A DNA stretch of 64,000 bases from Allobosea sp. Root381 (GTDB taxonomy: Bacteria; Pseudomonadota; Alphaproteobacteria; Rhizobiales; Beijerinckiaceae): assembly GCF_001429395.1 (NCBI RefSeq), contig NZ_LMJT01000034.1:1-64000 (forward strand), written 5' to 3'. The position numbers and the translations under genes are program-made. Every line of letters starts with the position of its first letter. Positions within the stretch are counted from its first letter, which is position 1. The notes beneath the pieces were generated by a model, which did not search any database, was not told the DNA's origin, and was given only the letters and a program-made list of their open reading frames with translations. Below, piece by piece: positions 1 through 64,000 of the stretch.

Positions 1-171
1 CCGAGCTGGCCGAGCTGGGGCAACATGCTCGAAAGCGCCCAGAGCTACCTGACCAGCGCGCCCTGGCTCGCCATCATCCCCGGCCTCGCCATCACCCTCG
101 CCGTCACAAGCTTCAACTTCGTCGGCGACGGACTCAGGGACGCGCTCGACCCAAGAATGGACCAGCCGTGA
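1..171 (+). CDS. ABC transporter permease, C-terminal fragment (DppC/OppC type)
   Basis: Only the last 56 codons are inside the window; the gene begins upstream. The visible part is a hydrophobic helix ([17 protein letters not shown]) followed by [15 protein letters not shown]. That ending is typical of the inner-membrane permease subunit of dipeptide/oligopeptide/nickel ABC importers, where the last transmembrane helix is followed by GDGLRDxLDP. Substrate cannot be judged from this piece. The stop codon overlaps the GTG start of the next gene (GTGA), so the two genes are probably cotranscribed. Confidence 0.85.
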
Positions 172-899
172 CAGAGACTGCCGCGAAGGGATCCGTCACC
201 ACGCTCTGGCGTTATCCCGTCAGCTCGATGGGGGGCGAAAGGCTAGACCATTCCCCCATCGAGCCGGGCGGCGTCGAGGGCGATCGGGTCTGGGGCCTGC
301 TCGATGCGCAGACCGGGCGGATCGCCTCGCCAGGCCGGGAGAAACACTTCGTCCAGGTGCCGCTCGGCCATGCGCGCTTCACCGGCGAGGGCGTCGCGAT
401 CTCTGCGGATGGTTCCGTATGGGCTGCGCCGGACGATCCGGCGACGCTGGAGCGGCTTGCGCAGGTCTTCGGCTTCACGCCGCGGCTCGAACCCTTCGTG
501 CCGTTCGGCGCGGAGGGGTTCCGGCCGCGCTACGAGCATGCGCCGATCCATCTCGTCACCACGGCGGGCATGCGCAGCCTCAGCCGCGACATGCCCGACA
601 GCGTGATCGACGAGCGCCGCTTCCGCCCCAACATCGTCGTCGACTGGCCCGACGGACCGGAGGCGATGCCGGAGCAGGGCTGGATCGGCCGCGAGATCCG
701 GATCGGCACGGTGGTGCTGCGTGGCCGCGAGCCCTGCGGGCGTTGCGGCTTCATCACGCTGGAGCAGGAGGGCCTGCCGCTCGACGTCGAGTTGCTGCGG
801 AACGTGGTGAGGCGCTATCGCCGCAATTTCGGGATCTATTGCGACGTGCTCTCGCCGGGCGAGGTCCGGCCGGGCGACACAGTCAGGCTCGGCAGCTGA
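168..899 (+). CDS. MOSC domain-containing protein
   Basis: 243 residues starting with GTG that overlaps the preceding permease stop by 4 nt. The N-terminal part (about residues 10-95: [21 protein letters not shown]) fits the MOSC N-terminal beta-barrel. The C-terminal part carries the MOSC core with RRFRPNI (150-156) and the cysteine motif EPCGRCGF (C190, C193). MOSC proteins of this mARC/YcbX-like type bind molybdenum cofactor through a conserved cysteine and reduce N-hydroxylated compounds, or move sulfur. The exact substrate is unknown. Coupling to an ABC permease gene is unusual, so the overlap may be simple gene packing. Confidence 0.85.
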
Positions 900-920
900 G
901 CGTTTCCAGGCGGCAGTGCT

Positions 921-1343
921 CTACGGAACCCAGCCCGGCAGGGCCGCAGCCTGCCTGATCCAGGCGGCCATCTGCTCCTCGTCGAGCGTGTCGTTCTCGT
1001 GGATGTCGATCCAGCGCGCCTCGCCGCTGCGGGCCGTGCCGCCGGGCGGGAGCGGGTCGAGCGAGGTCCCCTGCAGGAACGTCACCTTCACATAGCGGGT
1101 GAAGACATGGAACGAGACGAACCAGCCCTTCCCCTCGGCCGCATAGAAGGGCGAGTTCCAGCGCACCGCCTTCTTGAGATCGGGCACGGTTCGCGTCACC
1201 AGCGCATCGAGCCGCCGGCCGAGATCGCTTTTCCAGCCTGGCATGGCCGCGATATAGGCCTGTACCGGCGCATCGCCATCGCCTTTCGCGATCTGGGGGT
1301 TGCCGCCGGAGAGCAGCACCGTCGGTTTGCTTTCACCTGCCAA
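921..1343 (-). CDS. DUF1801 domain-containing protein
   Basis: About 140 residues if started at TTG 1343, which has a purine-rich RBS (GAGAGAGG) 5 nt upstream; an ATG at 1385 in frame would add 14 residues of low-quality sequence. The fold signature is the YdhG/DUF1801 pattern: VQAYIAAMPGW near the N-terminus, the central VPDLKKAVRWNSPFY, then GWFVSFHVFTRYVKVTF. Members are small soluble proteins of unknown function, often annotated as iron-chaperone-like. It converges with the MOSC gene and has no obvious operon partner. Confidence 0.8.
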   Translation of the reverse strand: MAGESKPTVLLSGGNPQIAKGDGDAPVQAYIAAMPGWKSDLGRRLDALVTRTVPDLKKAVRWNSPFYAAEGKGWFVSFHVFTRYVKVTFLQGTSLDPLPPGGTARSGEARWIDIHENDTLDEEQMAAWIRQAAALPGWVP

Positions 1344-1440
1344 GATGCCTCTCTCGTCACTACCTCGTCCGGACCGAGTGCCCAAAACGATACAGGCATG
1401 CTACCGCAATGACGGCAACGGCATCGGTTTGGCAAAGACC

Positions 1441-1929
1441 TCAGCTGTTGAACAGCACCGGCAGCGGGTAGCCCGACTTCTGGATCGGCGACTTGATGAC
1501 GATGTAGCTGAAGTATTTCGAGATGCCGATGTTGCGGTCGAGCAGCGTCTCGATCAACGACTGGTAATGCGTCAGCCCGCGCGTCACGAACTTGATCAGG
1601 TAGTCGTAGCCGCCGCTGACCAGATGACACTCCACCACCTCGTCGACGCGGCGCAGCGCCGTCTCGAAGCGGATGAAGTATTCCTTGGTGTGGTCCTGCA
1701 GCGTGACCTCGGTGAAGACCGTGATGGTCTCGCCGAGCTTCTGTAGATTGATCGTCGCGCCATAGCCGGAGATGTAGCCGGCCTGCTCCAGTCGCTTGAC
1801 CCGCAGCAGGCAGGGGCTGGGCGAAAGACCGACCGCATCCGCCAGGGTGACGTTGGTCATCCTGCCGTTGTTCTGCAGCTCGATCAGGATCTTCATGTCG
1901 ATGCGGTCGAGCCGCGCGCCCGGTATCAC
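1441..1929 (-). CDS. Lrp/AsnC family transcriptional regulator
   Basis: About 162 residues from GTG 1929 (GGTGAG lies upstream); an ATG at 1974 would add 15 residues. The N-terminal winged helix has the family pattern LDRIDMKILIELQNNGRMTN then LADAVGLSPSPCLLRVKRLE. The C-terminal RAM/ligand domain shows EVTLQDHTKEYFIRFETAL and VSGGYDYLIKFV. Lrp/AsnC proteins are octameric or dodecameric DNA-binding proteins that usually respond to amino acids. It lies just downstream of an aminotransferase gene on the same strand, which makes control of amine or amino-acid metabolism plausible but unproven. Confidence 0.9.
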   Translation of the reverse strand: MIPGARLDRIDMKILIELQNNGRMTNVTLADAVGLSPSPCLLRVKRLEQAGYISGYGATINLQKLGETITVFTEVTLQDHTKEYFIRFETALRRVDEVVECHLVSGGYDYLIKFVTRGLTHYQSLIETLLDRNIGISKYFSYIVIKSPIQKSGYPLPVLFNS

Positions 1930-2025
1930 GACGAAAGCCTCACCCAACGCCTTCCGCGCAGCGCAAAGGTGCACCGCAACGAGACGGCAAACCTAGCCCG
2001 TTCGCCGTCCCAGGCAAAGCAAGGA

Positions 2026-3420
2026 TCACGCCGCCTTCGCGCCGCGCAGCTCGGCCGCCACCTCCGGCAGCGCCAGCATGTCGTCAAGCGTCTTGCGCAG
2101 GCGGGCGACGATCAGGTCGATCTCGCTCTCGCTGCAGCACAGCGGCGGCGCCAGCCCGATGATGTCGTCGGCGAAGGCGCGGAAGATCACGCCATTGGCG
2201 TAGCCGCGGGCGAAGAGATGGTCGGCGAGCTTGACGCTGCGCGGCAGCTTCTCCTTCGTCGCCTTGTCCGCGACCAGCTCGACGCCAGCGAGCAGGCCGC
2301 GCGCCCTCACCTCGCCGACCAGCGGATGGTCGCCCAAGGTCGCCAGCTTCTTCTCGAAATAGGCACCGACGCGCTGGCCATTGGCGAGAATACCGCCCTC
2401 GTCATAAAGCCTGAGCACCTCGAGCGCGACAGCGGCCGAAACCGGATGGCCGGAATAGGTGTAGCCGTGCCCGACCGGCCCGCCCTCCGGCGCATTGTCC
2501 TTGATGCCGCGATAGACCTTCTCGCCGATCGCGAGCGCGCCCAGCGGCGCATAGCCGGAGGTCAGCCCCTTCGCCATCGTCATCATGTCCGGCACGACGC
2601 CCTCCGCCTCGCAGGCGAACATCGGCCCGGTGCGGCCGAAGCCGGTTATGACCTCATCGGCGACGAAGAGGATGTCGAGTTCGGCGGCCGTATCGCGCAT
2701 CGCCTTGAGCCAGCCCTTCGGCGGCACGATCACGCCGCCTGAGCCGACGACCGGCTCGCAGAAGAAGGCAGCGACATTGTCGGCCCCGAGTGCCTCGACC
2801 TTGGCGCGCAGCGAGGCGACGCTGGCCGCGATCACCGCCGCGTCGTCCGAGCCCGTCGCATTGCGATAGGCATAAGGCGGGGCAACATAGTGCTGGACAT
2901 GCGCCGGGAAGTTGAAATTGCCGTGGAAGGCCGGCAGCGCGGTGACGCCGGCGCCGGTCGAGCTCGAGCCGTGATAGCCGCGCTCGAGCGAGAGGATCGC
3001 CTTCTTCGCCGGCCTGCCGGTGACGTTGTAATAGAACTGGATCAGCCGCAGCGCGCTGTCGACGGCGTCCGACCCGCCGAGCGAAAAGTAGATGTGGTTG
3101 AGATCGCCGGGCGTGAGCTCCGCGAGCTTGCTCGCGAGCAGGATCGTCGGCTCGCTGCCGAAGCTGAAATAGCCCGTGGCATAGGGCAGCTCGCGCATCT
3201 GCGCGGCCGCGGCCTCGACGATGCTCTCATGACCGTAGCCGACATTGACGCACCAGAGCCCAGCGAAGCCGTCGATCAGCTCATGGCCGTCGGCATCGGT
3301 GATGAAGGCGCCCTTGGCGGACTTCATGATGGTGACGCCGCGCTTCTCATGGCCGGCCCAGTTGGCGACCGGATGGACCCAGTGGCGGCGGTCGAGGGCT
3401 TCGAGCGAGTTGACGGTCAT
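2026..3420 (-). CDS. class III pyridoxal-phosphate aminotransferase (omega-amino acid/polyamine type)
   Basis: 464 residues, normal length for class III aminotransferases. The PLP aspartate lies in ADEVITGFGRTG (D255) and the Schiff-base lysine in MTMAKGLTSGYAPLGA (K284). GLWCVNVGYGH near residue 55 and SLGGSDAVDSALRL (113-126) match the group that transfers amino groups from putrescine, beta-alanine or aromatic amines to pyruvate. Substrate is not deducible from sequence alone. The gene lies 39 bp behind an AraC-family regulator on the same strand and ahead of an Lrp gene, suggesting substrate-induced catabolism of an amine. Confidence 0.92.
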   Translation of the reverse strand: MTVNSLEALDRRHWVHPVANWAGHEKRGVTIMKSAKGAFITDADGHELIDGFAGLWCVNVGYGHESIVEAAAAQMRELPYATGYFSFGSEPTILLASKLAELTPGDLNHIYFSLGGSDAVDSALRLIQFYYNVTGRPAKKAILSLERGYHGSSSTGAGVTALPAFHGNFNFPAHVQHYVAPPYAYRNATGSDDAAVIAASVASLRAKVEALGADNVAAFFCEPVVGSGGVIVPPKGWLKAMRDTAAELDILFVADEVITGFGRTGPMFACEAEGVVPDMMTMAKGLTSGYAPLGALAIGEKVYRGIKDNAPEGGPVGHGYTYSGHPVSAAVALEVLRLYDEGGILANGQRVGAYFEKKLATLGDHPLVGEVRARGLLAGVELVADKATKEKLPRSVKLADHLFARGYANGVIFRAFADDIIGLAPPLCCSESEIDLIVARLRKTLDDMLALPEVAAELRGAKAA

Positions 3421-3459
3421 GGCGGGCTCCTATGGGAGATAGGCGAATTGGAAGGACGG

Positions 3460-3873
3460 TCAGGCGGCGCTCTGCAGGCAGGGCTCGGTGCCGCGCCGCC
3501 TTTGCGGCGCCTTGTCGAACTCCCGCAGATAGCGTCCCGGCGTGATGCCGCAGATGTTCTTGAAGTGCCGCGAGAAATGGCTCTGGTCGAAGAAGCCGGC
3601 CTCGGATGCGGCCAGCGCCATCGGCACGCCGTCGCGCAGAAGCCGCTTCGCATAGCCGATGCGGCGGTGGCAGATGAAGCGATGCGGCGTCAGCCCCACC
3701 TGCCGCCGGAACACGGTGACGAAACGGCAGACGCTCAACCCCGCGAGCGCAGCCAGGCGCTCGAGATAGATCGCGTCGGTGAAATTGCGCTCGATATGGT
3801 CGAGCGCGCGTCGGATGCCGATGCTGGCGTGCTCCGGCAGCGCGACCCCGCTCTCCGCAACTGGCTCCTGCAT
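3460..3873 (-). CDS. AraC family transcriptional regulator (DNA-binding domain only)
   Basis: 137 residues from ATG 3873; an in-frame ATG at 3966 would add 31 low-complexity residues. The protein is almost only the double helix-turn-helix of AraC/XylS: IRRALDHIERNFTDAIYLERLAALAGLS, then FRRQVGLTPHRF, and the second HTH MALAASEAGFFDQSHFSRHFK with the closing GITPGRYLREF. No N-terminal sensor domain is present, as in MarA/SoxS-like small members or in truncated ones. It probably regulates the aminotransferase gene that follows 39 bp downstream. How it would sense a ligand is unclear. Confidence 0.88.
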   Translation of the reverse strand: MQEPVAESGVALPEHASIGIRRALDHIERNFTDAIYLERLAALAGLSVCRFVTVFRRQVGLTPHRFICHRRIGYAKRLLRDGVPMALAASEAGFFDQSHFSRHFKNICGITPGRYLREFDKAPQRRRGTEPCLQSAA

Positions 3874-4039
3874 GGACCGACCAAGACCTCCGTTGACGGC
3901 GCTCCGCCTTGCCCGGAGGTTAGTATGCCCCGCCCCGCCGTCGGCACGGCCTTGGCGGGGCGCCATGACATCCCCTGCCCTATTGAGCCGCCTCGGCAGC
4001 AGATCATGCTTCGCGCAGCAGCCGAGGTGCCGAGCAGGA

Positions 4040-4966
4040 TCAGTAGCCTCGCTTGCGGTCGATGAGGCCGATCAGCGGCTCGCCCGTTTGGTGACGGCGT
4101 AGGTTCTCGAGCACGACCTCCACCGCCGTCTCCGGCTGGGTCATGCTGGCGATGTGCGGGGTCATCAGCACGCGGGCATGGCTCCAGAGCGGGTGGCCCG
4201 GCGTCAGCGGCTCCGGCGTCACCACGTCGAGCACCGCCGCCGAGATCTGGCCACTGTCGAGCGCGGCGAGGAGCGCGTCCTGGTCGAGATGCGCCCCGCG
4301 CCCCGTGTTCACCAGCTTCGCGCCCTTGGGCAGTTGCGCGAACAGCTCCGCATCGAGCATGCCCCGCGTCTCGTCGGTCAGCGGCAGCAGGCAGACCAGG
4401 ATGTCGGTACGCGCCAGGAACTCCGGCAGTTCGTCAGCGCCGGCATAGGATGCCACGCCCTCGATCTCGCGGCCCGAGCGGCTCCAGCCCGCGACCTGGA
4501 AGCCGAAACCGGTCAGCTTGCGGCAGCACGCCTCGCCCAGCATGCCGAGGCCGAGCACGCCGACGCGCCGCGTCGCCGCCGGGCGCACGCGGATCTGCTT
4601 CCAGACCTCCTCCCGCTGCTGCGCGACGTAATCGATGAGGTCGCGATGCAGCGCGAGCACCGACATCGAGACGAACTCGACCATGCTGTCGACGATGCCG
4701 GGCTCGACCATCCGCACCACCGGCAGATCGGGCGGCAGCTTCGAGAGATCGAGATGGTCGACGCCGGCGCCGGCCGACATCATCAGCTCGAGATTGGGGA
4801 ACCGGGTCGCCAAATCGTCAGGCGGCATCCACGCGAAGAAGTAGCGGATTTCGCTCGGGTCGCCGATCTCGGGCCAGATGCGGAAGGAAAGCTCCGGTGC
4901 CTTCTCGGCCAGGATCCTGGCCCATTCGGCGCCGCGCGCCGGATCGGATTTGTAGAGAAGCGCCAT
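4040..4966 (-). CDS. D-2-hydroxyacid dehydrogenase, glyoxylate/hydroxypyruvate reductase A-like
   Basis: 308 residues from ATG 4966. The Rossmann segment VGVLGLGMLGEACCRKL carries GxGxxG, followed by GFQVAGWSRSGR, where the arginines after the second beta strand suggest NADP preference. The catalytic elements of the family are visible: LVNTGRGAHLDQDALL (Arg), DVVTPEPLTPGHPLW (Glu) and TPHIASMTQP (His). The overall architecture and short N-terminal domain match GhrA enzymes, which reduce glyoxylate or hydroxypyruvate. The true substrate may be another 2-keto acid. It is followed 16 bp downstream on the same strand by the GNAT gene's stop. Confidence 0.88.
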   Translation of the reverse strand: MALLYKSDPARGAEWARILAEKAPELSFRIWPEIGDPSEIRYFFAWMPPDDLATRFPNLELMMSAGAGVDHLDLSKLPPDLPVVRMVEPGIVDSMVEFVSMSVLALHRDLIDYVAQQREEVWKQIRVRPAATRRVGVLGLGMLGEACCRKLTGFGFQVAGWSRSGREIEGVASYAGADELPEFLARTDILVCLLPLTDETRGMLDAELFAQLPKGAKLVNTGRGAHLDQDALLAALDSGQISAAVLDVVTPEPLTPGHPLWSHARVLMTPHIASMTQPETAVEVVLENLRRHQTGEPLIGLIDRKRGY

Positions 4967-4982
4967 TGAATACCTCTGTCGG

Positions 4983-5843
4983 TCAACCGAGGGCCTGGTT
5001 GGCCAGCCCATAGAGCCGCGCCGGCCCCGGCGCCACCGGCAGTCTGCCGCGCACCATGGCGATGACGCTGCCTGCGGGCTCGAGCCCGCGCTGGATCAGC
5101 CAATCCGCGAAGGATGCGTCGGCACGGATATCCACGCGAATGAATTGTCCCGTCCGGCCATGCAGCCAATATGCCACCAGCGCCCGCGCATCGCCGTCAT
5201 TGTCGGCGATGACGGGCCCGACAACGAGCCCCCGCCCGAACCGGCGCAGGATGCTGAAGCCAACAGGCCTGCCATCGCGCTCGATCAGCACGCATTCGCC
5301 GCGTTCGAGGAGCGATGCCAGCAGGGCGCCGCGCTCCAGGCCACTGGCAGCCCGGTCGAGCCGCGAGATAACCGGCATGTCGGCAGGCAGCGCCGCCCGC
5401 AGCAACGTTCCGTTCGCGAGCACGGGCGCTGCAACCTCCAGCACCTCGCCATGATACTGGCAGACCTCGCCATGGGCCGTGAAGCCCAGCCGCTCATAGA
5501 GCGGCTGGCCGGCGACCGTCGCATTGAGCATCAGCGACCGGCCTTCTGCCTGCGCCAGCAGCGCCTGCATCACCCGGCGGCCGAGACCGGCGCCCTGATG
5601 ATCGGGCGAGACGATGATCATCCCGACCGTCGCGTGGCTGTCGCCATAGGGCCACCACATCCCCACCGCCACGACCTCGCCGGAGAGCTCCGCCACGACG
5701 CCGTGGCCGAGCCCTATCGCCATCGCGCAATCCGCGGCGCGATGCGGCCAGCCGACCGCGCGCGACAGCGCCTCGCAGGCCGCTGCATCGCTCGATGCGA
5801 CCGCGCGAAGGATCGCAGCCTCCGGATGCCCGACATCCGACAT
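4983..5843 (-). CDS. GNAT family N-acetyltransferase, tandem-domain
   Basis: 286 residues from ATG 5843, whose first base overlaps the stop of the upstream cupin gene (TGATG), so translation is probably coupled. The first GNAT domain is clear: VGMIIVSPDHQGAGLGRRVMQALL is the acetyl-CoA pyrophosphate-binding motif A (around residues 75-97), followed by LYERLGFTAHGEVCQYHGE. The second half (GTLLRAALPADMPVISRLDR and following) resembles the degenerate C-terminal GNAT-like domain of the YitI/DUF1248 group. Substrate is unknown. Coupling with a bicupin and a GhrA-like reductase may indicate one small metabolic unit. Confidence 0.85.
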   Translation of the reverse strand: MSDVGHPEAAILRAVASSDAAACEALSRAVGWPHRAADCAMAIGLGHGVVAELSGEVVAVGMWWPYGDSHATVGMIIVSPDHQGAGLGRRVMQALLAQAEGRSLMLNATVAGQPLYERLGFTAHGEVCQYHGEVLEVAAPVLANGTLLRAALPADMPVISRLDRAASGLERGALLASLLERGECVLIERDGRPVGFSILRRFGRGLVVGPVIADNDGDARALVAYWLHGRTGQFIRVDIRADASFADWLIQRGLEPAGSVIAMVRGRLPVAPGPARLYGLANQALG

Positions 5844-6562
5844 CAGCCGGCCACCTCGTGGACGACATAGAACTTGGCGACATGAACGCGGCTGTCCCAG
5901 GCGCAAGGGGTGCCCTGCGGCACCAGCACCGTATCGCCCTTCGCGACGGTGACGACCTTGCCGTCCGCCCCGGTCAGGTCGACTGCGCCGTCGAGGACAT
6001 GCATCAACTCGCTCACCTTGTGCGGCCGCGAAATGCGGGCATAGGGCGTCGAATCCCACAGGCCGGCGCGCAGATTGGCGGCCTCCTCGGTGAAGGCGTT
6101 GAAGCTGCGGCATTGCGGCGCCGGTCCTGTCAGGACATCGGCAGGCGGCGCGGCCGAAGACGAGAGCGCCGCATCCGCCGTGAGCCGCGTCACGCCGGGC
6201 GCCAGGGCCGTCCCGGCCGTGCCGGCATAGAAGGCCCAACGCGTGCCGGCCGCCGCCTCGATCCGCAGCCGCGTCCCGCGCGCGATGACGGCCCCGCTTC
6301 CGGCCGGGACCGTCAGCGCCGCCGCGCCATCGGCCACCAGCGTCAACGCGCCGGCCAGCACGACGAGCGCCTCGGTATGCGGAAATGCCGCGATCTCGAC
6401 GCTGCCGGCGAAGTCCACGCAACCGCCCGCCGCCACGGGAATCGACCAGGCCAGCTCACGCCCCGCAGCGAAGGGGTCGGCAGGCCCGAGCGCCCCGCGC
6501 AGGAACGGCGGCACCGGCGCGCCGGAGGCGCGGTTGAGCAACAGGATGGCAGAAGACGTCAT
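5843..6562 (-). CDS. cupin domain-containing protein (bicupin)
   Basis: 239 residues from ATG 6562 (an ATG at 6598 is also in frame). Two cupin-like halves are visible: residues about 45-95 (FPHTEALVVLAGALTLVADG, then VPAGSGAVIARGTRLRIEA) and about 175-225 (ISRPHKVSELMHVLDGAVDL, then VAKGDTVLVPQGTPCAWDS). The metal ligands are partly degenerate in the first half (PHTEA) and in the second (PHKVSE). Members of this group are enzymes or sensors of small metabolites; no substrate can be assigned. Its stop overlaps the GNAT start by one base. Confidence 0.75.
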   Translation of the reverse strand: MTSSAILLLNRASGAPVPPFLRGALGPADPFAAGRELAWSIPVAAGGCVDFAGSVEIAAFPHTEALVVLAGALTLVADGAAALTVPAGSGAVIARGTRLRIEAAAGTRWAFYAGTAGTALAPGVTRLTADAALSSSAAPPADVLTGPAPQCRSFNAFTEEAANLRAGLWDSTPYARISRPHKVSELMHVLDGAVDLTGADGKVVTVAKGDTVLVPQGTPCAWDSRVHVAKFYVVHEVAG

Positions 6563-6729
6563 GGGCGTAGGGTCCGGAGCGCGCGTTTCGGAAGGCAAGG
6601 CGCTAAGGCAATGCTGCCCAGCTTGATTGGACTATCTTTCCGGCGAAGCTTTGGGAAACGCCATCGGCCGATCCTTCCGGTAGAACGCCATGCCGGTATC
6701 CGCTGCGCGGCCGCCGCGGCTGGCCTCCC

Positions 6730-7707
6730 TCAATGCGCGACATCGCGTTGGTGCCCGCGATGCGCGGCGATGCAGGAGAGGACGCTGATGGCGACCAGGC
6801 CGAAAGCAGCGACCTCCAAGGCGCGGGGCCAGCGCTGCTCCCACAGGAATCCGTAGAGCAGAGCAAACAGCGTCTCGAACAGGATCATCTGGCCAGCCAT
6901 CGTCAGAGGCAGCAGGCGGCTCATCCGGTTCCACAAGGCGTTGCCGAGAATGGAGGCGAGGACAGCGACGCCGATCGATACGCCGGCGAGCTTCGCCCAG
7001 TCGACCGCGGCGTGCTGCATCGACTCGAAAGCAATCGAGAAGGGGATCAGGATCAGAGCCTGAGCCCCCGTGACGAGACCGATCAGCAAACTCCACTCGT
7101 GAGCGGAAACAGTTCGGACTCGCGTCAGCGCGCGGCTGTTGCCGACAGCGAACCAGGCCCATGACGCGAGGGCGCCGGCAGCGCAAACCAGGCCGATGAC
7201 CTGCTGCGCGACGGAGCCGGCCGACGGAGAGACGATCGCTCCCCAGCCAATGCAGATGACCCCGGCCGCGCACATGAGAAGCGAGGGCAGGAGCTGCCGC
7301 AGTGGCACTGCACCCCGATCGCGACTGCCGGCGATCGTGACGACGACGGGCAGGAAGCCGATGACGAGCGATGTCATCGACATCCCGCCGATCTGCACCG
7401 CCGCTGCCAGCAGGATGTAGTAGAATGTGTTGCCGGCCAGGGCGAGCCAGGCAAGCATGATCCATTCGTCTCGCCCCAGAACGTGCCTGAGCGCGCTCCA
7501 TCGTGGAGCGATCAGCGCTGCAGAAATCGCGCCATAGGCAAGATAGCGGCCGATCGTAAGCTGCAAGGGGCTGAACCCCGCCACCAGTTCCGGCGCCAGG
7601 AAGACAAGCCCCCAGAGTGCGCCGGCGCCGGCGCCGCAAGCAATGCCGGCGGCCATGCCGCTTTGAGCCGAACCGTATCGCGAGGTGAGTTCCACACCGG
7701 GCTCCAT
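6730..7707 (-). CDS. DMT superfamily transporter (EamA family)
   Basis: 325 residues with about ten predicted transmembrane segments in two EamA repeats (first around residues 20-150, second around 165-315). Typical marks are LWGLVFLAPELVAGFSPLQL at the start of the first repeat and GNALWNRMSRLLPLTMAGQM in the second. EamA proteins export amino acids, nucleosides or other metabolites. The gene is divergent from an Lrp/AsnC regulator with only about 80 bp between the starts, the classic layout for a regulator-controlled amino-acid exporter. Base composition is slightly less GC-rich than the neighbours. Confidence 0.88.
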   Translation of the reverse strand: MEPGVELTSRYGSAQSGMAAGIACGAGAGALWGLVFLAPELVAGFSPLQLTIGRYLAYGAISAALIAPRWSALRHVLGRDEWIMLAWLALAGNTFYYILLAAAVQIGGMSMTSLVIGFLPVVVTIAGSRDRGAVPLRQLLPSLLMCAAGVICIGWGAIVSPSAGSVAQQVIGLVCAAGALASWAWFAVGNSRALTRVRTVSAHEWSLLIGLVTGAQALILIPFSIAFESMQHAAVDWAKLAGVSIGVAVLASILGNALWNRMSRLLPLTMAGQMILFETLFALLYGFLWEQRWPRALEVAAFGLVAISVLSCIAAHRGHQRDVAH

Positions 7708-7789
7708 CCAAGACCGGAGTGAGCGATATCATTGTGCCGGTGAGGCATGCGCTCTTGATCTGGCAGGCAAACGCAACAAAAACTCGGGC

Positions 7790-8284
7790 ATGACCAATAG
7801 AGCTTTGCGATCCCGCATGTTGGACGCGTTCGACCGGGCGATCCTCCGCATCATTCAGCGGGATGCGAAGACCCCGCAGCGCAAGATCGCAGAAGCGGTC
7901 AATCTGTCCGCCGCTGCCGTGCAGCGCAGGATCGCCGCGATGGAAAGCGCCGGTGTCGTCACGAAGAATGTCGCAATCGTCGAACCCGACGCTCTTGGCC
8001 TCGGAATCACGGCGATCGTCGAAGTCCAGCTCGGCGATGAGCGCTCGAAAAGCGTCGATGCGGCCAAGGCCTTGTTTCGGGATACGCCAGAGGTCCAGCA
8101 ATGCTATTTCGCGACGGGCGGCGTCAGCTTCGTGCTGATCATCGTCACCGCCGACATGCGATCTTATGAGCAACTGACCCGTCGCCTCTTTGGAGACAAT
8201 GAGGCGGTTCGCGGTTACCGCACGCTGATCGCCCTGGATCGGGTAAAATTCGACACCGCGCTGATCGTCCCCGCCGTGGACTGA
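7790..8284 (+). CDS. Lrp/AsnC family transcriptional regulator
   Basis: 164 residues from ATG 7790; upstream in-frame starts as far as 7685 would run into the divergent transporter gene. The HTH is in LDAFDRAILRIIQRDAKT and IAEAVNLSAAAVQRRIAAME, and the RAM ligand-binding domain includes VEVQLGDERSKSVDAAKALF and CYFATGGVSFVLIIVTADM. It most likely controls the divergent EamA exporter, in the manner of other Lrp-exporter pairs. That is inferred from position; no operator was identified. Confidence 0.9.
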   Translation: MTNRALRSRMLDAFDRAILRIIQRDAKTPQRKIAEAVNLSAAAVQRRIAAMESAGVVTKNVAIVEPDALGLGITAIVEVQLGDERSKSVDAAKALFRDTPEVQQCYFATGGVSFVLIIVTADMRSYEQLTRRLFGDNEAVRGYRTLIALDRVKFDTALIVPAVD

Positions 8285-8305
8285 GCCTTTCGGCTCTTGG
8301 TGCCA

Positions 8306-8316
8306 AGAATTGGTGG
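8306..8316 (+). repeat. 11-bp direct repeat, left copy (possible att site)
   Basis: AGAATTGGTGG here is identical to 13842-13852, where it covers the CCA end of a tRNA gene. The two copies bracket the glycosylation cassette exactly. A further GCCGG is shared a few bases on. This fits a decayed attachment-site pair, but no recombinase gene is present. Confidence 0.45.
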
Positions 8317-8481
8317 CGGTCGCCGGCCGCTCAATCACTTGAAGAGTGCACCCCTCGGCGTGCATGATCACGCCGAGGGTTTCGGACCAGGGTATCGTCG
8401 CCTCCATCGTGTCTGGCAACCTGGCGGAATCATACTCTGCTGAAACCGCGCAACTTCCTTCGGGTTGGTCTCCTAGAGATT

Positions 8482-8559
8482 GTTTGGAAACGCTCTCAGC
8501 CCTCATCCTTCGAGACGCCGTTTCGCGGCTCCTCAGGATGAGGGCTGGCGTGTCCAAAC
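8482..8559. repeat. palindromic intergenic repeat (REP-like)
   Basis: Perfect 13-bp inverted arms CAGCCCTCATCCT (8497-8509) and AGGATGAGGGCTG (8535-8547), with outer 7-bp arms GTTTGGA (8482-8488) and TCCAAAC (8553-8559). CCTCATCCT...AGGATGAGG palindromes are a common dispersed type in Rhizobiales intergenic DNA; that statement is from memory. The element sits about 40 bp upstream of the RmlD-like gene and could also act on transcription from upstream. Confidence 0.7.
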
Positions 8560-8599
8560 GGACTCTAAGAGATCAGATTGTCTTCAAAAGGGGAGACAG

Positions 8600-9466
8600 G
8601 TGAGTATCCAGGTTCTCGTCAGCGGCGGAAATGGCCGGCTTGCGCGCGCCCTGTCGGCGGTTGGCGGGCCTCGGGTGCAAGCACTATCGCGAGCAGAACT
8701 GGACATTACGGACAGTCTTGCCTTGAAAACTGTACTGGCACGGTTGCGCCCGGACGCTGTCATCAACGCGGCGGCTGTCAGCAATGTCGATGCTTCCGAA
8801 AGCGCGATGGATCACGCGCAGGCCGTCAATGCGCGCGCGCCCGGCCAAATGGCGCAAGCGTGTGCGGAGATGGGCGCGTCCTTCATCCATGTTTCAACCG
8901 ACTACGTGTTCGGTGAAGCGATCAATCGACCGTGGCGCGAGAACGATCCCGTCTCGCCGATCAACAACTATGGTCGTTTGAAAGCCGAGGCCGAGCGAAA
9001 CGTCCTCGCCGTCGGCGAAGGCGTCTGCATAGCCAGGGTTGCGTGGCTGTTCGGCGACGGCAGAGACTTTATCACCCATCTTCTGCGGGCCCCGGGCGAT
9101 GTCGCCAAGGTCGCCTGCGACCAGATCGGCTCGCCAACTCCCATTTTTGCGCTCGCCAGGAGGTTGCTGCGCCTGGCAGAGCACATGAAGGCGGGCGACG
9201 GCATCCCTCGAATCCTTCACCTGGCGGGTTCGCCCGCCGTATCACGCGCGGACTGGGTCGCTGCGGCATTCCAGGCGCTGCAGAAAGCAGGACGGCGAAC
9301 GCCTCGGATCGAGCGGGTTCCCATGGCCTACTTTGCCTCCGCCGCTCCGCGCCCTCGATATAGCGCCCTTGATTGCAGCCTCGCGGCCGAATTGTTTGGC
9401 GAAGAGCTCGACTGGCGCACGACGATGGCGCAACCGGAGACGTTTGCCGCAGCCTTCGATCGTTAG
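8600..9466 (+). CDS. NAD(P)-dependent sugar reductase, dTDP-4-dehydrorhamnose reductase (RmlD/RfbD) family
   Basis: 288 residues from GTG 8600, chosen because a strong RBS precedes it; in-frame starts further upstream would run through the palindromic repeat. Rossmann motif GGNGRLA at residues 9-15, the SDR-type serine/threonine segment HVSTDYVFGE (97-106) and the catalytic YGRLK (Y124, K128) are all intact. RmlD reduces dTDP-4-keto-sugars in the last step of dTDP-L-rhamnose synthesis. No rmlA, rmlB or rmlC lies nearby, so the substrate may be another 4-keto sugar. First gene of the four-gene glycosylation cassette. Confidence 0.85.
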   Translation: MSIQVLVSGGNGRLARALSAVGGPRVQALSRAELDITDSLALKTVLARLRPDAVINAAAVSNVDASESAMDHAQAVNARAPGQMAQACAEMGASFIHVSTDYVFGEAINRPWRENDPVSPINNYGRLKAEAERNVLAVGEGVCIARVAWLFGDGRDFITHLLRAPGDVAKVACDQIGSPTPIFALARRLLRLAEHMKAGDGIPRILHLAGSPAVSRADWVAAAFQALQKAGRRTPRIERVPMAYFASAAPRPRYSALDCSLAAELFGEELDWRTTMAQPETFAAAFDR

Positions 9467-9904
9467 AGACGGAGCGCGGAAGCGTCCGCTGCGGGCAGAG
9501 GCTGCGTGGAAGTAGACCTCCGAAGCGTGATCCCGCCTTGAGAGGCATCTGATACCGTCGGCTTTCGCCTAACCGGGACGGGCCCACTCCCGCCGTATCC
9601 GGCGGTCCATGCCGCCTATCCGAGCGGCCCGTTCCCGATCCATGCCGTCGCGAGAACCGCTGCCGACGAGGAAAGCCGGCTGCTCCGCACCGTCCTGGCT
9701 TGCGCCATTCGAGCCGCTCGCCTGCTCACTCCGCCTCCAGGGGGATGGCGGCGAGCGAACGCCTGATGGTGGTACCCCTTCCGCGCACTATCCTCGCCCG
9801 TCGCGAACGCCGAACAATAGCGCTCACCTCGACCGGTACCCAAGGACCGGCACCCAGGCTGCGGAGCGGATACGGATCCCGCAGGGTCGATCACGGCGCA
9901 CGCA
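9467..9904. other. 438-bp gap inside the sugar cassette
   Basis: No open frame here has family-like sequence, an RBS or coding character. I see no clear terminator or promoter. The composition is normal for the genome, unlike the AT-rich leader further on. It may be a gene remnant, but I cannot identify one. Confidence 0.5.
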
Positions 9905-11185
9905 ATGCGACAGGTTTGTGCAATGAGCTTGAGTGGTGGGATTGCTGAACGTGGCTCGCCGGTACGGCCACTCGATATCCGGCACCTGATCTTCGACGAA
10001 GCCGATGATCATCCGTCAGCGGCCAACGGCTTGCATCAGGTGGCACGGCAGCTCGCACTGGAGCAACTTCATGCAGGCGACCATTCGCGCCTCGTCTTCC
10101 TAGCCGCGCCGGGCCGCGATCCCGAGGTTCCTTCCGGCATCCCAGCACAGATTCTGCCGCTTCGGGGACGCCGGATATTGGGCCGCAACATCGGGCTCGA
10201 TCAGGATGTCCTGGACGCTGTCCTGGCGGATGCGGGGCCATCGACCGTTTATCATATCCACGGCGTCAGGCAGCCGCTCCTCCTCCCGATCGTACGTGCC
10301 CTGCGCCCGCGGCAGATACCCTACGGTATCACCGCGCATAGCCGGTTTGCACATATCTACAGCCTGGACCACAAGCTGGAGCGACCGAAGACCGCCTTTT
10401 ACGTCAGGCTTGTCGAGAGCTTTGCGCTGAAGGCGGCCCGCTTCGTCCATGCCCTGACCCCGCACGAAGCCGAGGTGGTGCGTCGGCTTGTTCCCGGCGC
10501 CAGGGTCGTACTCCTGCCCAACGCTGTCTATTCGAGCCGCCTGGACGGGGTCCCGCAGGCTCCGACTCGCCTCGCTCCTTCCGCCGAGTTTCCGATCTTC
10601 GGGTTCTTCGGGCGCCTGGCGATCGAGCATAAAGGCCTGGATCTGCTGATCGAGGGCTTCGCGCGCTATCGCCATGCCGGAGGCAAGGGCAGGCTCGCAC
10701 TGTTCGGCAGCGGGCAATCCCATCAACAACTTGCGGAAATGTGCGCTGCAGCCAACGTAGCCGACGTCAGCTCGATCGAGGGTCCCCGTTTCGGACAAGA
10801 AAAGCTCCGGACCGCAAGCGAGTGGGACTTCTATGTCGCCCCGTCACGCTTCGACCATATGCCGCTGGCGCTCATGGAAGCCGGCCTCATGGGCCTGCCG
10901 CTCATCCTTTCGGAAGGAACCGGGCTCCTTCACCAGGTTGAGGCCGCCGGCGCCGGGCTCGCAATTGCCGATCTCAACGCCGAATCCGTCGCGGAGGCAA
11001 TGCACGCAGCCGAGAAGATCGGGCCGGCCCAATGGCGCATGCTGTCGGAGAGCGCCTATCGCGTCGCGCTTTCGATCGGCGATTGGACGGCGATCGCCGC
11101 GTCGCTGCGTGATCTCTATTGCGGGCGCCCGATCGTCGGCGAAGCCCGTGCGACGGCCCATGTCCAGCAATGTGCAGCAATCTGA
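9905..11185 (+). CDS. glycosyltransferase family 4 protein
   Basis: 426 residues from ATG 9905 (ATG 9923 is an alternative). GT-B fold: an N-terminal acceptor half with the ANGLHQVARQLAL glycine-loop region and HIHGVRQPLLLP, and a C-terminal nucleotide-sugar half with FGFFGRLAIEHKGLDLLIEG, ALFGSG and PSRFDHMPLALMEAGLMGLP. The usual E-x7-E pair of GT4 reads D-x7-E here. Such enzymes add sugars to lipid-linked or surface glycans at the cytoplasmic face of the inner membrane. Donor and acceptor are unknown. It lies between the RmlD-like reductase and the aminotransferase of the same cassette. Confidence 0.88.
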   Translation: MRQVCAMSLSGGIAERGSPVRPLDIRHLIFDEADDHPSAANGLHQVARQLALEQLHAGDHSRLVFLAAPGRDPEVPSGIPAQILPLRGRRILGRNIGLDQDVLDAVLADAGPSTVYHIHGVRQPLLLPIVRALRPRQIPYGITAHSRFAHIYSLDHKLERPKTAFYVRLVESFALKAARFVHALTPHEAEVVRRLVPGARVVLLPNAVYSSRLDGVPQAPTRLAPSAEFPIFGFFGRLAIEHKGLDLLIEGFARYRHAGGKGRLALFGSGQSHQQLAEMCAAANVADVSSIEGPRFGQEKLRTASEWDFYVAPSRFDHMPLALMEAGLMGLPLILSEGTGLLHQVEAAGAGLAIADLNAESVAEAMHAAEKIGPAQWRMLSESAYRVALSIGDWTAIAASLRDLYCGRPIVGEARATAHVQQCAAI

Positions 11186-11376
11186 AAAAGCTCAAAGGGA
11201 TTACCTCTTATGGATCGAATTGTACACGGCAATTAATGGCATATCATCGAGTAATAAGAGTTAAATCTATTATTTGATAAGTATTAGATCCAACACATCA
11301 CCATATTAAAGAAATAATATAAGTAGTTTTAGTAGAATATCAAAACAGAATTAAAATTACACAACAGGAGGAGGGC
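11186..11376 (+). promoter_or_regulatory. strongly AT-rich leader before the DegT-epimerase operon
   Basis: 191 bp in which the second half is mostly A and T, in sharp contrast to the surrounding DNA. It ends with a good RBS (CAGGAGGAGGG) 2 nt before ATG 11377. No open frame of note is present. It probably carries the promoter of the downstream operon. AT-rich leaders of this sort are common targets of H-NS-like or MucR-type silencers and are common in horizontally acquired surface-glycan loci. Individual -35/-10 hexamers cannot be picked with confidence because so many AT matches exist. Confidence 0.6.
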
Positions 11377-12546
11377 ATGAAAGTTCCGTTCTACCGTCAT
11401 TCGTTAGATGCGAGCAGCGCTGCACTTGTCGCTGAAGTGATACAGAGCGGCTTTCTGACGAGTGGGCAACGTTGCTCCCGGGTGGAGGAACGGCTGCGCG
11501 CCATCTTCAATGTTTCGCATGCAAAGCTGACCAGCAGCTGGACTCAAGGCGCAGTGGCGACCCTGCTCGCCCTTGGCATAGGGCCTGGCGATGAAGTCAT
11601 CGTGCCGGCGATGACGTTCGTGGCGACAGCGAACGTCGTCAAGCAGGTTGGGGCGAGGCCTGTCTTTGTCGATGTCGAACCCTCGACGCTCCTGATCGAC
11701 ATCGCCTTGGTCAAGGCCGCCGTCACGCCGCAAACCAAAGCCGTCATCCCCGTCCACCTCTACGGTCAGATGGTGGATGTCCCTGCCCTGCGCGCCGCGC
11801 TGCCCGCGGGCATCAAGATCATCGAGGATGCCGCTCACTGCTTCGAAGGCAGACGAGCCGGCCGTCGCCCCGGATCGGACAGCGACGCCGCGATCTTCTC
11901 GTTCTACGCGACGAAGAACGTCACCTGCGGCGAGGGCGGCGCGGTCATAACCAACGATGCCGAGCTGGCCGCCAACCTGAATGAAACCGTCCTGCACGGC
12001 ATGTCCGCCACAGCGGCCCAGCGTTTCTCAGCCGGACGCTATCAGCACTGGGATGTGGAGCGGCTCGGAACGAAGGCAAATCTTCCCGATCTCCTGGCCG
12101 TCCTTCTCGAAGGGCAGCTCGAAACCGTCGACGACCGGCTGGAGCAGCGCGAGGCACTGGCCCGGCGCTATGAGGAGAGCTTCGCAGATACGCCGATCAG
12201 CTTTCCAACGATCGAGGCCGGGGCGGTTTCGGCGCGCCATCTCTTTGCCATCCATGTCCCTGATGGCCGTCGGGACTGGCTCATGCGCATGCTCAACGAC
12301 CAGGGCATCGGCGCGACGGTCAATTATCGCAGCGTGACCGAGCTCAGCCTGTATCGAAACGATGCATCGGTGCGCCGGGGCAGCTTCCCGGTTGCGCGCG
12401 CTTGGGGCGAGGGCACGCTGTCCTTGCCGCTGTTTCCGACCCTGCAGGAGGCAGAGCAGGACTACATTCTGAACGTCCTTCGCTACGAGATCCTGCCGTT
12501 CCTTGATTCCAGCGAAACAGAAGAAAGAGGAGTGGCTGCGCTATGA
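11377..12546 (+). CDS. DegT/DnrJ/EryC1/StrS family sugar aminotransferase
   Basis: 389 residues, the normal length. PLP-binding marks: VPAMTFVATANVVKQVGARPVFVDVEP in two pieces (77-102), the aspartate in IIEDAAHCFEG (D151) and the catalytic lysine in FYATKNVTCGEGG (K180). These enzymes transfer an amino group to a nucleotide-linked keto-sugar. The 3' end overlaps the next gene start by 4 nt (ATGA), so translation of the aminotransferase and the epimerase homologue is likely coupled. With the RmlD-like reductase it suggests synthesis of an amino-deoxy sugar for a surface glycan or glycosylated product. Confidence 0.92.
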   Translation: MKVPFYRHSLDASSAALVAEVIQSGFLTSGQRCSRVEERLRAIFNVSHAKLTSSWTQGAVATLLALGIGPGDEVIVPAMTFVATANVVKQVGARPVFVDVEPSTLLIDIALVKAAVTPQTKAVIPVHLYGQMVDVPALRAALPAGIKIIEDAAHCFEGRRAGRRPGSDSDAAIFSFYATKNVTCGEGGAVITNDAELAANLNETVLHGMSATAAQRFSAGRYQHWDVERLGTKANLPDLLAVLLEGQLETVDDRLEQREALARRYEESFADTPISFPTIEAGAVSARHLFAIHVPDGRRDWLMRMLNDQGIGATVNYRSVTELSLYRNDASVRRGSFPVARAWGEGTLSLPLFPTLQEAEQDYILNVLRYEILPFLDSSETEERGVAAL

Positions 12547-13799
12547 ACAAGACGATCGCAGTTACTGGCGCTGCCGGCTACGTCGGCTCCATCCTGGTCG
12601 GGCGGTTGCTGGATGCGGGGTATCGGGTGAAAGCGGTGGATCGCTTCTTCTTTGGATTGAATACGCTTGGCCGCTATCTCGATCATCCGGGGCTCGAGCT
12701 GAAGACGATCGATATTCGTGACGTGACGCCGCGCGACCTGGAAGATTGCTGGGCCGTCATCGACCTGGCGGCGCTGTCGAATGACCCATCGGCTGAACTC
12801 GATCCCGCCCTGACCTGGGAAATCAATGAGAAGGGGCGGATCGATCTGGCTCGCAGCGCCAGGAGCGCGGGCGTCGAGCGTTACGTCTTTTCCGGCTCCT
12901 GCTCGGTCTATGGCGCCGGTGGGCGAGCGGATCTGTCCGAGGACAGCGCATTGCGACCTCTGACAGCCTATGCTCGGGCGGCAGCAACGGCCGAAGAAGC
13001 GATCCGAGGCATGAACCGCCCCGGATTCGCCACTGTCGCCTTACGCAATGCAACGATGTTCGGCCTGTCGCCACGCATGCGCTTCGATCTCGTCGTCAAT
13101 GTCATGACCCTGAGCGCATTCGAAACCGGACAGATCGTCGTGACCGGCGGCGGGCAGCAACGGCGGCCACTGGTCCATGTCCAGGATGCCGCAAGAGCAT
13201 TCATATGCGCGCTCGAGGCATGCGACCGAGGCATCGGTGGGCAAGTCTTCAACATCGGCCTGGCGAACTTCCGCATGAACGAACTGAGCGAAGTGGTGAG
13301 CAAGGCCATCCCTGCTCCGGTCCAGGTTCAGTTCACTCCCGGCGGCGCGGACAAGCGCGACTACAGCGTCAAATTCGACAGGGCACGGGAGGCCCTGGGC
13401 TTTTCCGCTTCTGTCGGCATAGCTGAAGGCGTGATCGAGATTTATCGCGCGCTCATGGCGAACCAGGTCGAGCGCGGGCTCATTACCAAGACGGTGGCGT
13501 GGTATAGCCATATCATCCAGATGCAGCGGTTGTGGAACTTCGGCTTGGAGGCGCGCTCGCTTGCCGGGAGCAAGGTGGAGCCCGACCCGAGCCTGGCGGC
13601 GAGGCAGGTCGCAATCGCAGCCGCTGTTTCCAAGAATTCATCCGGCGGCCAAGCAGCCCGCACCGCCGCCGCTCTGATCGGTATCATCGGTATGATCGGG
13701 GGCGTCGAACCTGATCCTTCGGAGGAATACTTCGGGCTTGCCGAACGCATCCCGAGGCTGGCTGGCGCCCTCGAAGCTACGCTGGCGGGAGTCATTTGA
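12543..13799 (+). CDS. NAD-dependent epimerase/dehydratase family protein lacking the catalytic lysine
   Basis: 418 residues. The extended-SDR Rossmann motif GAAGYVG (9-15) and the serine segment FSGSCSVYG (117-124) are present. The active-site tyrosine is Y143 in TAYARAAATAEE, but the lysine expected four residues later is alanine 147 (codon GCA). The reading is direct from the DNA. Residues from about 310 form a C-terminal extension beyond the usual epimerase length, with a glycine/isoleucine-rich stretch (AALIGIIGMIGGVEPD) near 375-390. It may be a sugar-binding or non-catalytic partner, or use another base. Start overlaps the aminotransferase stop by 4 nt. Confidence 0.82.
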   Translation: MNKTIAVTGAAGYVGSILVGRLLDAGYRVKAVDRFFFGLNTLGRYLDHPGLELKTIDIRDVTPRDLEDCWAVIDLAALSNDPSAELDPALTWEINEKGRIDLARSARSAGVERYVFSGSCSVYGAGGRADLSEDSALRPLTAYARAAATAEEAIRGMNRPGFATVALRNATMFGLSPRMRFDLVVNVMTLSAFETGQIVVTGGGQQRRPLVHVQDAARAFICALEACDRGIGGQVFNIGLANFRMNELSEVVSKAIPAPVQVQFTPGGADKRDYSVKFDRAREALGFSASVGIAEGVIEIYRALMANQVERGLITKTVAWYSHIIQMQRLWNFGLEARSLAGSKVEPDPSLAARQVAIAAAVSKNSSGGQAARTAAALIGIIGMIGGVEPDPSEEYFGLAERIPRLAGALEATLAGVI

Positions 13800-13841
13800 C
13801 GCGGCGAGACAGTTGAGTGGCTGCACCAAGTCTCGTTGATC

Positions 13842-13852
13842 AGAATTGGTGG
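13842..13852 (+). repeat. 11-bp direct repeat, right copy, overlapping the tRNA CCA end
   Basis: AGAATTGGTGG, identical to 8306-8316. On this side it covers the discriminator and CCA end of the minus-strand tRNA at 13847-13922, the normal place for site-specific integration. The tRNA 3' end faces the cassette, which is the expected orientation for an island inserted there. Confidence 0.45.
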
Positions 13853-13922
13853 GCCGGGCCGGACTCGAACCGGCACCGGCGCTGTTATGAGCAGCGAGCT
13901 CTAACCATTGAGCTACCGGCCC
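13847..13922 (-). tRNA. tRNA with CAT anticodon (elongator tRNA-Met, or tRNA-Ile2)
   Basis: A 76-nt cloverleaf reads on the minus strand. The acceptor stem GGGCCGG pairs with CCGGCCC, followed by A and an encoded CCA. The D arm is GCTC/GAGC, the anticodon arm is CGCTG-CTCATAA-CAGCG with anticodon CAT, and the T arm is GCCGG-TTCGAGT-CCGGC. No mismatch occurs in these stems. A CAT anticodon outside an initiator tRNA is either elongator Met or Ile2 with lysidine-modified C34; sequence alone does not let me decide. Confidence 0.93.
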
Positions 13923-14068
13923 GCCCCTCGCCTAGCATCGCGGCTGCCGGGCAGGCAAGGCCGCTGCGCACCGGACCGAAAAGTGGCATCCACTTTGCGG
14001 ATCAGTTCGATGCCTGAACAAGCGGATAGATCGAGATGTCGCGTCCGTTGGGACACGCATCGATCTGG

Positions 14069-14128
14069 CCGAACGCAATGCAAAGGCCCCGCCGTCTCGC
14101 GACGGCGGGGCCTTTGCATTGCGTTCGG
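14069..14128 (-). terminator. very long perfect hairpin, terminator of the chemoreceptor gene
   Basis: Two perfectly complementary 28-nt arms (14069-14096 and 14101-14128) with a 4-nt TCGC loop, 32 bp beyond the chemoreceptor stop. The GC-rich core (GGCCCCGCCGTC) is flanked by AAAG/CTTT steps so that a T-rich side exists on both strands. Stem length is far above that of ordinary intrinsic terminators. It would also block read-through in either direction towards the tRNA. Confidence 0.75.
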
Positions 14129-14160
14129 GTCAACCCGGCCGGCGGTGCCGGCGGCGCCTA

Positions 14161-16560
14161 TCAGGCGGCCTCCGCCATGTGCTGCTCGGCCTGGTGCCCC
14201 TCGCGGAAGCGGAAACGGGCGATGTGCTCGCTCAGCGCGCGGGTCTGCTCGTCGGTCAGGGCGAGCGCGGCATTGGTCTCCTCGACCAGCGCCGCGTTCT
14301 GATGGGCCATGGTGCCGATGCCGTCGATCTCGTGATTGATCGCCGAGACGTCGCTGGCCTGGTTCTTTGCGGTCTGCGAGATGCCGTTCATCAGCCCGGT
14401 CAGGTCGTTGACCGAGGCGACGATGGCTTCGAACATCTGCGCCGTCTCCTCGACGAGCCCCACGCCGACCTTGACGTCGCCATGCGCCGCCTCGACCAGC
14501 TTCTTGACGTCGTTGGAGGCATCCGCCGAGCGCTTGGCGAGGCTGCGGACTTCCGTCGCAACGACTGCGAAGCCACGGCCACTGTCGCCGGCCCGCGCCG
14601 CCTCGACAGCCGCGTTCAGCGCCAGCAGGTTGGTCTGGAAGGCGATCTCGTCGATCATCGCGATGACCTCGGAGATCTTGTTCGAGGAGGTGCGGATGCG
14701 CTGCATGGCCTCGAGCGCGGAGGCGACCACCTTTTCACCCTGCTGGGCCTGGCTCTCGGCGCCCTCGGCCATGCCGGTCGCCTGGGCTGCCTCGGAAGCG
14801 GTCTTCTTCACCGTGCCGGCGAAGGCGCCGAGCTGGTTGGTGGCCATCGAGACGGCGTTGCTCTCCTCGCTCGTGCGCTCGGCAAGATCGGTGACGCCGT
14901 CGAGGATCTCTGTCGTCGCGCTGCGCACGGCGGCAACAGTCTCGGAGAGCTTGGCGAGCGTGCTCTCGAACTCGTCGGCCAGGCCGTTGGTGCCGTGCTT
15001 CAGCTCGGCGAACGCCCCCTGGTAGATGCCCTCGACGCGGGTCGAAAGATGCCCGGCCGAAAGCTCGGCCAGCACATGGCAGGTTTCCTTCAGCCCGCCC
15101 TGCACCGTCTCCAGCAGCTCGTTGATCGATCCGGCCAGCGCATTCAGCTCGGCATCGGCGAAGTTCGACTGAACGCGGCGGCTGAAGTCGCCGGCCGCGG
15201 CGGCAGTCACGACTTCGCCGAAAGCGTTGCCGAGCTCCTGCATCATCTCGCGGCGGCGAGCCTGGGCCAGCGCCTCGTCCTCGATCTTGGCAGCCTCCGC
15301 GGCGCGCAGCGCGACCGCGTTGTCGCGGAAGACCAGCACGCTCTTCGAGATGTCGGTGATCTCGTCATTGCCCTTGGTGTCGACGACGGTCTCGAGTGCG
15401 CCGTCGGCGATGGCGCGGGTCGCGGCCCAGAGCCGGTTCAGGCGCCCGATGATCGCCGGGCGGATGTAGAAGAGCGACAGCGAAAGCGCGATCAGCAGCG
15501 AGCTGATCCAGATGGCGCCGAGCCACATCTTGCTCTGCTGGATCAGCGCGCTGGTCGAGCTGCTGGCGACCTGCGCCTCGCCGCGAGCCGCCGTGACGAG
15601 CTCGGCGACCTGGTTGCGCACGGCCTGCGCGGCCGCCTGGGTCTGCTGGAGGCCGGCCGCGATCCCCGCGCGGGTCGCAAGATCGCGCTCGCGAATGGCG
15701 ATCATGCCGCCCTCGCCCTCACCAAGCGCGATCACGGCGTTGACCGCCTCGGTGCGCACCGAGTTTGGCAGGATGGCCTGGGCCTGCTCCGCGAAGCCGC
15801 GGACCTGGCCGAGCAGCGCGTTGAACCGCGACTTGGCGTTGTCGAGAGCCTCGCGGTTGACGATCTGCGAGATCTCGCGCAGCAACCCGACCATTTCGCT
15901 GACCTGCAGCTGCAGGGCCTGCGCCGTCTGCAGGGAGCCAAGATCCTTGTCGATGATGCTCGCGAGCGCGTTCTCGAAATCCTGGCCGGTCATCTGGGCC
16001 GCGCTGGTGATGTTCATCTTGACGTTGAACTGCGCGTCGGTGGTCTCGAAATCGGCCAGGGCGGTGAAGCCGTCGCGCGCCCTGGAGAGCTTCGTCAGCG
16101 CTTCCGCCTGATCCGCCGCATTGCGCAGGCGGTCGCCTGTCAGAGCGTTGATGTCGTTGATCTGGCGGGCAAGCGTGTCGATCGCGGACTGCGTCTTCGT
16201 CTTGTCGACCTTGCCCTGCTCGGCGATGCGATGCAGCAGCGCCATCTGACGCCCCTCGACCGTATCGAGTTCGCTCGTCAGCATCGAGCGCTGCCGGGCG
16301 GACTCGACCTCGCTGAAGCGGGCGGCGAGTGCCGTCGACTGCGTGGCGGCCTGGGAGAGTTCGAGCGCGAGCTCGACCACCGGCATCTTCTCGGAGACCA
16401 GCTCGCCGACCGTCCGGTCGATTCGCCCATAGGAGAGCCAGGCCACGGAGCAGGCCACCATGGTGAGGCCCGTCATCAGGCCGAGCGCCGCATAGATGCG
16501 CGCGGCGATCCCGATACGTACCGCCTTGCGCTGGCGGACGGGTTTACTGGCCTTCGTCAT
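14161..16560 (-). CDS. methyl-accepting chemotaxis protein
   Basis: 799 residues. An N-terminal membrane helix lies near residues 22-45 (IYAALGLMTGLTMVACSVAWL) read in two parts, then a long periplasmic helical sensor region to about 340. A second membrane helix follows (MWLGAIWISSLLIALSLSLFY), then HAMP-like segments and the signalling domain. The hairpin tip of the signalling domain is recognisable in IDEIAFQTNLLALNAAVEAA followed by GRGFAVVATEVRSLAKRS. It senses an unknown ligand and controls CheA/CheW. No CheB/CheR-binding pentapeptide is seen at the C-terminus. It ends at a strong hairpin terminator. Confidence 0.95.
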   Translation of the reverse strand: MTKASKPVRQRKAVRIGIAARIYAALGLMTGLTMVACSVAWLSYGRIDRTVGELVSEKMPVVELALELSQAATQSTALAARFSEVESARQRSMLTSELDTVEGRQMALLHRIAEQGKVDKTKTQSAIDTLARQINDINALTGDRLRNAADQAEALTKLSRARDGFTALADFETTDAQFNVKMNITSAAQMTGQDFENALASIIDKDLGSLQTAQALQLQVSEMVGLLREISQIVNREALDNAKSRFNALLGQVRGFAEQAQAILPNSVRTEAVNAVIALGEGEGGMIAIRERDLATRAGIAAGLQQTQAAAQAVRNQVAELVTAARGEAQVASSSTSALIQQSKMWLGAIWISSLLIALSLSLFYIRPAIIGRLNRLWAATRAIADGALETVVDTKGNDEITDISKSVLVFRDNAVALRAAEAAKIEDEALAQARRREMMQELGNAFGEVVTAAAAGDFSRRVQSNFADAELNALAGSINELLETVQGGLKETCHVLAELSAGHLSTRVEGIYQGAFAELKHGTNGLADEFESTLAKLSETVAAVRSATTEILDGVTDLAERTSEESNAVSMATNQLGAFAGTVKKTASEAAQATGMAEGAESQAQQGEKVVASALEAMQRIRTSSNKISEVIAMIDEIAFQTNLLALNAAVEAARAGDSGRGFAVVATEVRSLAKRSADASNDVKKLVEAAHGDVKVGVGLVEETAQMFEAIVASVNDLTGLMNGISQTAKNQASDVSAINHEIDGIGTMAHQNAALVEETNAALALTDEQTRALSEHIARFRFREGHQAEQHMAEAA

Positions 16561-16861
16561 CGATCGCTCCCCGAATGCCTCCCGGCATATGGGGCAGCAT
16601 GCTGGTGCGAGGCATGCGCGCCGGATCCGCAGAAGCAGCGGCGCACAAACAGGCCCATTCGCGCCGCTTCGATGCGGCGTCTGACAGGCAACCCCGACCC
16701 GGCACTGCCCCGACCTGCCGGCCAGCGTGATCCTTGTCAGGCAGCAGGATCGGTCGGATGCGCTTAAAGAACGCTTAAGCGGACGGATTCTTCTGAATCA
16801 CATCGCCTCGGAGCCCTTTAAGCCCTCGTTAGGTTTTCGCCTCTCCGGGGCGGGCTACCGC
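16561..16861. other. upstream region of the chemoreceptor gene
   Basis: 301 bp with no gene I can support. Only a small feature stands out: CGCTTAA occurs twice, 11 bp apart (16761 and 16772), the second within the palindrome CGCTTAAGCG. It must contain the chemoreceptor promoter on the minus strand, but no hexamers are convincing. Confidence 0.4.
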
Positions 16862-17272
16862 TCAGTCCTCCAGCGGTCTCGGAACCGGCCTCGGCCGTCC
16901 CTCTTCGTCGATGGCGACGAAGGTGAAGGTCGCATCCGTCACCTTCTCATGGGTTGCGGTGCGGAAGCGCTTGGCCCAGGCCTCGACATGGATCTTCATC
17001 GAGGTACGGCCCACCGACTCCACCTCGGTATAGACGCTGAGCACGTCGCCGACCTTGACGGGGCGGATGAAGGTCATGGCATCGACCGCCACCGTCACCA
17101 CCCTCCCTTGGGCGCGGTCGACGGCGGCGATGCCGCCCGCGGCGTCCATCCGCGACATCACCCAGCCGCCGAAGATGTCGCCATTGGCGTTGGTGTCGCC
17201 CGGCATCGCATTGATGCGCACCGTCAGGTCGCCGCGCGGCTCTTCCTCTGGCGCAAGGCCGGGTTCAGTCAT
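16862..17272 (-). CDS. acyl-CoA thioesterase (YciA-like hotdog fold)
   Basis: 136 residues from ATG 17272. The hotdog-fold acyl-CoA hydrolase pattern is clear: NANGDIFGGWVMSRMDAAGGIAA (the catalytic aspartate lies in the MD pair after the GG turn), then VVTVAVDAMTFIRPVKVGDVLSVY and the closing VTDATFTFVAIDEEGRPRPVP. Members hydrolyse medium- and long-chain acyl-CoA in the cytoplasm. The start lies inside the 3' end of the upstream small membrane protein gene (8-bp overlap), so the two are cotranscribed. Confidence 0.92.
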   Translation of the reverse strand: MTEPGLAPEEEPRGDLTVRINAMPGDTNANGDIFGGWVMSRMDAAGGIAAVDRAQGRVVTVAVDAMTFIRPVKVGDVLSVYTEVESVGRTSMKIHVEAWAKRFRTATHEKVTDATFTFVAIDEEGRPRPVPRPLED

Positions 17273-17636
17273 CGTCGCTCTTTCCCTGTTCGACATGGAA
17301 GGAATGAAGCACGCGATGCAGCACCGGCGCCAGCACGAACCCCGAGGCGATGACCACGAACAGGCCAGAGAACAAGGCGTAGAAGCCGGCGAAGAGCTTG
17401 CCACCCGAGGTCTTGAGCTGGTCGACCGGCCCCATGCCGGAGAGGATCATCGAGGCGTTGATGAAGGCGTCGATGGCGCTCATTCCCTCGGTCGCGGCAT
17501 ATCCGGTCATGCCGATCGCGAGCCCGATGCAGGCCAGGCCCAGCCAGAGCAGGATGGCGCGCCCCAGCCGCACAAGGAAGCGCCGCCGCGGGATCACGGC
17601 CTGCCGGCGATGCTCGAAGGCGAGGAGTTCCTTCAT
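17265..17636 (-). CDS. small membrane protein with a K+-channel-like pore layout
   Basis: 123 residues, two transmembrane helices: about 26-48 (ILLWLGLACIGLAIGMTGYAA) and about 83-106 (LFAGFYALFSGLFVVIASGF). Between them lies a re-entrant-loop-like segment AIDAFINASMILSGMGPVD. The order TM1, DAF-x-N-A/S helix, filter position, GK-LFAG-YALF, TM2 is that of two-TM potassium channels, but the TxGYGD filter is replaced by LSGMGP. I recall similar proteins annotated only as hypothetical. A transport role is inference. It is cotranscribed with the acyl-CoA thioesterase gene. Confidence 0.7.
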   Translation of the reverse strand: MKELLAFEHRRQAVIPRRRFLVRLGRAILLWLGLACIGLAIGMTGYAATEGMSAIDAFINASMILSGMGPVDQLKTSGGKLFAGFYALFSGLFVVIASGFVLAPVLHRVLHSFHVEQGKSDDD

Positions 17637-17769
17637 CGCGCGCTCTGCTCAGGTCGGCCACGTCGCTCCTCGGCAGCATGACTCATTCTCAGGCCTCTGG
17701 ACTTGCTCCACGTTCAGACCCGACGCAGGCTGGCGTCAAGCGCAGCCGACAGGACAGGAGGACGCCTCG

Positions 17770-18192
17770 ATGAATCCCACACCCGCCATGATCTGCATCT
17801 CGCTTCGCTACGCCGACGCGGTCAAGATGTATGACTGGCTGATCGAGGCCTTCGGCTTCGAGAAGCACGCCGCGCATTATTCCGAGGACGGCAGGACGCT
17901 GCTTCACGGCGAGCTCCGCATGGGATCGAGCTTCATCATGCTCGGCTCGGCGGAGGGCAATGAATTCGGCAAGCTCGTCTCCAGGCCGGCCGAACTCGGC
18001 GGCACCACGGCCTCGCCCTATATCGCGACCGACGACATCGACGCGCGCTGCGAGCGCGCTCGCGCAGCCGGCGCCGAGATCTGCGTGGAGCCCACCGACC
18101 AGCCCTATGGCAGCCGCGATTTCATCGCCAGGGACCCCGAAGGGCATGTCTGGTGCTTCGGGACCTACCGGCCCGCCTCGCCCGCGAACTGA
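17770..18192 (+). CDS. VOC (glyoxalase/bleomycin-resistance) family protein
   Basis: 140 residues from ATG 17770, with RBS ACAGGAGGA 8 nt upstream. The paired beta-alpha-beta modules of the vicinal oxygen chelate fold are visible: CISLRYADAVKMYDWLIEAFGFEKH, and later SPYIATDDIDARCERARAAGAEI, YGSRDFIARDPEGHVWCFGTY. The last segment contains the typical D-P-E/D-G-x-x-W ending. No specific substrate can be given. The 3' end overlaps the convergent MFS gene by 28 bp. Confidence 0.85.
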   Translation: MNPTPAMICISLRYADAVKMYDWLIEAFGFEKHAAHYSEDGRTLLHGELRMGSSFIMLGSAEGNEFGKLVSRPAELGGTTASPYIATDDIDARCERARAAGAEICVEPTDQPYGSRDFIARDPEGHVWCFGTYRPASPAN

Positions 18193-19412
18193 ACCGGCGC
18201 CGAGGGACGCCGCGCCCGCAGCATCAGCCAGCATACGATGCTGAGGTTGACGAAGTTCCAGGCGAGCCCGTTGAGGAAGGCCATGCGGTAGGAGCTGAAA
18301 TAGTCGAAGATCAGGCCCGACAAATAGCCGCCCGCCGCCATGCCGAGCACCGTCGCCGACATCACCAGGCCGATGCGGACGCCCGCCTGCTTCGCCGGCA
18401 GGTATTCGCGGATGATGACCGCGTACATCGGCACGATGCCGCCCTGGAACAGGCCGAAGATTGCGCTGACGACGTAGAGCGACTGCAGCCCGTCGAACCA
18501 GAGATAGAGGAACAGCGCCACGCCCTGCATCAGCGAGCCGATCGCCAGCGTCGCGACCCCGCCGATCCGGTCCGCAACGAAGCCCGAGCCGATGCGGCTG
18601 ACGATGCCGAGCAGCATCATCAGCGAGAGCATCTCCGCGCCGCGCGCGACGCCGTAGCCGAGGTCCCCGCAATAAGCGACGATATGGACCTGCGGCATCG
18701 CCATGGCCACGCAGCAGGCGAAGCCCGCAACGCAGAGCAGGAGCTGGAGCTGGCCGGCGCTGAGGCCGAGATCGCCGCGCGCGCCGGCGCTGGTCGCTTC
18801 GGCAGCAGCCAACGTCGCGGCGGCGGGCTGACGCCGGAAGAACGGCGCCAGCGGCAGCATGATCACCAGCGTCGCGATGGCGATGCCGAAATGGGTCGCG
18901 CGCCAGCCATGGTTCGCCAGGCCCCAGGTGATGATCTGCGGCCAGAACACGCCGGCGAGATAGCTGCCCGAGGCACCGCAGACCACGGCCAGCCCGCGAT
19001 GCCGGCGGAACCAGTGCGAGAGGTCCGAGATCAGCGGCGAGAAGCCGGCGGAGCTGCCGAGCCCGATCAGGAGCCCGTGCGCCAGCGCAAACTGCCAGAG
19101 CGACTGCGACATGGAGGCCGCGACATAGCCGGCAGCAAGCAGGAGCGCGCCGGCGACGATCGGGACGACGATGCCGTAGCGATCCGCGACCCGGCCCATG
19201 ATGATCTGCCCCGCGCCGAAGCCGATCATGGCGCTGGTATAGGGCAGAGAGGCGCCGGCCCGCAGCGTGTCGAACTCGCCCTGCATCGCCGGCAGGACCA
19301 CCACGACCGACCAGGAGCCGACGCAGGCGACCGTCCCGATCACCAGCGCGACGGCCAGGCGCAGCCAGGCATAGGGAGAATCGGGCTGATAACGCTCGGC
19401 GTTCTGGGTCAT
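18165..19412 (-). CDS. MFS transporter
   Basis: 415 residues, twelve predicted membrane helices. Helix 1 is LAVALVIGTVACVGSWSVVV. The loop 2-3 signature GFGAGQIIMGRVADRYG matches the MFS G-x-x-D-R-x-G motif, and a second copy occurs at the domain middle (RIGSGFVADRIGGVATL). It belongs with monocarboxylate/oxalate-formate type antiporters by general look (YLAGVFWPQIITWGL, GIVSRIGSGFVADRIG). The substrate is unknown. Its end overlaps the VOC gene tail-to-tail. Confidence 0.88.
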   Translation of the reverse strand: MTQNAERYQPDSPYAWLRLAVALVIGTVACVGSWSVVVVLPAMQGEFDTLRAGASLPYTSAMIGFGAGQIIMGRVADRYGIVVPIVAGALLLAAGYVAASMSQSLWQFALAHGLLIGLGSSAGFSPLISDLSHWFRRHRGLAVVCGASGSYLAGVFWPQIITWGLANHGWRATHFGIAIATLVIMLPLAPFFRRQPAAATLAAAEATSAGARGDLGLSAGQLQLLLCVAGFACCVAMAMPQVHIVAYCGDLGYGVARGAEMLSLMMLLGIVSRIGSGFVADRIGGVATLAIGSLMQGVALFLYLWFDGLQSLYVVSAIFGLFQGGIVPMYAVIIREYLPAKQAGVRIGLVMSATVLGMAAGGYLSGLIFDYFSSYRMAFLNGLAWNFVNLSIVCWLMLRARRPSAPVQFAGEAGR

Positions 19413-19536
19413 GTTTCCTCGGCGGCCGCTATCCGGCTCGTGATATTTCCGGCAGGATTAGCAGTAAGCGCCCGCTGGGCAAGCGCGCCCGACACAGCCC
19501 TGTCGCGCGTCGCGCGGATGAGCGGCCTCGCCCCAA

Positions 19537-19565
19537 ATAAAAACCGCGGCCCTTGCGGGCCGCGG
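19537..19565 (-). terminator. intrinsic terminator of the PfpI-family gene
   Basis: Stem CCGCGGCCC (19544-19552) and GGGCCGCGG (19557-19565) with a 4-nt loop. Read on the minus strand it is followed by TTTTTATTT. It lies 25 bp past the stop of the DJ-1/PfpI gene. Confidence 0.8.
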
Positions 19566-19590
19566 CTCGAAATCGGTTCTGAAGGCGCCC

Positions 19591-20151
19591 TCAGGCGGCG
19601 CGGCGCTCGTGCCGGCCCTCGCGCACCTCCTCGATGATCTTGGCGACGAAGGCCGGCAGGTCGCCGGGCTGGCGCGAGGTGATCACGCCCTTGTCGGTCA
19701 CGACCTCGCTGTCCTCCCACTGCGCTCCGGCATTGACCATGTCCTGCCGGATCGTCTTGTAGGAGGTCACCTTTCGCCCCTTGGCGATGCCGCTGTCGAT
19801 CAGCAGCCAGGGGCCGTGGCAGACGGCCGCGACCACCTTGCCCTGGTCGAAGAAATCCTTGATCAGCGCCAGCGCCTCGTCGTTGCCACGCAGCGTGTCG
19901 GGATTCATCTGCCCGCCGGGCAACACGATCGCGTCGTAGTCCCGGGCCTGGACCTGGTCGAGCGCCCGATCGACCTTGACCGGCCGGCCCCAGTCCTTGC
20001 CTTCCCAGCCCTTGATCTCGCCGGTTTCCGGCGATGCGATATCGACCGTTGCGCCGGCCTTCTGCAGGGCGGCATGGGGGACGTCGAGCTCGGACTGCTC
20101 GAAGCCGTGGGTCGCGAGGATGAGAATCTTCTTGCCGGCCAGATCGCTCAT
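19591..20151 (-). CDS. DJ-1/PfpI family protein (type 1 glutamine amidotransferase-like)
   Basis: 186 residues from ATG 20151. The nucleophile elbow is AAVCHGPWLLID with C111-H112, and glutamate 18 in THGFEQSELDVP completes the usual Glu-Cys-His arrangement. VLPGGQMNPDTLRGND is the second conserved loop. This is the YhbO/PfpI subgroup, credited with protease, chaperone or deglycase activity against glycated or stressed proteins. The cellular role here is not shown by context: it stands alone with its own terminator. Confidence 0.9.
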   Translation of the reverse strand: MSDLAGKKILILATHGFEQSELDVPHAALQKAGATVDIASPETGEIKGWEGKDWGRPVKVDRALDQVQARDYDAIVLPGGQMNPDTLRGNDEALALIKDFFDQGKVVAAVCHGPWLLIDSGIAKGRKVTSYKTIRQDMVNAGAQWEDSEVVTDKGVITSRQPGDLPAFVAKIIEEVREGRHERRAA

Positions 20152-20254
20152 GGCTTTTCTCCTGAACTGTTGGGGTCTGTTCAGGAAACAGCCTGGGCCG
20201 GGAAGCGTTCCCGGGAAAAGCGCCACCGCGCCGTCTTGTCTCTGACTTCTTGCC

Positions 20255-20542
20255 TCAGCGGAAGATGCGTTCGCCTTCCATGTCGACCAGCTGCTGGCCC
20301 TTGGTCAGGGTGAAGTCGGTCGCCTCCGCCAGGCCGGGAAAGCGGTCCGCCCGGACGAAGCGATGGCTCTTCAGCTCGCCGTCGACCAGCTTCTCGACGA
20401 TCCCGCAGAGCTGGTACTGGCCGCCCTCCTGATAGGGCGTCGCATGGATGGTGAAGCCGTTGTGCTCGATGGTCTTGGCCGGGCCGGCCGGCTTTTCGTC
20501 CGCCGCCTTGCGGCCCCCGAACAGGGATTTCAGGAAGGACAT
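20255..20542 (-). CDS. HlyU family protein
   Basis: 95 residues beginning MSFLKSLFGGRK. The conserved block HNGFTIHATPYQEGGQYQLCGIVEK, then RFVRADRFPGLAEATDF and the C-terminal KGQQLVDMEGERIF match the HlyU domain family. In Vibrio HlyU is a transcriptional activator of haemolysin; alphaproteobacterial members are mostly uncharacterised and this small form lacks any extra domain. A regulatory role should not be assumed. Confidence 0.82.
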   Translation of the reverse strand: MSFLKSLFGGRKAADEKPAGPAKTIEHNGFTIHATPYQEGGQYQLCGIVEKLVDGELKSHRFVRADRFPGLAEATDFTLTKGQQLVDMEGERIFR

Positions 20543-20612
20543 CGGGTTCTCCTCAGCTCGGACGCGTTGGCGGGAGAAGTAGCCGCAGCTGCCTGCCCTG
20601 CCAAGCCGCGGG

Positions 20613-21032
20613 TTATCTCGAAAGATGCAGCACGACTTCGCGGCGCTGCGGACTGCGGCGATGCTCGAACAGATAGATGCCCTGCCAGGTGCCGAGCAGG
20701 AGCCGCCCCTCGCGCACTGGCACCGTCAGCGAAACCGGCAGCATCGCCGCCTTGATATGGGCCGGCATGTCGTCCGGCCCCTCGGCGCGATGGACAAGAT
20801 AGGCCATGGCCGGATCGTCGGCCGAGGGCACCAGCCGGCGGAAGAAGGCATCGAGGTCGCGCCGCACATCCGGGTCGGCATTCTCCTGGATCAGCAGCGA
20901 GCAAGAGGTATGGCGCAGGAACAGGGTCAGGAGCCCGGTCTCGCCGCCCGCCTCGCCGACGAAGGCCGCGGCGCGATCGGTGAATTCGTAGAGGCCCGGC
21001 CCTTTCGTTTCGATGGCGAGGATCGTCTGCAT
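20613..21032 (-). CDS. YjbQ family protein (secondary thiamine-phosphate synthase-like)
   Basis: 139 residues, matching the UPF0047/YjbQ family length. Key segments: TLFLRHTSCSLLIQENADPDVRRDL with the conserved histidine and cysteine, HRAEGPDDMPAHIKAAMLP, and the C-terminal GRLLLGTWQGIYLFEHRRSPQRREV. The family shows weak thiamine-phosphate synthase activity in vitro; the physiological role is unsettled. No thiamine gene or TPP riboswitch is visible nearby. Confidence 0.92.
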   Translation of the reverse strand: MQTILAIETKGPGLYEFTDRAAAFVGEAGGETGLLTLFLRHTSCSLLIQENADPDVRRDLDAFFRRLVPSADDPAMAYLVHRAEGPDDMPAHIKAAMLPVSLTVPVREGRLLLGTWQGIYLFEHRRSPQRREVVLHLSR

Positions 21033-21163
21033 CGTAGCCCACCTCCTTCCGGCATGTTGCGTCAGGAAACAGGCCGCAGCCAGGCTGCGAGATCAAGCCC
21101 ACGATCCGCCGCCCTAACACTTAGGCATTGACCTAACTAAATTCCCGACGCAGGATTGGCGTC

Positions 21164-21508
21164 ATGACCAGCCCCCAGCCTGCCCTCGATGAAGCCTTCA
21201 AAGCGCTAGCCGACCCGACGCGGCGCGCGGTGGTCCAGGCACTGGGCCACGGGCCGGCCTCGGTGAGCGAGCTCGCCAGGCCGTTCGAAATGGCGCTGCC
21301 GAGTTTTCTCCAGCATCTCAAGGTGCTGGAGGATTGCGGCCTCGTCGCGACAAGCAAGAGCGGCCGGGTCCGCACCTGTACCCTGCGGCCGGAGCCACTG
21401 GCAGCCGCCGAACAGTGGCTCGAAAAGCAACGCTCGCTCTGGACAAAGCGTCTCGACCAGCTCGACCGGCTGGTCCTTCAACTGCAAGAACAGGAGGAAA
21501 ACGGATGA
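21164..21508 (+). CDS. ArsR family transcriptional regulator
   Basis: 114 residues. The winged helix is typical: FKALADPTRRAVVQALGHGPASVSELARPFEM, recognition helix ALPSFLQHLKVLEDCGLV, wing TSKSGRVRTCTL. No cysteine metal site is visible, so it is not a classical metal sensor. The stop overlaps the start of the AHSA1-family gene by 4 nt. ArsR-AHSA1 pairs of this kind are common in proteobacteria, and the regulator is usually autoregulatory. Confidence 0.92.
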   Translation: MTSPQPALDEAFKALADPTRRAVVQALGHGPASVSELARPFEMALPSFLQHLKVLEDCGLVATSKSGRVRTCTLRPEPLAAAEQWLEKQRSLWTKRLDQLDRLVLQLQEQEENG

Positions 21509-21987
21509 CCGATACGCATGCGACCGTGTTCGATGCATCGCTCGACCTCGAGCTCAAGCGCGAAGTCGAGGTGCCGCCACGTCTGATCTGGCGGGCCTGG
21601 ACGGAGCCGAAGCTGCTGATGCAGTGGTTCACCCCCGCGCCCTTGCGGACGACCGCCTGCGAGCTCGACCTGCGTCCCGGCGGCAAGTTCCGCACGGTGA
21701 TGGAGGGCCCGGACGGCGAAAAGCACGACAGCACCGGCTGCGTACTCGCCGTGATCCCCGAGAGCTATCTCGCTTTCACCGATGCGCTCGGCCCCGGCTA
21801 TCGCCCGCTCGGGAGCGGCTTCATGAGCGCGTCGGTCTCGATCGCCCCCAGTCCGAAGGGCACGCTCTACATCGCCCGCGCCCTCCACAAGGATGCCGGA
21901 GACAAGAAGAAGCACGAGGATATGGGCTTCCACCAGGGCTGGGGCACCGCCCTCGACCAGTTGGTCGCACTGGCCAGAACGCTCTGA
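21505..21987 (+). CDS. SRPBCC/AHSA1 domain protein
   Basis: 160 residues. The START-like fold is recognised from LDLELKREVEVPPRLIWRAWTEPKLLMQWF near the N-terminus, the ACELDLRPGGKF strand, and the C-terminal helix HQGWGTALDQLVALARTL. AHSA1-type proteins of this ArsR-linked group bind hydrophobic ligands and are not shown to be Hsp90 activators in bacteria. Translationally coupled to the ArsR gene. Confidence 0.9.
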   Translation: MTDTHATVFDASLDLELKREVEVPPRLIWRAWTEPKLLMQWFTPAPLRTTACELDLRPGGKFRTVMEGPDGEKHDSTGCVLAVIPESYLAFTDALGPGYRPLGSGFMSASVSIAPSPKGTLYIARALHKDAGDKKKHEDMGFHQGWGTALDQLVALARTL

Positions 21988-22004
21988 GCCGCCCGGCTAT
22001 CGCT

Positions 22005-22433
22005 TCAACGAAGGCTATGCCGCGGCCCTGCGATCTCGCCGCGCTGGCTCGCGCGCGCCATCTCGAAGCTGTCGGCGATGCGCCGCGCCCGCACGGTGAA
22101 GGCGGCTGCGATGTCCGGCGCGCCGCAGATTTCGGCTGTGGTCTCCTCGAACAGCGCGAGCCAGCGGTCGAAATGCTGCGGCTCCAGCGGCAGGATCAGA
22201 TGCGGGCGCATCGGCCGGCCCTGATAGCGGCCGGTGCGCAGCATCACCGAGCTCCAGAAATCGGTGATGTTGGCGATGTGCTCGTCCCAGTCATGCACCG
22301 CACCCATGAAGATCGGCCCGATCAACGCATCCTCGCGCGCCCGCTCGTAGAAGCGACGCACCAGCGCCGCGATCATTGCATCGGTGATCGCGAGATGGGC
22401 AGCGCCGGGCTGTGTCAGCGGGTTGTCGGTCAT
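22005..22433 (-). CDS. group III truncated haemoglobin
   Basis: 142 residues from ATG 22433 (ATG 22469 also in frame). The trHb group III pattern is visible: ALVRRFYERAREDALIGPIF, WDEHIANITDFWSSVMLRTGRYQGRP, then the proximal histidine region LPLEPQHFDRWLALFEET. Such proteins bind oxygen or nitric oxide under low oxygen. No linked oxidoreductase is present; the next gene converges from the left. Confidence 0.92.
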   Translation of the reverse strand: MTDNPLTQPGAAHLAITDAMIAALVRRFYERAREDALIGPIFMGAVHDWDEHIANITDFWSSVMLRTGRYQGRPMRPHLILPLEPQHFDRWLALFEETTAEICGAPDIAAAFTVRARRIADSFEMARASQRGEIAGPRHSLR

Positions 22434-22510
22434 GATCTGTCGGTCGTGGCTCGCTCGTCGGTGCGCCACCCTATCCGGGCATGCGGCAGTTCGCCTTGCG
22501 CTAGATCAGC

Positions 22511-24129
<1,619 letters not shown>

Positions 24130-24133
<4 letters not shown>

Positions 24134-24999
24134 GGTTCCGCGTGGGCTTCCTGCGTGATGTTGCGCTGCAATAGGGCATGGATGTCGATTTCGGAAGGGT
24201 GGTGCGCGCCCGTCCGGGCTGCGGCCGGTGCCTGAACCTGCTCATGCGCCGCATCCAGCGCCGCCGTGATCTCATGCGCATGGGCGAAGAAGCGCTCGCG
24301 CACCGCCCGGGCATGAGGGTTGGCGCGTTCGATGGCGTGAAAGACGGATGGCGCGTCATGCCGCACCATCTCTGTTGCCTGCATCAAGAGTTCGAAGCTG
24401 CGCGTCGTCATCCGGCGCGGCAGCGGCCCCATCCCGACGAGGATTTTTGCGACGAGATGGGTCAGGCCCTGCACCATCGCCATTTCGCGGTCATGCGCAT
24501 CCGGCGTGGTCAGGATGACATCCAGCTTCAGCCTGCTGCGCAGGAAGGCGCCGATGCGCCCGGCGCTCTCGCTCCTCACCGGACAAAGCGCGATCTTCAG
24601 CCCGGCGATGCCGTTGCGGGCGCTCTGGGGGCCAAACAGCGGATGCGAGCCGATGATCTCGACATGATCGGGCAAGCCCGCCAGCAGCCGGCGCGCCGGC
24701 TCGATCTTCACCGAACCGACATCGAGCACGATCGCCCCGGCGCGCAGATGCGGGCGCAAGGCCTCGATCGCGTCGCTCATGGCATCGACCGGCACGGCGA
24801 GGATGACGATGTCGCAGGCTCCGACCTCGGCGATGGTGCCGGGCACGAGGCCGCAACCCGTGGGATCGGGAAGCGCGGGCTGCTGCGGATCGAAAACCAT
24901 CACCGGCAGATGCGGCTGGAGATGGTGCGCCATCAGCCGCCCGAAGGCGCCGAAGCCCATCAGCCCGATGGAATGGAAGGATTTTTTCGAGATCGGCAT
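24130..24999 (-). CDS. prephenate dehydrogenase (TyrA family)
   Basis: 289 residues. N-terminal Rossmann domain with GLMGFGAFGRLMAHHLQP, then CDIVILAVPVDAMSDAIEAL, the conserved DVGSVKIEPARRLL and GSHPLFGPQSA, where the histidine is catalytic in TyrA. The C-terminal helical domain follows (MVQGLTHLVAKILVGMG). It probably oxidises prephenate or arogenate in tyrosine synthesis. It is shorter than the plant-like arogenate forms with an ACT domain. Overlaps the ABC-F gene start by 4 nt. Confidence 0.85.
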
Positions 25000-25039
25000 C
25001 GTCTTGGTCCCTGAGAGGGCCGCGATGCCGGGTGACTGC

Positions 25040-25070
25040 CAAAATTCAACCGCCAGCGCGGCGGTTGAAG
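25040..25070 (-). terminator. hairpin with T tract between the YARHG gene and tyrA
   Basis: Perfect 10-bp stem TTCAACCGCC (25046-25055) and GGCGGTTGAA (25061-25070), loop AGCGC. On the minus strand it is followed by a TTTT run. It could end the YARHG-protein transcript or sit in the tyrA leader, 47 bp before the tyrA start. Confidence 0.6.
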
Positions 25071-25206
25071 CATGAGAATGCGACCCGCCTTATGAGGACG
25101 GGGCGTAATAGTTCCGGGCGAGGTTGGTAGCCTGGTTCATGGCCTGCTTGAAGCGCAGTGGAATTGGACTGTCAACCGGGAGCGGACTTGGAACCGCCCT
25201 CGCCCA

Positions 25207-25476
25207 TCAGCGTGGGCAGCCGAGCTTCCGTTCACGCTGCTGGATCGCGGCGATATCGGCCCGCTGGCGGGCCGTCAGCGGAACATCCGCGATGTTCTCA
25301 TACCGGCAATCGGCATTGTCGCCGAAGGCAGCCTTGGCGCGTGCCGTCTTGAAGCAGTAGCCGGCGTCGAAATAGATCGCATTGCGCTCGCCCCACATCT
25401 CGTCGCAGAGCGCCTGCCCCAGCGCCGGCGAACCGACGATGGACAGTGCGAGGCAGATCAGCGGCAGGCGCGGCAT
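25207..25476 (-). CDS. YARHG domain-containing secreted protein
   Basis: 89 residues with an N-terminal signal peptide (MPRLPLICLALSIVGSPALG, cleavage near residue 20). The remainder, CDEMWGERNAIYFDAGYCFKT then ENIADVPLTARQRADIAAIQ, fits the YARHG extracellular domain, with three or four cysteines likely in disulfides. The function of the domain is unknown; it is usually periplasmic or exported. Confidence 0.8.
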   Translation of the reverse strand: MPRLPLICLALSIVGSPALGQALCDEMWGERNAIYFDAGYCFKTARAKAAFGDNADCRYENIADVPLTARQRADIAAIQQRERKLGCPR

Positions 25477-25521
25477 GGCGTCTCTCGATCGTTCGGCAGG
25501 CTGCTTCGGCGAACGACCGGA

Positions 25522-26724
25522 TCAGGCCCCGGCCTTCTCCTTGTCCATCAGCTCGACGAAGCGCTTGAACAGGTAGTGGCTGTCCTGCGGGCCGGGCGAG
25601 GCTTCCGGGTGGTGCTGGACGCTGAAGGCCGGGCGGTCGGTCAACGCGATCCCGCTGTTCGAGCCGTCGAAGAGCGAGACATGGGTCTCGACCGCATGGG
25701 CCGGCAGCGAGGCCGGATCGACCGCGAAACCGTGGTTCATCGAGACGATCTCGACCTTGCCGGTGGTCTTGTCCTGCACCGGATGGTTTGCGCCGTGATG
25801 GCCCTGCTTCATCTTCATCGTCTTGCCGCCGATGGCGAGCGCCATCATCTGGTGGCCAAGGCAGATGCCGAAGGTCGGGACCTTCTTCTCGAGCAGCTCC
25901 TTGATCACAGGCACGGCGTATTCCCCAGTCGCCGCCGGGTCGCCCGGGCCGTTCGACAGGAAGACGCCGTCCGGCTTCAGCGACAGGATGTCCTCGGCGC
26001 TGGCGGTCGAGGGCACGACGGTGACGTCGCAGCCGGCCTTGGCCAGCAGGCGCAGGATGTTGCGCTTCACGCCGTAGTCGATGGCGACGACCTTGTGGGC
26101 GGCGCCGTCGCGCTTGCCGTAGCCGGCCGGCCACTGCCAGGGCGTCTCGTCCCAGTCATAGCGCTGGGCCGAGGTGACCAGCGGTACGAGGTCGAGCCCG
26201 GCCATGTCGGGCAGCTCGGCTGCGAGCTTCTTCAGGCGCGGAATGTCGAAATTTCCGTCCGGCGCATGGGCCAGGATCGCGTTCGGCATGCCGTTGTCGC
26301 GGATCAGCGCGGTCAGCGCGCGAGTATCGACGCCGCAGATGCCGACGATGTTGCGCGCCTTGAGCCAGGCGTCGAAATGCCGGCCAGCCCGCCAGTTGGA
26401 AGGCTCGGTGACGGCGGCATGCAGCACGACGCCACGCACGCCCGAGGAGGCGGCGGCGTTGACGGTCTCGGTATCCTCCTCGTTCACGCCGACATTGCCG
26501 ACATGCGGGAAGGTGAAGGTGATAATCTGCCCGGCATAGGACGGGTCGGTCAGGATTTCCTGATAGCCGGTCATCGCCGTGTTGAAGCAGACTTCGCCTG
26601 GGGCCTCGCCGGTGGCGCCGAGGCCGAAGCCTTCCAGCACCGTGCCGTCCGCCAGCACGAGGAGCGCGGTCGCGCGCGGTTCGCTCCAGCCGTCGGCGGC
26701 GGGGTTTCCTTCGGGTGCGGTCAT
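25522..26724 (-). CDS. carA: carbamoyl-phosphate synthase small subunit
   Basis: 400 residues from ATG 26724. N-terminal half with LVLADGTVLEGFGLGATGEA and FNTAMTGYQEILTDPSYAGQ, C-terminal class I glutamine amidotransferase domain with the nucleophile cysteine in FGICLGHQMMALAIGG and the His-Glu pair in QHHPEASPGP. It hydrolyses glutamine and feeds ammonia to CarB for carbamoyl phosphate, the precursor of arginine and pyrimidines. It is divergent from yqeY, while carB lies about 19 kb away in this window. Confidence 0.97.
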   Translation of the reverse strand: MTAPEGNPAADGWSEPRATALLVLADGTVLEGFGLGATGEAPGEVCFNTAMTGYQEILTDPSYAGQIITFTFPHVGNVGVNEEDTETVNAAASSGVRGVVLHAAVTEPSNWRAGRHFDAWLKARNIVGICGVDTRALTALIRDNGMPNAILAHAPDGNFDIPRLKKLAAELPDMAGLDLVPLVTSAQRYDWDETPWQWPAGYGKRDGAAHKVVAIDYGVKRNILRLLAKAGCDVTVVPSTASAEDILSLKPDGVFLSNGPGDPAATGEYAVPVIKELLEKKVPTFGICLGHQMMALAIGGKTMKMKQGHHGANHPVQDKTTGKVEIVSMNHGFAVDPASLPAHAVETHVSLFDGSNSGIALTDRPAFSVQHHPEASPGPQDSHYLFKRFVELMDKEKAGA

Positions 26725-26877
26725 GTCTATGTCTCGGTCCAGGCCGCGGCAGCGCGGCAATGCATGGGCGGCAGCGGGTTTCGCTGCGCGTCGTCTGGAG
26801 CGCGAGCCTTAAAGACGCGCTCCCATGCCGTCAATCGATGCGGGCGCAAACCCGCGCCACAAAAAGGGAATACCCAC

Positions 26878-27339
26878 ATGACCAGCCTGCGCGAGCGCTT
26901 CACGGCCGATCTCAAGGAGGCGATGAAGGCCGGCGAGAAGGGCAAGGTCTCGACCATCCGCCTGATCACCTCGGCGCTGAAGGACAAGGACATCGAGGCC
27001 CGCGGCCTCGGCAAGGGCGAGACGACGCCGGACGAGCTGCTGGCCCTGCTGCAGAAGATGATCAAGCAGCGCCAGGAATCGATCGCGATCTACGAGGCCA
27101 ATGGCCGCCCCGAGCTCGCCGCCGGCGAGAAGGCCGAGGTCGAGGTGATCTCGGGCTACATGCCCAAGCAGATGTCGGATGATGAGGTGCAGGCTGCGAT
27201 CGCTGCCGCCGTCACCGAAAGCGGCGCCGCCTCGGTCAAGGACATGGGCAAGGTCATCGCGATCCTGCGCGCCAACTATGCCGGCCAGATGGATTTCGGC
27301 AAGGCGAGCGGCATGGTGAAGGCTGCGCTGGCGGGGTGA
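26878..27339 (+). CDS. GatB/YqeY domain-containing protein
   Basis: 153 residues from ATG 26878. The YqeY pattern is plain: LRERFTADLKEAMKAGEKGK, STIRLITSALKDKDIEARG, IKQRQESIAIYEANGRPELA and the tail GQMDFGKASGMVKAALAG. It is the tail-like domain of amidotransferase GatB as a free protein; its function is uncertain. In many alphaproteobacteria it lies between carA and dnaG, as here. Confidence 0.95.
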   Translation: MTSLRERFTADLKEAMKAGEKGKVSTIRLITSALKDKDIEARGLGKGETTPDELLALLQKMIKQRQESIAIYEANGRPELAAGEKAEVEVISGYMPKQMSDDEVQAAIAAAVTESGAASVKDMGKVIAILRANYAGQMDFGKASGMVKAALAG

Positions 27340-27340
27340 T

Positions 27341-27382
27341 CCGGCCGATCGAGCGATGTCGCGACATCGCTCGATCGGCCGG
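27341..27382. repeat. 42-bp perfect palindrome between yqeY and dnaG
   Basis: Arms of 21 nt are perfectly complementary with no spacer (axis between 27361 and 27362). It begins 2 bp after the yqeY stop. There is no T tract, so it is not a standard intrinsic terminator. It would form a cruciform or an mRNA hairpin that could separate yqeY from dnaG expression. Confidence 0.75.
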
Positions 27383-27461
27383 CTGTGGATTGTCCCGATA
27401 AGGTTGGCTGGAACGATATCCGCGATTGGCTTTGAGCGCGTCTGCGCCCACATAGAAGCCG

Positions 27462-29366
27462 ATGAAGTTCCCGCCCTCCATTCTCGAGGAGATCAAGGCG
27501 CGGCTGCCGGTTTCGGCGGTCGTGGGCAAGCGTGTGCGCCTCGCCAAGGCCGGTCGCGAATGGAAGGGGCTCTCGCCCTTCAACGCGGAAAAGACGCCGT
27601 CCTTCTTCGTCAACGACCAGAAGGGTTCCTTCTTCGATTTCTCCTCCGGCAAGAACGGCGACATCTTCAAATTCGTGATGGAGACCGAGGGGCTCTCCTT
27701 CCCGGAAGCGGTCGAGAAGCTCGCCTCCGAGGCCGGCGTGACGCTGCCGCGCATGTCGCAGGAAGCGCAGGTCCAGGAGGAGCGCCGCAAGGGCCTGCAC
27801 GAGGTCGTCGAGATCGCCGCCCGCTTCTTCGAGGCCGAGTTGACGGGCGAGCGCGGCGGGGCTGCCCGGCGCTATCTCGCCTCGCGCGGGCTCGACGGCG
27901 AGGCGCGCACGCGCTTCCGGCTGGGTTATGGCCCGGCCGACCGCTTTGCGTTGCGCGACCATCTCGCAGCCAAGGGCGTCGGTGCCGAGCTGATGATGGA
28001 GGCGGGACTGCTCGTCCATGGCGAGGAGATCGCCGTGCCCTACGACCGCTTTCGCGACCGCATCATGTTCCCGATCCACGATTCCCGCGGACGCCCCATC
28101 GCCTTTGGCGGCCGGGCGATGAGCTCCGAGGTCGCGGCCAAATATCTGAACTCGCCGGAGACACCACTCTTCCACAAGGGCTCGCTGCTGTTCAACCACC
28201 ACAATGCCCGCAAGGCCGCGCACGACACCGGCCAGGCCATCGTCGTCGAGGGTTATGTCGACGTCATCGCGATGTCGCTCTCGGGCTTCCCGCAGACCGT
28301 AGCCCCGCTCGGCACCGCGCTGACGGAGGACCAGCTGACGCTGCTCTGGCGGATGGCGGACGAGCCGGTGATCTGCCTCGACGGCGACAAGGCCGGGCGC
28401 AAGGCTGCGAGCCGCGCCATCGACATCGCCCTGCCCCTGCTCGAGCCCGGCAAGTCGCTGTCATTCGCCCTGTTGCCCGACGGGCAGGACCCGGACGATC
28501 TGGCGCGCTCGGGCGGCAAGGCCGCGATCGCGGAGGTGCTGCAGGCGGCGCGGCCGCTGGTCGATATGCTGTGGACGCGCGAGGTCGAGGCCGGCCCGCT
28601 CGATACGCCCGAGCGCCGGGCCGCCTTCGAGCGCCGGCTGAAGGAACCGCTCGGGCAGATCCGCGACGAGACCACCCGCAGGCATTACCGCCGCGAGATG
28701 GACGAGCGGCTTGGGCAGCTTTTCGCCAGCACGGCCCCGGCGCGTCCCGAGCGCGGGCGGGATGGCGGCTATCAGCGCGGCCGCGGGCAGGCGGGCGGAG
28801 CCGGCCGCGGCGGCTTCCGGCAGAACCCCACGCCCTGGGCGACGGGACCGCTTAAAGCGTCGAGCCAGCTCACGCGCAGCAAGATCATGGCGCAGGGGCG
28901 GGGCGAGGACACGCGCGAGGCCTTCATCCTGCTGGCGCTGGCCAGCCATCCCGGACTGATCCTGCGCTGCGTCGACGAGATCGCGGAACTGTCGCTCGAC
29001 GGCTCCGCCGCCGAACGCTTCCGGCAGGCGCTGCTCGACGCGGCGATGGAAGGCGTTTTAGACGAGGCGGCGCTGGCGAACCGGCTGGAGCAGCCGCGGG
29101 TGCGCGAGGCGCAAAGCCTGCTGATGGCCGTCACAGGCCCGGCCGAGCGGCGCAAACTCGCGCAAGCGGCTGATCCTGAATCGGTTTTCGACTCGATTAG
29201 ACAGGCTATCGTCTTGCATCATCGCGCGCGGACGCTACATAGCGAGTTGAAGGCAGCCGAGCGCGCATTGGCTGACGAAGCGACCGAAGCCAATTTCGCC
29301 TGGATCAAGGACGTCAAGGCCCGCCTCGAGACGATCGAGGGGACCGAGGCGATGTCCGGTGATTGA
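27462..29366 (+). CDS. dnaG: DNA primase with degenerate zinc-binding domain
   Basis: 634 residues. The N-terminal CHC2-like domain lacks its metal ligands: the CPFH site reads SPFN (residues 45-48) and the later CxxC site reads DFSS, while the surrounding EKTPSF and GDIF remain. The catalytic TOPRIM core is intact: IVVEGYVDVIAMSLSG with the glutamate, and CLDGDKAGRKAA with the aspartates. The C-terminal helicase-binding domain follows a glycine/arginine-rich linker around residues 425-450. It makes RNA primers for replication. DnaG without the zinc cysteines is something I recall from Bradyrhizobium relatives. Upstream of rpoD, as in many bacteria. Confidence 0.96.
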   Translation: MKFPPSILEEIKARLPVSAVVGKRVRLAKAGREWKGLSPFNAEKTPSFFVNDQKGSFFDFSSGKNGDIFKFVMETEGLSFPEAVEKLASEAGVTLPRMSQEAQVQEERRKGLHEVVEIAARFFEAELTGERGGAARRYLASRGLDGEARTRFRLGYGPADRFALRDHLAAKGVGAELMMEAGLLVHGEEIAVPYDRFRDRIMFPIHDSRGRPIAFGGRAMSSEVAAKYLNSPETPLFHKGSLLFNHHNARKAAHDTGQAIVVEGYVDVIAMSLSGFPQTVAPLGTALTEDQLTLLWRMADEPVICLDGDKAGRKAASRAIDIALPLLEPGKSLSFALLPDGQDPDDLARSGGKAAIAEVLQAARPLVDMLWTREVEAGPLDTPERRAAFERRLKEPLGQIRDETTRRHYRREMDERLGQLFASTAPARPERGRDGGYQRGRGQAGGAGRGGFRQNPTPWATGPLKASSQLTRSKIMAQGRGEDTREAFILLALASHPGLILRCVDEIAELSLDGSAAERFRQALLDAAMEGVLDEAALANRLEQPRVREAQSLLMAVTGPAERRKLAQAADPESVFDSIRQAIVLHHRARTLHSELKAAERALADEATEANFAWIKDVKARLETIEGTEAMSGD

Positions 29367-29567
29367 AGGCAGCGGCGCACGGTGCTCCGCGTCTTGCGTG
29401 CGTGCACGGTCTGGTGGTTTACGGTTCATCAACGATGAGCGGTGCCATCTCGCCGAAGTGATTTGGGTGGGGTGAGCGCGCCGGGTCTGCGGTCGCGCCG
29501 CCCTTTCATGCGTCCGCATATGGCTTTTTCCGAGCCGTGGCGACGCGAGAGTGCGGAGCGCTGATTG

Positions 29568-31586
<2,019 letters not shown>

Positions 31587-31620
31587 GCGCCTGCCTGGTC
31601 GGCACCGGCCGTCCCGAAAC

Positions 31621-31662
31621 GAAAGCCGCCGCCCGCTCGACAGCGGGCGGCGGCTTTCTTTT
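31621..31662 (+). terminator. intrinsic terminator of rpoD
   Basis: A 17-bp perfect stem (31621-31637 with 31642-31658), loop CGAC, followed by TTTT. It lies 34 bp beyond the rpoD stop. The AAAG start of the stem gives a partial T tract on the other strand as well. Confidence 0.85.
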
Positions 31663-31890
31663 GCGCCGGACCCGCGCGCCGTTCTCGGTCGCACCGACAG
31701 GGAAGCGATCGCGCCCTCCGCTCACCGGCTTCACAGACGGCATCGATTTCGGCTATTCAGCTTCCCAGGAGCCCAAGATGACCGCATCGATCCGCCTGCG
31801 CTGATCCTCATCGAGACCTGAATGATCTCGCCCTGCTTCCCCGACGGAAGCGGGGTGGTTCCTCATATCCGATGATGAAAGCTCAGATCG
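31663..31890. other. spacer between rpoD terminator and the P450 gene
   Basis: About 230 bp. An eight-codon open frame (31778-31804) follows a good RBS (AGGAG with 6-nt spacing), but nothing else supports it as a gene. No recognisable promoter was fixed. Confidence 0.4.
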
Positions 31891-33048
31891 ATGCGAACCT
31901 TCGATGTTCCGTCGGCTCCCGCCTTTTGGCAGGATCCGCATTCCTTCTTTTCCTCTTCCGAAACCGCGCAAGGGGGCGTTTTCGCCTCGGGTGACGGTGC
32001 GGTCAGCGTGCTCGGCTTCGATGCGCTGGACCAGCTCGGCCGCAACCCCGCGCTCGATGGTCACCCGTTTCCCGCCGGGGGCATGGGCAGCCCCGGCCTG
32101 GACGCCTTGCTGCGCTGGGGCCTGTTCGCCCTCACCGCACCGGAGCATCAGCCCCTGCGCAGGGCCGTGGCGGCCGGTTTCGGTGCCAGGCGCATCGAAA
32201 CGCTGCTGCCACTCCTGAGACGAGCCGCCGTCGAGCATTGCCGCGAGGCCGCCCGGCGCGGCCAGGCCGATCTCGTGCATGATGTCGCGGCACCTCTCGC
32301 AGGCCTCGCCTTCTGCGCGCTCGTCGACCTGGAGCCATTGCAGGCCGGCGCCCTCGTCGCCGCAGTCGAGGAGATCGGCCGCCAACTCTCGCCCGACTCA
32401 GCGCCGGACGGCACCGAAGCCGCGGGGCAGCAGGCTGAAGCCGTGCTGGAGATGCTGAGGGCGCTCGAGGCCGCCGGCGCCTCCCCGCTGATGCGAGACA
32501 TCGCCGAGCGGCTGCCTCCGGATACACCGGCCCGGCCGGCCGATCTCGTCGCTGCGCTGGTGCTGGACAGCATCGAGACGATGACGGCAGGCCTGGCTTG
32601 CGCGCTCGACTGCCTGCTGCGCCAGTCAGGCGTCGCGGAAGCCGTCGCGGCGGATCGCTATGGCTGGCCGCTGGCCGTCCAGGAGGCGTTCCGGCTGACC
32701 TCGCCGGTGCTGCTGACGGCCCGCATGGCGCAGGCCGACATCGCATGGCAGGACGACATCATCCGCCGCGGCACCACGGTGATGCTGTGGTGGCCCTCCG
32801 GCAATGTCGATCCCCGCCGGTTCGAGCGCCCCTTCACATTCGAGCCGCTACGGCCGCAGGCAAGGCATCTCGCCTTCGGGACGGGCTCGCATTCCTGCCT
32901 CGGCCGCCAGCTTGCGGCAATGCTTGCCGAGGAACTAGCCGCCGCGCTCCTGCCCAAGGAAGGCCAGCGCGCCATCAGGATCGGCGAGACCGTCTTCCTG
33001 CAGCGCTTCGCCAGGTTGCCGCGCGAAGCTCCGATCCGCTTCGCCTGA
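31891..33048 (+). CDS. cytochrome P450 family protein
   Basis: 385 residues, typical of soluble bacterial P450s. The heme loop is FGTGSHSCLGRQLA with the thiolate ligand Cys336, the K-helix ExxR is E265-AF-R268, and the C-helix EHQPLRR is at 85-91. The I-helix reads VLDSIETMTAG (225-234): the usual AG before x-E-T is DS, but E229 and T230 are kept. Substrate is unknown and no ferredoxin or reductase gene is adjacent. It stands as a single gene between two terminators. Confidence 0.88.
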   Translation: MRTFDVPSAPAFWQDPHSFFSSSETAQGGVFASGDGAVSVLGFDALDQLGRNPALDGHPFPAGGMGSPGLDALLRWGLFALTAPEHQPLRRAVAAGFGARRIETLLPLLRRAAVEHCREAARRGQADLVHDVAAPLAGLAFCALVDLEPLQAGALVAAVEEIGRQLSPDSAPDGTEAAGQQAEAVLEMLRALEAAGASPLMRDIAERLPPDTPARPADLVAALVLDSIETMTAGLACALDCLLRQSGVAEAVAADRYGWPLAVQEAFRLTSPVLLTARMAQADIAWQDDIIRRGTTVMLWWPSGNVDPRRFERPFTFEPLRPQARHLAFGTGSHSCLGRQLAAMLAEELAAALLPKEGQRAIRIGETVFLQRFARLPREAPIRFA

Positions 33049-33056
33049 GCCCCGCA

Positions 33057-33091
33057 CGCTCCCGCCGGCCGTCCATCGGCCGGCGGGAGCG
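33057..33091. terminator. bidirectional terminator between P450 and LysR genes
   Basis: A perfect 14-bp GC-rich stem (33057-33070 with 33078-33091) and a 7-nt loop in the gap between two convergent stops. No T tract follows on either side, so efficiency is uncertain. Confidence 0.65.
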
Positions 33092-33093
33092 GA

Positions 33094-34029
33094 CTATTGG
33101 GAAGCCCTGGGAGCGACGAAAGCCTCGATCTCATTCCCTGCCACGCCGGCCTCGTCCGCGATCCGGCGTGCGAGTTCCGCCGCAGCGGGGCGCAGCGCGC
33201 CGAGCGGCCGGTCGAGCCAGTAAGCCACCGGATTGAGCGCGGTCCGGGGATCGACCGCGACCAGTCTCCCGGCATCGACCTGCTCGCGCGCAAGAGGCGG
33301 CCGCGCCAGCGCGATGCCCAGCCCATGGGCGGCCGCGTCGAGGACGATGTTGTAGTCGTCGAAGCGGCGGTCCTGCGGGCGCGGTCGATAATCCAGCCCC
33401 TGGGCGGCGAACCAGGCCTTCCAGCCCGCCGCATCGGAATCATGGATCAGCGGCTGACCGAGCAATCGCTCCGGCGCCCCCTCGCCAACCTGCGCGGCCA
33501 GGGCCGGCGAGGCGACCGGAAAACACCATTCCTCGAAGAGCTTCAGCGAAGTCCGCCCCGGCGCGCCGCCGCGGCCGCAGCGAATGCCGAGATCGACGCC
33601 CTCCTCCTCGAAATCGACCTTGCGATGCTCCGCCTGCAGCACGATGCGCAGGCCGGGCTCCGGCCCCTCCAGCGTCGCCAGCCGCGGCATCAGCCAGAGC
33701 GAACAGACCGAGGGCGGCGCAGTCAGCCGCACCACGGCCGCGCCGCGTTGCTCGCGCCAGCGATCCGAAGTGTCCGCGATCAGCGCGAACGCCTCCTGGG
33801 TGCGCTGAAGCAACTGCTGCCCCTCCGAGGTCAGGGCGACGCCGCGCGCCTGGCGCTGGAAGACGCGTAGCCCCAGCCAGTGCTCCAGCCGCGCCACCTG
33901 CCGGCTGACCGCACCATGGGTCAGATTCAGCGATACCGCCGCCGCCGAGAAGCTGCCGGTGCGGGCGGCGGCCTCGAAGGCCCGCAGGGATTCGAGGGGC
34001 GGCAAGGTCAAGCTGTGATCCATGCTCAC
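33094..34029 (-). CDS. LysR family transcriptional regulator (GcvA-like)
   Basis: 311 residues. Winged HTH in LESLRAFEAAARTGSFSAAA and LNLTHGAVSRQVARLEHWLG. The C-terminal effector domain has the GcvA-type features VDLGIRCGRGGAPG and DAAAHGLGIALARPPLAREQ. It is divergent from an EamA transporter gene with about 80 bp between the starts, so it probably controls that exporter. Confidence 0.92.
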   Translation of the reverse strand: MSMDHSLTLPPLESLRAFEAAARTGSFSAAAVSLNLTHGAVSRQVARLEHWLGLRVFQRQARGVALTSEGQQLLQRTQEAFALIADTSDRWREQRGAAVVRLTAPPSVCSLWLMPRLATLEGPEPGLRIVLQAEHRKVDFEEEGVDLGIRCGRGGAPGRTSLKLFEEWCFPVASPALAAQVGEGAPERLLGQPLIHDSDAAGWKAWFAAQGLDYRPRPQDRRFDDYNIVLDAAAHGLGIALARPPLAREQVDAGRLVAVDPRTALNPVAYWLDRPLGALRPAAAELARRIADEAGVAGNEIEAFVAPRASQ

Positions 34030-34112
34030 AGCTCATGCTCGAATCGGTCGTTTGTCAATCATCTCGGCCGGGTGTCTATCGGGGCATACCGCAGCCTTCG
34101 GGGAAACCAGCC

Positions 34113-35012
34113 ATGTCGACCGCTTCCACTTGCGCCGCGCCCGCCTCGGCTGCGCGCCTCGACGGCACGCTGCTCTTCACGATCGCCTTCACGGTGACCG
34201 CCTGGGCTTCCTCCTTCCCGGCGATCCGGGCCGGCCTCACCGGCTTCGGCCCGGCCGAGATGGCCTCGCTGCGCTTTGCGCTGGCAGGCGGCGCGGCGGC
34301 GCTCTTTCTCGTCGCGACACGCGCAAAACTGCCGGAGCGCGCCGACATCTGGCGTTTCCTCGTCGGCGGAGTCATCTTCATCGCGGCCTATGCCGTGCTC
34401 TTGAATTTCGGCCAGCGCATCGTTCCTGCCGGACCCGCGAGCTTCATCATCAACACCAATCCGATCATGACCGCCGTGCTCGCGATGATGCTGCTGGGCG
34501 AGCGCTTCAGCCTCACCGCCTGGCTCGGCACGGCGCTCTCCTTCGCCGGCATCGGCCTGATAGCCCTGGGCAAGGGCCTCGATGTCGAGATCGGCCTTTC
34601 GGTGCTGCTGATCCTTGGCGCGGCCTTCTGCAACGCCATCACGACGGTGGTGCAGAAGCCCCTCTTCGCTCGCTACAAGCCGCTCTCAGTCGCGGCCTGG
34701 AACCAGGCCATCGGCGGCTTCGTGCTGCTGCCCTTCCTGCCAGCCGCGATCGCGCAGGCGCAGACCGCTTCGAGCGTTTCTTTCTGGTCGGTGGTCTATC
34801 TCGCCGTGGTGCCGAGCCTGATCGCCTACGGCACGTGGGCGATCACGCTGTCGCGCCTGCCGGCCGGCCGGGCCGCGAATTTCCAATACTGCGTGCCGCC
34901 GATGGCGACGCTGATGGGCTTCCTCTGGCTCGGCGAAATCCCGACCCTGTTCGGCATCATCGGTGGCGCCATGGCGCTGGGCGGCGTGGTCGTCGTCAAC
35001 CTGAAGCGGTGA
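34113..35012 (+). CDS. DMT superfamily transporter (EamA family)
   Basis: 299 residues from ATG 34113, ten predicted helices in two EamA repeats. The family start WASSFPAIRAGLTGFGPAEM and the ends of repeats ASFIINTNPIMTAVLAMMLLGE and YCVPPMATLMGFLWLGE are clear. It probably exports a small metabolite or amino acid. Divergent from the LysR regulator. Confidence 0.9.
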   Translation: MSTASTCAAPASAARLDGTLLFTIAFTVTAWASSFPAIRAGLTGFGPAEMASLRFALAGGAAALFLVATRAKLPERADIWRFLVGGVIFIAAYAVLLNFGQRIVPAGPASFIINTNPIMTAVLAMMLLGERFSLTAWLGTALSFAGIGLIALGKGLDVEIGLSVLLILGAAFCNAITTVVQKPLFARYKPLSVAAWNQAIGGFVLLPFLPAAIAQAQTASSVSFWSVVYLAVVPSLIAYGTWAITLSRLPAGRAANFQYCVPPMATLMGFLWLGEIPTLFGIIGGAMALGGVVVVNLKR

Positions 35013-35054
35013 GGCCGCTTCCAAGCAAGGCGTCACGCTGCGATAGTCGCCGCC

Positions 35055-35609
35055 ATGCCCGTGACGATCTTCCTTCTGCGCGCCGTCAATGTCGGCGGCG
35101 CCTCGTCCCTGAAAATGGAAACCTTGCGCCGGATCGCCGAGGCACAGGGCTGTCGCCATGCCGCGACGCTGATCCAGAGCGGCAACCTGGTCGCCGGGCA
35201 TGACGGCGAGACGGCAGCGGCCGCATCGAGGCTACAGGCCGCCATCGCGGCGGAGGTCGCCTACGCCCCCGCCGTCATCGCCCGTAGCCGCAGCGAACTC
35301 GCGGCGGTGATCGCGGCCAATCCCCTGCCCCTCATGGATGGCCAGGATCCGAAATGGCTCCAGTACATCCCGCTGACAGCAACCCCGGAGCCTGGAGCGC
35401 TGGAAAGGCTGACTTCGACCTATGATGGCCCGGAGACGATCGCGCTGCAGGGCGCCGACCTCTACGTCTACTACGCCGAGGGCATCGGTCGCTCGAAGCT
35501 GACCAGTGCTCTGATCGAGCGAAAGCTCGGCGTGGCGAGCACGGCGCGCAACTGGAACACCATGACGAAGCTCGCCTCGCTGGCCGATGAGATCGCAGAG
35601 CGTAGCTGA
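35055..35609 (+). CDS. DUF1697 domain-containing protein
   Basis: 184 residues. The start PVTIFLLRAVNVGGASSLKME and the QSGNLVAGHDG segment are the typical DUF1697 marks, with the end SKLTSALIERKLGVASTARN and WNTMTKLASLAD. The family has a ferredoxin-like alpha/beta fold and no assigned function. It lies 42 bp after the EamA gene on the same strand and may be cotranscribed. Confidence 0.9.
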   Translation: MPVTIFLLRAVNVGGASSLKMETLRRIAEAQGCRHAATLIQSGNLVAGHDGETAAAASRLQAAIAAEVAYAPAVIARSRSELAAVIAANPLPLMDGQDPKWLQYIPLTATPEPGALERLTSTYDGPETIALQGADLYVYYAEGIGRSKLTSALIERKLGVASTARNWNTMTKLASLADEIAERS

Positions 35610-35624
35610 GCGGCGGCGTGGCGC

Positions 35625-36878
35625 TCAGAACACGCGCGCCTCCAGTGCCTTCTCGTCATCGGCAATGTAGTCGCGGATCACCGGAACCGCGCTCTTGTGC
35701 CGGCCGAGCAGGAGCTGGAACACCATGTCGCCGCCGATGTCGAAGGAGATCGAGCAGGCGCAGAGATAGAACTCCCACATCCGCGCGAAGCGCTCGCCCA
35801 GCATCGCGACGACCTCCGGCCGATGCGCCATGAAGCGCTCGCGCCAGGCTTCCAGCGTCCAGTGATAATGCCGGCGCCAGAACTCGCAGTCGGAGGACCA
35901 GAGCCCGGTCTGCTCGACCGCGGCGAAGACCTCCGACATGGCAGGCGCATAGCCGCCGGGGAAAATGTACTTGTCGAAGAACGGGCCGGTGAAGCCGGGC
36001 GGGCCGACGCGGCCGATGCAGTGCACCAGCGCGATGCCGTCCGGGGTCAGCAGGTCGCGGATTCTCTCGAAATATTCGAGGTAATGCGCGACGCCGACAT
36101 GCTCCATCATGCCGACCGAGACGACTCGGTCGAAGCGGCCGGTCAGCTCGCGATAGTCCTTGTTGATGAAGCTGACGCTGTCGCCGACGCCCGCCGCATC
36201 GGCCCGCTTCTGCGCCGCCGCCATCTGGTCCGGCGAGACGTTGAGGCCGGTCACCTTCGCGCCGCAGGCTTTTGCGAGGTAGATCGCGAGCTGGCCCCAG
36301 CCCGAGCCGATGTCGAGCACGCTCATGCCCGGCTCGATCTTCAGCTTGGCCGCGATGTGCCGGAGCTTCGCCTGCTGCGCGTTCTCCAATCCGACGTCCG
36401 GAGAATGCCAGTACGCGCAGGAATAAGTCATCGTCTCGTCCAGCCAGAGCCGATAGAAATCGGTCGGGATGTCGTAGTGATGCTTCACCTTCTTGCCGGC
36501 AACGCCGAGCGGGTTGTGCATCCGCCACCGCCTGATCCGGAAGCGGACATTGCGGATCGCCTTCTGCAGCGGATGCTTGCGCAGCTCCTTGCGCTGCAGC
36601 CAGAACAGCGTCAGCAGGTCGTGGATCGTGCCCTCCTCGAAGTCGATCCGCCCGTCCATATAGCCTTCGGCCAGAGCCAGCTCCGGATTGAGGAAGATCT
36701 CGCGCTCGATCCGGTCGTCATGGAAGCGCACCGTCACCGCGGGAGCGGTCTTGGTCACGCCGGCGAACAGGATTTCGCCGGGCCCGGGGCCAAAGACATG
36801 GCTCTTCCCGTCCGGTGTGATCACCGTCAGGCGCCCCTGCCTGACGAAGTTCTTCAGCAAGCGTGGCAGCAGAAACAT
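35625..36878 (-). CDS. cyclopropane-fatty-acyl-phospholipid synthase family methyltransferase
   Basis: 417 residues. N-terminal CFA-type domain (GRLTVITPDGKSHVFGPG, FLNPELALAEGYMDGRIDFE) followed by the S-adenosylmethionine domain SVLDIGSGWGQLAIYLAK (about 163-180). Conserved active-site stretches are FYRLWLDETMTYSCAYW and SVGMMEHVGVAHYLEYF, and GGYAPAMSEVF. It probably methylenates or methylates unsaturated acyl chains in membrane lipids. Whether it makes cyclopropane or another product is not certain. It converges with the DUF1697 gene, with only 15 bp between the stops. Confidence 0.9.
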   Translation of the reverse strand: MFLLPRLLKNFVRQGRLTVITPDGKSHVFGPGPGEILFAGVTKTAPAVTVRFHDDRIEREIFLNPELALAEGYMDGRIDFEEGTIHDLLTLFWLQRKELRKHPLQKAIRNVRFRIRRWRMHNPLGVAGKKVKHHYDIPTDFYRLWLDETMTYSCAYWHSPDVGLENAQQAKLRHIAAKLKIEPGMSVLDIGSGWGQLAIYLAKACGAKVTGLNVSPDQMAAAQKRADAAGVGDSVSFINKDYRELTGRFDRVVSVGMMEHVGVAHYLEYFERIRDLLTPDGIALVHCIGRVGPPGFTGPFFDKYIFPGGYAPAMSEVFAAVEQTGLWSSDCEFWRRHYHWTLEAWRERFMAHRPEVVAMLGERFARMWEFYLCACSISFDIGGDMVFQLLLGRHKSAVPVIRDYIADDEKALEARVF

Positions 36879-36995
36879 CGTCGCCCCCCCGGGAATTTAC
36901 CCTGACCTTAGAGCATCGAACTCGGCGAAGGGAACCATCACCAGCCCCGCTCCATCCTCGCCGCCTATCGTCGCTGCCAGGAAGACCACGGCGAG

Positions 36996-37274
36996 ATGGG
37001 CGACGGCATGGAGAAACGGGCCTCGAAGCGGTGGCGGTCGCGCCTGCGTCGGGCGAAGCTCCTGGATCGCTCGATGCGCATCCTCGTCGAGTGCCGGATC
37101 ATCGACCTGTCCCCGACAGGTGCCCGGCTGAAGCCCCAGAGCGACCGGCCCCTGCCGCTCGACCTGCATCTCCACGATGAGGACCTGGACTTCTCCACGC
37201 CAGCGACGCTCGTCTGGATCCGCAAGGGCGAGATCGGCATTCGCTTCACGCCGGAGCCGGAGGCCGGGGAATGA
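36996..37274 (+). CDS. PilZ domain-containing protein
   Basis: 92 residues (ATG 37008 is an alternative start). The PilZ elements are ECRIIDLSPTGARLKP, matching D/N-x-S-x-x-G, and the second strand pair TPATLVWIRKGEIGIRF. The expected RxxxR that binds cyclic di-GMP would be among the N-terminal arginines (RASKRWRSRLRR) but exact spacing is uncertain. Likely a small c-di-GMP receptor. Its stop overlaps an in-frame ATG of the next reading frame. Confidence 0.82.
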   Translation: MGDGMEKRASKRWRSRLRRAKLLDRSMRILVECRIIDLSPTGARLKPQSDRPLPLDLHLHDEDLDFSTPATLVWIRKGEIGIRFTPEPEAGE

Positions 37275-37366
37275 GACCGGCTCGCGGCTTGCGAATAATT
37301 TTAGTCACCGGAGGGAACCGTGGGAGTCGCCCCGCGTTTCAGCGCTCGATGATTGCGGAGCCTGCG

Positions 37367-37591
37367 ATGCAAGACGAGAGAATTACCCGGATCGCCCGTG
37401 CCCTGTGCCGGTCGGCCAGGATCGATCCGGACAGTCCGCTCATCGACGATCGCCTCCTCAATGGGGAAGCCTCGACAGACATCATAAAGTTCGAGGTCGC
37501 CGACGGTACGCAGCCGGCCTGGACGATGTTCCGCGGCGCCGCCCTCACCTTCATTCACAGCCATGACGACAGGGTCGTCGCCCGCCTCTGA
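37367..37591 (+). CDS. small hypothetical protein
   Basis: 74 residues from ATG 37367, chosen because GGAG stands 6 nt upstream; in-frame ATGs at 37349 and 37271 would extend it. The sequence begins MQDERITRIARALCRSARID and ends with AALTFIHSHDDRVVARL. No known domain is recognised. It is probably soluble and may be cotranscribed with the PilZ gene. Confidence 0.6.
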   Translation: MQDERITRIARALCRSARIDPDSPLIDDRLLNGEASTDIIKFEVADGTQPAWTMFRGAALTFIHSHDDRVVARL

Positions 37592-37681
37592 GGCCCGCCC
37601 GGCTTGCTAAGCCGCTTGTCGTCAGCGTAGTGCTCGGCGCGGCGCTGGCGGTCCGGCGCGATCCTGCGGAGCGGCGAGACC

Positions 37682-38374
37682 ATGTCCTGGCGCGATTTCT
37701 GGAACAGCGAACACGCGATCTATGTGTCGCCGCGCCACAAGGCCCTGCATTATCGCCAGATCGCGACGGACCTGATCGGCCACATCCCGGCGCCCGACGC
37801 CGTCGTGCTCGACCATGGCTGCGGCGAGGCGCTGGACGCCGCGCGCATCGCCTTGGCCTGCGGGCGTCTTTATCTCTGCGAGGCGGCGCCGAGCGTTCGC
37901 GAGAAGCTACGCGCGATGCTGGGCGCCAAGGCCAATGTCAGCGTCGTCTCGCCGGAGGAGGTCGAGGCGCTGCCCGACGCAACCTTCGATCTCGTCGTCG
38001 CCAATTCGCTGATCCAGTACCTGACGCGCAGCGAACTGGTCGCTCTGCTGGCGACCTGGCGCGAGAAGCTCAAGCCCGGCGGCCGGCTCGTGATCGCCGA
38101 CGTGATTCCGCCCGATGTCAGCCCGCTGACCGACGCGTCGCAATTGCTGGCCTTCGCCTGGCGCGGCGGCTTTCTCGGCGCCGCCTTGGCGGGGCTCGTG
38201 CGCACGGCCTTCTCGGACTACCGCAAGCTCCGGGCGCAATACGGTCTCTCGACCTATCGCGAGGACGAGATCAGGGGGATCATCGCCGGGGCGGGATTCG
38301 CCGATATCGGAAGGGATAAGAACTTCGGCCACAACCCGCACCGGATGACCTTTGTGGGGCGCAAGCCGGCTTGA
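37682..38374 (+). CDS. class I SAM-dependent methyltransferase
   Basis: 230 residues. Motif I is DAVVLDHGCGEALDAARIAL (about 40-59), followed by the acidic-loop region LYLCEAAPSVREKLRAML and TFDLVVANSLIQYLTRSELV, which fit the Methyltransf_11/25 fold. The end KNFGHNPHRMTFVGRKPA fits the last strand. Substrate is unknown. It follows the small hypothetical gene by 90 bp. Confidence 0.88.
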   Translation: MSWRDFWNSEHAIYVSPRHKALHYRQIATDLIGHIPAPDAVVLDHGCGEALDAARIALACGRLYLCEAAPSVREKLRAMLGAKANVSVVSPEEVEALPDATFDLVVANSLIQYLTRSELVALLATWREKLKPGGRLVIADVIPPDVSPLTDASQLLAFAWRGGFLGAALAGLVRTAFSDYRKLRAQYGLSTYREDEIRGIIAGAGFADIGRDKNFGHNPHRMTFVGRKPA

Positions 38375-38742
38375 GCGACGGTCCGCCGGCTGAGCGTCAG
38401 TTCGTGGATCTTATAACCGACAGCGCCACTGATTGACCCGCGACAAACCGCTATCGGAGCACCAGTACGCAATCGACCTCCTCCAGAGTCCGAAATCATT
38501 TCCCATTGCAGTCGGGGTACCCTATATAGTTTTCTGGCAGCCGGCTGCTGCGTTACGTCAAATATCAATCGACGAAATTGCTTACATAATACTGCAGCCA
38601 ATTTCTCGACATCGATTGATCGAAATCAAAATCTAAACCCTACGTCGGTAGATTGGCTTGAGAGCTTTAGGAGGTTTTTTCGCGCTTATCGCAGAGGCCT
38701 ACATTCATCAGATCTTACATTCCGCAAATGTTGGAGATGAAA
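38375..38742. other. AT-enriched upstream region of the arylsulfatase gene
   Basis: About 370 bp, clearly lower in GC than the surroundings from roughly 38480 to 38740. It holds no supported gene; an open frame of 67 codons at 38433-38636 has no RBS or family resemblance. It probably carries the sulfatase promoter. The composition matches that of the gene it precedes, pointing to joint transfer. Confidence 0.5.
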
Positions 38743-40539
38743 ATGGCACCTGAAACCGAGATGCGTGGGCTTTCTGACATCAAAGACGACTTGCGGCGCG
38801 CGTTCTGTGGCTGGTGCGGGCGAACCCGCGCGGGCCTCCTCGGCGCCACCGCACTCATCGGCGCCGCGGCAGCGACGCCGGCCATTGCGCAAGCGCCGGC
38901 GCCTTCCCAGGCGCCCGCTCGACCAAACATTCTCTTCATCATGGGCGACGACATCGGCCTGATGCAGCCGAGCATTTACCATCGTGGCCTGATGGTCGGG
39001 GAAACGCCCAACATTGATCGCATCGGCAATGAAGGTGCACTCTTCACCCACTATTACGCCGAACAGAGCTGCACGGCTGGCCGCAACGCCTTCTTCACCG
39101 GCATGCATCCGCTGCGGACGGGAATGATCCCGCCGCAATTGCCGGGTAGCCCGTCCTATCTTCGGCCCGGAACGCCGACGCTTGCCAAATTCCTGCTCGA
39201 CCTCGGTTACAACACCGGCGAGTTCGGCAAGAACCACCTCGGCGACCACACGGATGCATTGCCGACCGCGCACGGATTCCAAGAATTCTGGGGCTATCTG
39301 TACCACCTCGATGCGATGCAGGGGGTAAGCTTTCCCGACATCAACAGGACCTCGACCCAGCAGACCGTCGCTCCGCCTTGCTTGAACACGGCGATTCCCG
39401 GACTCCCTCCGGTTCCCGGTGCGTTGGACCCGCGCACGTCGGTTTGCCTGACGCCGCCTCGTCCGGTGATGTTCTGCACGTCGTCCAATGGCACGGCGGC
39501 CAATCAAACTTGCCGGGACGAAGGCCCGCTGACCTTGGAGCGCTCGAAGACGGTGGACGAGGAAATCTCCGCCAAGGTTGTCGACTTCCTCGAGCGCAAC
39601 GACCCGAGGCGAACCAACAAGCCGTTCTTTGCTTGGTATAACCCGGCGCGCATGCACATCACGACCGTCCTGTCGGCAAAATACGAGGCCATGATCGGCG
39701 AGCCCGGGGGCAAGGACTGGGGTCTCAACGAAGCCGGCATGAAGCAGTTGGATGACAATGTCGGCGTCGTGCTCAAGAAGCTCGAGGATATGGGCCAGCT
39801 CGACAATACGATCGTCGTCTTCACCACCGACAATGGGGCGGAAACGATCACCTTCCCGGATGGCGGCACCACGCCCTTTAAGGGCGGCAAGCTGAGTACG
39901 TGGGAAGGCGGCATGCGCGCGCCGCTTCTGGTCCGCTGGCCAGCCGGCGGCATTCGGGCGGGAGCTGTCAAGAACGACATTTTCGCCGCGCTCGATTGGC
40001 TGCCTACGATTGTCAACCTCGCGGGCGGAGACAAGGGGGATGCACTGAATCAGCGCATCATGACCGGCGCCTATCCCGGCATCGTCAAGACAAAGCTCGA
40101 TGGCGTCGACCAGACCGAGTACCTGCTCGGGCGCTCTGAAAAATCGGCGCGCGACACATTTTTCTACTATTCCGGCAAGGAACCGTCGGCCGTCCGATAT
40201 AAGAATTGGAAGATCTACTTTGCGATGGTGTCCGATTCGCCTGCTGGATTCATCTCAGGCGTGCTTCCCTTCCACTGGGCCCAGATCGTCAATATCAAGC
40301 GAGACCCCTTCGAGACTTCGATCGGCTCGCAATACAAGACGCTCATGGGTATGGGGGGTACGATCGGCTCCCCCTCCACCGCATATGTCTACGATTGGAA
40401 CATGCTGCCGATCGGCCAAGCTCTGTGGATGAAGGAACTGTTGTCTTACAAGGACTTCCCGCCGATGCAGGACCCGGCGAGCTATAACCTCGACCAGGTG
40501 ATCGATCAGATCAAGAACGCGAAAGGCCGGTCCGACTGA
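38743..40539 (+). CDS. arylsulfatase (type I sulfatase family)
   Basis: 598 residues from ATG 38743, which has GGAG 6 nt upstream; ATG 38728 in frame is less well placed. After an N-terminal leader comes a Sec-like signal (LLGATALIGAAAATPAIAQA). The metal-binding start is NILFIMGDDIG. The formylglycine site is SCTAGRN, Cys at 39070-39072, in the C-x-A-x-R variant of the CxPxR rule. Further family marks are TGEFGKNHLGDH and VFTTDNGAETITF. It hydrolyses sulfate esters, probably in the periplasm. No maturase gene is adjacent. GC is lower than in the neighbours, suggesting acquisition. Confidence 0.9.
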   Translation: MAPETEMRGLSDIKDDLRRAFCGWCGRTRAGLLGATALIGAAAATPAIAQAPAPSQAPARPNILFIMGDDIGLMQPSIYHRGLMVGETPNIDRIGNEGALFTHYYAEQSCTAGRNAFFTGMHPLRTGMIPPQLPGSPSYLRPGTPTLAKFLLDLGYNTGEFGKNHLGDHTDALPTAHGFQEFWGYLYHLDAMQGVSFPDINRTSTQQTVAPPCLNTAIPGLPPVPGALDPRTSVCLTPPRPVMFCTSSNGTAANQTCRDEGPLTLERSKTVDEEISAKVVDFLERNDPRRTNKPFFAWYNPARMHITTVLSAKYEAMIGEPGGKDWGLNEAGMKQLDDNVGVVLKKLEDMGQLDNTIVVFTTDNGAETITFPDGGTTPFKGGKLSTWEGGMRAPLLVRWPAGGIRAGAVKNDIFAALDWLPTIVNLAGGDKGDALNQRIMTGAYPGIVKTKLDGVDQTEYLLGRSEKSARDTFFYYSGKEPSAVRYKNWKIYFAMVSDSPAGFISGVLPFHWAQIVNIKRDPFETSIGSQYKTLMGMGGTIGSPSTAYVYDWNMLPIGQALWMKELLSYKDFPPMQDPASYNLDQVIDQIKNAKGRSD

Positions 40540-40744
40540 CCGCCGGCAAGGACCGCCCAGATCCGGCTGACATGAATGCCTGGTCTGGATCCATGATCAC
40601 CCGGGTGTTCCACAAGAGCAGTTGCTCGCGACGCAGCCTTAGAAGGAAGATTGAGCAGGGCCGGATCTGGCACTCCGGCCCTCGCCCCGTCGACCTGAGG
40701 TCGGCTCACGCCCCCTGCCCCAAACGGGTCGAAAGCAGCCCCCT

Positions 40745-41149
40745 TCACCTCGCCCTGTCGGCAAAGCTGAAGAATTTGTGCCCCAAGAACGAGAACGCCA
40801 TCACGATGCCCGTGGTGACGAGTTGCATCGGCAGATAGGGCAGGCCCGCCTTCGTCACGAAGAGATGCATCAGCACGCCGGTCAGCACGAAGCCGCCGGC
40901 CGCGATCAGCGCGAAGCGCCAGCCCGCTTCGGCATGCGTGCGCGTGGCAGCGAAGGTCAGCCAGCGATTGCAGGCATAGGAGACGATGCCGCCCGCGACG
41001 AACCCCATCAGCGTCGCCGGCACGGGCGCCATGCCGCGGAGTTCGACGAGGCCGATCAGCACCCCGTAATGCGCCACCGCCGCCGCGATGCCGGAGAGGC
41101 CATAGGCGGCAAGCTGGCGGAACTGGCGCGGATAGCGGCGGAAAGGCAT
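40745..41149 (-). CDS. GtrA family membrane protein
   Basis: 134 residues with four predicted helices. The N-terminal FRQLAAYGLSGIAAAVAHYG and the mid segment GGIVSYACNRWLTFA are the GtrA signature. GtrA proteins help move undecaprenyl-phosphate glucose or similar lipid-linked sugars across the membrane. No glycosyltransferase is adjacent here; it lies 66 bp downstream of the AztD-like gene on the same strand. Confidence 0.88.
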   Translation of the reverse strand: MPFRRYPRQFRQLAAYGLSGIAAAVAHYGVLIGLVELRGMAPVPATLMGFVAGGIVSYACNRWLTFAATRTHAEAGWRFALIAAGGFVLTGVLMHLFVTKAGLPYLPMQLVTTGIVMAFSFLGHKFFSFADRAR

Positions 41150-41214
41150 CCGCGCTCTCTAGATCATGGCACGCGCGGGGCGAACGACTATTTTCGCCCC
41201 GCGCCGCGACCGGC

Positions 41215-42540
41215 TCAGCCGGCGTCGCTGCCGGCGAGATTGGCCGGCATGCCGCCGACCGGCATGTCGAGCCCCTGCTTCAGCGTGTCGAGATGGTATT
41301 CGCGGATGCGCCCGTTGGTCGGGTCGCTGACGAAGGCGCTGTTGGCGGAGACGGCGAGGCCCGGCGTCGGCGTCTTCGCGCCATAGGCGCAGTCGAAGGC
41401 CGGCACGGCATCGAACGAGGCCAGTTCCTTCCAGGCCGGCGCGACCTCGTAGATCCTGAGCTTGCCGTCCGGTGTGAGGTTGGCGAGCCTGCTGCCGTTG
41501 CCGCTGAGCTCGAACTGGCACGCCGCCTGCCCGCCCGGCACCGCCAGCACATCCTCCGGCAAAAGCGCCTTGGCCTCCGGGTCGATCCGCAGCAGCGCGT
41601 CATAAGGCGCCTTCAGGCCGTAATTGCCGACGAGATGGCGGCCGCTTTCGCGTGACCTGAGCGCGCTGACGCGACGCTCGTCGGGATAGGCGAGCTTGCG
41701 CGCGCTCCAGCTCGTCTTCGCGCCCTTCCCCGTAGCAGAGAGAACGAGCAGCCCCCCGCCCTCGCCCTCGGCGCAGGCGAAGACATGTCGGTCGCCGCGA
41801 ACCGGCGCATAACCGTGATAGAGCTTGCAGGAGGCATCGGCCCGCGCCGGGTCGTTGAAGCTGGCGAGACGCTTCCAATTGTCCGCCTCGAGGACTTCGA
41901 AACCGTTGGGCCGCGATGACGCGGTGCGGTCGTCCCCCTTGGCATAGGCCGGGTTCGGCACCGAGAGCAGCCATTGCCTGGCCCGCAGCGGCACCGCAAT
42001 GCCGTGCTGCGGCGCCGGGCTCGGCCAGACGATCACCGTGGGCTCCGGCTTGGCGAGGCTGTCGATGGCGACCATCACCGCCTTGGGCTCGCTCTTGCCC
42101 TCCCAGGGGCGCAAGCCGTCATAGAACAGCGCGAGCTGCCCCTGCCCCGAAACGACATGGGCCGGCCGGTCGCCCTTCGTCATGAAGCCGAGGAGGCTCG
42201 GCTCGGCCTTGGCGAGATCGACATGGTCGCCATGCGATTCGGCGATCAGCCCGGTGTCGAGGATGCGCAGCGTGCCGGCCTCGTCGCCGGTCTTCACCAC
42301 GACGTAGCGCCCGCCGGACACACCCGCAAAACCGGGATTGGCCTTGGGCACGTCGAAGCTGTGCGTGATCTCGCCGCTGTCGAGGTCCAGGATGCGGACC
42401 ACCGGCTTTTCATGGTCGGCGAAGACGAGCCGCCCGCGCAGCGGCGCATGATCATGGGCGATGACGGCGGAAGCGAGCAGGCAGCCGGCAAGGCCGAGGC
42501 CGGTTGCCTGGAGACGGGACGATGGCAAGGGAAGTGGCAA
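41215..42540 (-). CDS. AztD-like zinc metallochaperone (periplasmic beta-propeller)
   Basis: About 441 residues if begun at TTG 42540, which has GGAG 8 bases upstream; a TTG at 42591 would start inside the putative operator. A signal peptide is likely (LGLAGCLLASAVIAHDHA). The mature start has the histidine cluster HDHA, and SHGDHVDLA follows; these are probable zinc ligands. The rest is a WD40-like seven-bladed propeller (LVFADHEKPVVRILDLDSGE, GGRYVVVKTGD, DRHVFACAEGEGG). AztD delivers zinc to the AztC binding protein of the AztABC importer, which is not in this window. Confidence 0.75.
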   Translation of the reverse strand: MPLPLPSSRLQATGLGLAGCLLASAVIAHDHAPLRGRLVFADHEKPVVRILDLDSGEITHSFDVPKANPGFAGVSGGRYVVVKTGDEAGTLRILDTGLIAESHGDHVDLAKAEPSLLGFMTKGDRPAHVVSGQGQLALFYDGLRPWEGKSEPKAVMVAIDSLAKPEPTVIVWPSPAPQHGIAVPLRARQWLLSVPNPAYAKGDDRTASSRPNGFEVLEADNWKRLASFNDPARADASCKLYHGYAPVRGDRHVFACAEGEGGGLLVLSATGKGAKTSWSARKLAYPDERRVSALRSRESGRHLVGNYGLKAPYDALLRIDPEAKALLPEDVLAVPGGQAACQFELSGNGSRLANLTPDGKLRIYEVAPAWKELASFDAVPAFDCAYGAKTPTPGLAVSANSAFVSDPTNGRIREYHLDTLKQGLDMPVGGMPANLAGSDAG

Positions 42541-42567
42541 GGGGAGGCTCCGGGTCGGAAGGCAACT

Positions 42568-42589
42568 GAATGATATAACGTTACACTTC
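42568..42589 (-). promoter_or_regulatory. Zur-like operator upstream of the AztD-like gene
   Basis: The minus strand reads GTAACGTTATATCATTC, which matches an alphaproteobacterial Zur-type box (GTAATGTTATAACATTAC, from memory) at most positions. The core TAACGTTA is a perfect palindrome. It lies about 30-50 bp ahead of the chosen TTG start, where a zinc-loaded Zur would block transcription. Confidence 0.5.
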
Positions 42590-42709
42590 AATCGCAGCGG
42601 AACTCAACCCCTCCATTGGCGGGACGATGGACGGTCGGCAGAATGCGCCGGGTGCGCCTCGCATGGCGCCTCCTGCCCTCCGCCAGCGGCTCAAACCCGG
42701 CCCGCCACC

Positions 42710-43771
42710 TCAGGGCCGCGCCTCGAACACCATGTTGAAAGGCGTCTCGGTGGCACGGCGGAAGCGCGAGAAGCCGGCATCGAGCGCGACCTTGCGCAGC
42801 CGCATCTCGCCTGCCTGCGCTCCGAGGCAGAGCCCGACCTCCTGCGACTGCGATGCCGGCGTGCAGATCATCGTCGACGCCCCGTAGAAGATCCGGCCGA
42901 CCGGATTGAGATTGTCCTTGAGCCGGTCATGCGCGAAGGGCTCGACGATCATCCAGGTGCCGTCCTTGGCGAGCGTCTCGCGAACGTGCTTCCCGGCACC
43001 CACGGGATCGCCCATGTCGTGCAGGCAGTCGAACATCGCGACGAGATCGTAGCCCTTCGCCGGAAAGTCCTTGGCCGAGGCCCGCTCGAACACGATGCGG
43101 TCGCCCACGCCCGCCCTGTCTGCTTCCTCCCGCGCCTTCTCGATCGAGGGGCCGTGATAGTCGAAGCCGTGGAAGCGCGACTTCGGATAGGCTTGCGCCA
43201 TCAGGATGGTCGAGGCGCCATGCCCGCAGCCGACATCGGCGACGCTCGCGCCCTGCATGAGCTTCGCCTCGACGCCGTCCAGCGCCGGGATCCAGCTCGT
43301 CGTCAGGTTGGTGTTGTAGCCCGGGCGGAAGAAGCGCTCCGTGCCGCGGAACAGGCATTTGCTGTGCTCATGCCAGCCGAGGCCCGAACCGCTGCGGAAG
43401 GCCTCCTCGACCTTTGGCTCGTCGACCCACATCGACTGGACGATCTCGAAGGCGCCGGCGAAGAAGGCCGGGCTGTCCTCCTCGGCGAAGGCCATCGCCT
43501 GCTCCGGGGAGAGGCTGAAGGCGTCGCTGTCCTCGTCATACTGGATATAGTCCGCCGCGGCCTGGGCCGAGAGCCATTCGCGGACATAGCGTTCCTTGAG
43601 CCCGGTCTTGGCTGCGAGCTGCGCCGAAGTCACCGGCTCGCCATCGGCCATCGCCCGATAGAGCCCGAGCTGGTCGCCCAGCACGATCAGCGCCCCCGTG
43701 ACGGAAGCGCCGACGTCTCCGACGAGACGCCCGACCAGTGCATCGATTTTCTGAGAGTCGGCAGCACGCAT
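42710..43771 (-). CDS. class I SAM-dependent methyltransferase with N-terminal winged helix
   Basis: 353 residues from ATG 43771, 6 nt after GAGGAGG; ATG 43777 is adjacent to the RBS and less likely. The N-terminus (residues 1-90) is a dimerisation/winged-helix region (GALIVLGDQLGLYRAMADGE, LKERYVREWLSAQAAADYI). The SAM domain has SVADVGCGHGASTILMAQAY and HGFDYHGPSIEKA. This resembles Rv2258c-type methyltransferases, substrate unknown. It follows an ArsR gene by about 140 bp on the same strand, with a strong palindrome between them. Confidence 0.85.
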   Translation of the reverse strand: MRAADSQKIDALVGRLVGDVGASVTGALIVLGDQLGLYRAMADGEPVTSAQLAAKTGLKERYVREWLSAQAAADYIQYDEDSDAFSLSPEQAMAFAEEDSPAFFAGAFEIVQSMWVDEPKVEEAFRSGSGLGWHEHSKCLFRGTERFFRPGYNTNLTTSWIPALDGVEAKLMQGASVADVGCGHGASTILMAQAYPKSRFHGFDYHGPSIEKAREEADRAGVGDRIVFERASAKDFPAKGYDLVAMFDCLHDMGDPVGAGKHVRETLAKDGTWMIVEPFAHDRLKDNLNPVGRIFYGASTMICTPASQSQEVGLCLGAQAGEMRLRKVALDAGFSRFRRATETPFNMVFEARP

Positions 43772-43843
43772 GGCCATCCTCCTCGGGTTGGGGGCGTGGC
43801 CGGGGCTCGCGCGAACCGGCTCGACGCCATCGCGGAAAGCCGG

Positions 43844-43861
43844 AGGGTATACCCTAGGGTA
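43844..43861. promoter_or_regulatory. overlapping palindromes upstream of the methyltransferase gene
   Basis: AGGGTATACCCT (43844-43855) and TACCCTAGGGTA (43850-43861) are each perfect and overlap by six bases. On the minus strand a TTGACT hexamer stands just upstream. They lie about 75 bp before the methyltransferase start. The layout suggests an operator for a dimeric regulator, of which the adjacent ArsR protein is one candidate. Confidence 0.5.
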
Positions 43862-43912
43862 AGCGAGTCAACGCAACAAGGCCGCCCCCTGGCGTGCCCC
43901 TGAGGAGGCTTC

Positions 43913-44269
43913 TCAGACCCGGCAGAGATGGCCCTCCGGGAGGCGCGGCAGGTTCGGATCGCGCCGCGCCGCCTCGATCACGCTGTCGAGCAGGCCGGGA
44001 AAGCGGCGGTCGAATTCCTCCCGGCGAAGGCTGATCAACCGCGCCGTTCCATCAACCCGCGCGCGCGTCACGCCGGCCTCGCGCAGCTTGGTGAAGTGGT
44101 AGGTCAGCAGCGAGGGCGAGGCGAGATCGTTGAAGCTGCCGCAGCGGGCCTCGACCTCCACGCCATCGGCCAGCGCGACGACGATGCCGAGGCGGATCGG
44201 ATCGGCCAGCGCAGCGAAGACCGCAGCCGGCTCGACCGCGTCCATATCGGGGTGGAAGACCGGTTTCAT
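43913..44269 (-). CDS. ArsR family transcriptional regulator
   Basis: 118 residues from ATG 44269. HTH signature VFAALADPIRLGIVVALADG, then SPSLLTYHFTKLREAGVTRA and wing VDGTARLISLRR. The cysteine near EARCGSFND and the C-terminal cysteine could be sensing residues, but no classical metal site is seen. It is divergent from an MFS transporter, and two near-identical inverted repeats lie between them, so it probably represses both genes. Confidence 0.92.
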   Translation of the reverse strand: MKPVFHPDMDAVEPAAVFAALADPIRLGIVVALADGVEVEARCGSFNDLASPSLLTYHFTKLREAGVTRARVDGTARLISLRREEFDRRFPGLLDSVIEAARRDPNLPRLPEGHLCRV

Positions 44270-44306
44270 CCCCTCACAGATAAGAGGTCGCCGCGCTCCT
44301 GACAAT

Positions 44307-44325
44307 ATTCAACATTCATTGAAAT
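44307..44325. promoter_or_regulatory. putative ArsR operator 1 (ATTCAA-N6-TTGAAAT)
   Basis: ATTCAA CATTCA TTGAAAT, an inverted repeat of the same form as the second site 49 bp away. It lies 38 bp ahead of the ArsR start, suited to autoregulation. Confidence 0.7.
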
Positions 44326-44330
44326 TATCC

Positions 44331-44358
44331 TTGACGCCGGATCGCAGCCTCCTAAATT
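44331..44358 (+). promoter_or_regulatory. sigma-70 promoter of the MFS gene
   Basis: TTGACG (44331-44336) and TAAATT (44353-44358) with a 16-bp spacer. The -10 hexamer overlaps the second ATTCAA-N6-TTGAAAT site, the normal place for a repressor. Confidence 0.6.
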
Positions 44359-44374
44359 CAAAAACCATTGAAAT
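44356..44374. promoter_or_regulatory. putative ArsR operator 2 (ATTCAA-N6-TTGAAAT)
   Basis: ATTCAA AAACCA TTGAAAT. Same arms and spacing as operator 1. It covers the end of the -10 hexamer and the probable transcription start of the MFS gene at 44425. Confidence 0.7.
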
Positions 44375-44424
44375 TGATCGAGGCGCCGCCGCTCGCGCCT
44401 TTCCCGGTAAGCAAGGACGCTGCC

Positions 44425-45639
44425 ATGGATACCCGCCTCCTCTGGCTTGCCGGCGGCGCCTTCGCCATCGGCACCGGCACGCTGATCATCACCGGCATCC
44501 TGCCCGATCTCTCGGCGGGACTACGCGCCTCGGTCGACACGGCTGGCCTGCTGATCACGATCTTCGCGCTGGCCTATGCGGTAGGCTCCCCCGTGCTCTC
44601 CACCCTGTTCGGCAAGATCGACCGCAAGACCGTGCTGGCGGGTGCGATGGCGGTCTTCGGCCTCGCCAATCTCGGCGCGGCGCTGGCGAGCGACTTCACG
44701 CTGGTCATGGCGGCGCGCGTGGTCATGGCCCTGGCGGCGGGCGTCTACATGCCGGCCGCCAATGCCGTCGCGGTCGCGCTGGTCCCGGCCGAGCGGCGCG
44801 GCCGCGCCATCGCGCTCGTCACCGGCGGGATGACGGTCTCGCTGATCCTCGGCGTGCCGTTCGGGACCGCGGTCGTCGGCTTCGGCGGCTGGCACCTCGC
44901 CTTCCTGCTGGTTGCGCTGTTCAGCCTGCTGGCGCTCGCCGGCCTGCTCGTGAAACTGCCATCGGGACTGCCGCGTGGCGCCAGTTCCATGAGGGAGCGG
45001 CTCGCCGTGGCGCGCCGGGGCGACATCCTGCTGGCGCTCGCCACGACCATGCTGTGGACCACCGGCGCCTTCACGCTCTACACCTATATCGCCCCCTTCC
45101 TCGCCGCCCATGCCGGGATCGCCGGCCCCTGGCTCGGGGCGGCCCTGGTCGTCTCAGGGATAGGCTCGGCGCTCGGCAACCAGATCGGCGGCATCGCCAG
45201 CGACCGCTTCGGCCCGGAGCGGACCCTCATCGTCGTGCTGGGCGTGCTGGCGCTCGCATTGTTCGGTGCCTCGCTCGCGGCCGTCACGCTTCCGCCCACG
45301 ACGGCGATCTTCGTCATCCCGGTCGTCATGCTGGTCTGGAGCGGGGCCGGCTGGGCCGGCCATCCCTCGCAGATGTCGAGGCTCGCCGCGATGGCCCCCG
45401 ACGCCACTGTCGTGGCGCTCTCGCTCAACGCCTCCGCGCTCTATCTCGGCAATGCCGCCGGCGCGGCGCTGGGCCAGCAGACATTGCGCAACGGCGGCAC
45501 CTGGCCATTGGGATTCGTCGGCGCCGCCTGCGAGATCGCAGCCCTCGCCGTGCTGGTCATCGCCATGCGCCGGCGGCGTCCGACTCCCCGTGCCCTGGAG
45601 ATCGAACCGCTGGATCAGGCCGCCCAGCCTGTGCGCTGA
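44425..45639 (+). CDS. MFS transporter (drug/arabinose efflux type)
   Basis: 404 residues from ATG 44425, twelve predicted helices. Signatures are FAIGTGTLIITGILPDLSAG, LLITIFALAYAVGSPVLSTL and loop FGKIDRKTVLAGAMAVFGLA, plus the motif C-like MTVSLILGVPFGTAVVG of DHA1 efflux pumps. It probably exports a toxic compound or sugar. Divergent from and likely repressed by the ArsR protein. Confidence 0.9.
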   Translation: MDTRLLWLAGGAFAIGTGTLIITGILPDLSAGLRASVDTAGLLITIFALAYAVGSPVLSTLFGKIDRKTVLAGAMAVFGLANLGAALASDFTLVMAARVVMALAAGVYMPAANAVAVALVPAERRGRAIALVTGGMTVSLILGVPFGTAVVGFGGWHLAFLLVALFSLLALAGLLVKLPSGLPRGASSMRERLAVARRGDILLALATTMLWTTGAFTLYTYIAPFLAAHAGIAGPWLGAALVVSGIGSALGNQIGGIASDRFGPERTLIVVLGVLALALFGASLAAVTLPPTTAIFVIPVVMLVWSGAGWAGHPSQMSRLAAMAPDATVVALSLNASALYLGNAAGAALGQQTLRNGGTWPLGFVGAACEIAALAVLVIAMRRRRPTPRALEIEPLDQAAQPVR

Positions 45640-45689
45640 GACGGGCAGGGAGCGGTTTTAGCTTTCCCCCGCCGCTCCTCCCCTCTATA

Positions 45690-45721
45690 GCGAGCGCCTA
45701 GCATTCATTTCAGGCGCTCGC
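45690..45721. other. hairpin in the carB leader
   Basis: GCGAGCGCCT and AGGCGCTCGC form a perfect 10-bp stem with a 12-nt loop. It lies 50 bp past the MFS stop and 67 bp before the carB start. No T tract follows. It could be a weak terminator of the MFS transcript or a leader structure for carB. Confidence 0.5.
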
Positions 45722-45787
45722 ACCGGCCCGCTCGCATGATCGGACGGCAGGTGGTGCGCGCCCTTGTCCGAGACAGAGCCGAGCCCC

Positions 45788-49150
<3,363 letters not shown>

Positions 49151-49247
49151 AAACGGCAAGCCGACGAAGTTTTATGAACGACAGGAAGCGGGGCGCGGGC
49201 AGCAGAGCAGCTGCCGGTGGGCTCCCGCTTTCGAATGATGGGACGAG

Positions 49248-49727
49248 ATGATGGAAAAGGTTCCGCTGACCCCCGGCGGCTTCGCCGCTCTGGAGGCCGA
49301 ACTCAAGGATCGCCAGCAGGTGCAGCGCCAGCGCATCATCCAGGCGATCTCGGAGGCGCGCGCCCATGGTGATCTCTCGGAGAATGCCGAATACCACGCC
49401 GCCAAGGAAGCGCAGGCTCTCAATGAAGGCCGCATCCAGGAGCTCGAATCGCTGGTCGGCCGGGCCGACATCATCGACATTGCCAAGCTCGCCGGCAGCG
49501 ACACGATCAAGTTCGGCGCGACCGTCAAGCTGATCGACGACGATACCGAGGAAGAGAAGAGCTACCAGATCGTCGGGGAGCCCGAATCGGATGTGCGGTC
49601 CGGCAAGGTCTCGATCGGCTCGCCGATCGCACGCGCGTTGATCGGCAAGAAGGTCGGCGACTCCGTGCAGGTCAACACCCCCGGCGGCGGCAAGTCCTAC
49701 GAGGTCGTCAGCGTCGACTTCCGCTGA
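49248..49727 (+). CDS. greA: transcription elongation factor GreA
   Basis: 159 residues (second ATG at 49251). N-terminal coiled coil [19 protein letters not shown] to the acidic tip [20 protein letters not shown], then the FKBP-like domain [20 protein letters not shown] and [17 protein letters not shown]. It rescues backtracked RNA polymerase by stimulating transcript cleavage. Position after carB matches other Rhizobiales. Confidence 0.97.
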
Positions 49728-49744
49728 GAAAGACGGGCTTTCTC
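49726..49744 (+). terminator. possible weak hairpin at the greA stop
   Basis: GAGAAAG and CTTTCTC form a 7-bp stem with loop ACGGG, overlapping the stop codon. There is no T tract, so the call is weak. Confidence 0.3.
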
Positions 49745-49862
49745 CAGTTCGCACACACCGCCATGCTCGCCCTTGTGGCGAGCATCCACGTCTTGAACAC
49801 GGGTCTGGACCGGCAAAGATCGCCGGGACAAGCCCGGCCATGACGAACCGCGTGGTCTCCGC

Positions 49863-50465
49863 CTACCCCGCCAGAACCTCGCGCATCGCCTTGATGATAC
49901 CGTCGACCGCGACGCTTGCGAGGACCAGGCCCATCACGCGGCTGATGACGCTGGCGCCGGCATTGCCGATCAGCGCGATGATGCGGTGGGCCATCAGCAT
50001 CAGCCCGAGCGTCATCGCCAGGATGACCGCCACCTGCAGGACGGTTTCGGCCTGCTCGCGGAGGTCCACGCTGGAATTGTCGGTCACGGTCATCACCGTC
50101 AGCATCGCGCCCGGGCTGGCAATGCTCGGGATGGCGAGCGGATAGACGGCCCTCTCGAGATCGGACGAGCGCATCAGCTTCTCGTCTTCCTCCAGCTTCG
50201 ATTCGCCGAAGATCATCGTCAGAGCGAACAGGAAAAGTACGATGTTGCCGGCGATCTCGAAGGAGGTCAGGGCGATGTCCATCGCCGTGAGCAGGATCTG
50301 GCCGCCCGCGACGAAGAACACCAGCACGCCGAAGGCGACCAGGATCCCGCGCAGCGCCACCGCGCGTGCAGCCGCCGCGCCCATGCCGGCCGTGACCGCC
50401 AGAAAAACCGGCAAAGTGCCGATCGGGTCGATCACGACCCACAGCTTGACGAATTCAGTGAACAT
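49863..50465 (-). CDS. MarC family membrane protein (UPF0056)
   Basis: 200 residues from ATG 50465; longer in-frame starts reach into the neighbouring region without an RBS. Six predicted helices: VKLWVVIDPIGTLPVFLAVT, ARAVALRGILVAFGVLVFFV, and the motif SPGAMLTVMTVTDNSSV. MarC proteins are inner-membrane proteins of unclear transport function. It converges with greA and is divergent from the next exported protein gene. Confidence 0.9.
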   Translation of the reverse strand: MFTEFVKLWVVIDPIGTLPVFLAVTAGMGAAAARAVALRGILVAFGVLVFFVAGGQILLTAMDIALTSFEIAGNIVLFLFALTMIFGESKLEEDEKLMRSSDLERAVYPLAIPSIASPGAMLTVMTVTDNSSVDLREQAETVLQVAVILAMTLGLMLMAHRIIALIGNAGASVISRVMGLVLASVAVDGIIKAMREVLAG

Positions 50466-50590
50466 CCGTGCCCCTTCCCCTTGCGCACGCATTAAGCACG
50501 CCAGCGGCCGCGCCCCAAGGGCGTCAGGGGACATCTTGGATAAACGCCCGGCCGGGATTACATTTTGGGCCTGACCGCAGGAGCAAGCCG

Positions 50591-51100
50591 ATGACCACGC
50601 GCCGAAATCTCCTCTCGCTCGGATTGTCGGGTGCGGCGCTCGCGCTCGTACCGCTGCACGCACGCGACGCACAGGCGCAAGGCCGCGCAATCGGCGCGAT
50701 TCGCGTCGATACCACCCGCATCGCCGCCCAGGGCTGGGGCGAGAACGCGCAGCTCATCCGGGTGGCGATGGAGCGCCAGCTCGCGACGACGCTGGGGCCG
50801 CTCTACCGGCGCGGCGCCGGTGCCACCCTGCTGGTGACCGTCAAGGGCGTCTGGCTCTCGAGCTACGCCGGCGGCAGCGGCGGCGGCAAGCCGTCCGGCG
50901 GCGGCGGCAGCAACGACAATTTCGACAGCGACGTCGCGGTGCTCGGCCCGCGCGGCCAGGTGCTGCAGAGCTTCCCGGTCCTGTCGGTGGTCGATGCGAG
51001 CTCCGGCGGCGCCTGGTACCGCCCCGATGTCGACCAGCGCCGCGTCGCCGCCCTGATCGAGAACAACGCGCTCTGGATCAAGCGCTACCTCGGCGGCTGA
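50591..51100 (+). CDS. exported protein of unknown function, Tat-type signal
   Basis: 169 residues from ATG 50591. The signal has twin arginines (MTTRRNLLSLGLSGAALAL, then an ARDAQAQ cleavage region near residue 30). The mature part shows IRVDTTRIAAQGWGENAQLI and a Gly/Ser-rich loop (SYAGGSGGGKPSGGGGS) about residues 97-113, then SDVAVLGPRGQVLQSFPVLS. I do not recognise the family. It probably acts in the periplasm. Confidence 0.65.
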   Translation: MTTRRNLLSLGLSGAALALVPLHARDAQAQGRAIGAIRVDTTRIAAQGWGENAQLIRVAMERQLATTLGPLYRRGAGATLLVTVKGVWLSSYAGGSGGGKPSGGGGSNDNFDSDVAVLGPRGQVLQSFPVLSVVDASSGGAWYRPDVDQRRVAALIENNALWIKRYLGG

Positions 51101-51185
51101 TCCCGCAGCGGCGGGCCTCCGCACGGGCTTGCAATCCATGCCTTCCCATCTACGATGACCTAACGTCATCTACCGGGAGGGTTTG

Positions 51186-51803
51186 ATGCGACACGGCCCG
51201 GTGGTTGCTGTCATGCTCGCCTTTGCATCCCAAGCCCAGGCCATGGACTGGAACGGCACCTGGGTCGGCCGTCTCGACACCGGCGCATCCGTGGCCGTCG
51301 TCATCGAGGGAGGACGGGTCACGACCTACCGCTTCTCGGGGCGTTCGGTCTCGATCGCCTATAGTTCGGTCTCGCCCGATCGCGTCACATTCTCGCCGGG
51401 CTCCGCCGCGATCGTCGAGCTGAAACCGGCAGCGGGCGACAAGGTCGATTACAGCTTCACCCACCCCCAACGCGGGGCCGGCACCGGGGTGCTGTCGCGT
51501 GCGACCTCCCATAGAGCCGTTGCAAGCTCGGCCGCCGCCCGCATTCCGGCATCCTGGTCCGGACGCTGGGGCCGCCCCGAGCGGATGATGCTCGTCATCG
51601 GCGATGCTGGCATCACCTACAGCTATCGGGGCCACACCTATCCGGCGACGGCCATCCGCGCCACGGCGAAGACCCTTTCATTCCGTGTCGGCGACGGCGG
51701 CAGCATGTCCATGAAGATGCGCGCCGATGGCGCTGCCGATTTCGACTTCGTCCTGGACGGCAAATCCGTCAACGGCTTCTTCCGGCGCAACGGCGAAAGC
51801 TGA
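51186..51803 (+). CDS. secreted protein of unknown function
   Basis: 205 residues from ATG 51186. Short signal peptide MRHGPVVAVMLAFASQAQA. The mature protein begins MDWNGTWVGRLDTGASVAVV and has two similar halves: WNGTWVGRLDTG...TTYRFSGRSVSIAY and WSGRWGRPERM...ITYSYRGHTYPATAI. Each looks like a small beta-barrel repeat; the repeat is visible by eye. No function is recognised. It precedes the convergent Lrp gene. Confidence 0.6.
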   Translation: MRHGPVVAVMLAFASQAQAMDWNGTWVGRLDTGASVAVVIEGGRVTTYRFSGRSVSIAYSSVSPDRVTFSPGSAAIVELKPAAGDKVDYSFTHPQRGAGTGVLSRATSHRAVASSAAARIPASWSGRWGRPERMMLVIGDAGITYSYRGHTYPATAIRATAKTLSFRVGDGGSMSMKMRADGAADFDFVLDGKSVNGFFRRNGES

Positions 51804-51806
51804 CCG

Positions 51807-52271
51807 TCAGCCGAACGGCACGATCGGCTCGTCCTTGACGCGGTCGAGCGCGAGCGCGGTGCGGACATTGCGCACATTGGGCAAGGCCGTCAGTTCGCCG
51901 ACGAAGTCCTGGAAGGCCTTGAGATCGGTCGCGACGCATTTCAGCACGAAGTCGATGTCGCCCGAGAGCGTCCAGCATTCGCGCACGGCGGGCCAGGCCC
52001 GGATGCGTGACTGGAAGGCCTGGAGATCGGCCTCGGCCTGGCTCGCCAGATGCACGAAAGCGAAGCAGACCACGTCCAGCCCAAGCTTGCGCTCGTCGAG
52101 CTGGGCCCGATAGCCGGTGATCAGCCCGGCCTCTTCCAGCGCCCTGACCCGGCGCAGGCAGGGCGGCGGCGAGATGCCGACGCGGCTCGCCAGCTCGACA
52201 TTGGTCATGCGCCCGTCCGCCTGCAGTTCGCGCAGGATGCGCAGGTCGATATCGTCGAGTTTGGATCGCAC
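51807..52271 (-). CDS. Lrp/AsnC family transcriptional regulator
   Basis: 154 residues from GTG 52271 (normal length). HTH LDDIDLRILRELQADGRMTN and ELASRVGISPPPCLRRVRAL; RAM domain CFAFVHLASQAEADLQAFQS and CWTLSGDIDFVLKCVATDLK. Its place two genes before trxB, ahead of an LsrB-like LysR gene, resembles the lrp-trxB-lsrB cluster I recall in Sinorhizobium meliloti, so it is a candidate for that conserved Lrp. The strand is opposite, however. Confidence 0.92.
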   Translation of the reverse strand: MRSKLDDIDLRILRELQADGRMTNVELASRVGISPPPCLRRVRALEEAGLITGYRAQLDERKLGLDVVCFAFVHLASQAEADLQAFQSRIRAWPAVRECWTLSGDIDFVLKCVATDLKAFQDFVGELTALPNVRNVRTALALDRVKDEPIVPFG

Positions 52272-52394
52272 GCCGGGCCCCGGAAAAAGTCGCGCTGGTG
52301 TAGACGCAGCGACCGGGCGATACAAGGCGCGAGCCGCGACGAAGGACCTCCTCAGGACGAAGACTGAGGGCGATCGATCGAGGAGGAGCCTGCC

Positions 52395-53378
52395 TTGCCC
52401 GCCGAACCGACCCCGACCGTCTGGGTGCTGACCGATGGCAAGGCCGGGGACGAGGTCCAGTGCCTCGGCGTCGCCGAACGGCTCGGCGTGACGCCGGAAA
52501 TCCGCCGGATCGCGCCGCGAAAGCCCTTCGCCTGGCTTATGCCGCGCGGCCCGATCGACCCACGCGAGGGGCCCGAGCGGCCGGACAGCCCGATCCGCCC
52601 ACCCTTCCCCGACATCCTGATCGCCTCGGGGCGGCGCGCGATTCCCTATGTCCGTGCGGTGCGCAAAGCCTCGAACGGCGCGACCTTCACGGTGATCCTG
52701 AAGGATCCGCGCATCGGCGCCGGCGCCGCAGACCTGATCTGGGTCGCCCGCCATGACCGCCTGCGCGGCGACAACGTGCTCGTCACGACGACCTCGCCGC
52801 ACCGGCTCGCACCCGAGCGCCTGACTGGGGCCCGTGCCAACCCGCCCACCGCGATCGCCGCCCTACCCTCGCCGCGCGCCGCGGTGCTGGTCGGCGGCGA
52901 CAGCCGGCATCATCGCTTCCGCCCTGAGGACGTCGCGCGTTTTGCCAAGGGGCTCGATGCGCTGGCCGCGTCGGGCGTCGCACTGATGGGCTCGCGCTCG
53001 CGCCGCACCCCCGCCGCGCTCGACGCTGCCGTCGCCAGGGTTTTCGCCCACCATGGCGGCTGGTGGTGGGACGGCACGGGCGAAAACCCTTACGTCGCGC
53101 TGCTGGCCAATGCCGACGCCGTCGTGGTCACGGCCGATTCCACCAACATGATCGGCGAGGCGACGGCGACAGGCGCGCCGCTCCTCGTCTTCGAGCCGCA
53201 TGGCGGCCATCGCAAGCTGGCGGCCTTCCTCGAGGCGCTGAAGCGCGAGGGTGCCGTACATCATTTCGAGGGGCAGCTCGCCGGCAGCCGCTATGCGCCG
53301 GTCGACTCGACGCAGGAAATCGCCGCTGCGGTGCGCCGGGGCTGGCTTATGCACAGGCGCGAGCTCGGCATCGCCTGA
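52395..53378 (+). CDS. ELM1/GtrOC1 family protein (DUF1022)
   Basis: 327 residues from TTG 52395, preceded by AGGAGGAGCC. Characteristic stretches: WVLTDGKAGDEVQCLGVAER, FPDILIASGRRAIPYVRAVR, GENPYVALLANADAVVVTAD and STNMIGEATATGAPLLVFEP, the last two being the conserved glycosyltransferase-like C-terminal. The plant homologue ELM1 affects mitochondrial fission; bacterial members are probably GT-B glycosyltransferase-like and uncharacterised. It precedes trxB by 77 bp on the same strand. Confidence 0.88.
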   Translation: MPAEPTPTVWVLTDGKAGDEVQCLGVAERLGVTPEIRRIAPRKPFAWLMPRGPIDPREGPERPDSPIRPPFPDILIASGRRAIPYVRAVRKASNGATFTVILKDPRIGAGAADLIWVARHDRLRGDNVLVTTTSPHRLAPERLTGARANPPTAIAALPSPRAAVLVGGDSRHHRFRPEDVARFAKGLDALAASGVALMGSRSRRTPAALDAAVARVFAHHGGWWWDGTGENPYVALLANADAVVVTADSTNMIGEATATGAPLLVFEPHGGHRKLAAFLEALKREGAVHHFEGQLAGSRYAPVDSTQEIAAAVRRGWLMHRRELGIA

Positions 53379-53425
53379 CAGCGACGCCCCGCCGACTTGC
53401 ATCGGCCGGTCGGCATCGTATGTGA

Positions 53426-54421
<996 letters not shown>

Positions 54422-54435
54422 GTATGTGGAGGATT

Positions 54436-54452
54436 CATCACAGAACGTGATG
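54436..54452. promoter_or_regulatory. LysR-type box (CAT-N11-ATG) before lsrB
   Basis: CATCAC AGAAC GTGATG, a perfect 6-bp inverted repeat with a 5-bp spacer that also contains the T-N11-A pattern typical of LysR sites. It lies about 110 bp ahead of the lsrB start. A second CAT-N11-ATG box lies at 55797-55813. Confidence 0.6.
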
Positions 54453-54562
54453 GATTTTGTAACCAGATTCAGTGCGAAAAACCGAAGCACTTGCTCCTGA
54501 GGCGTTGACGTAGAACGATTCTGCCCCCCAACATGCATCAAACGCATAACGGGGGAAACGCG

Positions 54563-55453
54563 GTGGATTGGGACCGCATCAGGATCTTTTATACGGTCGC
54601 GGAGTCCGGCAGCTTCACCAAGGCTGGCGATGTTCTGGGCCTCAGTCAATCGGCCGTCAGCCGCCAGATCGGCGCGCTCGAGCGGGAATTGCGCGCGCCG
54701 CTGTTCCACAGGCACACGCGCGGGCTGATCTTGACCGAGCAGGGCGAGTTGCTCTGGCGCGCCGCACGCGAGATGACGCAGCGGCTTGAACGCACGCGCT
54801 CGCAGCTCTCCGAGACCCGCGAGCACCCGTCGGGCGAACTCAAGGTCACAGCCACGCGCGGCCTCGGCGGACATTGGCTGACACCGCGGCTGGCAGAGTT
54901 CCTCGACCTCTACCCGGACATCAAGGTCGATCTCATCCTGACGGACGAGGAGCTCGACCTCTCGATGCGCGAGGCCGACATCGCGATCCGCCTGCGCCAG
55001 CCGCAGCAGCCGGACCTGATCCAGCGCAAGCTCTTCACCGTGCATTTCCACGTCTATGGTTCGCCGGCCTATGTGAAGCGCTTCGGCGAACCCAAGGCGC
55101 ATGAGGATCTCGACAACCACCGCCTGCTCTCCTTCGGCGGCACCTCGCCATCCTACCTCACGGCCGTGCACTGGCTCGGCACGCTCGGGCGCGACCCACG
55201 CAACCCGCGCCCGATCCATCTGACGGTCAACAACATCACCGCGATGAAGCGCGCGGTCGATTCGGGCGCCGGCATCGCCGTGCTCCCGGATTACCTGATC
55301 GAGACCGGCTCCCCGCTCGTGCAGCTGATGCGCGAGACCGAGATGCCGCAGCTCGAGAGCTATCTGGTCTATCCTGAGGAGATGAAGTCGGTCGCCCGCG
55401 TCCAGGTCTTCCGCGACTTCCTGATCCAGAAGGCCCAACGCTGGACCTATTGA
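54563..55453 (+). CDS. lsrB: LysR family regulator, LsrB/VtlR-like
   Basis: 296 residues from GTG 54563 with GGGGGA upstream; ATG 54533 is in frame. HTH: WDRIRIFYTVAESGSFTKAG and LGLSQSAVSRQIGALERELR. The C-terminal domain reads GELKVTATRGLGGHWLTPRL, DLSMREADIAIRLRQPQQPD and SGAGIAVLPDYLIETGSPLV. The WDRIRIF...SGSFTKAGD start and position directly after trxB are those of LsrB in Sinorhizobium/Agrobacterium and VtlR in Brucella (from memory), LysR regulators of redox response and of AbcR small RNAs. An sRNA-like locus follows. Confidence 0.85.
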   Translation: MDWDRIRIFYTVAESGSFTKAGDVLGLSQSAVSRQIGALERELRAPLFHRHTRGLILTEQGELLWRAAREMTQRLERTRSQLSETREHPSGELKVTATRGLGGHWLTPRLAEFLDLYPDIKVDLILTDEELDLSMREADIAIRLRQPQQPDLIQRKLFTVHFHVYGSPAYVKRFGEPKAHEDLDNHRLLSFGGTSPSYLTAVHWLGTLGRDPRNPRPIHLTVNNITAMKRAVDSGAGIAVLPDYLIETGSPLVQLMRETEMPQLESYLVYPEEMKSVARVQVFRDFLIQKAQRWTY

Positions 55454-55790
55454 TCGCGTGCCGATCAGATTGGAACGCCCTCCCCGTCATTGACGAAGCG
55501 GGCTGACTTCACAAAACCGCGTATCATTCCGGGACTTCGCAAAGCGAAGAGCCTGGAATGACGGCTGGCGTCCGCCGGCAGCGCTGATTCCATGATGGCT
55601 GGCCGAGCGGTCAGCGCGGGTTCACGCTCATTTCGTCGCGCATCCTCCGATTGCATGATGCAGCGGCAGCCCTGCCCCCGACTTGGGCAGAAGTACAGCG
55701 AACGCTTGAAAAAGCTGGGCCGTCCGCGAGCGATGGCTGCGCTACACGCATGTTTATCAATAATTTAGCGCCAATCTTGGACGATTAGCC
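55454..55790. other. intergenic region after lsrB
   Basis: About 340 bp with no supported gene. It holds a palindromic repeat at 55524-55561. An open frame of 63 codons (minus, 55465-55656) has no RBS or family match. The remainder has ordinary composition. Confidence 0.5.
55524..55561. repeat. palindromic intergenic repeat (TCATTCC type)
   Basis: Outer arms TCATTCC (55524-55530) and GGAATGA (55555-55561), inner arms CTTCGC (55535-55540) and GCGAAG (55544-55549). A similar element type with TCATTC...GAATGA is common in Rhizobiales genomes (from memory). Confidence 0.65.
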
Positions 55791-55796
55791 GCAGCG

Positions 55797-55813
55797 CATG
55801 CAATTTGTGCATG
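55797..55813. promoter_or_regulatory. LysR-type box (CAT-N11-ATG) upstream of the putative sRNA
   Basis: CATGCA ATTTG TGCATG, perfect 6-bp arms with a 5-bp spacer, again giving T-N11-A. Its centre is about 65 bp before the inferred sRNA start at about 55871, the usual position for a LysR activator site. TGCATTGCA (55831-55839) lies near -35 and could be the second, activation site. Confidence 0.55.
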
Positions 55814-55870
55814 GCGGACCCAAGAAATGCTGCATTGCAAAAAGGCAGGTGCTGTCCGATATAGCAATCA

Positions 55871-56010
55871 CGGTTGTTCGGAACGGGCTCTGCTATCTCC
55901 TCCCGGCATCGAGTTCGTTTCAGCCGTTCCCCTCTGAGATGTTTGGCGTTTGAGCCGAATGTTTCAAACTTTCAAGGCCGGCTCCCTCACGGGACGCCGG
56001 CCCTTTTTTT
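55871..56010 (+). ncRNA. putative trans-acting small RNA, AbcR (alpha-r15)-like
   Basis: About 140 nt ending in a strong intrinsic terminator that belongs to no coding gene: lsrB stops 520 bp upstream. A stem GGAACGG (55880-55886) and CCGTTCC (55924-55930) encloses a 37-nt loop with the anti-Shine-Dalgarno motif TCTCCTCCC (55896-55904), the feature used by AbcR RNAs to pair with ribosome-binding sites. Locus order lsrB then sRNA matches abcR1/abcR2 of rhizobia (from memory). A weak -10-like TATAGC lies at 55860-55865 with TTGCAA 19 bp upstream. Start and family are inference. Confidence 0.6.
55975..56010 (+). terminator. intrinsic terminator of the putative sRNA
   Basis: Stem GGCCGGC-TCCC with GGGA-C-GCCGGCC (one bulge), loop TCAC, followed by seven T residues. 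No protein gene ends nearby on this strand. Confidence 0.85.
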
Positions 56011-56030
56011 GGCTGAACGCCGCCTTTTCC

Positions 56031-56096
56031 TGTCATTGCGAGCCCCCGAGTCTTGCCTTTGGCAGGCCCAAGGACAGACGCCGCGAAGCAATCCAG
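56031..56096. repeat. half-copy of the GTCATTGCGAG / GAAGCAATCCAG repeat
   Basis: TGTCATTGCGAG (56031-56042) and GCGAAGCAATCCAG (56083-56096) match the left arm of the complete element at 58544-58636. The right arm is missing here. It lies between the sRNA terminator and the FMN reductase stop. Confidence 0.55.
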
Positions 56097-56148
56097 GAGC
56101 AGGTATAGCGTTGGCTGCCTTGGACGGTCGCAACGGCAAAAGCGGTGT

Positions 56149-56703
56149 CTACGCAGCGAGCTTGCCGACCAGCCCGGCGAACCTGTCCATGAACTTCTGC
56201 AGGAACTCGCGCGTCGCCTCGTTCGTCACGGCGTCGAGATCGTCGATCGCCCCGTCCTTGTAGGTGATGAACATCTGCCCGCCCATCACCAGCGCGCCCT
56301 GGTTGCCGAGGATGTCGCGCAGGTGCTGCTGGGCGCAGGCCGTGCCGACGGAGCCCGGGCTCGCGCCGATGATCGCCACCGGCTTGCCGCCCCAGACGCC
56401 CTTGCCCGAAGGCCTGGCCGCCCAGTCGATCGCGTTCTTGAGCACCGCCGGAATCGAGCGGTTGTGCTCGGGCGTGACGACCAGCACGCCTTGCGCCGAT
56501 TCGATCTCGCGCTTCAGCCGCGTTGCGTTCTCAGGCCAGGCCTCCGCCTCGAGATCCTGATTGTAGAGCGGCAGGTCGTCGATCCGCGAGAAACGCGACG
56601 TGAACGAGCCCTCGCCGAGCTTCGCCAGCGCCCGTCCCAGCCGGAGATTGATGGACGCCTTGCGGTTGCTGCCGACGATAACGGCGAGCTTGAACTGAGC
56701 CAT
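56149..56703 (-). CDS. NADPH-dependent FMN reductase family protein
   Basis: 184 residues from ATG 56703. Flavodoxin-like start KLAVIVGSNRKASINLRLGR binds the FMN phosphate; VVTPEHNRSIPAVLKNAIDW is the family loop with PEHNRS and GKPVAIIGASPGSVGTA follows. It reduces quinones, azo dyes or chromate with NADPH in related enzymes. The substrate here is unknown. Single gene, no partner evident. Confidence 0.92.
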   Translation of the reverse strand: MAQFKLAVIVGSNRKASINLRLGRALAKLGEGSFTSRFSRIDDLPLYNQDLEAEAWPENATRLKREIESAQGVLVVTPEHNRSIPAVLKNAIDWAARPSGKGVWGGKPVAIIGASPGSVGTACAQQHLRDILGNQGALVMGGQMFITYKDGAIDDLDAVTNEATREFLQKFMDRFAGLVGKLAA

Positions 56704-56860
56704 GAAGAAGCCTCGCGAACAGAAAGAAAGGAAAGGGACCGGGAGGGAACGCACCGGAGCGGCTCCGGGTTCGGACAGTCCGACATCGGGCCGCAAAGCG
56801 GAAGCCGCCTTTCGGATGAAGCTGATCAGGGTATGACGCAGCGCGGCGCGCTTGTGCGGC

Positions 56861-57424
56861 TCAGCGCGGCCGTGCCGCCAGCGGCAGGTCGTCGAACAGG
56901 CCGGGCAGCTTGCTGGTCCGCGCCTTCTCGATCGTCAGCATCCTGAGCTTGGTCTCGACGCCGCCATCCGCGGAGAAGCCGCCGGTCCTGCCGCCCGCCG
57001 CCAGCACGCGATGACACGGCACGATGATCGGGAACGGATTCTGGCCGAGCGCCACGCCGACGGCACGGGCGGCTCCCGGCTCCCCGATCCGGGCCGCGAC
57101 CTCGCCATAGGTCAGCGTTTCCCCGGGCAGGATCGCGAGCGCCACCTCATAGACCCTGCGGTTGAATTCCGGGACGCTCGCGAGGTCCACCGGCAGATGC
57201 GAGAGATCGCGCGGCTCGCCGCCGAGCAGCGCCTTGATGTCGGCGATCGCCGCCGCCGCGAAATCGGGCGGCTCGGCCTCGCTGGCCTGCGGGAAGCGCC
57301 GCACCAGCCGCTGCCGGGCGGTCTCCTCGTCCTTCTCGGGCAACTGCGCGCCGATGATGCGACCGGCCTGCCACACGAGCGCACAGGCGCCGATCTCAGT
57401 GTCGAAGAGGCGGTAATGCTGCAT
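56861..57424 (-). CDS. ogt: methylated-DNA-protein-cysteine methyltransferase
   Basis: 187 residues from ATG 57424 (ATG 57436 is also in frame). The acceptor cysteine lies in the invariant FPIIVPCHRVLAAGG, C137 from this start. The arginine-finger helix TYGEVAARIGEPGAARAVG precedes it. It transfers alkyl groups from O6-alkylguanine or O4-alkylthymine onto itself in a suicide reaction. No Ada AraC-type domain, so it is the Ogt form. Confidence 0.92.
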   Translation of the reverse strand: MQHYRLFDTEIGACALVWQAGRIIGAQLPEKDEETARQRLVRRFPQASEAEPPDFAAAAIADIKALLGGEPRDLSHLPVDLASVPEFNRRVYEVALAILPGETLTYGEVAARIGEPGAARAVGVALGQNPFPIIVPCHRVLAAGGRTGGFSADGGVETKLRMLTIEKARTSKLPGLFDDLPLAARPR

Positions 57425-57493
57425 GCCCCGCAGCATAGGCCATTGCCGGACGCTCCGTCATCCCCAAGCGGTGACCGCGCCTGGCGCCGCCCC

Positions 57494-58450
57494 TCACATG
57501 TAGAGCTTCTCGCCCTCGAGCCCCTTGTAGAGGCCGGCGACCTGCTCGCCATAACCGTTGAACAGCAGGGTCGGCTTGCGCTCGCGCGATCCCAGCACCT
57601 GCTCGCTGGCCTGGCTCCAGCGCGGATGGGCAACGGCCGGGTTCACATTGGCCCAGAAGCCGTATTCCGAGGCCTGCAGCCCCTCCCAGAAGGTCTTGGG
57701 ACGCTCGGCCACGAAGCTGATCTTGGTGATCGATTTCACCGACTTGAATCCGTATTTCCACGGCACGATCAGCCGGAGCGGCGCGCCGTGCTGGGTCGGT
57801 ATCGGCTTGCCGTAGATTCCGGTGACGAGCAGCGGCAGCTCATTGGTCGCCTCGGCGATGGTCAACCCCTCCGTATAGGGCCAGGGATACCAGCGCTGCA
57901 TCTGGCCGGGCGCCATGCGCGGATTCAGGAAGGTCTCGAAGCGAATGTATTTCGCATCCGAGAGCGGCTTCGCGAAATCGACGAAGGCCTTCAGCGGGAT
58001 GCCGGTCCAGGGCACGGCCATCGACCAGGCCTCGACGCAGCGGAATCGATAAAGTCGCTCCTCCAGCGGCAGCTTGCGCACGAGATCGTCGAAGCCGATC
58101 TCGAAAGGCTTTTCCACCATGCCTCCGATAGAGACCGTCCAGGGCCGCGTCGCCAGCTTCTTGGACGCGGCCACGATGTCCTTCGACCCGCCGAACTCGT
58201 AGAAATTGTTGTAGTTCGCCGCGAGTTCCTCGTCGGTCACCGGCCGGTCGAGCGTGTAGGCGGCATTCTTCTTCGCCGGGTACAGGTCGGCGGTCGGGTC
58301 CGGCCCCTGCGCGGCGGCGATCTTCGGCAGGGAACTCGCCGCGATCAGCCCGGCACCGCCGGCGATGAAGGCACGGCGGTTCAGGAAGACGGATTCGGGC
58401 GTGGCCTGGCTCTCGGGCATTTCCCAGCCAGGACGGTGTTTGATCAGCAT
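57494..58450 (-). CDS. msrP: protein-methionine-sulfoxide reductase catalytic subunit (MsrP/YedY)
   Basis: 318 residues with a Tat signal (FLNRRAFIAGGAGLIAASS, R25-R26). The molybdenum-ligand cysteine is C138 in LYRFRCVEAWSMAVPW, in the sulfite-oxidase-type fold. Conserved stretches: YGKPIPTQHGAPLRLIVPWK and KYGFKSVKSI. It repairs oxidised periplasmic methionines. The heme subunit gene msrQ, usually next to msrP, is not adjacent here. Downstream is ogt. Confidence 0.95.
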   Translation of the reverse strand: MLIKHRPGWEMPESQATPESVFLNRRAFIAGGAGLIAASSLPKIAAAQGPDPTADLYPAKKNAAYTLDRPVTDEELAANYNNFYEFGGSKDIVAASKKLATRPWTVSIGGMVEKPFEIGFDDLVRKLPLEERLYRFRCVEAWSMAVPWTGIPLKAFVDFAKPLSDAKYIRFETFLNPRMAPGQMQRWYPWPYTEGLTIAEATNELPLLVTGIYGKPIPTQHGAPLRLIVPWKYGFKSVKSITKISFVAERPKTFWEGLQASEYGFWANVNPAVAHPRWSQASEQVLGSRERKPTLLFNGYGEQVAGLYKGLEGEKLYM

Positions 58451-58543
58451 CGACGGACATGCTCCGTTTCAGATGCTGCGAGTCTGCGCCGGCCCTGCCC
58501 CACCCGCAAGTCACGAGCGGGAGAGCGGACGATGCGTCACTTT

Positions 58544-58636
58544 CCGTCATTGCGAGGAGCGAAAGCGACGAAGCAATCCAGAAGCGGCAGAGCTCCCCGC
58601 CCCCCTGGATTGCTTCGCTTAAGCTCGCGATGACGG
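58544..58636. repeat. complete palindromic repeat (GTCATTGCGAG...CTCGCGATGAC)
   Basis: Inner perfect 13-bp arms CGAAGCAATCCAG (58569-58581) and CTGGATTGCTTCG (58605-58617); outer arms CCGTCATTGCGAG and CTCGCGATGACGG with one mismatch. It lies between leuB and msrP. A half-copy occurs at 56031-56096. A dispersed repeat type that I recall from several alphaproteobacteria. Confidence 0.8.
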
Positions 58637-58645
58637 CTGGAAGCC

Positions 58646-59755
<1,110 letters not shown>

Positions 59756-59859
59756 GGTCGTCGCCTCGCCTTCACATGTTTGCGTTGGCGGGGTGATTAC
59801 GAGGGCCGGACCCGGCGCGCAAGCGCGGCGATGCAGCCCTGCCCTCCCTCGATATCAAT

Positions 59860-60252
59860 TCAGGCCGTCTGCAGCAGCCGCGCCGTGACCTCGATCTCGA
59901 CCTTCATCTCGGGCTTCAGCAGGCCGGCGACGACATACATGCCGGCCGCCGGGCGAATGTCGCCGAACACCTCGCCGCAGACGCCGAGCACCGGCTCGCA
60001 ATAGCTGCGGTCGGTGACGAAATACTGGGCCCGCACCACCCGGGCCAGCGAGGAGCCGGCCTCGGCCAGCACCGCATCCAGCGTGCGGAAGATGTTGCGC
60101 GCCTGCTCGGCGACATCCTCCGGCAGCGTCATGGTGACGTAGTCGTAGCCGGTCGTGCCGGAGACGAAGACGAGGTCGCCGTCGATCACGGCGCGCGAAT
60201 AGCCGAAGGCGGACTCGAAGGGCGAGCCGGTGGAAATCAGGCGGCGGGTCAT
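59860..60252 (-). CDS. RidA family protein
   Basis: 130 residues. RidA-like pattern: YSRAVIDGDLVFVSGTTGYD, the central LDAVLAEAGSSLARVVRAQYFVTD with the conserved arginine, and AGLLKPEMKVEIEVTARL with glutamates. Canonical RidA deaminates reactive enamine/imine intermediates. This looks like a non-canonical RidA subgroup and may act differently. It lies upstream of leuB on the same strand. Confidence 0.9.
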   Translation of the reverse strand: MTRRLISTGSPFESAFGYSRAVIDGDLVFVSGTTGYDYVTMTLPEDVAEQARNIFRTLDAVLAEAGSSLARVVRAQYFVTDRSYCEPVLGVCGEVFGDIRPAAGMYVVAGLLKPEMKVEIEVTARLLQTA

Positions 60253-60277
60253 GAAGGCTCCGGAGCTAGGAACTTGC

Positions 60278-60381
60278 CGTCATTCTCGGGCGGAGCGAAG
60301 CGCAGACCCGAGAATCTCCGGCAGGATAGGTTCTGGAGACTCCATGTCAGGAGGTGCCCGGGTCAAGCCCGAGCATGACGT
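60278..60381. repeat. palindromic intergenic repeat (GTCATTCTCGGG...CGAGCATGACG)
   Basis: ATTCTCGGG (60282-60290) and CCCGAGAAT (60307-60315) form one stem, and a second block TGCCCGGGTCAAGCCCGAGC follows with TGACG at the end. A related CCGGGACAAGCCCGGCCATGACG lies at 49822-49845 after greA. It reads as a dispersed intergenic family. Confidence 0.6.
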
Positions 60382-60386
60382 GGAAC

Positions 60387-61583
60387 TCAGAGGCGCCCGC
60401 CCTTCAGCGCGCGCAGCACCTTCTCGCCGGGCCGGCCGGTCTGCTGCATGCCGATCTTGCCCTCGATGTCGCGGATAGCGGCCCGGGTCAGCGAACCCAC
60501 GGCACCGTCCGGCTCGCCGACATCGTAGCCGCGGGCGATCAGCAGGCGCTGCAGTTCGCGGCGCTGCTCGCGCGAGAGCGGCAGGTCGTCGGTCGGCCAG
60601 TCGCCCTGCACGCCCGGCCTGCCGCGGAGGCGGTCGGACAAGAGCGAGATGGCGAGCGCGTAGGAATCCGCGCCGTTGTAGCTGTAGGCCGCGTCGTAGT
60701 TCTTGAAGACGAGGAAGGCCGGGCCGTTGCGGCCGGCCGGCATAAGGAGCCCGGCATTGCCGGTGCCGTTCAGCGCCGAGCCGTCGAACTTGACGATGCC
60801 CTGCCCGGCCCAGTGCGAGACCGGGCGCTTCGGGTTGCGGCCGCTATTGCCGGAATAGCCGCGCGGCACGCGGACCTCGTAGCCCCAGGTCGCGCCGGTC
60901 ACCCAGCCGGCCTTGGCCATGAAGTTCGCGGTCGAATGCAGCGCATCGGGGATCGAATCGACCAGGTCGCGCCGGCCGTCGCCGTCGCCATCCACCGCGA
61001 GCCGCATATAGGTCGAGGGGATGAACTGGGTATGGCCGAAGGCACCCGCCCAGGACCCCATCAACTGCTCGGGCCTGAGGTCGCCGCGCTGGATGATCTG
61101 GAGCGTCGCGATCAACTCGCCGCGGAAGAAGGCGTTGCGCCGCGGCGCGAGGCAGGCGCCCGTGGCAAGCGACTGCACCAGCGGCCAGCGCCCCTTTGCA
61201 TTGCCGAAATCGCTCTCCACGCCCCAGACTGCAGCGATGGTGTGCCGGTCGACGCCGAAGCGCTTCTCGGCGGCGGCCAGCGTCGAGGCGTGCTGGCGCA
61301 GCATTGCGCGCCCTTCGGCGACCTTCTCCTCGTCGACCAGCGTGCCGAGATAGTCCCAGATCGGCGTCTTGAACTCCGGCTGGTTGTTCATCGCCTCGAT
61401 GACCTTCATCTCGGGCTCGACGCCCGCCATGGCCCTGTCGAAGGTCGTCCCCGAAACGCCCCGCTCCGCGGCGGCGGAGCGCAGGCCCGACAGGCAGGAC
61501 TGGAACTTGCCCTGGGCCGAAGCCGCCGAAGCGAACAGTGCGAGAGGAAGGGCGAGAGGCAGGGCAAAATGAAAAGCGCGCAT
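60387..61583 (-). CDS. lytic murein transglycosylase B-like, with peptidoglycan-binding domain
   Basis: 398 residues from ATG 61583 (ATG 61592 alternative). Signal peptide AFHFALPLALPLALFASAAS. Catalytic Glu in IAAVWGVESDFGNAKG (E123), family block GSWAGAFGHTQFIPSTYMRL, then C-terminal PG_binding_1 domain (residues about 335-395: LSREQRRELQRLLIARGYDV). It cleaves peptidoglycan glycan strands in the periplasm. Stands alone. Confidence 0.93.
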   Translation of the reverse strand: MRAFHFALPLALPLALFASAASAQGKFQSCLSGLRSAAAERGVSGTTFDRAMAGVEPEMKVIEAMNNQPEFKTPIWDYLGTLVDEEKVAEGRAMLRQHASTLAAAEKRFGVDRHTIAAVWGVESDFGNAKGRWPLVQSLATGACLAPRRNAFFRGELIATLQIIQRGDLRPEQLMGSWAGAFGHTQFIPSTYMRLAVDGDGDGRRDLVDSIPDALHSTANFMAKAGWVTGATWGYEVRVPRGYSGNSGRNPKRPVSHWAGQGIVKFDGSALNGTGNAGLLMPAGRNGPAFLVFKNYDAAYSYNGADSYALAISLLSDRLRGRPGVQGDWPTDDLPLSREQRRELQRLLIARGYDVGEPDGAVGSLTRAAIRDIEGKIGMQQTGRPGEKVLRALKGGRL

Positions 61584-61717
61584 GGTCTCCACCGAATCGA
61601 GGGAATGACGCGAAACTAGGGCGCCGCGGTTAAGGGAGGTTAATCATCGCGAATCTGCGGCACAAAGCCGCGAATCCGCTTATGAAGAGCGGTCTTCCAA
61701 GCTGGAACTGCGCCGCC

Positions 61718-61978
61718 ATGTCGTCCGCCTCGATCGAGCTCCTCGGCTTTGCCGCCGCGGCCCTGACCAGCCTGTGCTGGCTGCCGCAGGCCTGGCGCAC
61801 CATCACCACGCGCGACACCCGCGCCATCTCCCTCTGGACGCAATCGCTCTTTGCCGCTGGCACCGCGCTTTGGCTCACCTATGGAGTTCAGCTCGGTTCC
61901 GGGCCGATCATCCTCGCCAACACGCTGACGCTGATCCTGGTCCTGACGATCGTGACGATGAAACTGCGCTTCGGCTGA
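61718..61978 (+). CDS. SemiSWEET/PQ-loop sugar transporter-like protein
   Basis: 86 residues from ATG 61718 (ATG 61682 in frame). Three helices with the PQ pair in SLCWLPQAWRTITTRDTRAI, the usual SemiSWEET mark, and later SLFAAGTALWLTYGVQLGSG. SemiSWEETs work as dimers to move small sugars. The specific substrate is unknown. Confidence 0.88.
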   Translation: MSSASIELLGFAAAALTSLCWLPQAWRTITTRDTRAISLWTQSLFAAGTALWLTYGVQLGSGPIILANTLTLILVLTIVTMKLRFG

Positions 61979-62047
61979 AGCGTTGCATTGCCCGCGCCGA
62001 CATCCGGAAACCGCCTTCTCGGCCCATCGCCCGCGAAAGAGCCCGAC

Positions 62048-62404
62048 ATGCCCGCTTTGACCACCGCCCATGTCCTGCCCATCGCCATGCTGATCGGCTC
62101 GAACATCTTCATGACCTTCGCCTGGTATGGGCATCTCAGCTACAAGAGCACGGCGATCTGGCTCGCGATCCTGGCCAGCTGGATGATCGCGCTGCCGGAA
62201 TACATGCTGGCCGTACCGGCCAACCGCATCGGCTCCGCGGTCTACTCCGCCGCCGAACTCAAGACGATGCAGGAGGTCATCACCCTGACCGTCTTCGCCG
62301 GGTTCTCGGTGTTTTGGCTCAAGGAGGCCCTGACCTGGCACCATGCCGTCGGCTTCACCCTGATCGCGGCCGGCGCCTTCTTCATCTTCCAGGCGAAGGC
62401 CTGA
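62048..62404 (+). CDS. DUF486 family membrane protein
   Basis: 118 residues from ATG 62048. Four predicted helices; the signature FMTFAWYGHLSYKSTAIWLA and WMIALPEYMLAVPANRIGSA belongs to DUF486. The family is annotated as DMT-like with unknown function. Lies 70 bp after the SemiSWEET gene on the same strand. Confidence 0.9.
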   Translation: MPALTTAHVLPIAMLIGSNIFMTFAWYGHLSYKSTAIWLAILASWMIALPEYMLAVPANRIGSAVYSAAELKTMQEVITLTVFAGFSVFWLKEALTWHHAVGFTLIAAGAFFIFQAKA

Positions 62405-62409
62405 CGCCG

Positions 62410-63180
62410 ATGAGCAAGAGCACGACGATCCCCTCCCCCGGCCATCAGGCGGTCGAGGCCTATCTGGCGGATGGCTACGACCGCGTGCCGGGCATGTCCT
62501 CGCGCTTCGCGGCCGCGATCTGCGCGCGCCTGCTGCGCCTGCAGAGCGAGGAAGACGTCGCAGGGCCGATCGCCGAGATCGGGGCCTTCGAGGGCCGCTT
62601 CTTCATCGCGCTCGCCCATGCACTCGAGCCCGGCGAGCTTGCGCTGGCGCTCGACATCTTCGAATGGCCCGACGCGAGCGTCGAACAGCGCTTCGAGGCC
62701 AATTGCGAGCGCCACGGCATCGCAGCGCAGCGCCGCCGCACGATCAAGGCCAATGCCGGCGAGATGGCCCCGGCCGACCTCGTCGCGCATGCCGGCGGCA
62801 CGAGGCTGCGGCTGATCCATATCGACGGGGAGCATTCGCGGGCGGCGCTGGCGAAGGACCTCGCGCTCGCCACCGCCTGCCTGGGCGAGGGCGGACTGAT
62901 CGTCCTCGACGACATGCTCCACCCCGGCTACCCGACGCTGATGGTCGCGGTGCAGGCCTTTCTCGAGGCCAATCCGGAGATCGTACCGCTCTGCATCATC
63001 GACCGCGAGACCATCGTCGGCGCGGCCAAGTTCGTGCTTTGCCAGCGCAACTGGTTCGAGCGCTACCAAACGCACATGCTCGACATCTTCAAGGACTGGA
63101 TCTGGCCGCTCGGCGCCGATTTCGAGCCGCATTGGTGCCTGGTGCTGTCACAGGACACGCGGCTGGCTGAGATCCGCTGA
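62410..63180 (+). CDS. class I SAM-dependent methyltransferase-like protein
   Basis: 256 residues from ATG 62410, only 5 bp after the DUF486 stop. Motif I is GPIAEIGAFEGRFFIALAHA (about 52-71), then LALALDIFEW; a conserved LRLIHIDGEHSRAALAKDLA and GGLIVLDDMLHPGYP mark the Methyltransf_24 type. Substrate unknown. Likely cotranscribed with the DUF486 gene. Confidence 0.82.
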   Translation: MSKSTTIPSPGHQAVEAYLADGYDRVPGMSSRFAAAICARLLRLQSEEDVAGPIAEIGAFEGRFFIALAHALEPGELALALDIFEWPDASVEQRFEANCERHGIAAQRRRTIKANAGEMAPADLVAHAGGTRLRLIHIDGEHSRAALAKDLALATACLGEGGLIVLDDMLHPGYPTLMVAVQAFLEANPEIVPLCIIDRETIVGAAKFVLCQRNWFERYQTHMLDIFKDWIWPLGADFEPHWCLVLSQDTRLAEIR

Positions 63181-63184
63181 ACCG

Positions 63185-64000
63185 CTACTTCGCCGGCCGC
63201 ACCCGCAGCACCTTGCCCTCGGACGAATCCGCGAGCAGGTAGATGAAGCCGTCCGGGCCCTGTCTGACATCGCGGATGCGCTCGCCGAGACCTTCCAGCA
63301 GGCGCTCCTGTCCGGTCACGCTCTCGCCCTGCGTCGAGAGCCGCACCAGCATCGAGCCCGCCAGCGCGCCGACGAACAGCGAGTCCTTCCAGGCCGGCCA
63401 GACCGCGCCGGTGTAGAAGGCGGCGCCCGAAGGCGCGATCGAGGGGTCCCAGTGAAGCAGCGGCTGCTCCATGCCGGCCTTGGCTGTCCCCTCCCCGATC
63501 TTCGCGCCCGAATAGTCGATGCCGAATGTAATCACCGGCCAGCCATAATTGCGGCCGGCCTTGGGCGTGTTGACCTCGTCGCCGCCGCGCGCGCCGTGCT
63601 CGGCGGTCCAGAGCTGGCCCGTCTGCGGGTGGAGGGCGGCGCCCTGCACATTGCGGTGGCCGATCGACCAGATCTCCGGCTGCCAGCCCTGGACCTTGGG
63701 GTTGCCCTCCGCGGCGCCGCCCTCGGGACGAATGCGCATGATCTTGCCGATATGGTTGGCCGGGTTCTGCGCCTGGTCGCGCTGGCTGTAGCGGTCGCCT
63801 ACCGTGACGAAGAGCGCGCCGCTGCGGTCGAAGACCAGCCGCGAGCCGAAATGCAGGTTGCTGCTGACCGTCGGCATCTGCCGGAAGATCACGCTCACAC
63901 CCTCCAGCGCCGTGCCGCGTGCGTTCAGCCTCGCACGAGCCACGCTGGTGCCGCTGCCGCCGGCTCGCGCCTCGGCGAAGGAGAGGTAGACCGTCCGGTT
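63185..64000 (-). CDS. PQQ-dependent sugar dehydrogenase, 5' part outside the window
   Basis: 272 codons visible; the start lies beyond 64000. The soluble glucose/aldose dehydrogenase pattern is clear: HFGSRLVFDRSGALFVTVGD, then QPEIWSIGHRNVQGAALHPQ, WTAEHGARGGDEVNTPKAG and the ending DGFIYLLADSSEGKVLRVRP. These are six-bladed propellers in the periplasm that oxidise sugars with PQQ. No PQQ synthesis gene is seen in the window. Confidence 0.88.
   Translation of the reverse strand, partial: NRTVYLSFAEARAGGSGTSVARARLNARGTALEGVSVIFRQMPTVSSNLHFGSRLVFDRSGALFVTVGDRYSQRDQAQNPANHIGKIMRIRPEGGAAEGNPKVQGWQPEIWSIGHRNVQGAALHPQTGQLWTAEHGARGGDEVNTPKAGRNYGWPVITFGIDYSGAKIGEGTAKAGMEQPLLHWDPSIAPSGAAFYTGAVWPAWKDSLFVGALAGSMLVRLSTQGESVTGQERLLEGLGERIRDVRQGPDGFIYLLADSSEGKVLRVRPAK

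Follow-up and report, generated by a model that had tools for sequence, protein, structure and literature searches.

RNA locus and predicted fold

The window analysed here is the whole 64,000-nucleotide stretch of DNA from Allobosea sp. Root381. Within it, trxB and lsrB are followed on the same strand by a terminator-ended RNA element, which starts ~415 nt past the lsrB stop codon. Open reading frames and Pfam matches confirmed the order trxB, lsrB, small RNA given in the first-pass annotation. The features of the locus are given below.

53456-54421, + strand: trxB, thioredoxin reductase (Pfam Pyr_redox_2; named from homology and synteny)
54563-55453, + strand: lsrB/vtlR, LysR-type regulator (Pfam; 296 aa, zero cysteine)
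55798-55812, + strand: LysR-type dyad ATGCA-N5-TGCAT (T-N11-A), proposed LsrB site, read from sequence
55809-55821, + strand: position of the published VtlR/LsrB box GCAT-N3-TG-N3-T, with only the GCAT half kept
55835-55840, + strand: predicted -35 element TTGCAA, with a 17-nt spacer to the -10 element
55858-55863, + strand: predicted -10 element GATATA (sequence and genus pattern; missed by an E. coli-type scan)
55869-56010, + strand: putative AbcR-type small RNA, ~142 nt with inferred 5' end; three hairpins, terminator-ended
55870-55927, + strand: stem-loop 1 (fold and alignment; both-side changes at columns 17/56, 18/55 and 27/44)
55896-55904, + strand: aSD1, UCUCCUCCC, in the loop of stem-loop 1
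55900-55905, + strand: M1-equivalent CUCCCG, within the loop of stem-loop 1, a sequence reading
55926-55936, + strand: aSD2, GUUCCCCUCUG, between stem-loops 1 and 2
55926-55931, + strand: M2 motif GUUCCC, between stem-loops 1 and 2
55935-55966, + strand: stem-loop 2 (fold and alignment)
55967-55975, + strand: A/U-rich single-stranded linker, candidate Hfq site, from sequence
55976-56010, + strand: intrinsic terminator, an 11-pair stem with one bulge (55976-56002) and then seven T (56004-56010)
56149-56796, - strand: NADPH-dependent FMN reductase gene (ORF, Pfam), convergent to the RNA, start codon uncertain

Folding of positions 55859-56010 (152 nt) gave three hairpins at -62.8 kcal/mol (z -4.9), and none of 200 shuffled sequences folded equally well. 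The first hairpin presents the loop TCTCCTCCC (55896-55904), in which UCCUCCC is exact, on a bulged inner helix of 14 pairs above a basal helix of 7 pairs; the 14th inner pair is not retained in relatives, being unpaired in 26 of 47. The first-pass annotation had correctly seen an anti-Shine-Dalgarno motif in a hairpin loop and a strong terminator with seven T residues, which here follow the 11-pair bulged stem. Its 7-bp stem for the loop is shorter than the hairpin seen here. A simple consensus scan for promoters and terminators called neither at the RNA locus, which is attributed to the bulge in the terminator stem and to a promoter that differs from the E. coli consensus.

An imperfect palindrome, CATTCCGGGACTTCGC...GCGAAGAGCCTGGAATG, was spotted by eye between lsrB and the RNA (55520-55565). 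The sequence GCGAAGCAATCCAG is found at 56083-56096, 58568-58581 and 58605-58618, and may be the terminal part of an intergenic repeat of the dispersed kind; these three matches at <=2 mismatches compare with 1.0 expected, and 7 of 100 shuffles reach three, so they may be due to chance.

Conservation and homology to AbcR

A covariance model, R1, was built only from 47 same-genus sequences (alignment A2, comprising the 47 distinct rows from 54 loci after identical copies were removed and the divergent L056-L061 dropped). R1 matched in 60 of 61 same-genus genomes, and the exception (G025) is also without an lsrB match; lsrB itself was matched in 60 of the 61 and, at E<=1e-70, in 275 of the 297 genomes of the order. 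A single R1 copy was found in the window's own genome at E<=0.1. The RNA adjoins lsrB in all 60 genus loci examined, and the comparison downstream of lsrB orthologues proposed in the first-pass annotation returned the same RNA in the same place across the genus. TCCTCCC stands 29 nt before TTCCCCTCT in each of the 30 loci first read; among the next 30, both motifs are present in 24, and the other six are more divergent but recognizable. TTCCCCTCT occurs in 54 of the 60 loci, with a shortened CCCTCT form in the remaining six.

The 47 distinct copies align at 89% mean column identity and range in length from 140 to 147 nt in single-base steps. When A2 was placed on the folded structure, 98.7% of cells were paired, whereas the figure for slid versions of the alignment was 46.9% at most. 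Both-side changes numbered 33, compared with 8.5 in shuffles. RNAalifold recovered only 18 pairs from the first alignment, A1 (53 rows), because six divergent rows were out of register.

Eight extra near-identical AbcR copies (L202-L209; 114-147 bits) were seen away from lsrB in five same-genus genomes (G003, G007, G028, G042 and G049); the GCAT half-site and TTGC block that precede the RNA are for the most part preserved there too. A ParA-type ATPase, Hsp90 and an autoinducer synthase are among the products encoded at three of these loci, and some of the contigs may, from their size, be plasmids. A divergent sibling RNA with the linker GUUCCCCUCGAG was also observed (L210 3324-3455, L211 3389-3528 and L212 3213-3352). 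It sits where an EamA transporter gene begins, lies in L211 near a gene for a peptide-type ABC binding protein (SBP_bac_5), and could be either a leader or an RNA of the AbcR2 type.

The Rfam search for alpha-r15/AbcR that the first-pass annotation had proposed produced a hit for ar15 (RF02345) over the full model length (26.6 bits, E 0.0049 in 1201 nt), but this lies under the 40-bit gathering score, which is a detection threshold and no biological trait. At gathering scores, only a tRNA was called in the whole window. The sub-threshold hit is weak alone and serves as a lead only, because the search at E up to 10 also matches 12 of 14 control genomes, none of them above the cut-off. A second ar15 hit in the same genome (18.5 bits, L002) begins at a gene's end and was set aside as chance; by eye, that gene resembles one for a heat-shock sigma factor.

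Homology to accepted AbcR members was provided by the reverse comparison. R1, trained on the genus, found the two copies of Sinorhizobium shofinae (L160, 4092-4219 and 4296-4418; 44.3 and 39.5 bits) as well as the two of Rhizobium tubonense (L164, 3988-4111 and 4201-4324; 38.8 and 38.2 bits), and ar15 scored 100.6-117.9 bits at overlapping places on the same four copies. The copies of these two species also carry GTTCCCCTCTG. A tandem pair was likewise matched by R1 in Chelatococcus sambhunathii (78.4 and 76.7 bits). Conservation in the genus, the matches of R1 to pairs called by Rfam, adjacency to lsrB, compensating changes and the presence of both motifs together argue that the window RNA is homologous to AbcR (Rfam ar15) and very probably of the AbcR kind. 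The AbcR-like small RNA of the first-pass annotation is upheld by this comparative evidence rather than by the Rfam score.

Across the order, the best 29 R1 hits outside the window's own genome include 24 with an lsrB place among the matches listed; 22 of these are on the lsrB strand, at 115-452 nt downstream of the gene, one is 23 kb off and one is on another contig. A broader model, R2, was based on a family-wide alignment, A4, of 53 matches, whose rows include the divergent L058, L059 and L061, but not L056, L057 and L060, together with L099, which is a named record from that divergent group. In A4, which was fitted to the model and is so biased its way, 91.1% of cells are paired and 44 of 45 pairs have both-side changes, with 483 both-side cells against 144.7 in shuffles and 64-84 in slid versions. 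R2 matched at E<=0.001 in 130 of the 297 genomes of the order and had no such match in 167. It found nothing in 10 of the 11 genomes of the same GTDB family outside the genus, and its sole match there is far from lsrB.

Co-location was counted among 121 listed genomes other than the window's own, with one R2 place per genome (two for one genome) and with 38 genomes that have no listed lsrB place left out. In at least 83 genomes both places are listed; 54 of these place the RNA on the lsrB strand, 87-711 nt downstream of the gene, and 29 have it outside the 2 kb downstream. Measured from the lsrB 3' end, the RNA sits 21-28 kb upstream in nine listed genomes (f20, g25), where it shares the lsrB strand, and 3.4-4.2 kb upstream in seven (f29), where it is on the other strand; these RNAs have moved yet are still linked to lsrB. 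Among 80 named lsrB loci, R2 matched within 2.5 kb downstream of lsrB in 57 (33 of which had supplied R2 rows), with two copies in five of them. Of the rest, two have an upstream match on the opposite strand and 21 lack any; three named loci (L108, L135 and L169) extend <600 nt beyond lsrB.

No R1 or R2 match was found in the 11 named loci of Methylobacterium and Methylorubrum (L105-L112, L115, L119 and L123), of which 10 are informative, since L108 has only 65 nt past lsrB. Unfiltered R2 gave four partial matches, at E 0.17 or worse, on those 11 and three further loci. The two genera thus appear to keep lsrB without an adjoining AbcR, which may reflect loss, removal elsewhere or strong divergence.

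Predicted promoter, probable LsrB control and alternative explanations

The LysR-type box that the first-pass annotation placed about 65 bp before the start was recovered as a dyad centred ~64 nt before the inferred start. All 54 genus copies covered, a set without the six divergent loci, have the ATG[CT]-N5-9-GCAT dyad, the GCAT half and TTGC[AG]A, and the combined -35 and -10 pattern is present in 53. In S. meliloti, LsrB binds a promoter whose LsrB box, GCAT-N3-TG-N3-T, is described at -61 to -49 (PMC8844928). The exact box was found in none of the 54 genus copies. It precedes 12 of the 32 homologues in named loci (the 32 including L099, of the divergent same-genus group), 51-57 nt ahead of the match start, and occurs in 0.5% of mononucleotide shuffles.

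The hairpins and terminator could be the end of a long lsrB 3' UTR, any small RNA being a processed tail of the lsrB mRNA, as their position ~415 nt after the lsrB stop on the same strand would allow. Upstream identity argues otherwise. In 43 genus copies, the 70 nt directly before the RNA, where the promoter-like block is, show an ungapped identity of 0.75-0.82; the value is 0.53 from -130 to -70 and 0.30-0.31 beyond -130. Conservation thus ends at about -130, which argues that the RNA is its own transcription unit. The distance from lsrB to TCCTCCC also ranges from 200 to 596 nt (30 loci), the eight extra copies carry the same upstream block away from lsrB in five genomes of the genus, and in some other families kilobases separate the RNA from lsrB, with one group having it on the opposite strand. 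A 3' UTR, named in the first-pass annotation as an outcome that would overturn its reading, is unsupported by these data and very unlikely. It is less easily dismissed, though still unlikely, that an AbcR-like RNA is driven in this genus by another factor at the promoter and that its adjacency to lsrB is inherited. The exact box is absent, and in S. meliloti AbcR1 is LsrB-driven and AbcR2 depends on RpoH1 rather than LsrB (PMC8844928). Against this, the GCAT half-site and the T-N11-A-type dyad are invariant in the 54 copies, and the RNA adjoins lsrB in every one of the 60 loci. LsrB control of the RNA is hence graded as likely, by analogy with these relatives. The LysR-sRNA unit of the first-pass annotation stands as to adjacency, dyad and promoter block, but the exact VtlR box is absent and LsrB regulation is drawn from relatives.

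Two explanations concern the nature of the product. The loop UCUCCUCCC resembles the CCUCCUCCC loop of SmelA075/SmelA099 (PMC3927594), and Rfam's tool left out one lower-scoring, overlapping match of the same clan, so that ar15 is the best of its clan and not the sole match. Membership of another anti-Shine-Dalgarno family (NfeR1, CCUCCUCCC-loop RNAs such as SmelA075/SmelA099, or mmgR) is nevertheless highly improbable, with no listed family besides ar15 at E<1 in 55300-56500 and with a GUUCCCCUCUG linker, a three-hairpin order and an lsrB synteny that are those of AbcR. That the locus encodes a short protein has scarcely any credibility. The first-pass annotation saw no protein gene on this strand; mechanical ORFs do cross it, among them one of 129 aa from TTG 55874, but no frame is open through all 47 homologues (29 of 47 at best). 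Homologue lengths differ by single bases, and complete ORFs of 20 aa lie inside only 7, 2 and 1 of the 47, by frame.

The LsrB protein itself departs from that of A. tumefaciens, which carries four cysteines arranged as two pairs; replacement of C273 there leads to greater sensitivity to peroxide (PMC11975290). No cysteine occurs in LsrB of the window or of the closest 30 of the 60 genus loci, and LsrB of the divergent relative L099 has one, at position 164. Among the 80 named loci, the C144/C273 pair (A. tumefaciens numbering) is present in seven, all with AbcR adjoining lsrB; of the 57 loci with AbcR beside lsrB, 21 have no cysteine, 28 have cysteines other than these and one has a single member of the pair. 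Because AbcR adjoins lsrB in 57 of 80 loci and the pair is found in 7 of 80, the AbcR link is, on the sequences compared, much broader than the thiol switch. We tentatively suggest, as an idea with somewhat less than even odds, that LsrB was originally a metabolite-responsive driver of one nutrient-uptake sRNA and not a thiol redox sensor, that the peroxide-sensing pair was added later in the Rhizobiaceae-Phyllobacteriaceae branch, and that Bosea keeps the older, cysteine-free circuit. A cysteine-free LsrB offers a natural test of the LsrB signal: should this regulator drive the RNA all the same, oxidation of cysteines in LsrB itself, the signal proposed for Agrobacterium and Sinorhizobium, could not be what it senses.

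Proposed mechanism, targets and known systems

The preferred reading, given a probability of about 0.88, is that of a trans-acting AbcR (alpha-r15) sRNA with its own promoter downstream of lsrB, most likely activated by LsrB and repressing mRNAs. It is supported directly by a structured RNA gene that is conserved and homologous to AbcR, by the promoter-like block before it, and by the hfq (E 8.5e-32) and lsrB genes of the same genome; from its relatives we infer that the RNA is expressed, activated by LsrB and dependent on Hfq, and which targets it has. The RNA would be transcribed from the promoter downstream of lsrB, most likely switched on by LsrB bound at the dyad ~64 nt before the start. 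Hfq probably binds the A/U linker and the U tail. The two exposed C/U-rich stretches, one in the loop of stem-loop 1 and one in the linker before stem-loop 2, would then pair with the Shine-Dalgarno regions of mRNAs, mostly those for ABC-transporter binding proteins, and the pairing would block translation and hasten mRNA decay. In proposing an AbcR-type RNA beside lsrB, the first-pass annotation was right in substance.

For the relatives, two anti-Shine-Dalgarno motifs acting on transport mRNAs have been described (PMC8844928; under the names M1 and M2, PMC5461406), as have the UCCUCCC loop, A/U-rich linker and Hfq association of ar15 RNAs (PMC3712013); repression of ABC transporters by the window RNA is suggested by this analogy. 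Predicted pairing was compared between the starts of 50 binding-protein genes (all 20 Peripla_BP_6 matches and 30 of 47 SBP_bac_5) and those of 30 of 66 LysR genes, including lsrB. It was stronger at the binding-protein starts for aSD1 (p 6e-6) and aSD2 (p 6e-4), and alike for the 16S anti-Shine-Dalgarno (p 3e-6); start codons were picked by Shine-Dalgarno strength, and the comparison is not separable from it. With the 16S anti-Shine-Dalgarno as the reference, the two gene sets differed at p 0.025 for aSD1; the value for aSD2 was p 0.33.

The mechanism is an ordinary one, and interest lies in the cysteine-free LsrB partner, the copies away from lsrB and the RNAs that Rfam misses. Among 20 named loci scanned, ar15 exceeded its gathering score in five and R2 matched in 17, 12 of which had supplied R2 rows; at its threshold the Rfam model thus misses 12 of the 17 R2-positive loci. 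The AbcR circuit, studied in plant symbionts and other host-associated bacteria, is extended here to Bosea and further Hyphomicrobiales. No report of AbcR in Bosea was found in the literature searched, most subscription papers being outside its reach, and no priority is claimed.

The window RNA is most readily compared with AbcR1 and AbcR2 of S. meliloti (alpha-r15, RF02345), with which it shares three hairpins, the UCCUCCC loop, the GUUCCCCUCUG linker, the A/U linker and terminator, and a location downstream of lsrB. This likeness is taken from papers only, the sequence comparison being made through S. shofinae and R. tubonense. In contrast to the S. meliloti RNAs, there is one copy here, it scores below the ar15 gathering score, and only half of the VtlR box is present; stem-loops 1 and 2 are also longer here than in S. 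shofinae. The order trxB-vtlR-abcR reported for A. tumefaciens (PMC7486931) is that of the window, but AbcR1 and AbcR2 form a tandem pair there and a single RNA is found here. The A. tumefaciens LsrB, with its four cysteines and a C273 needed for peroxide resistance (PMC11975290), likewise contrasts with the window LsrB, which has none. The AbcR RNAs of Brucella abortus are described with the motifs M1, CUCCCA, and M2, GUUCCC (PMC5461406). M2 is identical in the window RNA, and the M1-equivalent lies likewise in the loop of the first hairpin and, as CUCCCG, differs from CUCCCA in the last base only (PMC5461406). This mismatch to the exact M1 was not treated as excluding AbcR membership, because the last base of M1 varies also in AbcR2 of S. 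meliloti (PMC5461406).
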